From Volutella citrinella (taxonomy: Eukaryota; Ascomycota; Sordariomycetes; Hypocreales; Nectriaceae): 64,000 nucleotides of DNA. Made by a program: the position numbers and the translations under genes. The stretch is from positions 186,001-250,000 of the forward strand of contig JAWZSP010000010.1 of assembly GCA_034401135.1 (NCBI GenBank), written 5' to 3'. The notes beneath the pieces were generated by a model that worked only from the letters and a program-made list of their open reading frames with translations, searched no databases and was not told where the DNA came from. Shown one piece after another: positions 1 to 64,000 of this stretch; position 1 is the stretch's first letter, and each line of letters opens with the position of its first letter.

Positions 1-497
1 ACCAGCACAGACGACTGGTCAACAAGCACAAGGTGATCGACACGGTGACGAGCATGGGGATACTGATCCCACCAGGCCCAGGTAATAGACGAACCCATCG
101 AATGCGCTACAATGCTTAGGTCCTTGAGGTCGAGCTTGTTCAGCAGGTCGTTCAAGTCTGCAGCGAAACGGGTAACACGATAGCCAAAGCTGGGCTTCTC
201 CGACTCGCCATGTCCACGCATGTCGTATGCTGTAACGCGATAGCCGGCGCAGCAGAAGTAGTCGACTTGCTTACGCCATTCAGCTGCGCTCTGGTGCCAT
301 CCTGGGATGAAGAGAATGTTCTGGCCATGCTTGGGCCCGCATTGTTTGTAGCTTAGATGGACTCCGTCTTGGGTTTCGACATGACCAGTATGTGTCGGAA
401 GAACTGTTGTCGTAGTGTGTGATCCTTTGACTCCGGCGTTCAAAGGAGATGCGAGAAGCACAGTGAAAAGGCCGGCGAGAAAGGGGAGGCTTTTCAT
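1..497 (-). CDS. Alpha/beta hydrolase with signal peptide, N-terminal part (cut by window edge)
   Basis: The reading frame opens with an ATG at 497 and runs without a break to the window edge, so the C-terminal half lies outside. The N-terminus (MKSLPFLAGLFTVLLAS) is a typical secretory signal peptide. It is followed by an alpha/beta-hydrolase fold: an oxyanion-region motif LFIPGWHQS, then DMRGHGES, then a nucleophile elbow AHSMGSS near residue 120, where Ser replaces the usual GxSxG context. Substrate unknown; the family covers esterases and epoxide or lactone hydrolases, and secretion is predicted. This is the left-arm twin of the copy at 22287-23209 on the other strand, and it retains the 16 bp that the right copy has lost. 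Within what is visible it is the functional version. Family call confident, function not. Confidence 0.85.
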   Translation of the reverse strand, partial: MKSLPFLAGLFTVLLASPLNAGVKGSHTTTTVLPTHTGHVETQDGVHLSYKQCGPKHGQNILFIPGWHQSAAEWRKQVDYFCCAGYRVTAYDMRGHGESEKPSFGYRVTRFAADLNDLLNKLDLKDLSIVAHSMGSSITWAWWDQYPHARHRVDHLVLVDQSSVL

Positions 498-1395
498 GTT
501 GGCAGGAGTGCTGTTGGGGTTTGGGATCTGTAGCCACTGTTGCTTGCTCAGTGAGGTATAAGATCGGCGGCAAGAGTGAAGAGGCGAGACAATATTTATA
601 GAATATCACGGAAATACACATACAGGTCTACCGCTGCTTATTCTCTTCATCCCCGATTACGAAAGCTAGCCTACCGAGGGATCAGTCCAGTTCAGGGGTA
701 GTGCATTCCTGACCCGGTAACGTAGCGATGATCCTTGTATCTCTGTGGCGGGTCGAGAGCCCGCTGGCCCCGCCACCTAGTTTAACGCTAATCGCTGCCA
801 CGTCGTATTTTCTAGGGTGCGAAGTCAGCTACTTTTCCAGCCAGAATGGCTCACTGTATTTGCGTCAGCCATGGGTCATCTCTCTCCATAGTTCCGGCCA
901 ACAGCGGTTCGGAATCCAAGAAAACCAGTTTATGCAAGGCGCGTATAATAGCTCTTGTACGAGCCATGTTATCCACAGTCATTTCTCTCATTGGTAATTT
1001 CACATTGGGCCCTTGTTGCTAACTCGACTCCCGCCCAGCCTCCCTCGCTCTAGGATCTGGCTTCGAGGACTTCCATTCTTCACACGACTGGGCGAAAGGC
1101 AAAGTCATAGAGTAACCACAATCGTTACCATTGAGCTCCCCTTGCTGAAGAAATGCTTTTATGGACTTTATTGCGCCAGGACAAGATATATACCATAACG
1201 TAGCGTCTAGGCGACGCCTGCGAGTATCCAAGTAAGGTCCTCCTGTATTAAAATCTTTCAGCCTTAAGACATCCATCCATTTCGTTTGTCCTAGTCCTGT
1301 CACATCTGATATCAGCATCACTTGCACTCACACAAGCGAAATGCGTGTTCCCTTTGCCGGCGGGGCCAACATACAACATTTTCGCATCTTGATTT
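498..1395. other. Intergenic DNA shared by both duplication arms
   Basis: This lies between the start of the hydrolase gene (497, minus strand) and the end of the receptor gene (1396, minus strand). No conserved coding signal is visible. The same sequence recurs inverted at about 21370-22286. Likely hydrolase promoter and receptor 3' region. Confidence 0.6.
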
Positions 1396-2754
1396 CTACA
1401 CCATCGAGCGCGAGCTTCCCGCGAGTTGGTCCTGACTCGAATTCCCTATCGTCGGCTGCATCTCGATAGATTCGACATCGACCCATGTTTCCTTGCGAAT
1501 CCCGGACAACGTCGTCGGCCCCCTGTTAGCCGTCGACCTTATCTCGCTCCAATGCGACTGATGTGTGGAAAGATTAAAGCCGGCATTGTCCGTGCGGCTT
1601 CTTGTGCGTGATGCTCTGCTGCCGTAGCTGTGGACCAAGGCCTGCTGGATAAACTCCCAAGGTAGCAGCTTGATGATTGGCCGCAGTGACGGTAGGCAGA
1701 TGCTGATGACGCCGCAGCAGTTCTCGACTATGGTCCAAACGACGGAATCATCCATTGGCCAGTTGATGGCGAATGTTGCAAAGTCGACAAGAATTATCAA
1801 GCGCAGGCGAATAATCGAAGTAATCACGACACTTTATGCATTTTCAGCTCCATATGCCCATATGAAGGTATAAGATTTAGGAAGAGTCGCTTACAATCCA
1901 CCAAGCAGGAAGAAGATGATAACGAAAGCCTTTTGGGTCGTGGTGATTTTGAGTGTCAACACCTGTGGTATAGGCAAGAGGACCAAACCCAAGTCGGCTA
2001 TGATATTCGGGATCGAGGTGCCGAAGAAGAAGCTATTCAAGTTGATGCACTTGACACCAGGTTGGGCTTGAGCGACAGGATCCCAGATTGCGTGAACAGG
2101 TATGCATTGGAGGATGGCGGTGATAATCTAGGAAAACAACGTCAGGGCCGCTTGCGCGCGGGTTGTATCGCCTTGGTCGCCGATAACTCACTGCTGCGAT
2201 AAACCAGAGAATGATGAGGCATCCCGAAACCTGGAGAGCCACTTTGAAATAGCTGGAAGTCGAGAAGACCCTCCAATAAAAGCACAAGATGGAGAACTTC
2301 AGTGTGAGTTGGTTGACGTAGTAAAACAGCTCGGCGACATAAGCGGCCTTTGTACCATAAATCATGAGCGGTACGTCGATTGCCTGCTTGCCATCCAAAA
2401 TAGCATCGCTCGGAAGACCTAGCAAGTTGAGAATTAAAATCCGGCCAACGTGGTCTGGGTTCTGAAGGGGAACTGCATACAAGCAAGGCTCGTTGCGCAA
2501 AAGCCCGTGGTCATCAACTGACGGGTTAGTTAGCCATTGTTCCAGTCTCTCACTGGTTCATCGCCACTTACCAGTGCGGTAACTGCCAGCCAGTCATCCC
2601 ACCAGAAGTTATTGTGGGATACCCGACGACTGACGAATCGCAAGCTCACAGCTAGGACAGCCAGAGGATAGCAGACCGCAAAGACGACGATGGTCCGCTT
2701 CCGGAAATCCCGTGTCATGTATTTGACGTCGGCAACGTCGAATTCACCCCCCAT
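1396..2754 (-). CDS. Rhodopsin-domain integral membrane protein, five exons (left copy)
   Basis: Spliced 371-aa product. Exons run 2754-2572, 2517-2481, 2418-2192, 2127-1895 and 1831-1396; introns are 54, 62, 64 and 63 bp, all GT-AG. Exon lengths (183, 37, 227, 233, 436) are identical to those of the right-arm copy, which supports the model. The protein has several hydrophobic segments, beginning with TIVVFAVCYPLAVLAVS, then NNFWWDDWLAVTAL and KFSILCFYWRVF. This is the pattern of the fungal rhodopsin domain family (Fung_rhodopsin, PTH11-like GPCRs without the CFEM module). The tail is Ser/Thr-rich and cytosolic by analogy. Role inferred: plasma-membrane receptor or sensor of unknown ligand. 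No premature stop is seen. The intron 4 acceptor is a weaker AAAG. Confidence 0.82.
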
Positions 2755-3770
2755 TTTGATACTGTGCAGATGCCAACTTGCAATGGGCACGCCAGTCCAG
2801 TCAAGCAGAATTTTACGTCGAGGACCCAACTTTTCAAGGTTTGCATCTTCGAATATTGCTTTATCAAGGGTCTTGTTCTGCGCGACCCCTTTGCTGTGCC
2901 AAGCCGTCCTCTTCTCTCGGGGCGGAAGGGGGGGGAGGCCTGGCTTGTCTCGGCACAGATACGACTACGGAATAGGAGGAGGTAGATTTGTCAAAGTTCA
3001 CAAGCGCATCGTCAAATTGTTAGAATTCGGTAGCGCAAATTAATGGGCGAAACCGCGACCCTCGCCATGAAAGCCGGATGAAGCTAAAAGCATAAAGGGC
3101 TACGATTCAGGGGTCGATCACACTCCCCCCGCTTCTTGCGAAGTTATGTGGCGTAATGTGCCGCTATTTATTCAGCAGAGATACTCAATCTAGGAGAGCA
3201 GTAGAAGGATGAGAATAGGGATTACTAACACAATCCGACCAGAACGAAATGCGGTGGCAGTCAGCCACTACGAACTCGGCAGCCGGCGCGGCAGCCGGCG
3301 GTTCACTGCTAGACATGGGGACGCAAACACTCTGTCCAGGATCCATCCCATCCTTCCACGGCGCGGAGGGCGAGCCGGGGACTTGCGTTACTATCATTCA
3401 AGGGTGGTCAATGTCACTAGGATATTTGAGGATTGTGGCGTCCGGCGCATCCCATTTGTCAAAAGCAAACTACTGCCGAAGGTTTTCTCCGCGAAAGTCT
3501 CGCATCCCTCGTTGCGCAGTGGCGCTTAAAGTAGCCTAGCGCTCTTGGGGGGCTGCATTTTTGAGTTTCTTAGCATTGATTATGAGCTGATTCATTCCAC
3601 CACACAGGCTAGAGTCCCGCTAATGTCGTCCAAAAGACAATATTCCGGTCGCGTTGTCAGCATCGCACATAAGCGCTGTCAGTGCATGCGAGGCAAAATT
3701 GGAACCAGAGTCGCCTTCGGCGCCGAGCACACCCCACACTTCTCTAGCCGTGGTTGGGATAATCTGGCTA
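2755..3770. other. Receptor 5' region and end of the duplicated arm
   Basis: No gene recognised. 2755-3460 is homologous to 19310-20020 in inverted orientation and should hold the promoter of the receptor gene. From about 3460 the arms diverge. 3460-3770 shows only short overlapping frames with no family signature. Confidence 0.5.
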
Positions 3771-5203
3771 ACGCCACACATTAGCCAAGGTTGCCATATT
3801 GACTAGTGATTGTCTACTTCCCCCATCATCGGGGCTGCCACAACTGTCCAAAAATCCTGGGCCGTGGCGCCCTGGCGCCCTGACCAGCCGGCAACTCGGC
3901 CCGAAGCCGCGCGTGTGTTATCCTGGCATGAGAGCAGCGGATTATGGACAAGCTGATCATTGTGCAACCGGGAAATTAGATTGTCTAGAGTCATTTCTTG
4001 GTTGGTACGATCCTGGCTTCTGTATTTGAGTGGCTTCTGAAATATCTTTCTCTGCCAGCCCGATATGGCTTGCGTAGTTTGGCTTATTTCGATCCAGGAT
4101 GCAGAACATAAAGGTGGGGTGTGCGCAGGTCTCCCAAATAAAGATGCTCCGGCGGCGGCCCGTGTTGGCATATGTGATCGACAGCAGCGCGGGTGCCCGC
4201 ATCGGCGGGGCCGGCGAGACGTGTATGAGCGTTGCCATCCGCTGGAGGAATTCCTGGACATGCGCTTCGTGTAGAGCCATGGTTGTTGGGCATAGCGACA
4301 ATGTACTGCTCTCGAGTTCGCCAAGCCCGGGCCGTCCCGCTCGGCCGCTTCAGGACCCGGTTCGTCCCCATGGTCGTCGGTATATTTTATCCCTTGCTCT
4401 TACGCCTGCTGTCATCATCGTAGCGCCGCCGTATGAATGTGTTCCTTAGCTCTTCCCTTCCCTCGATCTGCCGGAGCAGGGCGTCTTGCGTGCCTTGCAG
4501 TATCTCCCTATTGCGGACGTCTGTCAGCCAGGAGCTGCCCGTAGCCGTCGGAGTCGATGTCGTCCTGCACCCTCCACGCCTCGATTGGCGTAATGTCCGT
4601 CGCCCCGAATAGCAGCTTGTCATAGAGAAGCGAGTGTGCCTGGCGGAACTCCGACACGAGCATCTGCGACACCTGTTCTAGCTGCAACCTGGTCCCCATG
4701 TAGTCGAACGAGCGACCGTCGAGGGACCAGCGGGCCTGGTTCTTTGCGATGGCCGCCCGCGAGACCGCGAAGAGGTAGAGCCGCCACTGCAGTATGTGGC
4801 CAAACGGCGTCTCGGCCATCTGCTGGAAGTACTTGCCACAGAGCCTCCCTAAGAGATCCGGAATCCCATCTTCGTCATCCTGCCTCTGGAAGCAGACGAA
4901 GTCGAAGAGGAGCAGCTGTGCTGTCCACGTCATCGCCGAGAGGCTGCTGTTGAAGTTTCCCGGCTCATGCCAGGTTTCGTAGAGCCGCCGCTCTGCGCTC
5001 TCACCGTCGGCTACGCCCTCCCGAGCTGAGGCCTTACGGCTAAGCATAGCACAGAAGCTGAGCACGGGTGATCGGAAGGGTCTACTCCCGACCTTCTGAC
5101 ATACCAGGGCAATGTAGAATTTACGGACAGCATACTCCAGCTGGATGCTCGGCAGCCCTTCGGCCTTCACCACATCCCCCGCCTCCACTGCATCATCCTG
5201 TTG
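3771..5203. repeat. Direct duplication of a DUF3505/TLH gene segment, copy 1
   Basis: Nearly the same sequence recurs in the same orientation at 54798-56143. Shared landmarks are AACGCCACACATTAGCCAAG at the left end and the run before CATCATCCTGT at the right end. Small indels distinguish the copies; for example, copy 2 lacks several short blocks around 3865-3950 and 4190-4220. Confidence 0.88.
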
Positions 5204-6289
5204 CTGCAATGCATCGATGATCTCATCCATGGCTTCCTGCTGGCGCCCTATCGGCTCGATGACGTCCCGAGGCAGCGCTTGATCGACTGCCCGTTGTGTA
5301 AAGTGCCCGCCCTCCTGATGGACGACTCGGTAATAGTAGGCAAGCAGCTGCTTCATCCTCCTGAAGTACGTCGTCAGCGTCGATGGGTTCTTGAAACAGC
5401 GGAAGGCCGCCTGCCTACCGCCACCCCTTGACCCTTTGCCGGGCCCTTCGGCGGCAAAGTCGCTGAGCAGCTTCGCCCGCTGCTGTGTCATTTTGCGCTC
5501 CGGCGATCGGTCACTGCAGAGCCGGTAGGCGCCTTCCAGGACGGTTTGGGCCGCGTTTAGCATCCGCTCGAGGTCCGGGTCCTCCCCTCTTGCTGGCAGC
5601 CGATACGACGACTTGATCTCGGCATCCTGGAGCCCCTGCAGGTGACCGGGGAAACCGGTATAGACGAGCCACGGCTCCCTGTTAGCCCTACCGGCGGCGG
5701 ATGTGTCGGGTCCCTGCACGGCTGCGGCCTTGGCGTCCAGGTCGTTGCCGGCCTTGTTGATATCCTCCCTCAGCTGGGCAAACAACTCGCCCTCTAGAGG
5801 CAACGGCCGTTGCGGGTTCTGTACATCGGCTGCCGCAACGATGAAGTAGTCGATACGCCCCTTCGCAGTGAGGTAGGTCTGTAGGAGGCATGCCCGCCAG
5901 AGATGCGTGTTGTCCCGGTGCTGCGACGCCTTCCTGCCATGCCTTGCCATATGGCTGTGCATCTTGGCCAGCAGCCGGGTGCAGTAGCGGCCGCAGTCCG
6001 CCTTGTCGTCCGCGCAGCAGCAGTAGTAGCCTTCGTATACGGCTAGGCCGGCGATCGGCTTGCATGGCGATGCACGGCTAGGCCGGTGCTACCTTAGTTC
6101 GTCTATCGAGCGCAGCGTATACCCTGCCAGGAGCTTGACGGTCTCTTTGAGCCCGTCGCCGCGTAGCCGGTGCGGCTCGGCCCGCAGGCGGCTCGCGAGG
6201 CTGTTTGGCTTCGACACAAGGCAGGTTGCGCACTGCCGGCAGACGACAACCTGATGGCCCGGGTTGTAGGTAAACTGCCCGAGCCCCAT
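4084..6289 (-). pseudogene. DUF3505 / OrsD-like, telomere-linked-helicase-type gene, disrupted
   Basis: The protein begins at an ATG at 6289 with a zinc-finger-like stretch (QVVVCRQCATCLV), followed by a second Cys-rich segment (VYEGYYCCCADD...DCGRYC) and then LLAKMHSHMARHGRK. This is the DUF3505 arrangement of OrsD-like and telomere-linked-helicase proteins. One in-frame TAG at 6091-6089 separates codons 1-66 from a 484-codon open stretch (to 4508); CAG to TAG would explain it. A frameshift near 4530 moves the reading to TDVRNREILQGTQDALL. A stop and another shift near 4380 lead to LLSITYANTGRRRSIFIWE, also typical of this family. The helicase part is not downstream on this strand but lies divergently at 6600-7620. 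Role in intact homologues is unclear; they are often subtelomeric. Not functional as it stands. Confidence 0.8.
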
Positions 6290-6339
6290 GCCTTCCTATC
6301 TAGGGCGGGCAGAGGAGTGAGAAGGGTATGGGTCACCCC

Positions 6340-6402
6340 TTTAGGTCCTATAGGGCTAGGCGTATAAGTAGCAGCTGTGCTCTTACTCCTATAGGACCTA
6401 AA
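6340..6402. repeat. Perfect 15-bp inverted repeat between divergent TLH fragments
   Basis: TTTAGGTCCTATAGG at 6340-6354 is the exact reverse complement of 6388-6402, with a 33-nt spacer. It sits between the divergently oriented DUF3505 and RecQ-like fragments. It could be a hairpin, a binding site or a rearrangement footprint. Confidence 0.85.
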
Positions 6403-6599
6403 CCCCCCTCTACCTTATCCTATGAGTAAACCTGGTACTGCCTCCTTTGTAAAATAAATCCAAACCCTAGATAAACTTACTTGGCTTAATAGCTAATAGT
6501 AATATACTACTATTGTCTATATAGGCCCGCAGGTGGCTCATGAATGTAGGACCGAGGCGCGTATGTATTCCTATCTCCCCTAATAACTAAGCTGGCTCA

Positions 6600-7620
6600 A
6601 CTTCAAACAACCATGCCTATGCCGAGGCACGACACTGACGATGAGCACGCTGCTACATCGTACACATCGCGCATCCCAGAGCTGGCGGGACCTCTTCCGC
6701 GGCGACCACCTCTTTGCCACGGTCGAGTCCAAGCGCACAACGGCAGCGATGGCCGCACCGGACATGCTCCGGGACTGCAAACGGAGGCGGGTCCGCAGGC
6801 AACCGGCTCATGCCGAACGCACTCTCACGACTGTCGCCCGAGCGCTATACCAAGACAAGCCCTTCAGTTAAGGCGACCGGGACAGCTGGCAGGCATGCTG
6901 GCAACCTTCGGACCCAGGCCGGCCGAGCAGGTCATCGTCGTACTCGCTACAGGGTCCGGCAAGTCGCTCATTGTCCTCGCCGGGGCGGCGCTGCCCGACG
7001 CCGCGACGACAATATTCATACTGCCGACGGTGGCCCTTCGCCTGAACATGGTCACCCAACTCCGCAAGCTCGACTTGAAACATCATGTATGGCAGCCAGG
7101 ATCGACACGGTCAGCCCGCCCTAGTCATCATGTCGGCCGAGGCTGCCCGTACAGCCAGCTTCCTTGACTATGCCCGCCAACTCGCTGACCAGCAGCGGCT
7201 CGATCGCATCGTCATTGACGAGTGTCACCTTACGATCACGGCGAGTGCATACAGACAGTGCATGTCGCAGCTTGGCTGGCACGTCCGACAGGTGCGGGCG
7301 CAGACGGTCTGGCTTACGGCAACGCTGCCACCGCTGTACCAGCCCGCCTTCGAGCAGCATAACAAGCTCGTGCGGCCTCGTATAGTAAGAGAGTCCACGA
7401 ACCGATCCAATATCCGTTACATGGTACGGCGAGCAGCACCAGCGGCCGGTACACTATGCCAGCAAGACGTCGAACTCGTCAGGTCGTGGTGTCGGTTCCA
7501 GGAGGGGTCGCGGGAGGCTGAAAAGGATAGGGTCATCCTGTACTGCTGGACAAAAGAGCTTGTCGATGAAGTTGCCGATGGCCTTGGCTGTCCGACGATG
7601 GTAGGCGGCTCTGGCACGGC
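6600..7620 (+). pseudogene. RecQ-like helicase domain of telomere-linked-helicase type, frameshifted
   Basis: Helicase motifs appear in order: Walker A as LATGSGKS (about 6950-6972), motif II as VIDECHL (about 7210-7230) and motif III as WLTATLPP (about 7310-7333). RESTNRSNIRYMVRR follows, typical of TLH RecQ domains. Motifs I and II lie in different frames; the shift falls between about 7090 and 7125. The region upstream of the Walker motif also needs a frame change. The C-terminal helicase half breaks off at about 7615, where an esterase fragment begins. Intact homologues are ATP-dependent DNA helicases found beside telomeres. This copy cannot make a full helicase. Confidence 0.85.
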
Positions 7621-7944
7621 CGTATGGCTTCACAATTGACTTTGTGGATGATGAGGCTGGATTCAAGCGTTTCTAGAGTTTAGCAACGATATTGGGTACT
7701 TTGCTGCCACTTATTCGTTTAGCAAAGCTGGGAGCCCAACACCTATCCATTTTTGGTCAATGAACGAAATCCTGGCCAGAGCATGTTCAAAGGCGAGGCC
7801 ACCCACATCATGGACATCATTCTCCTGTTTCAGAACTTCAAAAACGACTTGCCACCTGCCATGGTCGAAGCCGGCAAGGAAATGGGTGGAGATCTGTGTA
7901 CCTTTATGCGGGGATCAGCTCTCATGGCATTCATGGCTAGCTAG
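7621..7944 (+). pseudogene. Type-B carboxylesterase fragment
   Basis: A short block resembles the C-terminal half of fungal carboxylesterases. It has GFTIDFVDDEAGFKRF, NDIGYFAATYSFSKAG and then FKGEATHIMDIILLFQNF, the His-containing region of the family. The three pieces lie in shifted frames (breaks near 7672 and 7755). It abuts the broken RecQ fragment directly, so the join at about 7615-7625 is a rearrangement junction. N-terminal half and catalytic Ser are absent. Non-functional. Confidence 0.7.
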
Positions 7945-7959
7945 ATCATCGAGCATACA

Positions 7960-8890
7960 CGCAATGGTGCACCAAACTGGTAGAGTAATGAAGCTTTTCC
8001 AATGACATCCCCTGTCTCCACACCGTGCTGTTTGAGGAGCATCAACAGTACAGGCTTTAAGACGGACGCCGACTATCTGCTCTCGGTGCAGAATGACGGT
8101 GAGACCAAAGCCGGCAAAACCAAAGACTAAACCGCTTTGGACATCACCGCCCTGTATCGTATCATCTAGAGCATCGGCCATTCCTCTCTCAAAGCCTGGC
8201 ATGACGCCCTTGCGCCCGGCTCCCCGAATGCAAAGTGGGCTTAGCTTGCAGTGCCGCCGAGTATTCTGGAGCGACTATTTTCCTGCACACTAACAAAGCA
8301 ACTTGGGCTAGCCAAGATTTGGCGTGCCCAGCTAGAACTACCGCTTTTACGTGGTTCTTGAGGGAGGATCGGAATCCCCGGGCTCGATCGGCGATGCTGA
8401 AATGGCCTTCGTCTTCCTCTTGGGGATATTATACGATAGTGGCACTGAACAACAGGACCACGAGTTTGAGGGTTATGGCCCGACTTTCGCCGAACTGTGG
8501 TAATGTTATCGAAGGGAAAGAGGAAGAGCAGTTTCAACACACTCCGGCAGTGCCGCCCATGCAGCCAACAGATCAATGGAAGGCGATCGACACATTGCCC
8601 CTGACCTTTGCTGGGCGAATTCATGGCTGGTAGCGCCAAGCCAAGCTTCAGAGCGGGGCGCGTGGCGCTGCTCCTACTACAGCGTGGCGCTACCGCTCCT
8701 ATCGGAACCCCCCCTTCCAACTGCTTCGCCGATCCTGGTCCTTGCCAGGCTAGAAGAAAAACTTTGTTGCGACTATTTCTATCCGCCCCCAACCGACCGC
8801 CGTTCCTATGGGCGCTGGTGGCGGTCGTGGAATGACGGCTTCTCCCTAGCCGAGATTCAAGCTAATATGCCAGAACACTAGGCCAGGGCG
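7960..8890 (+). pseudogene. Degenerate protein-like reading frame, family not recognised
   Basis: A plus-strand frame from about 8060 reads like protein (YLLSVQNDGETKAG, SIGHSSLKAWHDALAPG, GLAKIWRAQLE) but is interrupted by TAA, TAG and TGA codons. Several sit where CAG or CAA would fit, for example IIxSIGH. After about 8390 the frame shifts; a final stretch at 8720-8880 (DYFYPPPTDRR...WNDGFSLAEIQ) also looks protein-like. I do not recognise the family. Treated as a decayed gene. Confidence 0.45.
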
Positions 8891-9231
8891 AACAATTTGG
8901 AGTAATTTCTAAAAATTTCATTAGTGAACTAAGTATAACAAATGCCACAACTGCCATCGCTCCAGACACAGGCGGTTGTGTGTACGATTGCCGGTGGGAT
9001 GCGGATGAGCGCGCGCCGACTATCTATAGCTATGGGATCGCGGTGGCACACGACTAGGGTTATGGAGGGTGAGTACAGGAAAACTAGAAAGTCTACGTTG
9101 ATTCTCGAGGGCGCACGCTATACTATTTGCCTCCCTCCTAGCACGGAGCATGCGACGTATAAAGACGGTCTTCCAGGCATGAAATTATTGCAGCGCATCA
9201 GTGAGCCGGCCGCTGTGCTTTTTTCGTCACC
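8891..9231. other. Upstream region of the protease pseudogene
   Basis: No recognised gene. A 129-codon frame starting at 8942 overlaps it but has no family signature and runs through the start of the protease reading frame. Likely promoter remnant. Confidence 0.4.
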
Positions 9232-12200
9232 ATGTTGCTGCGTTTGGCCCTCCTGGGCTTCTTGTCTTCAGCTTATGGAGCCAGCTCACAAGGCGACCCG
9301 TCGCCAACCAAGATACGAGCAGCCACCCTGACGACAACAGTGACTGTTCCAGTAGGGAGTTTATCCTCGGCGACGAATGTTACCAAAACACTCGATACCG
9401 CAGTCAAAACAACCGGCACTGCAACAGTAAACACCTTCGTGGTTACAGTCACTGTGGAGGCCACTGTCTTGCCAGCCTCGTCGAGCAGCAGCGTTGATGG
9501 GCCCGGTGCCCCTCAGCAGCGACAGAGCACGGGTCAAACTAGTATCCAAACGCAAGGAGGCAGCCATAGTTCCTCAAAGGCATCGTTGCAGAGCAATCCG
9601 CAAACATCTACTCGCACCAAGGGCACAGCAAGTCAGACTGCTATCCCTGGGTCTTCCAATGTAGCAGCATCACCCGGGAGCCAGCCAACCGCCACGTTGT
9701 AAAGTGGCAGTGTCTCTTTGTCACAGGGCAATGGTGTTGACGTTTCTGCAACAAGCCAGATTGGTATCCCTGCCTCTTCCAATATAGGACCAGCACCCGA
9801 CAGCCAGCCAACAGCCTGGCTGCGAAGTGGCAGTGTCTCATTTTCAGATACAGACAAGACACAAGATGTCAAGACAATAAGCACATCTCAACGCAATATT
9901 CCGGGACCCGATATGGCAACAGAGGGCATTAGCCAGGGGCCGCATCGCAGAGCATCAACACACAGCCTTCTGCCTCGCTTAGCTCTCCAAGCGGCGGAAG
10001 TGACACATCGGCGTTACATCGGACTTTACCCACAAGCCCTGAGGCGCAACACGCTTCTACTGTTCCAACCACAACCCTGACTACGACGACTGATGTGCCG
10101 AGCGGCGCACCCCTTATCCCCGGTGCACCTCCGCCAATCGTTGGACCTCTTCCGCCAGGTTCCCCTGCCCCACCAGGCTCATCGCCTCCTCCAGGTTCCC
10201 GGGTTCACCAGGGTCGCCTGCCCCGCCAGGCGGCCCTCCCGGCGCTCCTTTTCCTCCACTTGTCCCTGTCAAGCCAGGCAATCCAGGAAATAACCCACCT
10301 GGAAGCCCAACCCCGCCTCCGCCAGGAAATAAGCCGCCTGGTGGCCCTGGGAACGGAAACGGCATACCTCTGCCTCCGCCTGTGCCTGGCAGTCCCGAAA
10401 AGCCGTCAAATTGTGCCTCGGAAGGACCAAGCAGAGCCACTCAAGCACCTACCAGCTCCGCACACGCCAGCAGCCAGCAGACGACTGAAATGCTTTCGTC
10501 GACGCAAGAGCCGTCATCGACCACGGAGTCCACCACAACTACTACTTCTGAGACGTACTGCAAGGCAACGCCGGGTGTGACTCCTGACCCTCGGGAGCTG
10601 TTCGGAGTTCACGCTCGAGCCGATCCGGGCCCTAAAACAGGACAGCAATGCACACCTGTCTATTACTTCATCGTCTTCCCCAAGTTTAGAGACTCTCTCA
10701 ATGTCCTGGTACTAAAGAATCGACTGTTACAAGCCGATGTTAAGAACTCATTAAAGCAACAAGACCTTGATGATTTCGGTCTTATGTATTTTACCCTAAC
10801 ACAACCTCGAAAATGGCTGATGGACTTGTCAGCAGCCCTTATGTGAGCATTTCGCATCACTTGGTGACGAGGTTTCTCGTGTTAAATTACTGATGTCCGT
10901 CTAGATTTCTACAATGGCCGTGACCTTCGATAACGATCCTATATATGATGACCCCCCGCGTCCACAAAATGCACCGCCAGCTCCTCCCCCTGCACCTCCT
11001 GGGTCACCCTTCTTCTTGCGGCAGGCCGCACGGACAGAGAGCCTTGTACTGTGCCAGCAAAAGAACACTGAGCTAGAAGACCTTCAGGGAAGGTGTCAGG
11101 GCCTAAATTGAGGCAGCCGGGAATTAGGCTTCGAGGGGGCATTTTTCTGATTGGCTGAAGCAGCTTACTGATTGCAGGGAGGTCTGTGAGCAGCTAGAAA
11201 AGGCATCGACCCCTCAAGGAGGGAGAGGGCAGAGATTAATGTGCTACATCACTGGGGGCTACCTTCTAGTTCACAGGGAATATACGGTTAAGTGCTACCT
11301 CGCCACTCTTCTAATATCCATTGCCTTACAGAAGGACACTCATCAACGGATATCCTGGTGCGGGTATAGATGTGCATATTATTGAAGCGAAGTATAGGCT
11401 GGAAAACGAGGTTTGTGCATCCCTTTTACTTCTGCAGACAGAACTAACCTCCATCTCTAGGAATTCACAAACGAAAAGGGTTTCAGGCCTGATAAAAGCG
11501 TAAGATATCACTCTCAATACGACAAGCGCATTCCATGGGTCCCCGAAGCCCCCCCAGATGCAGTAACTCATGCAGGATGCATGGGATCACATTCTCTTGG
11601 GCATGACCAAGGTATGGGAAAAGCTGCAAGACTGAATCTTGTTGATGAGTGCACTGGACGCGGTTTCGATTGCTTGTTTCAAACACTTCGAGATGTAGTC
11701 CATCAGGCATCCGGCCGGCCTAGCGTCTTCTCTATGTCGATTGGGTACAGGCGGTATGCCGATGAGGCAAAGACTAAGCACAACTACCCATCTATTGTTG
11801 ATGGTAAGGATATTTGGGATGAATTCCAGCTTCTGTTATCCGCCATCTTGAAACGAATGGTTGCAAAGAACATCCTACCTATCTGTGCTTCTGGCAATCA
11901 AGGATTCGTATGTATATGGGCCTTGCTAATTCCTGGGCAAACCACAGCCAACACCCTGCTAACAGCGAACTGTAACCAATGGCTTTATTCCCATCAGCTT
12001 CGCAAAGGCTTCAAATACGGAGTTTTATGTCCCAGGGCTCGTTTCAGTGGGCGCTACGACTCGTGATGGGTTGAGAATGTGGCCTGGTACAACTACCGGC
12101 CGAACTGCAGGAAATCCGCAGGAGTGGATACCAATGATTTATGGACCCGGCGAATTTGCACGGTGTCCTACAGGAACTAGAGGCTATGAACAGCAGACAT

Positions 12201-13148
12201 ATTCCGGGACATCTGTAGGCAAGTCAATTAATTCTTACTTTGCAGGGGCTATATTTTACTAACTGAGATACAGCAACTTCAAAGATGTCCGGATTGCTCG
12301 CCCACTTGATGCAAACCATGATTGCTGAAGGCGTAATCGGCCAGGGCGGCTCGGATGATGTGTTCAAAGTGATACAGAGGGCCATATTCCTGTCTTGGGA
12401 TAGGAACCCCAACAGAGAACGCGACCCTGAAACACGCATTGTGCCAAACATCAATGTGGGGTACAACGGACTTGAGCTGAGTATGGTGCAGCAGCAAGGG
12501 GGTCCCGCTTGCGACCTTTTCAAGCGCGATGCTGTGACGCCCGGCAAACCCGACCAGTTCGCATGCTCAAGACCATCCGGGACCTTGACGACGGAAATAA
12601 CCACGGCTGGCCAGTCTGGGACAAGCTCCGAAACCACGAACGGATGCGGAAGCACTGCTAGCACTCGCACCAGCAGTGCTTCTGCCGTTGTGATAAGCAG
12701 CAGCAGCACACAGAGTCATGTCGGCGGAGTCCCTGATTTAGGAACTACAGTATCGGGACCTGCCGAGCGTCGGTCTACTGCGGCAAGTAGCACACAAAGC
12801 CATGTTGGCGGGGCCCCTGATTTGGGACCCCCTGAACGCCAGTCTACTACAATAATAAAGGGCACACTGAGCTTCATTGGTGGGGCCCTTGGTATGGGAA
12901 CTGCAATACCAGGGCCTCCAGGGCCTCCAAAGGGTCAGCCAACTACCACAACTAGTAGCATGGTGATTTATATTGGGGGGTCGCCTGGTATGGGCGGCGT
13001 ACCTGTACAGGGCCCTGGCGCTATTCGCAGTCTGACGACCAAGACTAGAAGTGCGACAGCCTCTGCTTCAGGTAGCCATACCACATGTGTTGTTATTGGC
13101 GGATCCCAGAATTGTAGCCAGCAGACAGGCGCTTGGAGTTTCTGTTAG
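9232..13148 (+). pseudogene. Secreted subtilisin-like (S8) protease with Ser/Thr- and Pro-rich regions, decayed
   Basis: The start at 9232 encodes a signal peptide (MLLRLALLGFLSSAYG), then a Ser/Thr-rich stretch with an imperfect internal repeat (about 9640-9720 and 9765-9840), then a Pro/Gly-rich segment at 10110-10390. The S8 triad is visible: Asp in GAGIDVHIIEA (about 11350), His in VTHAGCMGSHSLGH (about 11565), the oxyanion Asn in ICASGNQGF (about 11890), and Ser in YSGTSVATSKMSGLL (Ser codon 12212-12214). The last motif is joined across an intron. The tail holds Ser/Thr-rich repeats with two copies of a TQSHVGGxPDLG unit near 12710 and 12800. Breaks include TAA at 9700, frame changes near 9960, 10200 and 10775, and a TAA in the exon near 11960. 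Fungal S8 enzymes are secreted endopeptidases; this one is unlikely to be made. Confidence 0.82.
12219..12273 (+). other. Probable GC-AG intron in the protease pseudogene
   Basis: Splicing GTAG|GCAAGT...GATACAG|CAACT restores the catalytic motif GTSVATSKMSG in frame. Using the nearby GTAGGC donor instead destroys it. 55 bp, with a TACTAACTGA branch-like sequence 14 bp upstream of the acceptor. Confidence 0.7.
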
Positions 13149-13240
13149 GGCTGTGAATCTCGACACTAGCTTCTCATTGCAACTGAACTATCACTATGTA
13201 AGTAGTATGCTAACATAGAGGGTTCTCGTCTACCTACTTT

Positions 13241-13399
13241 AGTTTCGCCCCCAGGGGCGAAACTCAGTCCTGAGAAGGGGTCAAGTCAGATCAGAGAAAA
13301 GATCAAGGCTGACAAACTTTCACCCCTAGGGGCGAAACCTGTGTGTGGAACGAAACTGGAGGATGCCGCCTACATACTTTCACCCCTGGCGGCGAAACT
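13241..13399. repeat. Three spaced copies of a 22-24-bp palindrome
   Basis: Copy 1 at 13241-13264 is a perfect palindrome with 11-bp arms around a 2-nt centre (AGTTTCGCCCC CA GGGGCGAAACT). Copy 2 (13317-13339) and copy 3 (13376-13399) share the core but have CGCC to CACC in the left arm. Centres are about 76 and 60 bp apart. They lie just past the protease stop codon. Confidence 0.85.
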
Positions 13400-13762
13400 T
13401 GGGCAGTGTGCTCCGCGACCTACCCTAGAGTACTTCTTCAACCCATCCGGACAAAAGCTGGTTTCTTCGAATCAGTCGGATATACTTCTTTGGAGGCCTA
13501 CTCAGGCGTGAGCAGACCAAACGGGCAGGATGCTAATAGACGGCAAACTGGCCGAAGACGAGCAGCATTCTGCAGAGCCGAGCAAGGATGATGTGGCGTA
13601 GTCAAGGCAGGCCTGACCAGAGGGGGATTAGCAGGAAGGCCCCACGCATTGGCGCAGGCTGAGATTGGCTTGAAGTTGTGCAAAAGTCCCGCTCAATTGT
13701 TTTTCTTCATTCTTTACCCCCAGAAGTTCTAGCGCCGCCAGGACGAAATCCAGCCATGCACA

Positions 13763-14030
13763 ATGATGGAGCATCTTAGATCGAAAGAAACCGAGAATGA
13801 TGGGGCGGCTGCACGCGATGAAACGCCCCGTTTGGTTTCGTTCGAGGACTGGCCCGACGTCAACGACGAGAAGCTCGAGATCATGGCCGGGCAGCATCGA
13901 ATCGCAGCACTCGAAAAATACATCAAACAAACCAACGCCCCCGAGACAGCGCGCTGGTAGAACTGCAAAATTTGTAACCAAGGCCAATGTGAAATGAGCC
14001 GGGATCCAAGGAAGCGCGGATTATTGACGC
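13763..14030 (+). pseudogene. ParB-like fungal family fragment (AGQHR motif)
   Basis: From the ATG at 13763 the frame reads to EIMAGQHRIAALEKYIKQ and ETARW, then TAG at 13958, then NCKICNQGQCE in the same frame. The related fragment at 51.5 kb has WW at this point, so TGG to TAG explains the stop. The GQHR...AL signature resembles the ParB/sulfiredoxin nuclease fold in fungal accessory-genome proteins of unknown function. The N-terminal part, represented by the fragment at 62.2 kb, is missing here. Family call moderate. Confidence 0.55.
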
Positions 14031-14279
14031 GCCCATAGATGAGCTCCCGCCAACCCTAAACATCCCCTCACGTGACGTGGGCTGTCTTTTTTCCATTCTG
14101 TGCGCGGGTTCGAGTAGCAGGGCACTGGGCATGAGCGCATGTCCTGATATCAAATCGTCCTTGGTTTCTTCAACACAAGCCTGTTTTTAAAAACAGCATC
14201 AGCATCTGGGTATGCTCCGGTATACATATTGAAATGATCCCAAAGAGATTGAGAACGCCCAGTGTCACGGCAGTCGTTG

Positions 14280-14630
14280 TGTCAGAACCAGACGCTCAAG
14301 CACGGTACGCGGATGCGCGCAGGAACGGAACTACGTAACACCGACCCTGTGGGTACAACACCAGGCCTGACCAATCAGAAAAGGGTCACCAGGGCCACAC
14401 CGTGAACCCCGCGACCTGGATCACTCGGAATCACCCTCGAGCCAAGGTGATCCAGGACAAAGGACTCAGCAAACAATAGTAGTATATAGACCCCTGAGAA
14501 GTGCACATCTTGGATGAGCAGCTCCTCAGCTATCAATACAACTTGGTTACCTCAAACACCCTGTTTGACTACTACCTAACGTGACACTGTGATCGCCACC
14601 CATGGGATCACAACCAACCCGCTCAAGCTC
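14280..14630 (+). mobile_element. Solo LTR, copy A (3'-truncated)
   Basis: Begins TGTCAGAACC and follows the other LTR copies through GAGCAGCTCCTCAGCTATCA and AACTTGGTTACCTCAA, but diverges at about 14630 before the usual GATCGTCACA end. No internal retrotransposon sequence is adjacent. Confidence 0.75.
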
Positions 14631-14892
14631 AGTATGCATGGGGAGGATGAGTGATGCGTCAAACCAGATGCTTTTATCGACTATCCGTCATCGAGACGCG
14701 TGCAACCATCAGGAAGGGGAGCAAACAAGGAGGTGGACGCAAACATTCAGATGGCAAACATAGCCCCTAACTCTTCATTTCTGGGACGTGGCCAAGCGGT
14801 TGGGTCTGATTGATGTTTATTTAGGATAGGTAGCAATCAAGATGGGCTCAACATATCCACATCAAGTTCATTGACGCGTTACAAGATAATAG

Positions 14893-17124
14893 CTACCTCT
14901 GCGCGTAGGCCTTGAATAGTTCCCGCACTGTCTCATCTGATGTCGAGGCCACTACCTGCAGTGCGCCCTCCCCAATTTGAATGTGGCTTGCCTCAAACAG
15001 TTCGCCGAGCGTCGCAACTAGCATCTGCTGCCCCTCCTTGGCTATAGAGACATCATTTGTTACATGCACTGCCCCGGATGAAGCCGTTTTGGATGCGCCT
15101 GAGCAAATTCTTAGGCATTGCCTCACACTCCCGCATTCCCCCGTGAGCCTCTGGGCGTCGCCATCTAGCGCTGAATGTGTTATGGGCTCTTAGAACGAAT
15201 GTTCGGCTTCCTCCTTAATAAAGTGCTCTGGCAGCCGCCGGAACTGGCCTATAGAGATTAAGATCTCTTCTCCTAGGGAAACAACCTGCCCGTTGTCGCT
15301 CCAGCGGAGGAGGCAAGGCGGCGTATCCGTCTGGGAGATAACGTAGCCGAAATTGCGTAGGCTTAGCAGCTCTTCAAATAGGGACTGGGACTCCATCACT
15401 ATATATTGCCTCTGAATCGGCTGTAGCCTATCGAGCTGACCCATATACAGTCATCGCTCGAGGGCAAGGGTAGGATATACCTATATAGGAAGGGCATATT
15501 CGAGGAAGATAAGGTAGAAGATATAGATCAACCTAGAGAGGTTTGATATATAGGACCTAGCAGGTAGGAAGGCACTATCCGCTGATGACGAGAAGCCTAG
15601 GATACTGCTGAAATAGATCAGCACTGTCGTTTATGGTTGGCCGTCGATCACCGGCTGGGTGGTAAGTGCTAGAGTTAGGCCAAAGAGCAACTCAACCAGT
15701 TCTTCGGGGGTTCCTCTGGCAGCACCGGTACTAGCCTCTTCATCTGGTATTTCGTCGTCGCTTATTTCACCCAGGTTATTCATCCACGCGGTGAACTCCC
15801 TGTCCTCGTCCTCCTTGCTGTCGTTATCTTCGTCATCTTCCTCCTCCACTTCCTTATCGTCCTCCTCCTTATCGTCTTCCTCCTCATTATCCTCCTCAAA
15901 ATCGCCCTCGCCATCCTCCTCTTGATCATGTTTGTATCCCTTATGCCCTGCAGCCGCTTAGCCACGTCAAGCCGAACTCCTGTACCTGCTACCGAGCTTC
16001 TCTAGGGCGGCTGAGTCCCCAACTGCCTCATAGGTCCAGATAGCATCTAAATATTAGAGCTGCTTCTTATTTAGCGCCAGGCCCGCTGCCTGTATGCGCG
16101 TATCGGGTGGTGTTTAATAGAGCTAAAAGACTATCGCTAAGCATCTTTTAAGCAGAAGTCGATACTTGCCCGATGATGATGCCTGCTGCACGAGCGTGAA
16201 GGGCTTACTGTAGATAGATAAAGTTTGTATGCTTCAAAGCCAGCAGAGCACGTGCCGGCTTGTCTTTCTTACTGTCTTCTCGCATCGGTCCATCATCACA
16301 TCGGCGAGAAGGACGAGGGAGGCAATCCTGTCCTCGTCCCCACCTAGACTTACAAGATCTTTATCAAGCCCGCATACTCCGCGTTGTCTAAGGAGGTATT
16401 GCTGACCGCCGGGGGAGGTGAACGTCCGTGTCATGGCCGCGAGCACCTGACGGCGACCCCTGCCTCTATATGTCTGGTCCCAGCCGGTTCTTTCCATCCA
16501 GGGCTGCTATAGTGCGAACGCTGTTATCTCCCCTGCCGGCTCCGCTGCAGCAGGACGCTGTCGTCTATCGAGTTCCCGCGTCAGCATGCCTCGCAAGTGG
16601 GCCTGAATTGCCAGGCCATCCACCAGCCGGACGACACTTCCACTTCGCTTAATAATCCAGTATCTCCGCGTTGACCCGGTCGTCCATGTCTGCAGACAGA
16701 CACATTCGAACTGCTGGTCGAGATCGCGGCGAGGACGGGGTCGAGCATGATCAGCTTTGAAACGGCAGTCATCCGGCGGGCTGGATAGATAGCGCTGTAT
16801 TAGCTGGCGACTAATAGTGCGGAATGGGCAGTGGATATATGCGAAGCCTTTATAGACTCGCAACTTGTCGTGCTCGGAAGATCCGTCGGCTAGAAGTGGC
16901 GCCTCGTCGGGGTCTAGAAGGCCGGGTGGAGATAAAGACTTAAGAAGTCGGCTTAGCCCTTTCCTTACCTTAGTGGGAATGTTATGCTTGTCGCGAAGAT
17001 GTGTTGTGACGCGTGATGGCCCGTTGGATAATGCGAATTTGCAATTATCTTAGGTGCAGATCAAGATACGCGCTCCAGCATCGTGGAAGAGATTAAGGTT
17101 GCTAAGTAGCTCCTGGGTAGCCAT
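14893..17124 (-). pseudogene. Second DUF3505/OrsD-like gene: one frame, 12 in-frame stops
   Basis: A single reading frame of 744 codons runs from an ATG at 17124 to a stop at 14895-14893 with no frameshift, but is crossed by stops whose first bases lie at 17052, 16509, 16236, 16125, 16116, 16056, 15969, 15960, 15633, 15483, 15453 and 15192. Family marks are HDAGARILICT near the start, RVYKGFAYIHCPF, WMERTGWDQTYRG, a long Glu/Asp-rich tract (15780-15930), then WMNNLGEISDDEIPDEEAS and EELVELLFGLTLAL. The region GQLDRLQPIQRQYIV follows near 15440. Most stops fall where Gln, Trp or Arg is expected, consistent with C-to-T and G-to-A transitions only. The last 80 codons may derive from something else. 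A RIP-like decayed gene. Confidence 0.8.
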
Positions 17125-18970
17125 TCTGCTGATAGCTGCTATTTAAGCATGGGTATAGTACTGTATATAGAGAAGGTGAAACGAGAGAGGAATAAGAGGA
17201 ATAGTAATAGTAGAAGCAGTAGTAGAGGAATATCTCTAGACGCGATGCGTGCACGGGCCATATTTATGGTAATTTAATGAAATATAATAGACGCGACGCG
17301 TGCACGGACGACCCAGCAACGTGCACAGACCAGTTTCTGTGTAATTGATCGAATTACCAGCACGACTGCATACAGTAGGCCCTCGGTCGCTAAGCAAAAG
17401 GGCGCTTTCCGCAGGTCAGGACATGGGACGACACTGATTGTTGTCTGTGTATAGTTTGCAGCAAGCGGTCCTTTTAACTGCTCGGCGGAGCTAGCGGGAC
17501 CCTCTCGACCGGCATGGTGGCGCTAGGAGACTTTCTTTTGCGCAGGACGCGTATGATCCAAATCTGGTATATGCGGGGAGTCTTGTGCGTTGAACAACGA
17601 GAGGTAAGTTTTTGGAGGCTGCGCTGGTGTTCTTCGGGTGAAGGATGATGAGCGTTTGAGGCGGATAGAAGCCGATGCCGATTGCGGGAAATAAATGGTC
17701 GGAAAAGAGTCGGACCGACCTACGTTCACTTTTGGTGCCATTCTTGCCGGACCCAATCACTGGTCAGGCCCACTTTTGGGCGAAGGATGCGCATCACTCG
17801 AGGAGAATGACCCCGCAGTGTCAGGACCCGCGCTAATCACAAAGCGCTAAGCCGCTGTCCCCACATGGCGGTTGAGCGTGACCTCGCCCCGGCCTTCCCC
17901 GCGTCATGTCGAGTCAAGTGTGCACCACACAGTTTGGACTTAAACCGCTTCTGTGCCGCCTTAGTAAGAATAAACTTTCCTAGTAAAGCCTCAACAACGA
18001 CTAGCAGCTGCTAGGCGCTGAGCAGTCACAGCTTTTCCCCCATCTATGACGCCAGCCCCGTCCCGACGGCCGTGCGACGGTAGCCGCCAATCCAGTGGCC
18101 GGCCTACACTGGAGCCAGGTACCGACCTTGCGGAGCGACGGGCCCACGGCCTCGTCCTCTCGCTCAACTAGCCTACAAGTTATGTCAGGGCTGATATGAA
18201 ATAACTGCCCGGGCGCATACCCGGGGGCTTGACTAAGCTGCCCCACACGGCCACTTCGGCTGCCCAGGGAGAGGGGGCCAGAAGCCGTCATGCAAGTGGT
18301 GGATGCAGCAGCCGAGTGCAGCACAAATGGCACACCGAGGCCAATTGGAATCTCGAGGTTCACCAGCGAGACAGTCTCCAGCTCGAAACTGGTTCTAATG
18401 CGTTGATTGCTCCGTATTCTATTGTTGCTGCTCTGTGAAGGAACGGACATTGAACCAATGTTACAGTTGCGGATCAGACATAACATCGTAGTGCGTGGCC
18501 GATTGGCTCCCCTGTCACGCTCAGATAAAACAAACAAGCAAGACAACTTGTTCGGCCATTCAAATTGGACATAAAACTTGTTCTAAGAACCAGTGCTGGC
18601 TCCGTTCGTGTGCGCTGAGCTGTCACTGAAAGCGTTTCGCAGGGACTAGCCAGGGCGACAGGGCTGCTGCTGGCTCAGTATTGTTCTTGGACAGACATCG
18701 CAGGCACCGATGATGGGGGGATTCAGACATTCAGCTGGTCAATAATGGCCACTGCTAGGGAAGTGGTGTGGAGTGGACTCATCATGCCACTGGGGGCGAT
18801 GCTGGTTCCAATTGCACCTTGCCAAAGGGGGAAGAAATAAATGGCCTAAGGTCAAGCACAGTCGCCCTTTGATGGGCCATTTTATTTCTTCCCGTGGTCG
18901 CTTGTGTGTCCTGCTCCGACTGGGCTTTTGGGCGAACAGCGCTAGTGTGTGATGTGACAATGCAGACCAG
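17125..18970. other. Gene-poor stretch with unassigned frames and a dispersed repeat
   Basis: The longest frame is 181 codons on the minus strand (18546-18001), Ser- and Arg-rich in part and without a family I recognise. 17491-17760 has an 89-codon minus-strand frame, also unassigned. 17150-17290 is purine-rich. 18545-18645 matches 45437-45615 inverted. Confidence 0.4.
18545..18645. repeat. Dispersed repeat, matches 45437-45615 in inverted orientation
   Basis: TGTGCGCTGAGCT and GAAAGCGTTTCGCAGGGACT occur here and, reverse-complemented, at 45437-45507. Similarity continues to an ATTCAAATTGGAC block shared with about 45590. No terminal structure seen; origin unknown. Confidence 0.65.
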
Positions 18971-18974
18971 AATA

Positions 18975-19190
18975 TATTTTTTTAGACAACCAATAGCGGG
19001 CCTGTAGTCTGTGGGCCCGCAATACTCGAGCCTTTGCACTCCTGCCGAAGCCCTGTACATCTCCATTAAGCAGCGCAGGTCCATGCTCCGTGACTGGCCT
19101 TGCGAGACGCCGGAAATTTGTGTCGTGACAGATGGCTCTCGTATTCTCGGCCTCGGTGACCTTGGCATCAACGGTGTCGACATATCTGTC
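18975..19190 (+). pseudogene. Malic enzyme fragment
   Basis: The plus-strand frame contains ICVVTDGSRILGLGDLGINGV, the highly conserved N-terminal-domain signature of NAD(P)-malic enzyme, preceded by ALYISIKQRRSMLRDWP as in fungal malic enzymes. After about 19170 similarity ends, and a stop occurs upstream near 19010. Only about 60 residues remain, with no cofactor domain. It sits immediately outside the right duplication arm, so it may mark the breakpoint. Confidence 0.75.
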
Positions 19191-19309
19191 AGCGTTGTTT
19201 TGTCACACCCACTACGTCGCGTTGCTAACTTTAAACACCACTTTGCAAGCAAGCGAGATGTGAGGCTTGAGCGAGAAAATGGGAATGTCCTTGGCAGTTC
19301 CTTGCCTCT

Positions 19310-22300
19310 TTGATCACGGGAAGCGCTGGACGCCACAATCCTCAAATATCCTAGTGGAATTGACAACCTTTCAATGAAAGTAACGCAAGTTCCTGGAGGG
19401 TGTCGGGCGGTGATGGATCCTGGACAGAGTGGTGCGTCCCCATGTCTAGCAGCGAACCGCCGGCTCCCTAGTTCTTAGTGGCTGACTGCCACCGCATTAC
19501 GTTCAGGTCGGATTTGTTAGCAATCCCTGTTCTTATCATTATGCTATTCTACTAGATTGAGGATCTCTGGAAGATGAGTAGCGGCAAATTACGCCACATT
19601 ACTTCGCAAGAAGCCGGGAGAGTGTCATCGACCGCCGAACCGTCGCTCTTTATGCTTGAGGGTCGCAGTTTCACCAACTCGCCTAATAATTTGCGCTACC
19701 GAACTCTAACGATTTGACGATACGCTGACGGACTTTGACGAATCTACCTCCTCCTATTCCGCAGTAGCATCCATGCTCAGACAAGCCAGGCATCCCCTCC
19801 CTGTAAGCTATGTACTATGTGTCAAAGAAGTGGCGCCTTATTCAGCCCCTCCCCCAGAAAAAGAAAACGGCGTGGCACATCAAAGGGGTGCGCAGAACAA
19901 GACCTCTGATAAAGTAATATTCGAAAATGCAAACAATTAAAAAGTTGGGTCCTCAACGTGAAATCCTGCCTGGCCGGACTGGCGTGCCTATTGCAAGTTC
20001 GCATCTGCACGCTATCAAAGATGGCGCGTGAACTCAACGTTGCCGGCGTCAAATACATGACACGGGGTTTCCGGGAGCGGACCATTGTCGTCTTTGCGGT
20101 ATGCTATCCTCTGGCTGTCCTAGCTGTGAGCTTGCGATTCGTCAGTCGTCGGGTATCCCACAATAACTTCTGGTGGGATGACTGGCTGGCAGTTACTGCA
20201 CTGGTAAGTGATGATGAACCGGTGAGAAACTGGGACAATGGCTAACTAACCCGTCAGTTGGTGACCGCGGGCTTTTGTGTAACGAACCTTACTTGTATGC
20301 AATTCCCCTTCAGAACCCAGACCACGTTGGCCGGGTTTTAATTCTCACCTTGCTAGGTCTTCCGAGCGATGCTATTTTGGATGGCAAGCAGGCAATCGAC
20401 ATGCCGCTCATGATTTACAATACAAAGGCCGCTTATGTCGCCGAGCTCTTTTACTACGTCAACCAACTCACCCTGAAGTTCTCCATCTTGTGCTTTTATT
20501 GGAGGGTCTTCTCGACTACAAGCTATTTCAAAGTGGCTCTCAAGGTTACGGGATGCCTCATCATCCTCTGGTTTATCGCATCAGTGGGTTATCGGCGACC
20601 AAGGCGAGCGCAACCGGCCCTGACGTTGTTTTCCTAGATTATCACCGCCATCCTCCAATGCATACCTGTTCACGCAATCTGGGATCATGTCGCTCAAGCC
20701 CAACCTGGCGTCAAGTGTATCAACTTGAATAGCTTCTTTTTCGGTACCTCGATCCCGAACATTATGACCGACTTGGTTTTGGTCCTCTTGCCCATACAGC
20801 AGGTGTTGAGACTCAAAATCACCACGACCCAAAAGGTTTTCGTCACCATTTTCTTCCTACTGGGCGGATTGTAAGCTCATCTTCCCAATATTTTACATTT
20901 ATATAGGCACATGTAGCTGAACATGCATACAGCGTCGTGATTACTTCGATTATACGCCTGCGCCTGCTAGTTCTTGTCGACTTTACAACATTCGCCATCA
21001 ACTGGCCAATGGATGATTCCGTCGTTTGGACCATAGTCGAGAACTGCTGCGGCGTCATCAGTATCTGCCTACCGTCACTGGGGCCAATCATCAAGCTGCT
21101 ACCTTGGGCGTTTACCCAGCAGGCCTTGGGCCGCAGCTACGGCAGCACAGCATCACACACAAGAAGCCGCACGGACAATACCAGTTTTAATCTGTCCACA
21201 CATCAATCGCATTGGACCGAGATAAGGTCGACGACCAACAGGGCGCCGACGACGTTGTCTGGGATTCACAAGGAAACACGGGTCGACGTCGAATCTATCG
21301 AGACGCAGCCGACGACGGGGAATTCGAGTCAGGACCAACTCGCGGGAGGCTCGCGCTCGATGGTGTAGAAATTAATGTGCGAAGATGTTGTATTTTGGCC
21401 CCGATGGCAAAGCGAACATGCATTTCACTTGTGTGGGCGCAAGTGATACTAACATCAGATGTGCCAGAAGACTGGGACAAACGAAATGGATTGATATCTT
21501 AGCGTTGAAATATTTTTATACAGGAGGACCTTACTTGGATACTCGTAGGCGTCGCCTAGACGTTACGTTAATGGTATATATCTTGTCGTGGCGCAACAAT
21601 GTCCGTGCATTTCTTCAGCAAGGGGAGCTCAATGGTAACGATTGAGGTTACTCTATGACTTTGCCTTTCGCTCAGTCGCGTGAAGAATATGAAAGTCCTC
21701 GAAGCCAGATCCTCAGAGCGGGAGCCAGAGCGAGGGAGGCAGGGCGGGAGTCGAGTTAGCAACGAGGGGTCGATGTGAAATTACCAATGAGAGAAATGAC
21801 TGTGGATAACATGGCTCGTACAAGAACTATTATACGCGGCTTGCATAAACTGGGTTTCTTGGATTCCGAACCGCTGTTGGTCGGAACTGTGGGAGAGAGA
21901 TGGCCGATGGCTGACTCAAATGCAGTGAGCCATTCTGGGCTGGAAATGAAGGTGACTTCGCACCCTAGACAATACGACGTGGCAGCGTATTAGCGTTGGG
22001 CTAGGTGACGGGACCAGCGGGCTCTCGACCTGACCACAGAGATACAGGGATCACCGCAAGGTAACCGGGTCTAGAATGCATTACCCACCCCCCCATGAAC
22101 CAGACTGATCCCTCGGCAGGCTGGCTTTCGTAATCGGGGATGAATAGAATAAACAGCGGTAGGACTGTGCATTTCCGTGACATTATAAATATTGTCTCCC
22201 CTCTTCCCTCTTCCCGCCGATCTCATACCTAACTGAGCAAGCAACATTGGCTACAGCAGCCAACCCCAACAGCCACTCCTGCCAACATGAAAAGCCTCCT

Positions 22301-22768
22301 CTTTCTCGCCGGCCTTTTCACAGTGCTTCTCGCATCTCATTTGAACGCCGAAGTGGAAGGATCGCGCACTACGACAATCGCTGTTCCGACACATACTGGT
22401 CAGGTCGAAACCCAAGACGGAGTCCACCTAAGTTACAAACAATGCGGGCCCAAGCATGGCCAGAACATTCTCTTCATCCCAGGCTGGCATCAGAGCGCAG
22501 CTGAATGGCGCAAGCAAGTCGACTACTTCGCGTTACAGCATACGACATGCGTGGACATGGCGAGTCGGAGAAGCCCAGCTTTGGCTATCGTGTTACCCGT
22601 TTCGCTGCAGACTTGAACGACCTGCTGAACAAGCTCGACCTCAAGGACCTAAGCATTGTAGCGCATTCGATGGGTTCGTCTATTACCTGGGCCTGGTGGG
22701 ATCAGTATCCCCATGCTCGTCACCGTGTCGATCACCTTGTGCTTGTTGACCAGTCGTCTGTGCTGGTG
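19310..22768. repeat. Right arm of the inverted segmental duplication
   Basis: Reverse complement of about 1-3460, carrying a receptor and a hydrolase copy. Homology continues past 22768 only in sequence whose partner lies beyond the left window edge. Arms are separated by about 15.9 kb of unrelated DNA. Confidence 0.9.
20021..21368 (+). CDS. Rhodopsin-domain integral membrane protein, five exons (right copy)
   Basis: Exons 20021-20203, 20258-20294, 20357-20583, 20638-20870 and 20933-21368 join to 371 codons, with the same exon lengths as the left copy. Introns begin GTAAGT, GTATGC, GTGGGT and GTAAGC and end in AG; intron 1 has a GCTAACTAACC branch region. Donor 3 (GTGGGT) is weaker than the left copy's GTGAGT. 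Membrane segments and the SILCFYWRVF and ILQCIPVHAIWDH motifs match fungal rhodopsin-domain, PTH11-like receptors. Amino-acid differences from the left copy are scattered (for example VTAGFCVTNL against MTTGFCATSL), with none truncating. Likely membrane receptor; ligand unknown. Start chosen at 20021 because it aligns with the left copy's ATG; an in-frame ATG also exists further upstream. Confidence 0.82.
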
Positions 22769-23209
22769 GCCGACCCTCACTGGAACGCCAGCCAGACAGC
22801 TAAAGTGTCAGCCCTCTTCACCCCGGACGGCGTCTATGATCTCGCCAACGACATGGCAGCACAAACGCCACCGTTCGTGAAGAGCATGCTCTCGCCTTCG
22901 ATTTCCAAGGCTGATTACGAATGGATCCTGTCGGAAAATAGGAAGTTGAGCGACGCAAACGCCGCCACGCTTCTGATCGACCATGCATTCCGGGACTGGC
23001 GTGACGTGCTCCCGCAGATAAATGTCCCTTCCTTCATCATCGCGGGAGAGATCAGCGTCAACGCGCCGGCTGGTATCGTGTGGGTCGCGACTCAGATACC
23101 CGGGGCCAAAAGCTACATCTTTACCAACGAAGAGAAAGGCAGCCATTTCATGTTCTGGGAGAACCCCACCAAGTTTAATAAGCTGGTTGAAAACTTCATT
23201 ACCACGTGA
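22287..23209 (+). pseudogene. Alpha/beta hydrolase, right copy, frameshifted by a 16-bp deletion
   Basis: The ATG at 22287 opens a signal peptide (MKSLLFLAGLFTVLLAS) and LFIPGWHQS. Between 22529 and 22530 the copy lacks 16 bases present in the left copy, so the frame changes after VDYF and stops at 22616. The rest of the gene is intact in the other frame: DMRGHGES, AHSMGSSITWAWWDQYPHA, an acid-region motif VPSFIIAGE and a terminal His in GSHFMF, ending at 23209. The C-terminal half is not visible in the left copy, so this one shows what the whole protein looked like (about 300 aa, secreted). Single-lesion pseudogene, probably recent. Confidence 0.88.
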
Positions 23210-23456
23210 GGAGGACGTTTACAGATTTGATTTTTACTTTGTCATAGCCTTTTCATACTGCAACTTACCCTATAGTGGTATTGTGAAAGCCCTGTCTCAC
23301 TCCCAGTATGGATATCCATAAGTACAGTGCTGTCACACTGTAAGCCACCTCCACTGGTCCGAGCAGGAAGCCCGGAGCCTACCTTCCTAGTCAGTCAGTT
23401 ACGCACGATTCAATACACAAGCTGAACTCTTACTTCTTCGCCTTTCTGTGACGATC

Positions 23457-23857
23457 GGGTAGGTTCCTAACTGTGTAAACCTAGTACGACGTACTGGGGG
23501 TTTATATTAGCAGTGTCAACCGGGCGTATACTAAGCGTTGGGGTGGTTGATCTTCGCAGAAGAACACGACGGGTAATGGTTAATCGGTGGATTGAGGTCA
23601 CCAAGTGTTATTGATAGCTGAGGAACTGTCTATACTAGATGTACTTCTCAGGAGTCTATACTACTAATGTCTCGTTTGCTCACGCTTACATGTCGTTTGT
23701 TCACTGGTGCCTTTGTCCCAGTCAGTGGTGAGGATATTTGTCACGCGTGACTTTCCTTGGTGTGATCGTGAGCACTTTTGATTGGTTGTTCGGCGGTAGG
23801 GTAGTTCCGTTCCGCGCGGCTGCGCCGTGCGATAGGGCGTTGGCGTGGGTTCTGACA
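23457..23857 (-). mobile_element. Solo LTR, copy B (reverse orientation)
   Basis: On the plus strand it reads TGTGACGATCGGGTAGG...GGTTCTGACA, the reverse complement of the family ends. No matching 5-bp flanks were found. It interrupts the kinase-like pseudogene at 23858. Confidence 0.8.
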
Positions 23858-24440
23858 CCTGGGTAGACTCCGATAAGCCATTGCTTTCGGTGCATCTTCC
23901 AGTCCAAGAACGCCCACCCTCTTCACCGTCAAAATATCTCCGAAAATCCCCGACTTGATCGGTTTCGATTGCGTGAATCTCCAGTCGCCATCTTGACATC
24001 CATTGTCTCTTGCTTCCAGGCTCGCTTGTTTGGCACTGACTGCGCCAACGGAAGCCGAGGCGGGCTGTGTAGCGAAGCCCGTTTAAAAGTCAATTGTTAC
24101 CACCCTGTTGGTCTCGGAATTGAACAACATGTTGGCGACGCGCACATCATTGTGGATCACGCCCTCTTGATGCATCCCTCGCAACGACCGCACCGCTTTA
24201 TCCTCGAGCAGCCTCCCCTCACTATCCACGGTTTTTGCTGGATCAACATGATGCCCTCCCCATGTCAGAAATGCACCACATGTACCCGATGGTCGTAGTA
24301 GTAAATCTTGTTCATCGGTCGGAGGTCAATAGCACCCAAGAACACAGGTACGTTGACGCCTTGAATCGGCCAGAGGCGCTCGTAGACTGCGGCTTCGTGC
24401 TCGAGATCCGGGATGAACGCCCGGACCGTGGGGACGTGCC
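23858..24440 (-). pseudogene. Protein-kinase-like domain gene, truncated by an LTR
   Basis: The minus strand reads LEHEAAVYERLWPIQGVNVP (alphaC-like region), YYYDHRVHVVHF, then after a frame change at about 24268 LTWGGHH, SLRGMHQEGVIHNDVRVANM and VVTIDF followed by TAA. HNDVRVANM is the catalytic-loop position (HxDxxxxN, with Asn before the Asp), and TIDF corresponds to the metal-binding DF(E) motif. This kinase-like fold is common in fungal accessory genes. The frame continues past the stop to about 23870, where LTR copy B begins. Three lesions: frameshift, stop, LTR truncation. Substrate unknown. Confidence 0.68.
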
Positions 24441-24540
24441 CGTGCCCGTGCAAAGCGCCATATTAGCTAAGCTTGCCTGGGTTCGATTATGCGCGGCATC
24501 ACACGGAGCTTCAAGGCACAAAAAAGAGCGCGCGCGCCTT

Positions 24541-25522
24541 TAAAAATATAAAGGCATTGAAGGGGAAACCTGCGCCCTTGGAGCCTTTTTCTTTTTGGCA
24601 GTTGGCCTAGTCGGGCGTGGTGCATATGATGCTATGCGCAGCTGCATACAAGAGGCACTCACCACGCAGGGAAATGCACTCCACAACAACACCAAAAAAA
24701 AAAAATCTTCTTAAGGCTTTCGTTGCTCACAGCAGCTTATCTGACTGCCAAGCTCTACCCATGGTGACGCCTCTGGAGTCTGACAGCTAGGGCTTTCCAC
24801 ACCCAGATTCGACAGAGGCATCAGCACATTCGGTTTCACAGGGCGGAGCACTACTAATCCGTCATCGAGGAGAGAAAACCCGAAGGTTATTTTGAAAGAG
24901 TGGTTGTCGAATTATGGTACCTATTATGTTAGTGTTACTACAGGGTTATTCTACGTACATTCTTTTCTACGTCACTCCTACGGCGCTTAGGGGTCGGGTT
25001 GGTGGGTCATAGCCTCTTGTATTCGGGCTCTGTTTGTAGTCGGAATCCGGGGGGAGGCAGAGCTGTAACTGCCACTTCCAACTTGCCTTGGGTGTGCACA
25101 GCACCCTCAGTGTCCTCCCAATGGCTTCACGGATGCTGGCACATGCCGTTCGACCAAAGTGGCTCTCAAGCTGGTGACTGAGAGAGCTATTATACGAGGT
25201 TATAACACATTCCCCCCAGGCTTGCGCCGTTGCACGTGATAACAGCCGTGCTGAAGGCATCGCGGCGTATGACGGCATGCGGCATAGAGCTCAGTGTCGG
25301 CAAGCTGCTTGACGGCTTCTTGGCCGCCTTTGAGCTGCGTGTTGTTGATCCTTGCCCAGTCATCCTGATGAACAGCCTCCTCCGGATCAATCGCTTGGCT
25401 TGCTTCACCTCGTCGTTGCGATAGCTGCTTTCCGCGACCTTTAGGGCTATGATATTGAGTGCGGTAAGGCGGTATGACTGCACCTTTGACATTAAAGGCA
25501 TCGCAGAATAGAAGCACGGCTG
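24541..25522. other. No confident gene; part of a decayed minus-strand frame
   Basis: Minus-strand frames at 25190-25517 (for example AKRLIRRRLFIRMTGQG) may be the shifted C-terminal continuation of the orphan-family pseudogene at 25523-26305. 24541-24960 shows an A-run and no coding signal. Confidence 0.35.
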
Positions 25523-26305
25523 CTAAGAAATATGATCACTGCCTCCATAATATGGCCTTTGGGACCGAATGTCTCTCTCAGCCGCATCCCAAATATCCTG
25601 CATACCGCGCCGCCTTGAGAACGGCTGGCCTGCTGACTCTTCTGCCACATTCTCCTCAACCCGCTGATTCTCAGCTTCATCCCAATCCAGATAACTCATC
25701 ATCTCCTCCTTAGTCCAATCCCGGGTGCCACTTTCTGTCCTACAACGACTCCCCATCTGCTTGTAGTCAAGGCAATAACTATACTGTGACTTTCTGTACC
25801 GTAAAGGCAGCCCCATAGCCCGTTGGTATTGTTGGTTGGTCTTTAGTGCTCCCTTTGGCAGCGTAGTATACCAAGCATCTCGAGCCTCTTTCTATCTTTG
25901 AAAGATAGCAATAGGGTTATCCGATCGCAATACAGGAGCTGCAGGGGGGGCGGCAACTATAGTATGAGAGACATGTATCGTTGTGTGTGTTGTTGTGTGT
26001 GTTGTTGTTGTGTTGTAGTGGTAGTTAGCGGACTTCAGCCTTACGCACGCCTCCACGGCATCGCGATCCGACACTGGAACGGCTACTGGTTCGGCCAGTA
26101 CCGCCAGTGGGGCGACGCCTACTCCAATGACTGGAGTACTCTGACCAGCACCGTCCTGTTGCGTCTGCCCAAGGCCCTGCACACGGCGGAGGCCGACGCG
26201 CCGGCCATACAAGTTGTGCGAGGAGACATGGCCAACTCTTACAATGACGGCTCTGCGACTTGCGCCATTGTGATTCCAACGTCTGTTGATGGGAGGCCGG
26301 CTCAT
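25523..26305 (-). pseudogene. Fungal orphan-family gene (EEMMSYLDWD motif) with an in-frame stop
   Basis: One minus-strand frame covers a Thr/His-rich stretch (the coding reading of the TGTTGTTG tract at 25980-26020), DNPIAIFQR, TAG, KEARDAWYTTLPKGALKTN, YRKSQYSYCLDYKQMGSRCR and DWTKEEMMSYLDWDEAE. The tail is rich in charged residues (RRRGMQDIWDAAERDI) and ends at 25523. Proteins with this EEMM(A/S)YLDWD signature are, as I remember them, uncharacterised and common in fungal accessory regions. The internal TAG fits CAG to TAG. Function unknown. Confidence 0.5.
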
Positions 26306-26455
26306 GGCGCTGATCCTTTGGCAAGTCTGGAGTTTCCTATCATATCACCACACAAAACATACCTGATACCTCAAGGAATCGCGCAGGCCTCGTTCGCTCG
26401 CACCAGAAAGCGCCCAAGTTCAGTCTATATATCAGTGACCCATGCTGTGGCACAA

Positions 26456-26832
26456 TCAAGAAGTCGCCATTGAGTAGAATGCCTCGTTGCCCATATCCTT
26501 GTCAGCTGCAAACACATACACGGCCAAGCCGGTCTTAGTCGCCGGGTCACCACAGCCCGCCACATGGTTCAAGCTCCGTGGCCAGTCAGACCCGTGGTCA
26601 AAGTTGAACGGGTCCCAACGCAGTTGATTGGGGATCTGGCATAGGTTGGGTGATCCGTTGGACAGTCCAGATTGGTCACTGGATCCCCCGTCGAGCTCAA
26701 AGGTTTCGGGTGCGGCAGCGAGCAGGATGCGGTAGAGCCATGACTGCTGGTTCTCGCGCAGAGAAGCAGTAAAGGCGGTAACAGATATATTCTCTGTATA
26801 GAGGCCCAAGGGAGGCTTTTGGGAGAATTCAT
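26456..26832 (-). other. Unassigned minus-strand reading frames
   Basis: Two overlapping frames are open. One starts at an ATG near 26831 and ends at 26569. The other reads NISVTAFTASLRENQQSW, ETFELDGGSSDQSG and GLAVYVFAADKDMGNEAF to a stop at 26456, and looks more protein-like. I do not recognise it. It may be the 3' exon of a gene continuing upstream. Confidence 0.3.
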
Positions 26833-27566
26833 GCCAACTGATAGGGCGCTAGGAATGCTCTCGGACGTAGGGTGACTCTGTTAGCGGAAGATTTCAACAT
26901 CTATTAAGAAGACATGCGCACTCATGGTAGGAGCCAAATCCATTAAGGTAGGCATATTTCTCCGGAAGCTTCAAGTTAGTTACTAGCATGTTGACTGGAA
27001 GTAAAGGTGTGGCTACTTTAAGGCTTCTCTGATAAGATGTGATGGCTGCGTGTCATGACTGGTGTCTGATCCTTCCGTCCCAAACTTAGCACTGAATAGC
27101 TGGGCACGGCCAGTCCTTCAACACATGACCCCTGCATAGTTCCAGCCGCCCCCCGCCTCGGGCCGGTGTTTACTCAGTCGCCGTCAGCCAATGGTCCCCT
27201 GGTCAGCAAGTGGAGACTCCTGAGCTTTCCAACCCCTTCTTGGATGTGCCGCGAGCATGCATACCACCCGTGATACGTGGTAGAGTAATGTCGGCATGAT
27301 AAACCAGGTTGGGTAGGCGGAATTATGCTGCTTATGCCTGGAAGATTGAGAGGAAACCGGGCCAAGGCGCAATTCGCCGGGTTGGCCAAACTTCTGCGAC
27401 TACGACCGAAATTAACATTGGATTCGAGTGAGATAAAAACATGGAGTCCTCCGTTTCTATTCACTGAAAAGTTCGACCAACCCACAGCTCTACACTGGAG
27501 CATTCTTAGTACCAAGACTTCCAAGTGCAAATATACCTTCAAAAACGCCACAGTCCAACCCTTATC
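26833..27566. other. Intergenic region upstream of the HPPD pseudogene
   Basis: No recognised gene. Short frames near 27174-27605 on the minus strand lie opposite the HPPD start and look like shadows. Confidence 0.4.
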
Positions 27567-28924
<1,358 letters not shown>

Positions 28925-29471
28925 GCCTCAACTGGCCTGACTAGCGGTTATTATCTGAAGCCAGATTGTTCTCGTTTAGATAGAGTGAATATCAGATCAT
29001 GATTCCTTTTACCAAGCGCGTTAGTAACCAAGTTTCAGGTTATGATAACAACCTGGGATCCCCTCAATACCTTGATTGACATTCGCTGTTGCTGGGTGAT
29101 TGGCCCACAGCGCGTGACTATTCATCACCACTGAGCTGCAAGACAGGACAAATGCCACCCAAAAGACATCTAGACTAAGTCTTCCACATCAGGGAATCAT
29201 TCCTCTGCGTTGCGCCATGTCAGGTGAATGGATTCTCTCTCGTCAAACCGCAGACCAAATAGTGAGATTTTGAATCCACATACCATGGCTCCTTCGAGAA
29301 GAAACATGTCCAACGGATTCATAATCTTGTTGCGAGAATAAAGACTGTTTGCAAATCCTGTACCCGAGCAGACGGGAATGTGCTTAAAAGGCCTTTCGTC
29401 ATTAACCATTCACACGAATACGGGTTCGTGCGTTCTATAGTATAACAATGTCCCGTTCACAAAGCTGCAGC
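28925..29471. other. Intergenic; no confident gene
   Basis: A 70-codon minus-strand frame at 29409-29197 (NPLDMFLLEGAMVCGFKISL) has no recognised family. Confidence 0.35.
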
Positions 29472-30082
29472 TTAGCTGCTGAACTTGTATCGATCCTCTC
29501 CCACCTATTGAGTATGTTAGCAGCGGTTAGGAATGAAGCAAAGGCCATTCCACTTACCCAGTACTTGTTAAACCCAACACCCTCATACACATTGGAGTAG
29601 GGCAGAATCACTGGTGGCGCACCCACAGTCATGCTCTGCTTGAGCGCCCCGAGTGTTTCCCAGATACTCTCGAGCTTGGCCGCAACCAAGGTCTAAGGGT
29701 AGGCCACTGCGCAGAAGCCAAGCTCGGCGAGGTCCTTGGCAGAAAGGTTTTCGGTCTTGCCGCCCTCAATGACTAGGGAGATGTCAGGTATCTTTAAAGC
29801 ACGAAATCTGGTTCTCTCACTGTTGGCAAAGAGCGGCATGTTCAGCTCTTGGACACACTTCTGCATTTGGGAGACAGCCGTCAGAGAACAGTGGCCACCC
29901 ATTGATAGAACCTGCGACGCTGGCGGCCTGTGACCGAGAGTAGGACGAAAATATCTCAACATCACAAGTGCGCGTTGCAGTATTGGCTCACATGCTGGGT
30001 TGATGCTTGTGGCCAATGCCTGAGACCTCGTCGTGCTATTCAGTAACGAGCCAGGCGTCTGCCACAAGGTTGGAATTGCCAA
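29472..30082 (-). pseudogene. PEP mutase / isocitrate lyase family gene, 3' part, one TGG-to-TAG stop
   Basis: Spliced minus-strand reading gives CVQELNMPLFAN|IIEGGKTENLSAKDLAELGF, CAVAYP, TAG (29695-29693), TLVAAKLESI and GVGFNKYW|VGEDRYKFSS, stop at 29472. Introns 29820-29773 and 29557-29505 are GT-AG with perfect frame joining. The (A)NxxEGGKTxxLSxxxLxxLGF block is diagnostic of the PEP mutase / carboxyvinyl-phosphonate-phosphonomutase branch of the isocitrate lyase superfamily, which makes or breaks C-C or C-P bonds in small acids. Trp is usual after VAYP, so TGG to TAG explains the stop. The N-terminal barrel and active-site region upstream of 30082 is not recognisable. Confidence 0.8.
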
Positions 30083-31049
30083 AGCTCCAGGTGCTGGCCG
30101 GACTTACTCGGAGACAGCAAGAGATCGGCGTGACCTCGTCGAGATGGAAAAATAGGCTACAATTGTGGATGCCAAGATGGCTCTGTTGGACTAGATGGGC
30201 CAACCATCAGTGCCCTGTGACCTGCCTGCGTGGATCACCCACTGTTGGGTTGGGTCCCAGGCTAGGCGAGTGAAGCAGGCAACGTTAAGATGGATTGTCA
30301 TTGGTCAATTTAACGTCGGCTTGATCAACATGGGGATTGAGAAAGGGCCTAAAATAGGATAGACTTGCATACCGTATGTAGGGGTGGGGTCACGGACCAT
30401 GGGGCGCCGCGCCGTGGATAGAGGATCCATCTATTAGTGCCGAAGTGTTGAAAAAGGCAACAACGGCCGGCATTAGGGCGTCAGGCCGGCAACAGTGGCG
30501 GCGCCCGTCGCTCCCAGCTCGCGAGGCGGAAGTCATGGCTAGAGCACGCTGCCTACGAGCACATGTCGCACAGGTCAACAGGCCTCGGTCGTAACTTGCA
30601 CTCTGACAAGGACCAGATCCACAGGGCTGGCTACGGGTTGGACCAGTGGGATGAGGGGTTAATCACACGGCGATTGTTGAGACACAGCATCTGGGCGTCT
30701 TCGGACAGGGCCCACGTTGTCATATCTGGGTCTCAATGCGCCCGGCGCCGGACTCTCTATCTGCTGTCGTAGGCTGGGGGATCATCAGCGTGTGTCTGTG
30801 CCGTGCTATCCGGGCAGCCAAGTCCAATCACGTTGGGGGGATCATGGTTGAGGCGGGCCTGGTTGAGGCGGGCCTGGCTATCAGTCTGGACTCGGAGGCG
30901 GCCGCGGCCCCACAATTGCGTGGGTTTGCTGGAGACAGAGGCAGGGGCAAGTTTGGCCGTGTCCAAGCCATCATAAGTAGACCAGCTCCACACCTCTGAT
31001 AACCTACCTCATTTGAACCTATACAGTGTCAACTAAAGTATACTCCATA
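30083..31049. other. Intergenic; no recognised gene
   Basis: Several short overlapping frames, none with family signature. Contains a 15-bp tandem duplication at 30846-30875. Confidence 0.4.
30846..30875. repeat. 15-bp tandem duplication
   Basis: GGTTGAGGCGGGCCT occurs twice in tandem (30846-30860, 30861-30875). Confidence 0.95.
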
Positions 31050-31064
31050 TTAGGGTTAGGGTTA
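31050..31064 (+). repeat. Interstitial telomere-type motif, 2.5 units
   Basis: TTAGGGTTAGGGTTA, the usual fungal telomere repeat, lies 25 bp upstream of LTR copy C. Confidence 0.9.
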
Positions 31065-31089
31065 TGCCGTATTTCCTGTGTCCCCTCAA

Positions 31090-31561
31090 CGTCAGAACCC
31101 GCGCTAACGTACTGTGCCACATGCGCGAACCTGACGCACGGAACGGATAAACATGGGCACGACCCCGCATGGGGCGCAGGGACGCCCCACACATGATACG
31201 ACCAATCATAAGGAGGACCGACAAAGGAAACTCGGTCCCAAGCAACGGACCGACAGACAAACAAACATCAGTCCTGATCAAAGGACCGAAGGGCACAGGC
31301 CGGTCCTAGGCAAACACGCAGCAAACATTACTAGCATATAGTCTCCTGGAGAAGTGCACACCTAGCATGAGCAGCTCTCCAGCTATCAATACAACTTGGT
31401 TACCTCAATCACCGCTCCCGAGCAACTTTTCACTATTACCAGACGTGACAGCGACCCGTATAGGTTACTGCTCAGTAGTATCACCCTTTTCACTCTGCTA
31501 ACATAAACCCCCATTACGTTGGTACTAGGTTTACACAGTTAGAACCTACCCGATCGTCACA
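31090..31561 (+). mobile_element. Solo LTR, copy C
   Basis: Starts CGTCAGAACCC (T-to-C at the first base) and ends GATCGTCACA. Flanks are CTCAA before and CTAAA after, a probable 5-bp target-site duplication with one mismatch. Contains the family core GAGCAGCTCTCCAGCTATCA. 31019-31340 also carries short open frames that are LTR sequence, not genes. Confidence 0.85.
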
Positions 31562-31970
31562 CTAAATTAGATATTACTGAATATTTAGGGATAGGTTTTT
31601 TTTTTCAGCAGTCGGGTGCCTTTTATACAGGGACATAATTAGCACTGTATCGAGGCCAAGTCTGTACTACTAGCATCGAGTGAATGGCAGCAACTACTAC
31701 TTGATATGTATTCTCCAACAAGTCTGATTCGAGAAAGCAAAGCGTCCGGCCCGTGTAATGTAAAGACTCTTCAAATATGTGCTTCAATCTAGGGGAATAT
31801 GCTGTCTTCAGCCAATGACCCGCTAGCTATGATTGTGCAGCCTTAGTCTCCAACGAACAAAACAAGAAATAAACACGCTGCTCAAGACATCGCTCTCATG
31901 ATACATTTGCTGTACAATCCCATCCCAGTTTCCTGTGAGCCATGTTGAAATCATGATCAAATAGACCCTG
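31562..31970. other. 3' flank of the bZIP gene
   Basis: AT-rich, no coding signal; probably 3' UTR and terminator of the gene ending at 31971. A T-run (T9) lies at about 31597-31605. Confidence 0.5.
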
Positions 31971-33012
31971 TTAGATGAGATCGTCGGCGTTGGTGGCGTT
32001 GGGTACGCATTCCTCCAGTGCTGCGTGGATGGAGCATTCAGTATATACTGAACCATGGCCACCCAAGTAGTTGTGAATGCCGTGCTGCGTTAGACGTTCG
32101 CTCACGTCGGCGACGTCGGCTAGGCCGCTGGTGACGAGCTTGTGGTTGATGATCAGGTCCCACAGCGCGCTGTGGGTCAAGAGACGGTCCTCGTAGCTCT
32201 TGGGGCTGGGCGCGCAACTCAAGTGAGTCGAGTCGGCCTTGTCGGAGCCTTCCCTCGACACGCTTCCATAGAATTCGGCAGCGCTGAAGTGCTCCGATTC
32301 AATGGTAGTCTCTGGGGAGACGGGCTGTCCGACGACCAGTTGGGAGGTTGCGCGGAGGATCTTGTTCTGGGTTGACTCCTTCAGAATATCCTTCTTTAGG
32401 CGTTCATTTTCGATTGCGAGCTTCTCTTGGTCTGCCTGCAGCTTAGCCAACTTGGCCTCGAGCTTTCTGACGTGCTCTTCCTTGCGCTTCCGAAATGCTC
32501 GCTGGCTGTTCCCCCAATGTTAGCATTGTCACACGGTGGGGGCTAGACGAAACAAAACGTACGCAGCACGGTTTTGAGCCTTTCGTCGGGATAGCGCGGG
32601 GGACGCATAGTTGCAGTCCTCGCTCATTCCGTAATCTGGTGTAGACATGGCCACGGCGCCAATATTGTAGGGCTGATAGTGCGGTGGCGGGCCCTGTTCA
32701 TAGCAAAAGGCACCTAGGAGCGGTGGAGATGGAGGACCGGTAGGGAGAGATCGAGGCATATAGAGTACTTGGCCATACTCATACGCTGGGTGAGGGGGGC
32801 CGGGATAGATAGGTAGGGTCTCGAAGCGATTCTGAGATGACCAACGAACGTTAGCAAATGGCGAAAAACACGCAAAGGATTCACCGGGGAGCAGAGGATT
32901 GTGACAGACGTACGGGCGGCGAGGAACTAAATTCAGCGTGGGGCGAAGGAGCTGCCATTGGCATGAAATGGTGATAGGGCTGAGGGCCCGGGCCAGCGTA
33001 TGCAAACTCCAT
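31971..33012 (-). CDS. AP-1/YAP-like bZIP transcription factor, three exons
   Basis: Exons 33012-32914, 32831-32563 and 32505-31971 join to 301 codons (300 aa). Introns are 82 and 57 bp, GT-AG, with GCTAACG and GCTAACA branch sites. The second intron splits the basic region: SRRKAQNRA|AQRAFRKRKEEHVRKL. This matches the fungal YAP/PAP1 class (NxxAQRAFR). A leucine-zipper coiled coil follows, with LEAKLAKL, LAIENERL and ILKES heptads. The N-terminus is Pro/Tyr-rich and could be an activation region. The C-terminus (LTHSALWDLIINHKLV) is conserved-looking but lacks the paired Cys-rich domains of YAP1. Nuclear DNA-binding regulator, probably stress- or nutrient-related by family. No lesions seen; one of the few intact genes here. 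Confidence 0.9.
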
Positions 33013-34500
33013 TGTGTTTCGGCGTTGGTTGTTGCGATGGCTGGCTGAGAAAAGGTCGGCCGAACCTCGAGGTGATGGCAGAGTGGACAACGCTCGGGAG
33101 TCCTTCAGCAAGGTGACAGACTGGAAGCTCAGTCAAGCTCCACGCCACAAAACAGAGACTAGGCACAGGCAGGTTGAGATGGCTGCTGTCAGGGATCAAC
33201 GAAGCTCGAGGATCCAAGCTGTCGGGAAGGAAGGGGGGTTAAATACGAGGCGTTTTCCATGGCAGAGGCTACGGAACTTACCATGGAGCACTATGGCATG
33301 CCTCGTCTTATCGCCCAGCTCGCTAGCATCGCCATGCAGGCCACTGGTCCATCCCGTTGCAACCACAAGAAGGGGACCTTGCGGGAAGCGGCCAAGCGTA
33401 GTTGAGAACGCCCCAGCATGGGCGCTGGATCAGCCCCCAATGGCCCCAAGCGACGAGACCAGCGACGCCAGCGCCAGCGCCTGTCGGGAGTTGGGGAATT
33501 GGCGAAGGGGTGGCTGCACGTGACTTTGGCCCGCTGCATTCGAAGAAACAAGGCCAGCGCTGGGCGTCCAAGGCGTCCAAGGCGTCGTTGGCCACTGGGT
33601 CGGTTGGAATGGGATGGAGTGGGATGGATGGGATGGGATGCGAGGCGGGTGGGATGGCGATCCCAATGGATACTGGCAGTGTAAAGAAAGCGGCCTCCAA
33701 GCGGGGCCGCACGAGCCAAGTGGTGCCGCTAAGCCAGCCCCCGCAAGGTAGCCGATCAACCGATGCCCAAATCAGACCAGACCAGATGAGAATTCACCGT
33801 CCATCAGATGCTCCAACCACTTGTCGCTGCCGCCATTTAGGTCCGCGCTCGCCACCCGGCACTACGGTCGCCGACCCCTGGTTTTGCAGGCATTCATTCG
33901 AGCAACTCAATTCTTGGCCATCTCTCCGGTGTCATTGCTCCTCCACCCAACCTAGGGTTGAGGGCATCAGCGATGCCTGATTGTCGATACCATGGCAGGG
34001 ACTTCACGTGCCCCCCGTCTCCGGTAACTCTATTTCTTCTGGCACATCCCCCTGCGCTTCATGTTTCTGCAACCGTGCTGTGAGCTGCGCCGTGTGTGTC
34101 ACAAGTCTCAACATGGCAACCGCATCCCCCTCAGGTAGATACTGTGGCTGGCAACGAGGTGTTGGTCACAGGAATCGTATCGATCTGCACCCATCGTCAG
34201 GTGTCAGGCTGCTTTCGGAAGGTTGTCACGTCAACAGGTCATAAATCTGGTGTTCGGCCGACCCGACGGATTCAACCCAATACGTGTCTGGCGTAGTCCC
34301 AAAATATCATCGTCTTTGCGGCTCTCCCTTCGTGCGAGGTAGATAAGTAGGGAGTGGTAGTAAACGGCCGTTGGCGTCTGCTAGCTTGCTGCCATCCATT
34401 TGCTGCCCAGCGCGACTCAAACGCGCCTTGGTCCGCACCTTGAGCTGATCGCTCCCCTCTGGGCAGGAGCTTTTGCTGCGTCCCCGGCGCATAGACACTC
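33013..34500. other. Long 5' region of the bZIP gene; several spurious GC-rich frames
   Basis: Overlapping frames of 90-190 codons on both strands at 33290-33980 look like GC-rich non-coding DNA; none has a family signature. 33570-33590 has short GGCGTCCAA tandem units. A G-rich tract lies at 33611-33637. This is probably the 5' UTR and promoter of the bZIP gene. Confidence 0.45.
33611..33637 (+). promoter_or_regulatory. Potential G-quadruplex tract upstream of the bZIP gene
   Basis: Four GGG runs at 33611, 33621, 33630 and 33635 with loops of 7, 6 and 2 nt fit the G3+N1-7 rule. The tract is about 600 bp upstream of the bZIP start, on the strand opposite to the coding strand. Function is inference. 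Confidence 0.5.
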
Positions 34501-34680
34501 GACTGATTCATGTCCGCCCAAAACGCTCGGATGTCCCGCGTCTTTCTCGCTCGCACCACGCTAATTTCAACTACTACTGAACGACCTCCGTCAAACGGGA
34601 GAAACACCATAGTCAGGAGAAAAGTACACCAACAAGACCGAAATCGTGCAATACACAAGACTAAAGGGAAGGAGCATGTC

Positions 34681-35545
34681 TTCCGTGACATGAGCGCGGG
34701 GAGACTTCTCGATCCACCCTGTTTCTCCCGCGTCGTTGATGACCTTGGAGCACGGTCAAGGCAAGCCTTGAAACTTCTAGCGCCTTGTCCCGAAGAGGAG
34801 ATGATTTACTCGGATGTCGGCGAGTGGGACGATGGCGACAATGAAACGATGACGGTGGATGAAACAAGAAGGAGGCGGATCATGTTGAGGACAACCCGGA
34901 TGGAGAGTATGGAATCATTACGGATCGGAATCGCTAAAGAATTGCTTCATTATCAAAGGTCGCCACAGCAGGCACTGAACGGATATATTCGGGAATCCAC
35001 GAGATTCTGCAATCCCACGATACAGTATTGTGGGAAGACTTATTCGCGCGGTGCTACGCGAGCGAGATCACAGCCTACGCGTGGAAGAGCCGGGGCTGCC
35101 ACCGAGTGGCACCGATCAATTTCGTCACAGCAGAGTCGGCGGTGACGGACGGGTTCTGGGGTTTCGGCAACAGATGACACATGCGGCAGGCATCAGACCG
35201 GGTGGTGGTGGACGAGTGCCATGTGTTGTTAGACAGCACAGCGACGTTCCGGTCGGCGTTACTGGCGTTCTGGAGGGGGGATTCCGGGATGAAGTTTTCC
35301 ACATCGCCAAGATCCCGAAGTGGCAGGCCCATATTCCGGTCGAGGACGAAGAGGAAGAACATGCAATGCAGCATCGAGGCCAGAGGCGATCCAGTGCGGA
35401 GCAAGCCGATAACGAGAGAGTGGGATGGATGGAGGAGCACGACGAGGGCCGGGTGATTGTGGATCGGTTAGCGGAGAGGTTGGGGGGCGAGGCGTTCCAC
35501 GCGGACAGCGACAACGGGGCCGCTGCTGCACAGACTTATTGAGTA
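34681..35545 (+). pseudogene. Second helicase-like pseudogene (DECH motif), heavily shifted
   Basis: From about 35068 the frame reads ITAYAWKSRGCHRVAPINFV, TAESAVTDGFWGF, then after a break DRVVVDECHVLLDSTATFR, a helicase motif II (DECH) with the context of fungal RecQ-like helicases. Further on, another frame gives VGWMEEHDEGRVIV and ERLGGEAFHADSD, resembling motifs IV-V. No Walker A is visible. Upstream, 34681-35020 is an open stretch (SVGEW-like acidic region, RMESMESLRIGIAKELLHY) that may belong to the same gene. At least three frame changes. It is distinct from the TLH RecQ fragment at 6.6 kb. Confidence 0.65.
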
Positions 35546-36541
35546 GGCCTACCCGTGCCACGATTCTGGGGCTTGCCCCTCGAATCGGGGTGGTATCCAT
35601 CCGAACCCGTACGGCACGGGGTCGCGCAACTTCCGCCCTGAGACCCGGCAAGCCTATGTTGACCAACATCTCGCTTACGTCTACAGATACAAGGGACAAC
35701 ACCAAAAGCAACTGTCTGTCATACAAGCTCCCGTAGTATGATAAATTACTCAAGCCTAAACTTCAGTGGCTGACACTATGTAGCCCTGCGTCTCGGTACT
35801 CTGATACACAACCCTAAGAACTTGCCACGTTCTCAATGCCTACCTTCAAAAATGAATATATTGTTGGCTGTGGGAATAGGGGAGGAGACTAATGCCAACC
35901 AGCTGTGGAGCGGCTACTAGATGAATACTGTGGCAGTGTAGTGGCCGTAGCAGTGGTTATGAGGGGTATAGTGGTCGTAGACGAGGAGGAGTTCGCGTCG
36001 GTCTTGTTCAGGCTTCTTGCCGCACTCAAGTTGAGGAAGGTGGTTGGGGATGCTGGAGACGCCGCCAATCTTGGCTAGGTAAAAGTCTTGAAGGGGTGTC
36101 TATATAGGAACTTGAAGAGGTAGAAGACTATAAACAGTCATGGGTAAGGTCTCAAAGACTGTTATCCGTCGACATCTTGAACCAAGATATTGACATAGAG
36201 CGGGCTGGCGTCGTCGAGTGTCGAGAGTTTCACCGTAAATCGCAATTTACATTTACACATACATAGTTTAGCGGCGGACTTCGCAGCACGCTTCGGTGAG
36301 ATGGGTGGCCGGATTTTGCACATATACCGGTGGTGGACTTCCATGTCATACCGCGTGCCCAGCTTCCCATGAGAAAGCGTCAATCCGCGTGCTCTGCGCC
36401 TCGACAAATGTTGGCAATCTCCCTCCGCTCTCCTCACTCTGGCACAAGGGTGAGTCGTGAGACTGCGCGGCCCCTATTTTGACGAGCCCTGATTCGTAGG
36501 CGTTTCCGTCATAATAGTGTGACTCCGATTCCGGCGTAGAG
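35546..36541. other. Intergenic; no recognised gene
   Basis: Overlapping frames at 35259-35753 are opposite the helicase remnant. Nothing supportable at 35760-36540. Confidence 0.4.
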
Positions 36542-36766
36542 ATGGTTGTGTTTTCCATTCTCAGTCTAGGTGTGTTAAACTCTATCCATCTGCGTATTCA
36601 GCAACTGGCGGAAGAAGCCGGTAAACATAAACACGTTGAACAAGGAACCTTCTATTTCGAAAACCGTCTCATTCGCCGCTACGGCCGCTATTCTCCTCCA
36701 GACGTCGCGTCACTGTACGAAGAGCTCCAGAATCACCACCAGAAGAAAGATATGATGGCAGAATGA
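36542..36766 (+). CDS. Small hypothetical protein, 74 aa
   Basis: An ATG at 36542 opens 74 codons ending in KKDMMAE. The middle reads HVEQGTFYFENRLIRRYGRY, charged and Tyr-rich, with a short hydrophobic N-terminus that might be a signal peptide without a clear cleavage site. No family recognised; may be an exon or spurious. Confidence 0.3.
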   Translation: MVVFSILSLGVLNSIHLRIQQLAEEAGKHKHVEQGTFYFENRLIRRYGRYSPPDVASLYEELQNHHQKKDMMAE

Positions 36767-37026
36767 CAGCTGAATTCATATTCCAGGTTAATTTAAGATA
36801 TACTAATGCGTTCCTTCAAAATCAACTAGCCACGTTTACTCCCTGCGAGCCTCAGTGTGTATGAATGCTCATTCTTCGCTATATGTCTCCTCTATCAGCC
36901 GAGCATCTGAGTCAGGACCTACTCACCATGTATTTCGGCCAGGTGGTACTTTTTGGTGCGGCATATGAATGAGAATCGAATCTTTTGGATCTGTAGTATA
37001 CAAAGTCCTATAGTTCATTTCTTTTA

Positions 37027-37036
37027 CCCCTACTAC
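37027..37036. repeat. LINE target-site duplication, left copy
   Basis: CCCCTACTAC here and at 42509-42518 flank the LINE. The match may extend one more base (A). Confidence 0.85.
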
Positions 37037-37351
37037 ACACACACACACACAATTTATTACGCCCGGTGGCTCACAGCCAATAGGGCACTATTTGCTATAG
37101 TACATACTTGGTTCCACAATTTAGTCATATCTCCTCGTAGCCCTTACAGACGTCCAATTTCGGCCTCTGTGTCCTTATCTCTTCATCTTTCCCTATCCCC
37201 GCGAGGGAAATATTGTATTGCCAGCAAGCATACTTGAAGCCGATTCTCCAAGTGTCCAGAGTCCTATCTACGGCGACTGAAGCGGCGCCTGCTGTCCCAC
37301 GACGAGATAGTCGCTTTAGGGTAGGTTAGTAAAAAGGAATGTCAGTCCAAT

Positions 37352-40300
37352 TTAGGTCCCGTGCTGCGCATTATCAAAACGCCCTGTGGCAATGACAAAC
37401 CGAATCGTTGCATGGACAGCCTGCATACTGGGTGTCCATTTTTCGTCGTCCGAAGGTGATTTACCCCCTAGAAAGAATGATAGATTCCCTCTCTGTGTGT
37501 TTGTGCACTTGTAGAGTTCAGCTCGGTATTGGGTCCATTTTTGGCACCGAAAGAGGAAGTGGTCGACCGTTTCTGCCGCCTGTCCACATGCGCACACCTG
37601 TGACGGTGCTGCCATGATCCGGAAAAGATACCCGTTCAACCTGTTCATGCCTGTCCTGAGCTGTGCTAGTATGCTGGCCTCTTTCCATGACAACTTGTCG
37701 TACAGCTGCCGCGTGTGTTTACCGGGTAGTGCATTATCGATCTTCTTGGAAAAATTTCCTACCTTATCTGGGAGTCCGTCACTAGTGGCTTGACGTGCCC
37801 GTGCAATGTTGAGGGTCGTAGACCGCATGCCGGGGAACTTGAGTGTCGGGCTGGCATCATCTCGGGTCGCCTTCAGTGCTAGACGTTTGGCCTGTACAAG
37901 GAGTCTGTGTTGATCGCTGGTTGGCATCCATATGATAGCTACCGTATTTCCCCTTTCCTTTTGTATCTCGAGTGAGTCATAGGCACAGCGAACAAACTCT
38001 TGGCCTGACTGTTGGCGAGGGTTACCCATGGTCAATGCGGCGGCTTTATTGCTCGTTAACACTGCGATGCTGCGATATCTCATGTCAGGCAAATGCCGGA
38101 AGGCGTAGGCCATCGCCGCAAGCTCAGCTGAGAATGGGTTCTGCTCCGCTCTCATACCCAGTGTGAAGGAGAACGTTTCGAGCCTGGGCCCTCCTCGCAC
38201 CGAGACAGGGATGTCGATGACTCCACCAAATCCTACAACGTCATTACGCGCAGAGCTGCGCACTGCAATGCGAACTGACCAGCCCAGGTCTGTCTGCCGT
38301 GACCGTGACACGTCGTCTTCCTCGATGATGGTCTGTATCCGTTTTGCCCAGGGCGCTAATATGAATGGGTCGATTGTCTCTAGCTCCTCCATCGGTATAG
38401 CATTGAGTTCGACCGCAATCTCATAAAACGGCGAGCGATGAAATCTCCTAAACTTTCGGATGCAAGATGTGGCTCTGCGGAGGGGGTTTGTCGATGGCAA
38501 GGTATGGAGATCGGTCCACATCTTAACCGCTCGCCTCCAAAACCGGTCCTGCACGCTTATGATATGCGCCTCCGCCTCAGCTACCCACGTTGCCACCGTG
38601 AGAAACGTCCCCACAATCGCTTGCGCACCAACCCTCTGGACTCGATTCACCGGGCCTATCCTCTTATACCTGCATGCGTGCATCCAGACATTAGAGGCGT
38701 AGTCAACGGCTGGGGCCACCATGGTCGTGAATAGCCGTCTCGCTGTCGCGGGGGTAAGGCCCCTCAGTCGCTGTAGTTCCATGGCTGCCTCTAGGCCCCT
38801 GGTGGCCGCACGAGCAATGTGCTCTCGATACCTCAGCCCTGCGTCTAGGATCATTCCGAGGACCTTGACCCGATCTGTAGGCTGGACCCTTTGACCTCTG
38901 ATCATAAATGGCTCTGAATCGGACACATGTGCCCTACGGGATGGGACAAAGTGGATGATCGCCGTCTTCTCTGCCTCAAAGGTTGCTCCACTTCGCTTCT
39001 CCCAGTCAAGGGCTCTTGCTATGATCGACTCTATGCCCGTGCGATTGCTCTTCGCCGTGGGCCCCGTGACCCACGCCGTGTAATCGTCCACGAATGCTAT
39101 GGAGCCTCCGTAGCAATCAATTCGCTGCTGCACCAGATCCGCGTTGAAGAACAGAAACAGGATAGGCGACAACGGCGAGCCTTGCGGCAATCCCGCTTGT
39201 GGTAGAGTTCGCTTCTCTGACGCCTGTCCGTTGACACGAATGGTCGCGGTACGATCGGTGCAAAAGGCGTCAATCCACTTCAGCAACCCCTCGGGGATGC
39301 CTCTTGCTCTCATTCTCTGGAGAAGCCTTTCTTTGCACACTCCATTGTAGGCCCCCTTAACATCAAAGCTAATCAAGCTAAGAACTCGCCGGCCCCGCCA
39401 GGCAGCATAGATCTGCTCCTGCAGCAATACCAACGCCTGCTCAGCGGACCGCTGTTTTCGAGCCCCGAAATGGTTCGTGGGCAGCAGCCCGTAAGTCTCC
39501 ACAGCATGCGAGATTCTCTCAGCGATAACTGCCTCCAACACTTTACCCAGAGTGGAGAGAAGGGATATCGGCCTCCACGCCTTGGCAATGGTGTAGTCTC
39601 CCTTATTTGGCTTCTTAAGTGGAATAATGCCAGCGTGCCTCCACTGCTTTGGCAGGATGCCATCGTCCAGTGATTTTCGGAACAACAACAACACTGCGTG
39701 CTTCACTGTCGGCCAAACCTGCTTCCAGACAATCGAGGGTAGTCCGTCTTCACCTGGTGCCTTCCATGACTTCGCGGCGAAGAGTTGACGCTCTACCTCC
39801 TCCATGGTGATGGGAGGCATGCTAACGGCTGATTCACGCTGGGGCCTCTCTCCTTCTTCCTCGATACCCTCAGGTAGTGGAGGGAAGAAGGTGTTTAACA
39901 TTTCTTCTGTTTGCTCTGCCCTGCTGGACGTGCGCGTGCCGTCTGTTCTCACAAGCTGGGGAACCTTGCCAAATGCTGAGTCGTCCCCTGACTTGAGATA
40001 TTTTGCCGCCTTCCAAATGTTTTCGTTGTCTGCAAGGAACTCCTCCCAGTGCGCCTTTTTCTGCTGTCTGATTGCATCGTGGTATTGCTTTGCCGCTCCC
40101 TTGGCTGTGTTCTCCAATTCCTCGTTGATTTGGCCTGCTCTTCTTGAGGCCCTGGCACGGTTTCTCCAAAACGTGTAGATCCGCCGCAGTTGTGTTAGGT
40201 CAGACGTCCACCAACGTTTCGCATGGGACGATGGTCTAGCCTTCGGCGTTAACACGCGAACCGCCTCCAGTACCACAGCCATGAGCCTGTCCGTCCCCTG

Positions 40301-41140
40301 CTGCACACTGCCGGCTACTGGAGCTGCTTCCAATGCTTTGGCGATCCGGGCGTTGATCGCTTTCCATGGCGCGTTCTTGAGTAACAGCCGCTCGCTAGTC
40401 TGCCGCTGCGGGACTGATATATCAAACTCTGTTTCGATAGCTCGGTGATCGGATCCATGCTCCGTTCTGTGAACCGAGCACTTGACCATAGCGGCAGCCA
40501 GGTCCTCGGAAGCCAGCGTGAGATCGATTGTTGACTCGTGCTCTCCGCCCTGCCAGGTCTTCGTGCCCCTCTGCAGTAGGCTACTAAGGGAGAATTCGTT
40601 CATGAGGTCGATGATAAGGTCTGCCTCCCCTTGTCTCTCCAGCAACACGTCATCCCCTCCCCACAGCTGATCGTGGCGATTGAAGTCCCCCGCAACCACA
40701 ACATGCACTGGTATTCCCGCATTCCGCCTTGTGTCTCTGATAGCGTCCCGTATATCGGTGCATGCTCTCTGTAATGCATCGCTGTCATGCCCCTGGACGT
40801 ACACGGAGAGCACTAATACTAGGTGTTCCGGAAGGCGTATCAGCGCTGCGGTTATGTCTGAGGACTCGATCGGTACTTGCTCCGCTTCCAGGTCGTTCCT
40901 GATCCATAGCATGCTTCGTATTGCCCATCGTCCCTCCTCCTCATATAGTGATGGCACCATCTTTGTCCGTTGGTGATGATTCATAGGCGTGGCCAGAAGT
41001 CGACCTTTAATTCTTCTTGCTTGTGGTTCCTGGATTGCTAACACCGCTACCTCTCGAATGTCCTTGTCGTTCATCAAGCTTTCGTGGACTTCTTCTCGTT
41101 TACGTACATTGAGTTGAATTATTCGGAAGGTGCTACTCAT
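37352..41140 (-). CDS. LINE ORF2: endonuclease / reverse transcriptase / RNase H-like, 1262 aa
   Basis: One uninterrupted frame from ATG at 41140. Residues 1-230 are an exonuclease-endonuclease-phosphatase domain: [22 protein letters not shown] and HGSDHRAI carry the catalytic Asn, Glu, Asp and His. Reverse transcriptase follows: [45 protein letters not shown] and AFVDDYTAW, the last equivalent to YADD. An RNase H-like fold near residues 950-1080 retains [10 protein letters not shown], but [12 protein letters not shown] lacks the usual Asp (TDS). A C-terminal zinc motif [17 protein letters not shown] is present. The start overlaps the end of ORF1 by 8 nt (41133-41140), suggesting coupled translation. 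No premature stop. Its product would nick target DNA and copy element RNA. Confidence 0.95.
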
Positions 41141-42413
41141 GCGGCGAGGGCAAAAGCCTCCTGCAATTTCTACTAAACGATTCGTGGGGCCCTCCGCAGA
41201 GCGCGCACTTAGGGGTGCCTTCAGTGCACGCGCGGTGGTGATGGCCTACCTGCGCGCATCTTCCACAGACTTGGGGTTCGCCACACTGGAAAGCCTTATG
41301 GCCGATTTGTTGGCATTGGTAACACTGGTTTGTGCGCGGCCTGCGCTCGAATACGCTGGTATTGCCAGATTCTCCTGCGGCGGAGAAGAAGCCTTCGGAC
41401 AGCAGTCTTCTGAAGTCAGAGCTTTTGCTGAGGTAAACAACCATGGAGCCGTATGCTTTTCCGTTATCTCTTTTACTAAGTCATCCTATTTTCGCAATTT
41501 GTGCATCGTTTTCCTTTCCTAGAGCCTCAGCAGCCTCCTGGCGAATGTTGCCTGTGGGGTCCAGTACTGCCATGCGGTTGACATTGTCCACTTTGATTGG
41601 GTAGAGTTCGTCTCTCAATATCCTGGCGCCTCGTGCCAGATTCGTTTCTAGCAACTTCTTCACCGCCTGGTGTTCATTCGCATCCCTACATAGAATCCTG
41701 ATCCGATTTGGGTCCTTCCAGTCCCTGATAACAGCCTGGCAGCGCCAGTTCGACTGTCCTGGTCCAGCTCGCATCCCCCGTTCTGCGGTTGTCCGAAGAG
41801 CGCTTGCTGAGACTAGCCCCTTGTCTGCCCCCCCTACCCTGGAGATGTCAATTGTGCAGTGAATTTGATCAGCGTCCCTCGCTGGCTGGGCCCTGGTGGG
41901 CGGGGTCGCACTGGGTCCGGACGAAGGTGACGACCGAGTGACGTCAGCATATGAGCTGTGCGGGGTAGTTGCTGGACTCATGGTGATAGCTTCAAGTTGG
42001 CCTTGAATACGCTGTAGCTCACTAGTCATCCGTTCCTTAGTGTTTTTTAGTTGCCCACTTAGGTCTTGGATCATGTTTTGATTCTGGTTCGTTGTTTCTT
42101 TCAGCTGTTGAATTTCCTGTCGTTGAATGCGGATGGTTTCGCTCTGCTGCTCGATAACCTCCTTCATCCCCTGGAACTGGGCACTACACTGGCCTAGCAG
42201 CGCCAGCGCTTCCTGAAACATCGTTCTGTCTTCGTTCTCGTTACCCTCGTCTCTGCGCAGATGTCCAGACGCATGTTCAATGCCGTCTGCAGGAATCGTT
42301 CCTGCAGCTCTCGTTGCGGCCCTTGTTGCATACCGGCTGCCCTCACGCAATCCATTTGCCTCGTCGATCTTCCGTTTCTGCCGTTTCACCGGGTTGCGGC
42401 CGAGCGGCCCCAC
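41133..42413 (-). pseudogene. LINE ORF1 (gag-like) with one in-frame TGA
   Basis: A single frame covers a basic N-terminus, a coiled coil (SAQFQGMKEVIEQQSET... through about residue 130), an RNA-binding-like central domain and, after TGA at 41483-41481, CCHC-type zinc knuckles ([43 protein letters not shown]). The TGA stands in ...AKIG-stop-LSKRDNG; Trp (TGG) is the likely original. No ATG is seen near the 5' end of the frame: the upstream stop at about 42431 is followed by GTG at 42413, and the first in-frame ATG comes later. Either a non-ATG start or a degraded 5' end. ORF1 proteins bind the element RNA. Confidence 0.85.
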
Positions 42414-42508
42414 TCCGGCTCCACTAGCTTAAAAGTTGTCAATGGTAAATTAAAGATGATTTTCAGAATTATTCCCTGGTTCAATCACTCGGGATCCTTC
42501 CCTTTTCT

Positions 42509-42518
42509 CCCCTACTAC
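42509..42518. repeat. LINE target-site duplication, right copy
   Basis: CCCCTACTAC, identical to 37027-37036. Confidence 0.85.
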
Positions 42519-42805
42519 AGTGGTGGTCGCGAAGAGGGTCCGTTGATTGAATAATGAGATTGTTTCCGCACAGACACACTGGTTGCTTTGTGGCGGTGCG
42601 CATTGTACTGACTACTCCGGGTTGCTCCATGCACTAACACCAGCCGTCCACTTTTAGCCGTCTTGCGCCCTGGAATAGCCCCAGCCAATTTTGAACGGTG
42701 TTAGCAGAGGTAGGTACTCCAGACGGCCCAGCCACAAAGCGCCACACCAACTCGGTCTGTGCGGAGAAGAATAATGCATTCGATGAGCGGGAATTTGAGG
42801 GGGCG

Positions 42806-43620
42806 GGTCCCACCCTCAAATTCCGCAGCATGTGGTCTACTACGCTCAATTTGATTCGTGCGCGCCAAGTCACAAACAACAGACTCCCAGACAAAGTCGG
42901 AAAGTTCTCCAAGAAGATCGACACCGCACTACCCGGGAAACACACGCGACAGCTATACGACAGCCTTTCGTGGAAGGAGGCCAGCATGCTAGCACAGCTC
43001 AGAACAGGCATGAACAGATTGAATGGGTATCTATTTCGGATTATGGCTGCGTCTTCACAAAATATGCGCATGTGGACGGGCAGCAGAATCGGTTGAGCAC
43101 TTTCTCTTCCGGTGCCAAAAATGGACTCAATACCGAGCTGAGCTATTCCAATGCACAGCGACGAGGAGAGGAAATCTATCGTTCTTTTAGGAGGAAGGTC
43201 GCAATCGGACGACGAAAACTGGGCACCTAACATGCAGGCTGTCCATGCAACGATTCGATTCGCCATCGCCACGGGCCGTTTTGATACTGCGCAGTAAACT
43301 CAAATTGGAACAACGCCCACTTTCCCACTAACCTACCCTAAAGTGCGTCTATCCGCTTCGGGACAGCAGGCGCCGCTTCAGTCGCCGTAGATAGGACTCT
43401 GGACACTTGAAGAATAGGCTTCAAGTATGCTTGCTATTAATAAAAACTTCCCCTTGCGAGGATAGGAAGGAACGGAGAGATCAAGATGCAAAAGCAGAAA
43501 TTGGACTTGAGTAGGGGCTTCTAGGAGATATGACCAAATTGTGGGACCTAATTTGTACCATAGCAAATAGTGCCCTATTGGCTGTAGGCCACCGGGCGTA
43601 ATAAATTGTGTGTGTGTGTG
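42806..43620 (+). mobile_element. 5'-truncated LINE copy, opposite orientation
   Basis: Starts inside ORF2 at PTLKF, continues through [20 protein letters not shown] and the 3' UTR, and ends with TAATAAATT(TG)n like the full-length element. It diverges visibly from the full copy and is interrupted by frame changes after about 43090. 42519-42805 between the two elements has no recognised content. Confidence 0.9.
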
Positions 43621-44184
43621 TATCTCAAGACTCTCATAGACTCGTGAATGATAGCAAGAGCACTCAACAACGGCAACAGCTCACCGCAAGGAAACATCAA
43701 CAGCAGGTCACCATCGCCCAGGAGCTCTCGCAGTCAGTATTCACAGAGTATCTGAGGGCCATTATATTGCACATGAGTCTGTTAGAGGCAAGTTGAATCA
43801 CTTAGTATGACTTCATGCTGACTAGTAGCCGAGAGGCATTAGTGAATACTTCATTGATGACCTGCAGCCTGAGAATCTGTGGATCATGCGGCCGATTCTA
43901 GTCGATTTCATGATACGAGTTCATTTAGCTTTTTCGCTCCTGTCTAAAGCTCTATTTCTCATCATCGATCTTCTTAATAGGTATTGCGCAGCGAAGGTTA
44001 TGCCAAGGCAGCATTGCCAGCTAGTTAGATGCACGGCCTTGTGGATTGCTGCTAAGTTTAGTGGGAAACAACGTCGGGTTCCTCGGGTCGACGGGCTGCT
44101 TGTCTTGTGCCATGAAGTTTACCACAAAGGCTTATTTGTTCAGATAGAAATGGATATAATTAACACTCTTGATTGGGCCGTTAG

Positions 44185-44212
44185 TAATCCCACGACTGTA
44201 ATCCCACGACTG
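44185..44212. repeat. 14-bp tandem duplication that frameshifts the cyclin gene
   Basis: TAATCCCACGACTG at 44185-44198 is repeated at 44199-44212. Confidence 0.95.
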
Positions 44213-44454
44213 ACTTCTTCTTAAACCTGAGGGTAGCAGAAGAAGGAGAGACGGCAGAAAGTGGGCCTATGGCTGCTTACTGCTTCGAAATTGCGATCTG
44301 CCACGTCGAATTCGTTGGCGCCAAGCCATCCTTTCTAGCTCGGTTGTCCTTCACACTTGCCCATGCAACATATCGGGTAGAGTTTACGAAACACGCTGGA
44401 CTAGCACGGAAAAACGAAGTCTGCAAGCAATGTTCTATCATCCCCAGCAGCCCT

Positions 44455-44468
44455 CGGTTACCTCATTT
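44455..44468. repeat. 14-bp target-site duplication, left copy
   Basis: CGGTTACCTCATTT, identical to 45325-45338. Confidence 0.92.
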
Positions 44469-45324
44469 GGAAGATAATTCGACAAGCCCGTGCGAACACA
44501 CAGCCTCATATATACACAATAGAAACCACAGCAAATTTCACAGTAGATGTCATGCCCAACATCTCAACCACAGCGTTTGTCCAGTATGAGTCACAAGTAG
44601 CATTTGACAGATGCAGCAACTGGCGGCCTCCTTGTCCATCAAGGTCTCTGCACCACGAAAGGTTGTTGGGAAGTTGCGATGAACGCACATCAGAGTTTCC
44701 AACCTTTGTGGCCGCAGGCGCAAGGACAAAGCTATCCATGCCGGATGACCCAACGGCGGGCTTGCGCCAGCTATATCATAATGCCTTTCCCCCATCTCGT
44801 CAAGCAAGCAGCCAAGCAAGCCAACGCCCGCACACACACACACACACCTCTCCCATCTGCCATCACCTAACGACCTCGAGATGCCGCAACCTATCAACGT
44901 TCCCTTTATCTCTAAGGGCCTTCTCTCAGAGAAACCAATCAACTTCAAGCTGCCAGCTAAAAGCCCGAACCCACGAGACATCCCAACCAATAATAACGCA
45001 CTACCCGACGAGGTGCTAATACGCCTCTTGAAATTTGGATATCGCTTATTAGATAAGGAAGTCAGCAAGGAGGCTAAGGAAAGCATCAACTTCCTGGATT
45101 CAGAAGAAGATGGCCTGAAGAAGGATATCCTTTCTAAGATCAGGAGGAAAAACAAGGATTGGCTGAAGAAGCTGGTGGAAGTTGCCCGGAAGCTGCAGCA
45201 GAAGGCACACAACAAGCAACAATAGGGATACGCCTAGCTTGATAGGACAATTTAAACCACCATTCGCCTAATCTGTCAAAATTTCACAATTCGTAGTATC
45301 ACAATTATGTTCCCTCGTAGAGGG
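44469..45324 (+). mobile_element. Unrecognised 856-bp mobile element, copy 1
   Basis: Termini are GGAAGATAAT... and ...GTTCCCTCGTAGAGGG, the latter a 5-bp hairpin (CCCTC-GTA-GAGGG). There are no terminal inverted repeats and no poly(A). It is flanked by exact 14-bp duplications and inserted in the cyclin gene. Inside are a CA microsatellite near 44828-44845 and a 114-codon frame. A second copy at 61095-61845 has the same ends and a different 14-bp duplication. Class unknown; a LINE-mobilised passenger is one possibility. Confidence 0.85.
44881..45225 (+). CDS. 114-aa Lys-rich protein encoded inside the mobile element
   Basis: ATG at 44881, stop at 45225. The N-terminus MPQPINVPFISKGLLSEKP is followed by a Pro-rich segment, then a charged helical part (LIRLLKFGYRLLDKEVSKEA) and a strongly basic C-terminus (SKIRRKNKDWLKKLVEVARK). 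No known domain recognised. In the 61-kb copy the start (MPLINAPFISK) and the basic end (WVKKLVEVVEKLQKKARNK) are conserved but an internal deletion breaks the frame. The nearest thing in character is a small nucleic-acid-binding protein, which is inference only. The start could lie further upstream if spliced. Confidence 0.55.
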   Translation: MPQPINVPFISKGLLSEKPINFKLPAKSPNPRDIPTNNNALPDEVLIRLLKFGYRLLDKEVSKEAKESINFLDSEEDGLKKDILSKIRRKNKDWLKKLVEVARKLQQKAHNKQQ

Positions 45325-45338
45325 CGGTTACCTCATTT
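45325..45338. repeat. 14-bp target-site duplication, right copy
   Basis: CGGTTACCTCATTT. The cyclin frame resumes directly after it. Confidence 0.92.
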
Positions 45339-45436
45339 AACAAGTACTCGGCACCAGGCTTGTCTGGTGTTTCAAAAAAGCTTGCCAAGTACATGATGGA
45401 TCGAGCCGAAGCATTGCGTCAGATGCGTCCGGTCTG

Positions 45437-45615
45437 AAGTCCCTGCGAAACGCTTTCAGTGAGAGCTCAGCGCACACGAGCGGAGCTGGCACTGTTTCTT
45501 AGGACGAATTTCAACGCTATTTCTTCTAATAGATCATATCTCTATCAAAGCGTGAGTTGAGCGAGCCGAGACGTCACTGCGTTCCAATAAAAATCGTCCA
45601 AATTGAATGCTGGGA
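45437..45615. repeat. Dispersed repeat, partner of 18545-18645 (inverted)
   Basis: Shares AGTCCCTGCGAAACGCTTTC and neighbouring blocks with 18545-18645 on the opposite strand, with about 75 bp extra in this copy. Confidence 0.65.
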
Positions 45616-45832
45616 CAAGTTCTCCACGCGCCACGGTACTTTTCCATGTCTGACAGGGGTATCTTCTTTCATTGACAGACTGCCGACGCACAGTCGCTAG
45701 TTAATTATACCTACGAATAGGTTCGATTCTTGGTGGTATCTCGTGGATCGGTGTCCGATCCCCTCGATCCGCGCGTGATAGGCTACTTAATATGGGTCCG
45801 TATGCGTGGTCACGTGGGGGTTGCATATGCGG

Positions 45833-46360
45833 TCAGACTACTCTCGGTACTCTACAAAATGGGAGGTCTCTGTTATCGCCGAAAATAACGTGGCTAATGT
45901 TCAGTAAAAGTGCCAGACCATAGGTACCATATGCGGAAACCCCGGTCCGGAGGGGAATGCCGGACGCCTTGAAGTCCAGGTTGTTGCCCTGCAGCGCACA
46001 GGCCCTTGGTCCTCCTCTCGACCGGCCGCATCGCCTCCTTGGAAAACCGCTGAGGCGCTTTGCCTTGGTGCCGGCCAGCTCGGTCGCAACGTTCCAGGCC
46101 AGGTCCATCCTGGCCCCCAAGCCGCCATCTGTCATCTTGAATTGGCGTTCCACATGAGCAGTGGAGATGACTACCTGCACCGGCTCCGATGAAGCCTTGT
46201 CCATCACTAGGTGCACCTCCAGAGGCAGAGGTAGGCTCTCTGCGACTCCGTCCAGACGCACTTCAGGCGTCACCCGTGTTCCTTGGAGGTTACGCAAAAT
46301 AATGCAAATGGGCGCTCGCCGTTGACAAAGACGATCTTGCTCCTCCAAGTGCTCTTCCAT
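45833..46360 (-). CDS. Hypothetical protein, 175 aa
   Basis: ATG at 46360, stop at 45833. Contains VTPEVRLDGVAESLPLPLEV and GLGARMDLAWNVATELAGT, then an Arg-rich stretch and a hydrophobic segment (YGTYGLALLLNISHVIF). No family recognised. It lies downstream of the nuclease-like pseudogene on the same strand; no link shown. Moderate chance of being real. Confidence 0.35.
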   Translation of the reverse strand: MEEHLEEQDRLCQRRAPICIILRNLQGTRVTPEVRLDGVAESLPLPLEVHLVMDKASSEPVQVVISTAHVERQFKMTDGGLGARMDLAWNVATELAGTKAKRLSGFPRRRCGRSRGGPRACALQGNNLDFKASGIPLRTGVSAYGTYGLALLLNISHVIFGDNRDLPFCRVPRVV

Positions 46361-46692
46361 ACCAGCTCCTGGGTGTATCCCCGCCGAATGGATTTGCTCT
46401 AAATGCTACACCAACACATTCCCCAACCTCCGTTTCTCCCTTGACACTCCGAGCACCCCCCTCCTGTCATGGCAGGTATAACAACTAGACAAGCACTCGT
46501 CGAGTATGACCTTCATCCCTCACCGGCCTCCCTAAGTATTTTACATAGCCTAGAACACCACGATGACGAATGACCTTGTGGGGAGACCAACATTGGTTGG
46601 CAGCTCATTCTCAGCTTGGGCAAGTAGTCTGCTCCGGTTCTAGTCCACCTTCTTGCGCCTTTTGCGTCAGAGCCATATCGTCACCTCCATCT

Positions 46693-47610
46693 TCATCTCG
46701 GCGCCGGCGCCGAAGACGGTTTGAGTATATACTTCTTGTACCATGGCCAAAAGTCTTGGCGAGTCACTTTCTCATTCCTCTCACCCCAGCTATGGCTTGA
46801 AAAGTTGCGAGCAGAGAGTCCGTGGAGCCGAAGAAGCTGCCTGTCCATAAAGTCTGTTATCGCCTCAGCGTCAGCATGTCCGAGTCCCATCTTTGCAGCT
46901 GTTACCAGAATGGGGGACCTTACTGTGTTGCCTTTTGAGTATGTTGTTGCAACAAGTCTCCATGAGTGAGTGCCCTTGGAAAATAATACCGGGTATAAAT
47001 GGCAGCTCTGAGACACCATCGCCGGCGAGCGTTTCTAAGGGCCTCTACTGCGTGGCTTGCCAAATGCCTATTTGCAAGTTGGCCTTGTGCTCGCCATCGC
47101 CGCCTCGCTTTGTTTCAATGCTGACAGAAATTGGACGACTGACGGGGGTAACGCCTGTAGGGTTGACGGATGCCTCTGGAAGACTCTTTTGTAGTGTTTT
47201 GACGAGCTGGCTTAACCCTGGCTTATTGGCGGCATTTTTTTTCGGGTCTCTTGTCGGGTCCAGCTGAAAGACGAAATCAATTTGCTTGCCAGTGGCGCTT
47301 CTAACGCGGTATGGTGCCAGGATCTTGGCTGTTGCACTGTCTGTCACATCATATCAAGCCAAGCCAAGTCTGACTGGGACAAAACGGGACAAGACAAGAC
47401 AAGACAGAAAGCTGCTTGTGGACGCACTCACTGTGGGTAAAATCCATCCAACTGACAGCCCTGCAGCCACCTGCCATCGAATACAGCCTGTAAAAAAGGT
47501 GTATAGATAAGACTGTTCCATCGAGCTTCGCGTTGTTCTGCATCGTAGCGATCTTTAGCATTGTTGATAATCTGCACCACTTGATCCAAAGATATACCTT
47601 GCAAATTCTA
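46693..47610 (-). pseudogene. PD-(D/E)XK nuclease-like gene, copy 1, disrupted
   Basis: Spliced reading: GISLDQVVQIINNAKDRYD, EARWNSLIYTPFLQAVF, intron (about 47430-47334; donor GTGAGT, acceptor GACAG), then ILAPYRVRSATGKQIDFVFQ (active-site Asp), SRPISVSIETKRGG (ExK), QIGIWQATQ, TAG at 47047-47045, then SELPFIPGIIFQGHSWRLVA and, after another intron, RQDFWPWY in a shifted frame. The paralogue at 59.6 kb has AQW where this one has TQ-stop, so TGG to TAG fits. A TAG also precedes NLQGISLD. These fungal proteins have a restriction-endonuclease-like fold of unknown role. Non-functional copy. Confidence 0.78.
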
Positions 47611-47619
47611 GACTCCATT

Positions 47620-49542
47620 AATGTGCTACCGTTCTGGCCAGAAAAGACACTGCAAGTAAAGAGTTGGACTTCACGGGCAGAAGACAGTCATTATAGCACG
47701 AACCAGAAGGTGGGCCAGCGGCTCCCAGGATAGTCAAGATCGGTATCCCTGAGGGACGATATGGCGGCCTAGGAAAGGGATAGCACGGTAAGCAGCCTCG
47801 GCTTGGTTCTATCAGCAGAAGTACATCAGATAGTCCATCTCAGACCGCGTCGGGACAAGGGCGTGGCCTCGTGCAATCCGTCTTCTCATCTCAGCAACAA
47901 GGCACTTGAGAGGCGCAGAGATATCGGGGTCCGCCAGGGAGATGGACTTGGCCGCAATGCCGTGGGATGGTGTCGGAAGATGGAGTGCTTATCAGTGATA
48001 GCAACGCGGGGTAATTATGGGTGCTGTTGGCTGTCGTCTGTGGCTCTTGGCACGGGGGGTGGTATCTGAACTGTGTGCATATCAAGGTATTGCGTCCCTG
48101 CCAAGACCTATGTTGTGGTGCCGTAGCCTTAGGGCGTGGAAAGTTTGCTCTACTAGTACTGACTTATTCGGCTGGGACAGATTGATGGCCATGCTCGAAG
48201 AAGTTGCCCACGTCTGACTCTTGTATTTTCGAACCCAATACATGGCACAGGTTGACTTTACTGCTACTCGGGTTCGATCCGTTCGGGCGATTGGCAGGAA
48301 GCTCTGGAGTTGTAGTCGGTCAACTGATGTCGAGGGTCTCCCCATCCCCCACCTTCTCTCTGACCAAGTTCGCCACCCTTTTCAGACATCCATCTCCAAC
48401 GCTCTACAAGTTGATTCCAATCTCTGAGTCGAGATAAAATACCGCACAGACTTCACTAGTCAGTCGACGCTGAGACTTGTGAAGCTGTACTGCAAAAGGA
48501 AGGTAGCTTTCCTCAACAAGCGCTCGGACCGCTCGGTAGCCCAGTCCCTTCAAGTAATGGGTTCGTTAGAAAGCATGACTAAACCCTCGGCGACCCCCCT
48601 AGTAGTAAAAGGTTGTGGTTAAACCGCGCAGGTCGGAGGGTATGGACACTGGACACTGACCAATCATCAGCTTAGCCCAGTCGCCACAATGGGCGTTCAG
48701 TCGAGCCGCCACAGGGCACCTAAGGCATAACCTTGCGTGCCCAGATGACGTTGCATTCTTGACTTTTAGGCAATTTTAGCCCAAACTGTGTCGTGCATGC
48801 CTGACTCGAGGGGAAGGCGGGGGAGAGGTCAGGCTCGAGCGCCATGTGGGGACAACGTATTAGCCCGTTGTGATAGCCGGGGCTAGGCAATTGGGGGATT
48901 GGCTGCTGGTGGTGATGGTTGGGACGCACGCACATGTGGAAATCAAATAGGCAGGGTTGTAGGGTTGAGCAGGATAATTTATCAGACAACCATTGGCCAT
49001 CTATGCCTTCGTTCCATAGTTAAGCACAGCCGATCTAAAGACGGACCGTTGTCCAACAGGGCGAATCGAGTAGCGACACACAAAATTGGGGCTTGACACT
49101 ATACTATGTAGCTCTGATTTCCGAACTCCAATTGATATAACCAGAAATCTATATACATGGGACTGGACGACATCCCCGACCTTATTCACGGCGTGGATGG
49201 GTGGCCGCGGCGCCTATTGCCCCGCGGAATAAAACAACCAATAGGTAAACGTCAACTGATGCCCATGAGCCCCGCACGCACCTAGGCAATCAGGTGCACG
49301 CATATACAAACCTTCTTAATCCTTCAGCGGCCGCCCGCCCCACGTAAGTTGGGGGCCGCGAGGTGACCACTCCTTGGCTTGCAAGTTAAATAGCTGCCGC
49401 CGCCCGGCCTGATGAATCGCATATCGACATATCGAACAACCAGTGCATCCTCAGAACACTAGCGAACGCACATCTTGAGAGCAACACTCAAAAATATACG
49501 CACTTTTGTTATATACGCATCCTACGTATTACCAATTTCATT
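47620..49542. other. Gene-poor stretch, no recognised gene
   Basis: 47620-47800 may hold the missing first exon of the nuclease-like pseudogene but no clear match was seen. Short frames at 47803-48437 lack family signature. 49200-49540 is GC-rich and then AT-rich, with a TTAAATAG at about 49386, and is probably the promoter of the small secreted protein at 49543. Confidence 0.4.
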
Positions 49543-49949
49543 ATGAAGGTCTCAGCTCTTGTCCTTTCCATCTTCCTCGCCAGCGGGTATGCAGCAGGTC
49601 CCTCGTGTACTGCTTTTTAGTACTAATTACTGGGTATATAGCGCTATGGCAGGTAACAAGTGGTGTGTCTGCAGATGGCCTAACGGAGTCTACCACCAGG
49701 CTGCTACCAGCGCATGCTGTAATATTTACGATGACGCCAATTACTACTGCAGATCCAGCACCGGCGTGACATTGGATGGGGGTAATGTAAGTCTCCAGCT
49801 TAATAGAAAGTGCGTAATAAAATTGAAGCTAATGATAAAACCTAAAGTGTAGAGCTAAAAACCGGAGTAATTGCCTATCCCAGCCGAATTGGGACAAGTG
49901 CTGTCGGGACAATAGTGGTAATGGTGCTGGTGCTATTTGCTGGAACTAA
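49543..49949 (+). CDS. Small secreted cysteine-rich protein, 84 aa, three exons
   Basis: Exons 49543-49586, 49642-49786 and 49884-49949 join to 85 codons. Introns of 55 and 97 bp are GT-AG (GTATGC, GTAAGT). Signal peptide MKVSALVLSIFLASG; the mature part has eight Cys in the order C-x-C, CC, C, CC, C (WCVCRWPNG, SACCNIYD, YYCRSS, DKCCRDN, AICWN). This resembles small secreted effector or antimicrobial-like proteins of fungi. The hydrophobin order (C, CC, C, C, CC, C) does not fit. Splice sites are canonical and exon phases agree, so the model is plausible despite its size. A solo LTR with target-site duplication begins 108 bp downstream of the stop. Role unknown. Confidence 0.65.
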
Positions 49950-50057
49950 AGGGTCTTAGCTCAGTAGCTAGACCACCAGGTTGAGGCACGATTTGGTTTT
50001 ATATTAGTTCTACTTATTGCAGAGTTCATTCGACTTACAAACTTACACAAGGCGGCT

Positions 50058-50507
50058 TGTCAGGACCTGAAGCTAATGCACCGGACGCACGCAAGCGGGG
50101 TCAAGCGCACGGACCGGTACGACGTAACACCGGGCGCAGGAGAATAACCCCACGGCTGCACGTCGGAAGGGCCAATGGAAACAGGACCGAGACTCTCGTG
50201 CGAGCTGTCCCGGACCGACAGCCCCCACGCTACGGTGCCAGAGGAAGGTACGGGCAGAGGAGTAGTAAACATTAGAGTATATAGTCTCCCGGAGAAGTGC
50301 ACATCTAGTATGAGCAGCTCTCCAGCTATCAATACAACTTGGTTACCTCAATTACTCTTCACACCAGTCTTTGACTATTACCAGACGTGACAGCGATCCA
50401 ACCTTTTGGATCACTGCTCAGTAGTATCACCCTTTCCGTTCTGCTAACATAACCCCCCAGTACGTTGGTACTAGGTTTACACAGTTAGACCCATACCGAT
50501 CGTCACA
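50058..50507 (+). mobile_element. Solo LTR, copy D, with 5-bp target-site duplication
   Basis: Starts TGTCAGGACC and ends GATCGTCACA (450 bp), flanked by CGGCT at 50053-50057 and 50508-50512. This defines the family ends (TG...CA) and shows a genuine insertion followed by LTR-LTR recombination. Confidence 0.95.
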
Positions 50508-50773
50508 CGGCTTTTATAAAGCTCGGCTATTTAATACTACTCTTTTTATATACAATCTCGACGCCCGTGCGGTGGCAGGCCTGTGCGATACTATCTCCTG
50601 TCTCTATATAATACTTATACTAAAGTGAGGTACCTCTCTACCAGCTAGCCAGCCGCATCTTGTATCGGACCTGATGAAATAGCCGCTTGAGAGGTCAGTT
50701 GGGTCAGGCTGGGGCAGGGCCTAAGGCCACAAGGGGCCTGCCAGGGCCTTTCGCAGCCCTAGGCAGCCACAGG

Positions 50774-51200
50774 TGTGACGATCGGGTAGGTTCTAAATGT
50801 GTAAACCTAGTACGATGTACTGGGGGTTTATACAGCAGATCCGAAGTGGCGTATCGTTGAGCAGGTTGGTTGAAACTGGTGATCCTAGGCGTGGCGATCA
50901 TGGTGTCACGTTAGGTAATGGTCAAACAAGGAGTTTGAGGTAACCAAGTTGTATTGATAGCTGAAGAGCTGCTCATACTAGATGTGCACTCTTCGGGGGT
51001 CTATATACTACTAATGTTTCTATCTTTACATGGTCGGGTCACGGTGGTTCACGGTTGACCTGTGGTGACCTGGGTTCACTGGGTTCACTGTGTGATCCTG
51101 GTGATCCATTGCTGGAGCCTTTGGCTGTTGGTGCGGGGCCGGGTTTAGGTGGTCCCGTCCCGTGCGTAGCCGCGCCGTGCATTAGCGTCAGGTTCTGACA
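50774..51200 (-). mobile_element. Solo LTR, copy E (reverse orientation)
   Basis: Plus strand reads TGTGACGATCGGGTAGG...GGTTCTGACA. Flanks ACAGG and CCTTA do not match. It lies 266 bp from copy D in inverted orientation. Confidence 0.88.
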
Positions 51201-51538
51201 CCTTAGCTTTTTATAAGAGGGATGAAAAAGAAGACAAAGAAGCGGAGGAGTGATGCTGTACTTGCTGTTATTAACTGTCACAACTCCGTGCCGCAAGCTA
51301 ATATTACCTAAACTGACCTAGAAGCAGGTTAGCTGGCCTCGCCCTCTTCCCCCGCCACCAGCCGAGCAGTGAGGTATGTATAAGCGACATTTTCACATCC
51401 AGTTCTCTGAAAGTCATCAGGCAGGTTTTGAATAAGCGCTCTGGATTACCGGGCTTGCGCTAGGTCTAGTTATACCTCCGATGAACTACCAGGCTCCACG
51501 TCCCCCTGTCTTCAGCTAGCCGTGCGACGACGTCTCTA
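51201..51538. other. No recognised gene
   Basis: Short non-coding stretch between LTR copy E and the ParB-like fragment. Confidence 0.4.
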
Positions 51539-51780
51539 TCAACACCTGGAGAAGTCGCATTCCCACCAGAGCTCGCTTTGGGGCAAATTCATTTCACAGA
51601 CATACGCTTTCAAGGCCATCACTCTGTGCTGACCTGCCATCATCTCGACCTTGGTATCGCCGTGGACGGCGAGCCATTCATGGAAATTGTACGGCCCTTT
51701 GTCTCCGGAGCTGGCCTCTGGATCCTGCTCTGCATGCCTCGCTACCATCGCAGTGACGTCCCGCTGGCTTGCAAATAGTA
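51539..51780 (-). pseudogene. ParB-like fungal family fragment (AGQHR motif)
   Basis: The frame enters from about 51780 (ASQRDVTAMVARHAEQDP) and reads PYNFHEWLAVHGDTKVEMM, MAGQHRVMALKAYV, SELWWECDF, then stops at 51539. Same family as 13763-14030, more complete at the C-terminal side and with the WW that the other copy lost. N-terminal part absent, so probably a fragment. Function unknown; the GQHR motif suggests a ParB/sulfiredoxin-like fold. Confidence 0.5.
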
Positions 51781-52533
51781 AGATCCGGCTCTGCGGCGCG
51801 CTTCCGTGGTGCCATCTAGCTCAGTCTGCGTCGTTGATGCTGTAGCTCGATGAGAGAAAATAATAAATGGGCGTAGATCACTTGCTGTCTCTAAACCCTC
51901 CATCTCCCGGCGTACTCGGCTTGAGTAATTATGCTGTTATTACTGGTCTTATGTGACTGTCGGGGGGTGAAGAAAACATGGTCCAGACGGTTGGAACTGG
52001 GAGCGGACCCGGTTGAGGCAGGAAAGCAACTTGCAGACAGGATTACAGGAGACACGCCACATTTGGATTTGGCTTAGCCCTCTGAGCAGACTCTTCGGCC
52101 GTGCGCACTTGGGATCTCTGGTTGGCTTGTCTGGCCGACGTGTCAGCATAACGCGTCTTGTTGTGGTGGCACTGGTGTAGAGGCAAGGCCTCGTTCTTTG
52201 TTAGGGACTTCCCATTAGCACAATACACCTGCGCAAGGCAATGGCATATCCACTAATACGCGAATCCAAGTTCCTCGGGCGGAGGAGCCATGTATTAGAG
52301 TAGGATTGAAGCAAAGTTTATGCTAAATAAAAACCGGAGTCGGGTGGCATCTCCGCAGGGTCGAGATCATCGCCGTGGGGTCGAGATTCTGGACTCTAAA
52401 AGCCGGCAGTATGCACTGATTTATTCAATTATTACCTTTACTCTTCATTCTGCTTTTACGCAAAGGCAGGCGATTTTCTCTACGCAATTATTATACTCCG
52501 GCAACCGATATTATCTTTATTTTATCCTGAACC
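51781..52533. other. Upstream region of the secreted cysteine-rich gene
   Basis: No coding signal. 52430-52530 is AT-rich and pyrimidine-rich before the ATG at 52534, as in fungal core promoters. Confidence 0.4.
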
Positions 52534-53365
52534 ATGCAGCCTCTATCGCTACTTATAGCTTTTCTCTTCGCATCTCTTGCAACCGCACTCCCTGCAAATA
52601 CCTATCTCGGCCCTAGCAGTATCGCTACTCGAGATGTTTGTCCAACGGATATCCTTGACTGTGATAATCCGCGCTGTGACGGCATTAACTCTTTTGAACG
52701 TGGCTCACTTGGAGTTTGTCGAAAGCTGATTATCGACAATAAGACCTGTGTCTGCAGATCTGTATGCAATGGGTCACTTAATTCATGCCTGAGCAATGGA
52801 TGCAATCCTATCAACAACTTATTCAACGGGGATGAAGGAATTTGTACTGGCAATTATTTCGGCTGCCGATGCAAATCACACTGTCCTCCTCAGAGCGAAC
52901 TCTCTTGCGCTTCAGAAGATTGTTATGGAATCAGTGCTGCTACTGGCGGTAGCTTCTGTGTATCTGGGGAAAATGCCGGCTGCCCATGCCACGCTGATTG
53001 TCCACCGAAGATGGTGGACTGCAACGATATTGGTTCAAAATGTCGGGGACGTAATGGGGTAGCTGGCAGAATGGCATTTGCCTAGGCGGATCAAATATAG
53101 GCTGCCCCTGCAGGAGCATCTGCCCTAGTTACTCACGGGCATGCACTGCTGAAGGGTGCGGAGGGGTGGACGACCTGCCGGGTGTTTGCCCGATCGGGCC
53201 AAACTATAACGCTTTTGCAGGATGCCCTTGCAGCGATGAATTCGAGAATTATGACTTGGGGCTATGTTCGGAAAATGGCTGTTTAGGACGTCCAGATCCC
53301 TTAACGCCGTCTATTGGAGTGTGTACAGATGGGAAGTATAGGAACAATCTATGTGCTGTATATTA
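52534..53365 (+). pseudogene. Secreted protein of repeated Cys modules, one G-run frameshift
   Basis: ATG at 52534; signal peptide MQPLSLLIAFLFASLATALP. The mature region has about five modules of 40-45 residues, each of the form C..C..C(x)GI...GxC...GCxCxxxCP, for example SCASEDCYGISAATGGSFC and GCPCHADCPPKM. The frame stops at 53085, but from a GGGG run at about 53057 another frame continues the module pattern (NGICLGGSNIGCPCRSICP, GVCPIGPNYNAFAGCPC) to TAA at 53365. One missing or extra G explains this; it could also be a sequencing error, in which case the gene is intact (about 276 aa). Extracellular, disulfide-rich, possibly an effector or wall protein. Not a family I can name. Confidence 0.7.
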
Positions 53366-53673
53366 AACACCTATTTTACAGTATATTGTAGTATAATTTA
53401 GGGCTGTTTTAGGGTATTATAGCCAGCCGGCGGAGCTATAAATCTCAATAGTAGCATCTAATTTTACTTAAAATCAGCTGCATCAACAATCAGAGGCAGT
53501 CTGGTCAAGGGTCCCCGAGCGTGAGCAAATCCGCGGCAGCCCTACACGATCAAACAGAGGCGAGGAATCCGTACTCTTCAAGTTTCTATAAGCATCCATT
53601 TCCAGCAACGGGAGCGCGGAAGAAAGGCTCGACTGACAAGGGCCCCGATCCGACTCAAACTGAACAGGCAGAG

Positions 53674-54640
53674 TTACCTCTGTCGGATACAAAAACTGCC
53701 CAGCATACCACAGAGAGCATTTGCTGACGTATTCTTCTGACTCCAAGATCTAATTAGAAGCTCGCTACTACAGGTGGCGATTGAGTACAGGTCGATGATG
53801 CCACGCCTGGTCCCAAGGGCGGCAGCCGGTCTCTCATCAGGTTCTTTGTCATCAAACAGACTGCAGAGGGCACAATGTGCGAGATCACCTCCCCAGTCAA
53901 GTGCAAGATCTACTACGACCTCTATCCAAGCCACTGTCTTCGTCATGAATGGCACTGATCCCAGCATGCTCATAATAGCTAGTGGTGACGATTGCGGAGG
54001 CTTTAGCCACTCGTCTAATAATAGGCTAAATGATTGCTCTTTGTAGTGGCATAGGAGAGGACATGGGCCACTGAAGCTGCTCCGCACTGAGTGGCTGAAC
54101 CGGTTGGCTGCTTTATCAGCGACATCTCGCGGACAGTGGACGAAGGGTGTCATCCTCGCAGTCAAGATGTATCTGTTTAATACAGAGGTTCTCCTATTAC
54201 AAGTCCCTGATGCATCAATCATCATTCTTCTAGTATATACATGCCAGCGTCCCACCCTTCTCTTTCAATGTTCGCTGCATTAGATGATAGAACAACTGAA
54301 GTCCCTCAGTGCTAACCTTTTCTTGTCTTATACCCTTGAGGATCGTTTCGAAACCCTTCAGCTGCATCGATCCGGGGTTACCAAAGTTCCTGTCCCAATC
54401 CCCCTCATCCAAGGCCACAGCAATGTTATTAAGAAATGGAAGAAAAGATGATAGGAGAGGAATGACAATCTTCCTGATTGGGTTCTCAACCGAAGGGGAT
54501 TTTCCATCTGCGGGCACCCTCTGCCTCTTGAGCAGGTTCATGGCCATCAGGCCCCCTGTGAGCATGCCGTCCATGGCAGCGAGAGCGGCAATGTCCCATA
54601 AGCCTGCCACTCCCGGGTCTAAGCTGTTACAAGCTGCCAT
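53674..54640 (-). CDS. Hypothetical protein, possibly two exons
   Basis: Two adjacent minus-strand frames look protein-like. One (54640-54230) starts with MAACNSLDPGVAGLWDIAAL and contains LKRQRVPADGKSPSVENPIR, FLPFLNNIAVALDEGDWD and EGLQLFYHLMQRTL. The other (54255-53674) contains PLAIMSMLGSVPFMTKTVAW and LALDWGGDLAHCALCSLFDD. They overlap near 54240 and could be joined by splicing. No family recognised. 53365-53673 has nothing supportable. Confidence 0.35.
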
Positions 54641-54797
54641 TGCAAGCCGCCATTGCGAGTCCCTTGAAAGCCCGGCTTGACCGGCGACCCGGTCGTCGGG
54701 GGCCCGCTCGTCAACGCCTCTTAGATCAAGTGGCCAAGGTACAAGCCCCGGTACCCGACTTCTCTTAGGCAGGCCCTATTAAATCGAGGTGGCCAAC

Positions 54798-56143
54798 GCC
54801 ACACATTAGCCAAGGTTGCCATTATTGACTAGTGCTTGTCTAATTCCTCCATCATCGGGGCTGCCACAACTGTCCAAAAATCCTGAGCCAGCTGCAGCCC
54901 TGGCGCCCTGACCAGCCGGCAACCGGATTATGGACAACCTGATCATTGTACAACCGGGAAATTAGCTTGTCTAGGGTCATTCCTTGGTTGGTACGATCCT
55001 GGCTTCTGTATTTGAGTGGCTTCTGAAATATCTTTCTCTGTCAGTCCGATATGGCTTGCGTAGTAGGGCTTATTTCAATCCAGGATGCAGAACATGAAGG
55101 TGGGGTGTCTCGCAGGTCTCCCAAATAAAGATACTCCGGCGGCCCGTGTCGGCATATGGGCCGGCGAGACGTGTATGAGCGTCGCCATCCGCTGTAGGAA
55201 TTCCTGGACGTGCGCTTCGTATAGAGCCATGGCTGGTGGGCATAGCGACAATGTTCCTGCTCTCGAGTTCGCCAGGCCCGGGCCGTCCCGCTCGGCCGCT
55301 TCAGGACCCGGTTCGTCCCTATGGTCATCAGTATTTTTCGTTCCCTTGCTCTTACGCCTGCTATCGTCGACGTAGGCCCGCCGTATGAATGTTTTTCCTT
55401 AGCTCCTCCCTTCCCTCGATCTGCCGGAGCAGGGCGTCTTGCGTGCCTTGCAGTATCTCCCTATTGCGGACGTCTGAGCCAGGAGCTGCCGTAGTCTTCG
55501 GAGTCGATGTCGTCCTGCATCCCCCACGCCTCGATTGGCGTAATGTCTGTCGCCCCGAAGAGCAGCTTGTCATGGAGAAGCGAGTGTGCCTGGCGGAACT
55601 CCGACACGAGCATCTGCGACACCTGTTCCAGCTGCAACCTGGTCCCCATGTACTCGAACGAGCGACCGTCGAGGGACCAGCGGGCCTGGTTCTTTGCGAT
55701 GGCCGCCCGCGAAACTGCGAAGAGGTAGAGCCGCCACTGGAGTGTGTGGCCAAACGGCGTCTCGGCCCTCTGCTGGAAGTACTTGCCACAGAGCCTCCCT
55801 AGGAGACCCGGAATCCCATCTTCGTCATCCTGCCTCTGGAAGCAGACGAAGTCGAAGAGGAGCAGCTGTGCTGTCCACGTCATCGCCGAGAGGCTGCTGT
55901 TCAAGTTTCCCGGCTCAAGCCAGGTTCCGTAGAGCCGCTGCTCTGCGCCCTCCCGAGCTGAGGCCTTGCGGCTAAGCATAGCACAGAAGCTGAGCATGGG
56001 GGATTGGAAGGGTTTGCTCCCGACCTTCTGACAGACTAGGGCAATATAAAATTTTCGGATAGCATGCTCCAGCTCGATGCTAAGCAGCCCCTCCGCCTTC
56101 ACCACATCCCCCCGCCTCCACTGCATCATCCTGTCGCTGATCA
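54798..56143. repeat. Direct duplication of a DUF3505/TLH gene segment, copy 2
   Basis: Same orientation and near-identical to 3771-5203, with several short deletions. Homology ends abruptly at about 56143, after CTGCATCATCCTGT. Confidence 0.88.
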
Positions 56144-56165
56144 TCCCCACCAAGTTTGCCTGCAT
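55085..56165 (-). pseudogene. DUF3505/TLH gene fragment, copy 2
   Basis: Open from about 56085 to 55461 with FYIALVCQKVGSKPFQSPM, TWTAQLLLFDFVCFQRQDD, GKYFQQRAETPFGHTLQW and DITPIEAW, nearly the same residues as in copy 1. An extra C in a run near 56110 shifts the frame before this, and a second shift near 55500 leads to DVRNREILQGTQDALL. The zinc-finger N-terminus and everything upstream of the duplicated block are missing. Dead fragment carried by the duplication. Confidence 0.8.
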
Positions 56166-56494
56166 CTCGTGTTATTACATCTGGGTGAAAATGAGTGCCT
56201 TTCAGAAAACGCCTGCGGCCAGCCAGCATCGGCCAACCTAAATCTAAAATCTTTGAGCTCGTGTTCCTTCCATCCACCGTCTCCTCGCCCATGTGGGACG
56301 GACGCAGCAGGCTTCCCACCATATCCAAAATACTCTTTGCTCCCTAGACTCCGATGCCCACTATGTAAATCCATGTGCCCCATGATGCCCGATGGCACCC
56401 GCAAATATTTGTCCCTTCGAATAAAGCCTTGACAAGGCCGCTCAGCCCTGCAGATGGAGAATCCACACGACAATAAGGAGCGAGACAACACGGC
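56144..56494. other. Non-coding region 3' of the CAS1-like pseudogene
   Basis: No coding signal; likely 3' UTR of the gene ending at 56495. Confidence 0.45.
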
Positions 56495-59130
56495 CTAGAG
56501 AGATGTAACGGCAGAGAGAACCATTCCCAGCAGGCTAGACGCCCTGGGCGCTGTCAAGCCCTCCCCTATGCTGGCCATGGCCCTTCGCGCATACTTGTTG
56601 TCGTCGAGATCCCGCTCTTCGTCAAACTCCTCATCCGGCACATCGTTAGATGCAGGGCCCGAATCGCTCGCTACCAATGCGTACGACTCCCTGCATGGCT
56701 GGCTCTGGGAGCGGAAGACTTCACAATGGTCCTTATTGCCGTGGCGGTTTGCGAGCTGATCAAGAGGAACACGGGAACGATGAGTGTCAAGGACCTCCAG
56801 CAGTCCGCGAGGGTGGCGTCGCCGTAGGTCCCGTTCAGAAAGAAGACGCCCTGGGAGTCGGCGGCCATGAGGATGTGGAACTGCAGGATGTAGAGCTCGA
56901 GTGAGCAGCATCCGAGCCATGCCATGCCGGCCGAGTGGTGGGTATGGACGGCACGAGAGACGTTTCGCAAGCCGACAAATGCGAGGATGGGAACAAAAGA
57001 CAGGTACGGGTGCACGTGGGAGTATTCTTCTCTTTCCAGTCGGCCATAGTATCCCAGGTACGCTCTGGTCAGGATGGTGCCCACGACGGCGGCGCCGAGG
57101 CGCAGGTTGAGGGTCATCTCGGCCTTGAGGTTGTTATGTGCGACACCCACCAACATGCCGACGTAGACGATCAGCAAGTCAGTGGACAGGTGGCGTCCCC
57201 ATTCGCCGGCATCACCCTTGATCTTGAACGCCCAGCGCAGGACCGTGAAGAGCCAGTTCAGGAGCGGGGTCCCGTGAATGACGAGCGCCATGACCACGGC
57301 AGACACGGCAATCTTAGCTAGCACCCAGCGCATCGTGCCGTTGAGCATCTCGTGGCGAATGGCCATGGTCGTGTAGATGACCAGGAACCAGAAGCTGACA
57401 AGGGGGGCGAAGTAGTAGCTTATGTAGCTCGTGTCATGAAGAAGGACAGGGACCAACTAAGAATGTTAAGCCGCAACAATACCAAGACAACTCGGTTAAA
57501 CGAAAAGTCCTTAGTGAGAAAGTAGGTGACATGTCCGTATCCAGTCTGGAACAGGTAGGCGGCAACGAGCAGACGCATAGAGACGTCACTGGTAGTGGGC
57601 GGGCCACCAGTCCAATGGCTGATGAGCATGAGGGCTTGCATCCACCCCTTCCACTCCTCGGTCTGAGATGGCGATAGGAAAGCCTCGTCAGAGTGTTGGC
57701 CTGATGCCTTGGCTGACTTGGGCACCGCGGTCAGCTCGCGGGACCGTGGCCAAGGTGACGAAGATGATGATGGTCAGGAGGATGAAGTAGTCGTGGTTCG
57801 ACCACAACTTGCTGCCCTTGGCGAGCAGATGCGTTGGGTCAGCAGAGTAGCACGCCAACAGGGCCATGGCAAACAAGGCAAGGTTCATGCTGAGCCACTG
57901 ACATCGCGGTGTCTCGCGGCGGGCATGGAGGTCGGCGGTACTCGCGAGCAGGCACGCGGCGAGATAGACCCAGGCGAGATAGACCCAGGCGAGGGCGACG
58001 AGGATCATCTGCAGGGGGGACTTGACACTGTAGTCGGTACAGCAGGTTCGGCTGGAGGGAAGCCCTTGAGGCGGTCGAGCTTGGCGTTGCATCGGAGGTT
58101 GAGCAGAATGTTAAGCTTCATGTTGTTGACCTAGGTGTTGGTGACGCAGCCGTTGGTCTCGGGGTGGGCCTAGACCTTGGGCTAGCGCTTGATGGCCTTG
58201 TGGAATGCCCAGGCGATGGGGAACTTTATGTCGTCCTGGTTCTCGTATAGCCATTTCTGGAGCTTCTTGACGGCCTAGCGGTGGTGCTTGGTGCCGCCAG
58301 TGCCAGTGTAGTACAGGCCGGCGGGCGGAATGAAGACCAGCTGATCGCCAGTGCCCTCGACAGGATCCATCTTCGCGGTGATGAAATCGGTCATGTTGCC
58401 GACTATGTGGGAGATGTTGTGGATCATGTACGGGAAGTCGACAATCATGGTCTTGTTTTGCTCGGGGCGGGCGAGCCATGTGCCGGCGCCAATGGCCATC
58501 ATGGAGGGGCAGTGGCGCTCGGCCGTGGGAATCTCCTCTTCCCTGTCGAGGCGCATGAGGCCAGGTCGTTGCGGAACTGGAGGAAGGCGGCGCTGCCGTT
58601 GAGCTTCTGGAAGGGGTTCCAGTGGTGCTGGACGTCGATGTCGATGTCCTGATGGGTGATGTTGAAGTCGGACTGCTGGGTGTTTGTGGGCGCGTCGGCC
58701 GTCTTGACCTGGCCAAACTGTGACACTGTTAGACGGCACAATCCATGCGTGGCATCCAAGTGGGTGGACGATGGGGCCTGCCTACCAGTCTTCCAAACCC
58801 CCAGGCAACCTGGCGGACCATGTCATCGCCCGTCGTGACGACGCGGCGGCCTCGGAGATCCGTCTCGGCATCGTCGATGGTGTAGTTGTGCAGGATGCAG
58901 CCGTCGGGTTGCCATTGCTCAAAGGGTGCGCGGTGGCCGTGCTTGTCCGGGTGGTCGATCTAGCGGCCCGTCTCGAGGAGGGCGCGGCAGAGATGGGGGT
59001 CGTCGTGCTGGGAGAAGTGGTGGTAGAGAGTGACGAGCAGAAACAGGTAGCCGCCGGCAAGCAACAGAGTCCGCTGCACGATTACCCGCCAAGCCACACT
59101 ACGTCACACAATGATTACCTAATGAACTTC
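56495..59130 (-). pseudogene. CAS1-type polytopic O-acyltransferase, multiple TAG stops and frameshifts
   Basis: Pieces in order along the minus strand: LDHPDKHGHRAPFEQW-like N-terminal region with TAG for Trp near 58960, FGQVKTADAPTNTQQSDFNI, TWLARPEQNKTMIVDFPYM, then four in-frame TAGs at about 58276, 58186, 58174 and 58132. The membrane half follows: LHARRETPRCQWLSMNLALF, EWKGWMQALMLISHWTGG, FSFNRVVLVLLRLNIL, YYFAPLVSFWFLVIYTTMA and LSTDLLIVYVGMLVGVAHNN, ending at 56495. This matches the Cas1p 10-TM acyltransferase family (glycan O-acetylation in the secretory pathway). Frameshifts lie near 58560, 58060, 57735 and 57455. A 15-bp in-frame duplication at 57959-57988 repeats WVYLA. Confidence 0.87.
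57959..57988. repeat. 15-bp tandem duplication in the CAS1-like pseudogene
   Basis: GCGAGATAGACCCAG occurs twice, duplicating WVYLA in a membrane segment. Confidence 0.95.
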
Positions 59131-59569
59131 CAGCCGACTCTCCAATCCGTTGCTGTACCAACCAAAATTTGATGATGAAGCCCGAGATCCCACCACCACC
59201 GAACGTATCTCAAAATGACGCAGACGACCGCACCCAACGCATCTCGTTGCGACGGACACGGCTGCCACCAGCGCTCATTACGATGCCATAGCGTCAATCA
59301 CCAGCATTGTTCTATCCAACCGCAGCACTCGCATATCCCCAGATGTTACGGCCGCTCTCCCAAGCCGAGGGATTTATCGCTGAGTGGCTCCAATACGTCC
59401 CTCCGACCGACGAGCAATCCACGAGCCAAACGCAACCTTCGATTTCCACGGCGACAGAGATTGCTCGACCGAGAGCCAACCACGCCTGCAGAAGCGCAAG
59501 CATCAGGGCCGCCCCTGTTTGCTTTCACCACCAGCCTCACACCCGAATCACGACAATCCTTGCGACGAC
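59131..59569. other. Shared upstream region of the CAS1-like and nuclease-like genes
   Basis: Divergent arrangement: the CAS1-like gene reads leftward, the nuclease-like gene rightward. Open frames here overlap in several phases and lack family signature. Confidence 0.4.
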
Positions 59570-60885
59570 ATGGCTCCTGGAACGCCTAAGAAGCGCAAAA
59601 CGGACGCGAACAATGCCGACACAGACGCAAACGAGGCGACGCCGAGACCACGACCCTCATCGTTCCACCACGGCGACGGCAGCGACACCACTTCCCTCTC
59701 CTCGAAATCACAATCCGGGGGGCCGGCATCAGGACGATCGTCGCCATCGAAGCTGTATCCGTTCCTCCCTCTTGACCCGGCCGGTCTAGAGATAATGCCC
59801 ATGGACTTGGACCATGTCGATATGCCCGACTCCCTGGCGCGACTGGTTGAGGACATGGAAGCCATCGGGGCTGGTCAACAAGTTGTCCACGAGAGCCTCA
59901 AGGTGTGTCCACGATCCGTCCAACATCACCCTGATTCCCCAAATTAACCGCTGTGCCGTCATCTAGTCAGCCATTATTCAACTCAAGGCTACCTCCCGAT
60001 CCTTTTCTTCGTTCCGTGACTCAGTGTACACGACCGACGACAGTGGCGACTCATCAATATTATCACCGCCGGATCGCCTTCTTCAAGCCGTCCTCAAGAC
60101 CGTCGCCGTCGCTTACGATTGTCAACTCACGGAGCAAGATGAGACGGGCTGGAACCACCTCGTCCACTCCCCATTGCTTGACGCCATCCTAAACCGTCAG
60201 CCCGAGACTCGCAACCTCGTTAGCTTCACCCCATGGTATGGACCCCAGCATCCCTGTTGCTTTCGTAGGCTATTCCTGCTAACAATTTGGCTCGTTTCTT
60301 CAGTATGGCGGCAAGTATCATCCCAACGTACCGCATCCATACCGTACCAGGAACAAGGGTAGATTATGCAATGTTCGTAAATCCAGACCAAGATGCCCAA
60401 CCGGGTGTGCAGCATGCTATCCAAGACCTTCGAAGAGACTCACGCGAGGCATCGGCCAACCATACTGGGTTCGCTCCCCTTCGAAACCGACCCATCAGTG
60501 TCAACATCGAGACCAAGCGTTACGGTGGACACGAGCGAAGGGCCGAGTTTCAGCTCGGCGTATGGCAGTCAGCCCAATGGAAGCTGCTTTTGGAGCAAGT
60601 TGGATCGGACGCACCAGAGCTATTGTCCTTCATACCCGGCATTGTCGTGCAGGGTCATGAGTGGAAGTTAGTCGCCGCAACATACGAAGGGGGAAAGACG
60701 GTAAGAGTTATCTTGGCCTGCTGCAGAACCTCTTAGTCACTAAGCCGCTGCAGAAGCTTTGGACAAATCGGTTATTTGGAAGCACGCAGACCGCCTTGGG
60801 AACATTCCAGATTATAGCCGGAGTCGCACGATTGAGGCGGTGTCGACTGAGGAGTATTGGCCATGGTACAGGGCCCAGGTGCTGA
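59570..60885 (+). CDS. PD-(D/E)XK nuclease-like protein, copy 2, four exons
   Basis: Exons 59570-59902, 59967-60235, 60304-60700 and 60754-60885 join to 377 codons. Introns of 64, 68 and 53 bp are GT-AG and in phase. The N-terminus is basic and Ser-rich (MAPGTPKKRKTD, possible nuclear signal). Then come LLQAVLKTVAVAYDCQL, ASIIPTYRIHTVPGTRVDYA (Asp), NRPISVNIETKRYGGHER (ExK), FQLGVWQSAQWKLLLEQ and LFGSTQTALGTFQIIAGV. The family's C-terminal YWPWY motif is present but in another frame from about 60830, so the last residues are altered by a one-base change. Restriction-endonuclease-like fold; substrate unknown. Mostly intact, perhaps a young pseudogene. Confidence 0.72.
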
Positions 60886-61080
60886 AACTCGACTCTCCGA
60901 ATACTTCATCGGCAACTAACACACTTGTCACCTCACTCGAGCCACCTAAGACCACTAGGGACTGAACACTTGCATACGTCTTCTAGGGCTAAAGCTGATC
61001 GAACAATACCAAAAAAGACCGACTCGGTACCATTGCCTTCCCCTGGCGTTTATGGGTCTCGTCACCAGCCCTACTGCCTC

Positions 61081-61094
61081 ATGTTTCAACTCCC
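61081..61094. repeat. 14-bp target-site duplication of mobile element copy 2, left
   Basis: ATGTTTCAACTCCC, identical to 61846-61859. Confidence 0.92.
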
Positions 61095-61845
61095 CCCTCT
61101 ACGAGGGAACATAATTGTGATACTACGAATTGTGAAATTTTGACAGATGAGGCGACTGGTGGTTTGAATTGCCCTATCAAGCTAGGCCCCTATCGCTGCT
61201 TGTTGCGTGCCTTCTTCTGCAGCTTCTCCACCACTTCCACCAGCTTCTTCACCCAATCACCGTTCTTCTCCCTGATCCTGGAAAGGATATCCTTCTTCAG
61301 GCCTTCCTTTCCTGTCCGTAGGAAGTGATCGTTTTCTCTGAGAGAAGACCCTTTTTAGAGATAAAGGGAGCGTTGATTAGTGGCATCTCGAGGTCGTTGG
61401 GTGACGAAGTGGCAGGCGGGAGAAGTGTGTGTGTGTGTGTGCGGGCGTTGGCTTGCTTGGCTGCTGGCTAGTTGCTTGCTTGGCTGCTTGCTTGACGAGG
61501 CACTTCTCAAAGAAGCTGGGGGAATGGCATTATGATATAGCTGGCGCAAGCCCGCCGTTGGGTCATCCGGCGTGGATAACTTTGTCCTTGCGCCTGCGGC
61601 CACAAAGGTTGGAAACTCTGAAGTGCTGCAGGTTCATCGCAACCTTCCTACAACCTTTGGTGGTGCAGAGACCTTGATGGACAAGAAGGCCGCCATTTGC
61701 TGCATCTGTCAAATGATAATTGTGACTCATTACGGACTAACACTGTGGTTGAGATGTTGGGTATGACATCTACTGTGAAATTTGCTGTGGTTTCTATTGT
61801 GTATATATCAGGCTGTGTGTTGCACGGGCTTGTTGACTATCTTCC
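61095..61845 (-). mobile_element. Unrecognised mobile element, copy 2 (751 bp)
   Basis: Reverse complement of the element at 44469-45324. It has the same GGAAGAT start and CCCTCGTAGAGGG end and a GT microsatellite near 61424-61441, but an internal deletion of about 110 bp in the reading frame and one A inserted after ISK. Flanked by exact 14-bp duplications that differ from those of copy 1. Confidence 0.87.
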
Positions 61846-61859
61846 ATGTTTCAACTCCC
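61846..61859. repeat. 14-bp target-site duplication of mobile element copy 2, right
   Basis: ATGTTTCAACTCCC. Confidence 0.92.
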
Positions 61860-62201
61860 AAGAGGATTGGTTCAGTGCCAGTGCGTGTTTTCATCAGAAC
61901 CGGATACACCTAAGAAGTACGTCTCTATGTTATTTTTTGATGCCTCAGCCTCCAGGTATCTGGCTGCCCTCTCCCTACCCCGCACGGCCAGTCTCTTACG
62001 TGTTGTCAGACTGTGTTCTTTGAACATTCGATTTCAGACCCCATTCGTGCGATTTCAGCGAAATCTCAAAGACACCATTTGCTAGGCTTCGAAATCGATC
62101 GATCAGAGCTTCCAGTCGATCAATATCGATCGATTACAAGTGCTGCTAAAATATTAGCAGCGATACATGATGCTGCACTGTCTGTTGCCCCTACTGTAAC
62201 C
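61860..62201. other. No recognised gene
   Basis: 62090-62130 has repeated ATCGATCGAT-type palindromic units. No family signature. Confidence 0.4.
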
Positions 62202-62447
62202 TTACCTTATTGCATACACGGTGTTCCAATGCACGTCGACGTCAATGCGCGCCGCGTCAATGCACACGCGACGGGCGCAATGTGTTGACTGACTGTTGTT
62301 GGAATGATGGAGTACGACACGAACCTGCGACACATGAAAAGACTGGCAGAGATTCGCAACATGCTGGGGGTCAAGCCGACGGTTGTTCCCGATCCTCCAG
62401 CTGCATGTCAGAGCATTAAGAGGCACTTCGCTATGGCGAGTAAGCAT
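62202..62447 (-). pseudogene. ParB-like family N-terminal fragment
   Basis: Minus strand reads SEVPLNALTCSWRIGNNRRL and DPQHVANLCQSFHV, the beginning of the same fungal family whose AGQHR half appears at 13.8 and 51.6 kb. After about 62330 the sequence loses similarity. The AGQHR part is not adjacent. Fragment only. Confidence 0.45.
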
Positions 62448-63683
62448 GTCTTTGCTTGCTGGTAGATGGAATTTGTCTCTTTGAGGGTAGTGTAGAAGTA
62501 AAATACATAAACATACTTTATCCTAGCCTTATACCTAAACACCAGCTTACCACTAACAATAGTGAATAAATAGTGCATGAGACGTCAATACGAATTAATT
62601 CTTACCAAATATTTCTTCAAGCCCTACTTAATTTGAACCACCATCCAGCTCAATCTGCCATATATCCCGACGACAGGCGACGTAAAAAATACGTGACTCA
62701 GTCATAGGATATGACCATGTATGACCTGCATTCTCTGCATCTATGATCGGAAATCGACCCTGCATGCAAGCCATATCTGCATCACTTGTTAAAAGGCACT
62801 CAGCTTTAAAGTTGAGTTGCCTGCGCTCACATCGGTTTGCTTCACTAGAGCCCGCTCAGTATTCGATTTGCAACGCGAGTGAACCGGCATTAAAGAGTGT
62901 AATCGTGTGGCTATGCTCTATCATACCTCTGAATAGCTAGACTTTTACCAGATCGTGTCAAGCAAAATCTAGTTTCGAAATTTGATACGAAAGAGATCTC
63001 TCAATTCTCCCAGTAGTTAAATGTAGTAAAGAGGACCTGCGTTTAAGTTCGTTAGAATCATCAACGCCGGTCGATTCCGCCGCGATATGATTAACTGAAT
63101 GCAGATGCTTTAGTGTTGTAGTTATTGCAGACTGTCCACCTCTATCAAAAGCGCTAGAACCCACAGGGTTAGTTGTCCGATCAGATACGACGTCCGTTAG
63201 CTTATCGTCTATGCATGAGAAGAGGTGAAAGACACCAGCATTGATTCAGACCTTTTCAGAGTTAATATAATACTTTCTAGTGGGTCTAGATAAATCATCT
63301 TCTTACGCGATATTAGGCTAGCTCTGATACAGTCCCTTATTTCCGCCTCTAGAAGGTTATTAAATTGTTGAGCTCTTTGATCAGAATCTACGCCGAGCGG
63401 CAACCGCCATCCTGTATATAGCCGCCCGTCGCTCTTGGGAATGTGACGCTTGCAGGTCGTGACGACTAGATCGTAGCAGAGGGTGCAAGCATCTTTGCTT
63501 AAACAGATGACTCTTGGCTGTCGTTTTGGAGCTATGCTTTAGCAATGCCATTTGATTTGTACTTCCGCATGTATTCTGGCCCCCTCTAAAATCTGGCGCA
63601 TTCTCGTGGCGAATGCTTGCTTGGCTTGAAGAAGCCCAATTCCTAATGGGCGAAAAAGCTTTTCAATCGTATGGGGAACGTCA
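62448..63683. other. AT-rich stretch, no recognised gene
   Basis: Only short frames of 60-70 codons, none with family features. Contains many stops in all frames. Confidence 0.5.
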
Positions 63684-63992
63684 TTATCGTGCCAATCCGC
63701 GCCAATGTTTCTTGGAGTGAGGGTGTATAATAGCTGCGTGGAACTCGAGCGAAGGCGACTTTGGGCATGTTGACGGGAACGACTCTTGTTTTTCGGACGA
63801 TGGGATACCTCTTAGCCAGCGCCAGAGGGCTCGGGCGGCTTCTCGGTACCCTGCCACTTTAGAAATCATATTCCATAGGCTTTCTCGACAATCCTTTTCC
63901 ATGCGGTCAAGTGGTATGCGGTCAAGTGGTATGCTGTCCAGGAGATTGCGCAACCCATCCATGTGCCACAACGGGTGGATGGCTTCTACCAA
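63684..63992 (-). CDS. Hypothetical protein, about 102 aa visible
   Basis: Open from 63992 to a stop at 63684 and possibly continuing past the window edge. Reads EAIHPLWHMDGLRNLLDSIP, then a duplicated IPLDR, and WNMISKVAGYREAARALWRW, suggesting a helical protein. No family recognised. The IPLDR repeat comes from a 15-bp tandem duplication at 63901-63930. Confidence 0.35.
   Translation of the reverse strand: MVEAIHPLWHMDGLRNLLDSIPLDRIPLDRMEKDCRESLWNMISKVAGYREAARALWRWLRGIPSSEKQESFPSTCPKSPSLEFHAAIIHPHSKKHWRGLAR
63901..63930. repeat. 15-bp tandem duplication
   Basis: ATGCGGTCAAGTGGT occurs twice in tandem, in frame in the overlapping reading frame. Confidence 0.95.
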
Positions 63993-64000
63993 TTCGCCGA

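Follow-up and report, generated by a model that had tools for sequence, protein, structure and literature searches.

The window, that is the whole analysed stretch of 64,000 nucleotides, lies on C10, a contig of 778 kb in a genome of 45 Mb and 26 contigs. At positions 44455-44468 and 45325-45338 it carries the same 14 bases, CGGTTACCTCATTT, and between them lies a unit of 856 bp (44469-45324), which on the plus strand begins with GGAAGATA and terminates in TTCCCTCGTAGAGGG. The features of the locus, with RNA ends and strands as predicted from the analysis below, are as follows.

44469..45324, minus strand (RNA sense): probable retrocopy unit of 856 bp, predicted RNA 5' end at 45324 and 3' end at 44469
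44455..44468, no strand: target-site duplication on the side of the RNA 3' end, perfect over 14 bp
45325..45338, no strand: target-site duplication on the side of the RNA 5' end, perfect over 14 bp
44469..44476, minus strand: predicted RNA 3' terminus TATCTTCC, without poly(A) after it; kept in truncated copies too
45312..45324, minus strand: CCCTCTACGAGGG, the 'hairpin', predicted RNA 5' end, originating in the final codons of the reverse-transcriptase gene at C6
45305..45307, minus strand: TAA, matching the stop codon of the reverse-transcriptase gene at C6; 17 nt of the unit precede it
44881..45225, plus strand: 114-codon frame, running antisense to the spliced RNA; relatives were not found in the protein collection
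61095..61845, plus strand: another copy within the window (L030), with an internal deletion and flanked by a duplication of 14-15 bp
37035..42417, minus strand: LINE (endonuclease-reverse transcriptase) with a (GT)n 3' end; the span is that of the match to its copy L080

A sequence-only reading of this DNA had described a mobile unit with exact 14-bp duplications, a 114-codon frame and a terminal hairpin, without terminal inverted repeats or poly(A), and had found no element class to name for it. The exact duplications and the frame at 44881-45225 are present as described. No end-to-end terminal inverted repeat was found in the 50-base ends either (GGAAGATA against CCCTCTAC): their best local score was 9, a value equalled in 48 of 1000 shuffles. 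A poly(A) or simple-repeat tail is likewise absent, the duplication following directly after TATCTTCC in the full-length copies. Such tails are common in LINE-type retroposons but not universal. Elsewhere in the window an inverted repeat pair (1-3453 and 19318-22767) and a further long repeat pair (3765-5206 and 54790-56139) were observed, each 86-87% alike.

The unit belongs to a dispersed family. A blastn search of its own genome, with 40 of 100 candidates scored, returned at least 49 match rows, at least 14 of them spanning query positions 1-856, and these were spread over contigs C1-C6 and C8-C11. C10, a small and repeat-rich contig that may be an accessory chromosome, carries 17 of the at least 49 rows. 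Both ends also recur by themselves. The GGAAGATA end was present at 41 genome sites with up to two mismatches, at least one of which (L101) is not a unit, and at 90 sites with up to three mismatches, compared to 25 for the reversed control; the 25-base hairpin end was present at 31 sites with up to three mismatches, compared to none for the control. Around unit matches and end motifs 57 stretches were taken, and in 46 rows, among them those of the window copy and of the source locus described below, the GGAAGATA end could be analysed. L031 consists of an outer copy plus a nested copy bounded on either side by ATATTGGTTGGGAT, and the site of the nested copy is seen empty in L019 and L020. The DNA upstream of L019, L020 and the outer L031 copy shows segmental duplication within C10, without a duplication of the insertion. 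L019, L020 and L031, together with L102-L104, lie in C10 blocks more than 99% alike, in each of which a LINE 3'-end match lies about 5 kb from a variant unit. In L092 a unit is placed inside another unit in the opposite orientation.

A duplication of at least 11 bp was detected near the junction in 30 of the 46 rows, and in 24 rows it was exact, with a length of 13-16 bp. LINE-type retroposons have target-site duplications that vary in length around 7-20 bp. An exact match of at least 10 bases was obtained for 26 of 46 true pairings of flanks and for 1 of 2070 mispaired ones. Sixteen rows showed no duplication by this test (L013, L019, L020, L029, L031, L032, L035, L039, L041, L044, L045, L047, L094, L095, L097 and L079); L032, inspected by eye, does carry one with two mismatches, and the stretch around L097 is incomplete. 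The mobility suggested by the sequence-only reading was thus borne out by the genome search, which found many copies with both ends and their own duplications of about 14 bp, and not copies whose ends differed or whose duplications were lacking throughout.

The distribution of the duplications differs between the two ends. They accompany 18 of the 20 rows that extend to the hairpin end and 12 of the 26 rows that have the GGAAGATA end but lack the hairpin end. Since the 46 rows had been picked for their GGAAGATA end, the opposite class, with hairpin end but no GGAAGATA end, was checked too (L018, L040, L043, L085-L089 and L091): a duplication of even 8 bp was seen in none of these nine, some of whose stretches are short and two of which (L087 and L089) have matches that end less than 25 nt from the unit end. 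In target-primed reverse transcription the 3' end of the RNA is constant and the 5' end is lost. That the duplications survive loss of the hairpin end, but not of the GGAAGATA end, argues that the RNA corresponds to the minus strand. Read in this way, the RNA would run from 5' CCCTCTACGAGGG to TATCTTCC 3', with the GGAAGATA side as its 3' end, the reverse of the orientation in which the unit had been presented. In RNA sense, AT directly follows the unit in 41 of the 46 rows, and the base before the duplication is T or C in 29 of 30; the preferred insertion site is hence mostly Y|AT, a nick-site preference. L093, L094 and L098 are truncated identically, within 1-2 bases, at unit position 778-779, and two of them carry duplications; this shared break is a hot spot for template ends or stops.

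A version of the unit of 1350 bp was found at C6:392246-393595 (L079). Compared to the window copy it contains seven extra stretches of 56, 122, 56, 61, 62, 60 and 58 nt, all of which run GT...AG on the minus strand. Several have CTAAC- or CTAAT-like motifs ahead of the acceptor, which we take to be branch sites. The exons total 875 nt, and among the matches listed in the genome search the unit matches break at the intron borders of L079. In 25 aligned copies the intron is removed in 118 of 126 covered junction cells and part of an intron is retained in the remaining 8. The same 46-50 nt of intron 2 are retained in L011, L015, L017, L018 and L021, and this portion reads as an alternative exon. 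L030 and L020 retain 9-10 nt of intron, and the apparent retention of intron 5 in L031 is a repeat misalignment. Intron 5 adjoins a repeat and is uncovered in 24 of the 25 aligned copies; it was therefore read by pattern, which showed it gone wherever a place was readable (18 of 18), one acceptor having been used 12 times and another 6 times. The aligned copies are, on this evidence, spliced, with alternative isoforms among them. A genome search with intron 2 found it complete only at C6, with 45-46 nt of it matched in five other copies; searched alone, it revealed no second intron-bearing source.

We conclude that the unit is almost certainly a retrocopy of a spliced RNA from the C6 locus, whose integration proceeded by target-primed reverse transcription and relied on an endonuclease and reverse transcriptase of LINE type. 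The family consists of tail-less LINE-type retrocopies made from spliced RNA of a single source locus and is not a new class of transposon; the earlier failure to name a class came from setting LINE-type retrocopies aside for lack of a tail. The hairpin at one end and the ends common to many copies might suggest a DNA transposon or a Helitron-like element that terminates in a hairpin. Such an element would not, however, lose introns precisely from its copies, show one-sided truncation with duplications retained, or lack a clear terminal inverted repeat, and its hairpin would not be coding sequence at the source. With the spliced copies alone already refuting it, we give this explanation practically no credence. 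A known RNA family was also sought, and the window together with L079 gave no Rfam match at gathering score.

The 114-codon frame had been listed among the features of the unit, and the unit as a mobile gene for a 114-residue plus-strand protein has some features in its favor. Variable columns are distributed over the codon positions as 36/38/53 within the frame, compared to 35/46/34 outside, and dN/dS ranges from 0.26 to 1.41, mostly 0.38-0.60, in 15 pairs, although with few sequences and overlapping frames this decides nothing. The overlapping RNA-sense frame, however, yields similar values (0.28-1.08 in 21 pairs, from equally few sequences and equally indecisive), and transversion columns within the 114-codon frame are distributed as 13/12/16. 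Neither frame has relatives in the protein collection at an E value of 0.001, and the 114-codon frame has no Pfam match above cut-off and is interrupted by early stops in many copies. Moreover, the seven introns lie on the opposite strand, to which the frame is antisense. A plus-strand gene is thus very unlikely, and both frames were rejected as genes; as far as the frames can be judged, we see no good case for a protein from the unit.

The C6 locus is very probably the direct source of two copies, L010 and L025, because their differences from its exons are almost only of the type produced by repeat-induced point mutation (RIP). L025 differs by 77 C>T/G>A changes and no others over 880 sites, and L010 by 14 such changes plus one other over 873 sites. 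In L025, 20 of 28 C>T changes precede A and 39 of 49 G>A changes follow T, a context that we take as the mark of RIP. A tree built from transversions gave branch lengths of zero for L010, L025 and L079, while the tree from all changes paired L010 with L079 and placed L025 among other C>T/G>A-rich copies. For intron 5, the acceptor used in L010 is not the one used in L025. Most other copies are not close to the present source, the window copy included, which differs from the C6 exons by 12.1% with balanced changes. Older or other versions of the source are therefore needed to explain them.

Directly upstream of the C6 unit, on the same strand, lies an endonuclease-reverse-transcriptase gene with matches to Pfam RVT_1 and Exo_endo_phos_2 (L079:3077-7169, minus strand). 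Its two open pieces are colinear with one Monosporascus protein, matching residues 77-894 and 896-1213 with 46% and 40% identity, and the DNA that separates them reads as a putative GC-AG intron. The N-terminal start (M-A/S-P-P-H) is also like that of a Monosporascus protein. Named relatives of a reverse transcriptase of this genome belong to Monosporascus, Fusarium, Colletotrichum and Clonostachys, and the genome was accordingly taken as that of a filamentous ascomycete. The C6 gene ends in the codons TCC CTC TAC GAG GGA ACA TAA. The hairpin that had been regarded as a signature of the element is made of these codons, and thus represents the end of the upstream gene at the RNA 5' end. Within the genome the final 2.5 kb of the gene match only themselves, coding DNA of the gene was not found elsewhere in the genome, and none of the examined copies carries more than 3 bases of the gene upstream of CCCTC. 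This single-copy, intron-bearing gene is possibly domesticated. The copied part lies beyond its stop codon, and no recognisable protein from that part was found.

At C6 the unit follows directly on the stop codon and has an imperfect copy of ATAA(A)TTGTGATAC on either side. The flanks are ATAATTGTGATAC, which overlaps the stop codon, and ATAAATTGTGATAC, which stands right after TATCTTCC. Their duplication contains one indel and begins with the AT of the family, and it scores 11 compared to at most 8 in 45 control flanks. An intron-bearing unit would therefore once have inserted behind the stop codon. A donor for this unspliced insertion was not found in the genome search with intron 2. Full-length copies carry the last 17 coding bases of the gene, its stop codon and the remainder of the C6 duplication.

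The start of these copies is fixed. Of the 18 full-length copies with a recognised duplication (L029 and L079, which lack one by the test, were left out), 16 have it directly against the first C of CCCTC, which lies 17 nt ahead of the stop codon. The other two, L016 and L025, start at -18 with one extra T, which is the base of the source at that position. In yeast, mRNA-decay ends with a 5' phosphate are reported at -17 nt when a ribosome stands at the stop codon, according to the available part of that study (PMC9017187). This start and the reported decay ends together lead us to propose, with the reservation that the -17 fit was spotted after the fact, that the template was an mRNA trimmed up to the terminating ribosome. 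Exon junctions at C6 lie 22, 77, 163, 432, 527, 641 and 725 nt downstream of the stop codon. Introns in the 3' UTR have reportedly been dealt with in fungi by Zhang and Sachs in 2015. Nonsense-mediated decay is connected with exon-junction complexes on junctions 50 nt or more downstream, and in Neurospora the complex takes part in this decay, as stated in the accessible text of the source (PMC6173133).

The mechanism that we propose would then be as follows. The mRNA of the C6 gene, with seven introns in its 3' UTR, would be the RNA from which the template derives, and the C6 protein would be the enzyme. Owing to the seven-intron 3' UTR, the mRNA would be a target of nonsense-mediated decay and would be trimmed 5'-3' to the ribosome terminating at the stop codon, leaving a 5' end at -17. 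The freshly released enzyme would integrate the spliced 3' UTR remnant of its own mRNA, reverse transcription starting at TATCTTCC next to AT, so that poly(A) would not be copied. The mobile element would consist of a ribosome footprint plus the 3' UTR, and the C6 gene itself would stay put. A decay-trimmed template would account for the fixed start, the splicing, the one-base heterogeneity and the absence of coding copies. We nevertheless regard it as a tentative suggestion, rather less probable than not, that 5'-3' decay running as far as the terminating ribosome produces the template 5' end, and hold the same reserve for the wider idea that a single-copy LINE-type gene copies a decaying remnant of its own messenger and not itself.

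The main rival to a decay template is a promoter within the end of the gene. The template would in that case be an independent spliced noncoding RNA that starts at CCCTC, and the 17-nt spacing would be coincidental. A fixed 5' end such as that shared by 16 of 18 copies is what a transcription start should give, and coding copies of the gene are expected to be absent if the RNA never includes the coding part. Transcription start sites follow a pyrimidine-purine initiator rule. The start here would be T|C and does not conform to it, and a local promoter accounts neither for a spacing of exactly -17 nor for the in-frame end of the gene. On balance we consider the chances of this explanation to be about even.

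The C6 protein is a natural candidate for the mobilising enzyme, because it is encoded by the same RNA and cis-preference is described for L1 in the accessible part of one report (PMC1965478). That the C6 mRNA is the precursor of the template and the C6 protein the enzyme appears to us evenly balanced between likely and unlikely. The same retroposition could instead have been carried out by the LINE of the C10 window or by a LINE now lost, which seems quite possible, if short of an even chance. The C10 LINE is long and intact over a 1262-codon frame, has a second, near-identical copy (L080, 98.8%), and its copies likewise insert before A or AT; at L013 a unit is joined head-to-head with an antisense LINE 3' end. 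Against this candidate, the 9 matches to its 3' end are confined to C10, whereas units occur on C1-C6 and C8-C11, and its (GT)n 3' end is unlike TATCTTCC. The joint with the C10 LINE 3' end at L013:120-390 looks like the product of two RNAs copied at a single target, one from each nick. A LINE with the 3' end of the unit was not found among those checked (the C6 gene, the C10 LINE, L081, L083 and L084), with 38 reverse-transcriptase places listed in the genome. L081 is a Gypsy-type element, L083 a telomerase-like frame as judged by eye, and L084 a reverse transcriptase without a Pfam endonuclease match. In L084, positions 1508-2593 match Pfam DDE_Tnp_1_7, with the reverse-transcriptase frame 1 kb on (3589-5418).

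A dispersed, tail-less 'element' without a known partner LINE has thus been traced to one intron-bearing source, the splice isoforms of which are frozen as DNA in the copies. If the -17 start reflects decay behind the terminating ribosome, the copies would be a genomic record of co-translational mRNA decay. Nonsense-mediated decay would then be tied to retroposition, and it would be suggested how a reverse transcriptase acts in cis on its own mRNA at termination. Retrocopy starts 17 nt before a stop codon are a signature that can be searched for in other genomes. In the titles and opening parts of abstracts of the openly licensed literature, we found no description of spliced, tail-less retrocopy families with a fixed start before a stop codon, which is weak evidence of novelty.

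The family shares with processed pseudogenes the removal of introns, the duplications of 13-16 bp and the truncation on the RNA 5' side. Unlike these, the unit lacks poly(A) and has a fixed internal 3' end, and a single locus has given rise to the entire family, the 5' end of which is constant and adjoins a stop codon. SINEs originate from polymerase III RNAs (tRNA, 5S or 7SL). SINEs such as Mg-SINE are similarly non-autonomous with a defined 3' end, as far as the accessible text describes them (PMC2104539), whereas the source of the unit has spliceosomal introns and no Rfam match, and a partner LINE 3' end was not found among the LINEs checked. Also comparable is WEIRD / MINE of Magnaporthe, in which LINE machinery copied a noncoding RNA of this fungus, about 1.1 kb long; the direct repeats measure 10-20 bp, 14 bp in one case (available part of PMC2104539). 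WEIRD copies are reported there as fused 3' to LINE sequence, with the source gene not found, and 'intron' and 'splic' have no occurrences in the available text. The RNA of the unit, by comparison, would prime with its own 3' end, an intron-bearing source has been found, and the full-length copies end in TATCTTCC plus duplication without a 3' LINE fusion of this type. Sadhu of Arabidopsis is likewise noncoding, about 900 bp long and present in tens of copies with duplications of 7-16 bp, and its mobilising enzyme is given as unknown (PMC2848041, as far as the text is available). Sadhu has a poly(A) tract and the 5' motif CAATCGTTSC, whereas the unit starts with CCCTCTACGAGGG and lacks poly(A); 'intron' and 'spliced' do not occur in the available text on Sadhu (PMC2848041). 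Finally, the intermediates of co-translational 5'-3' decay likewise have their 5' end at -17, in the portion of the study at hand (PMC9017187), but these are RNAs in yeast, whereas here such an end is deduced from genomic copies.
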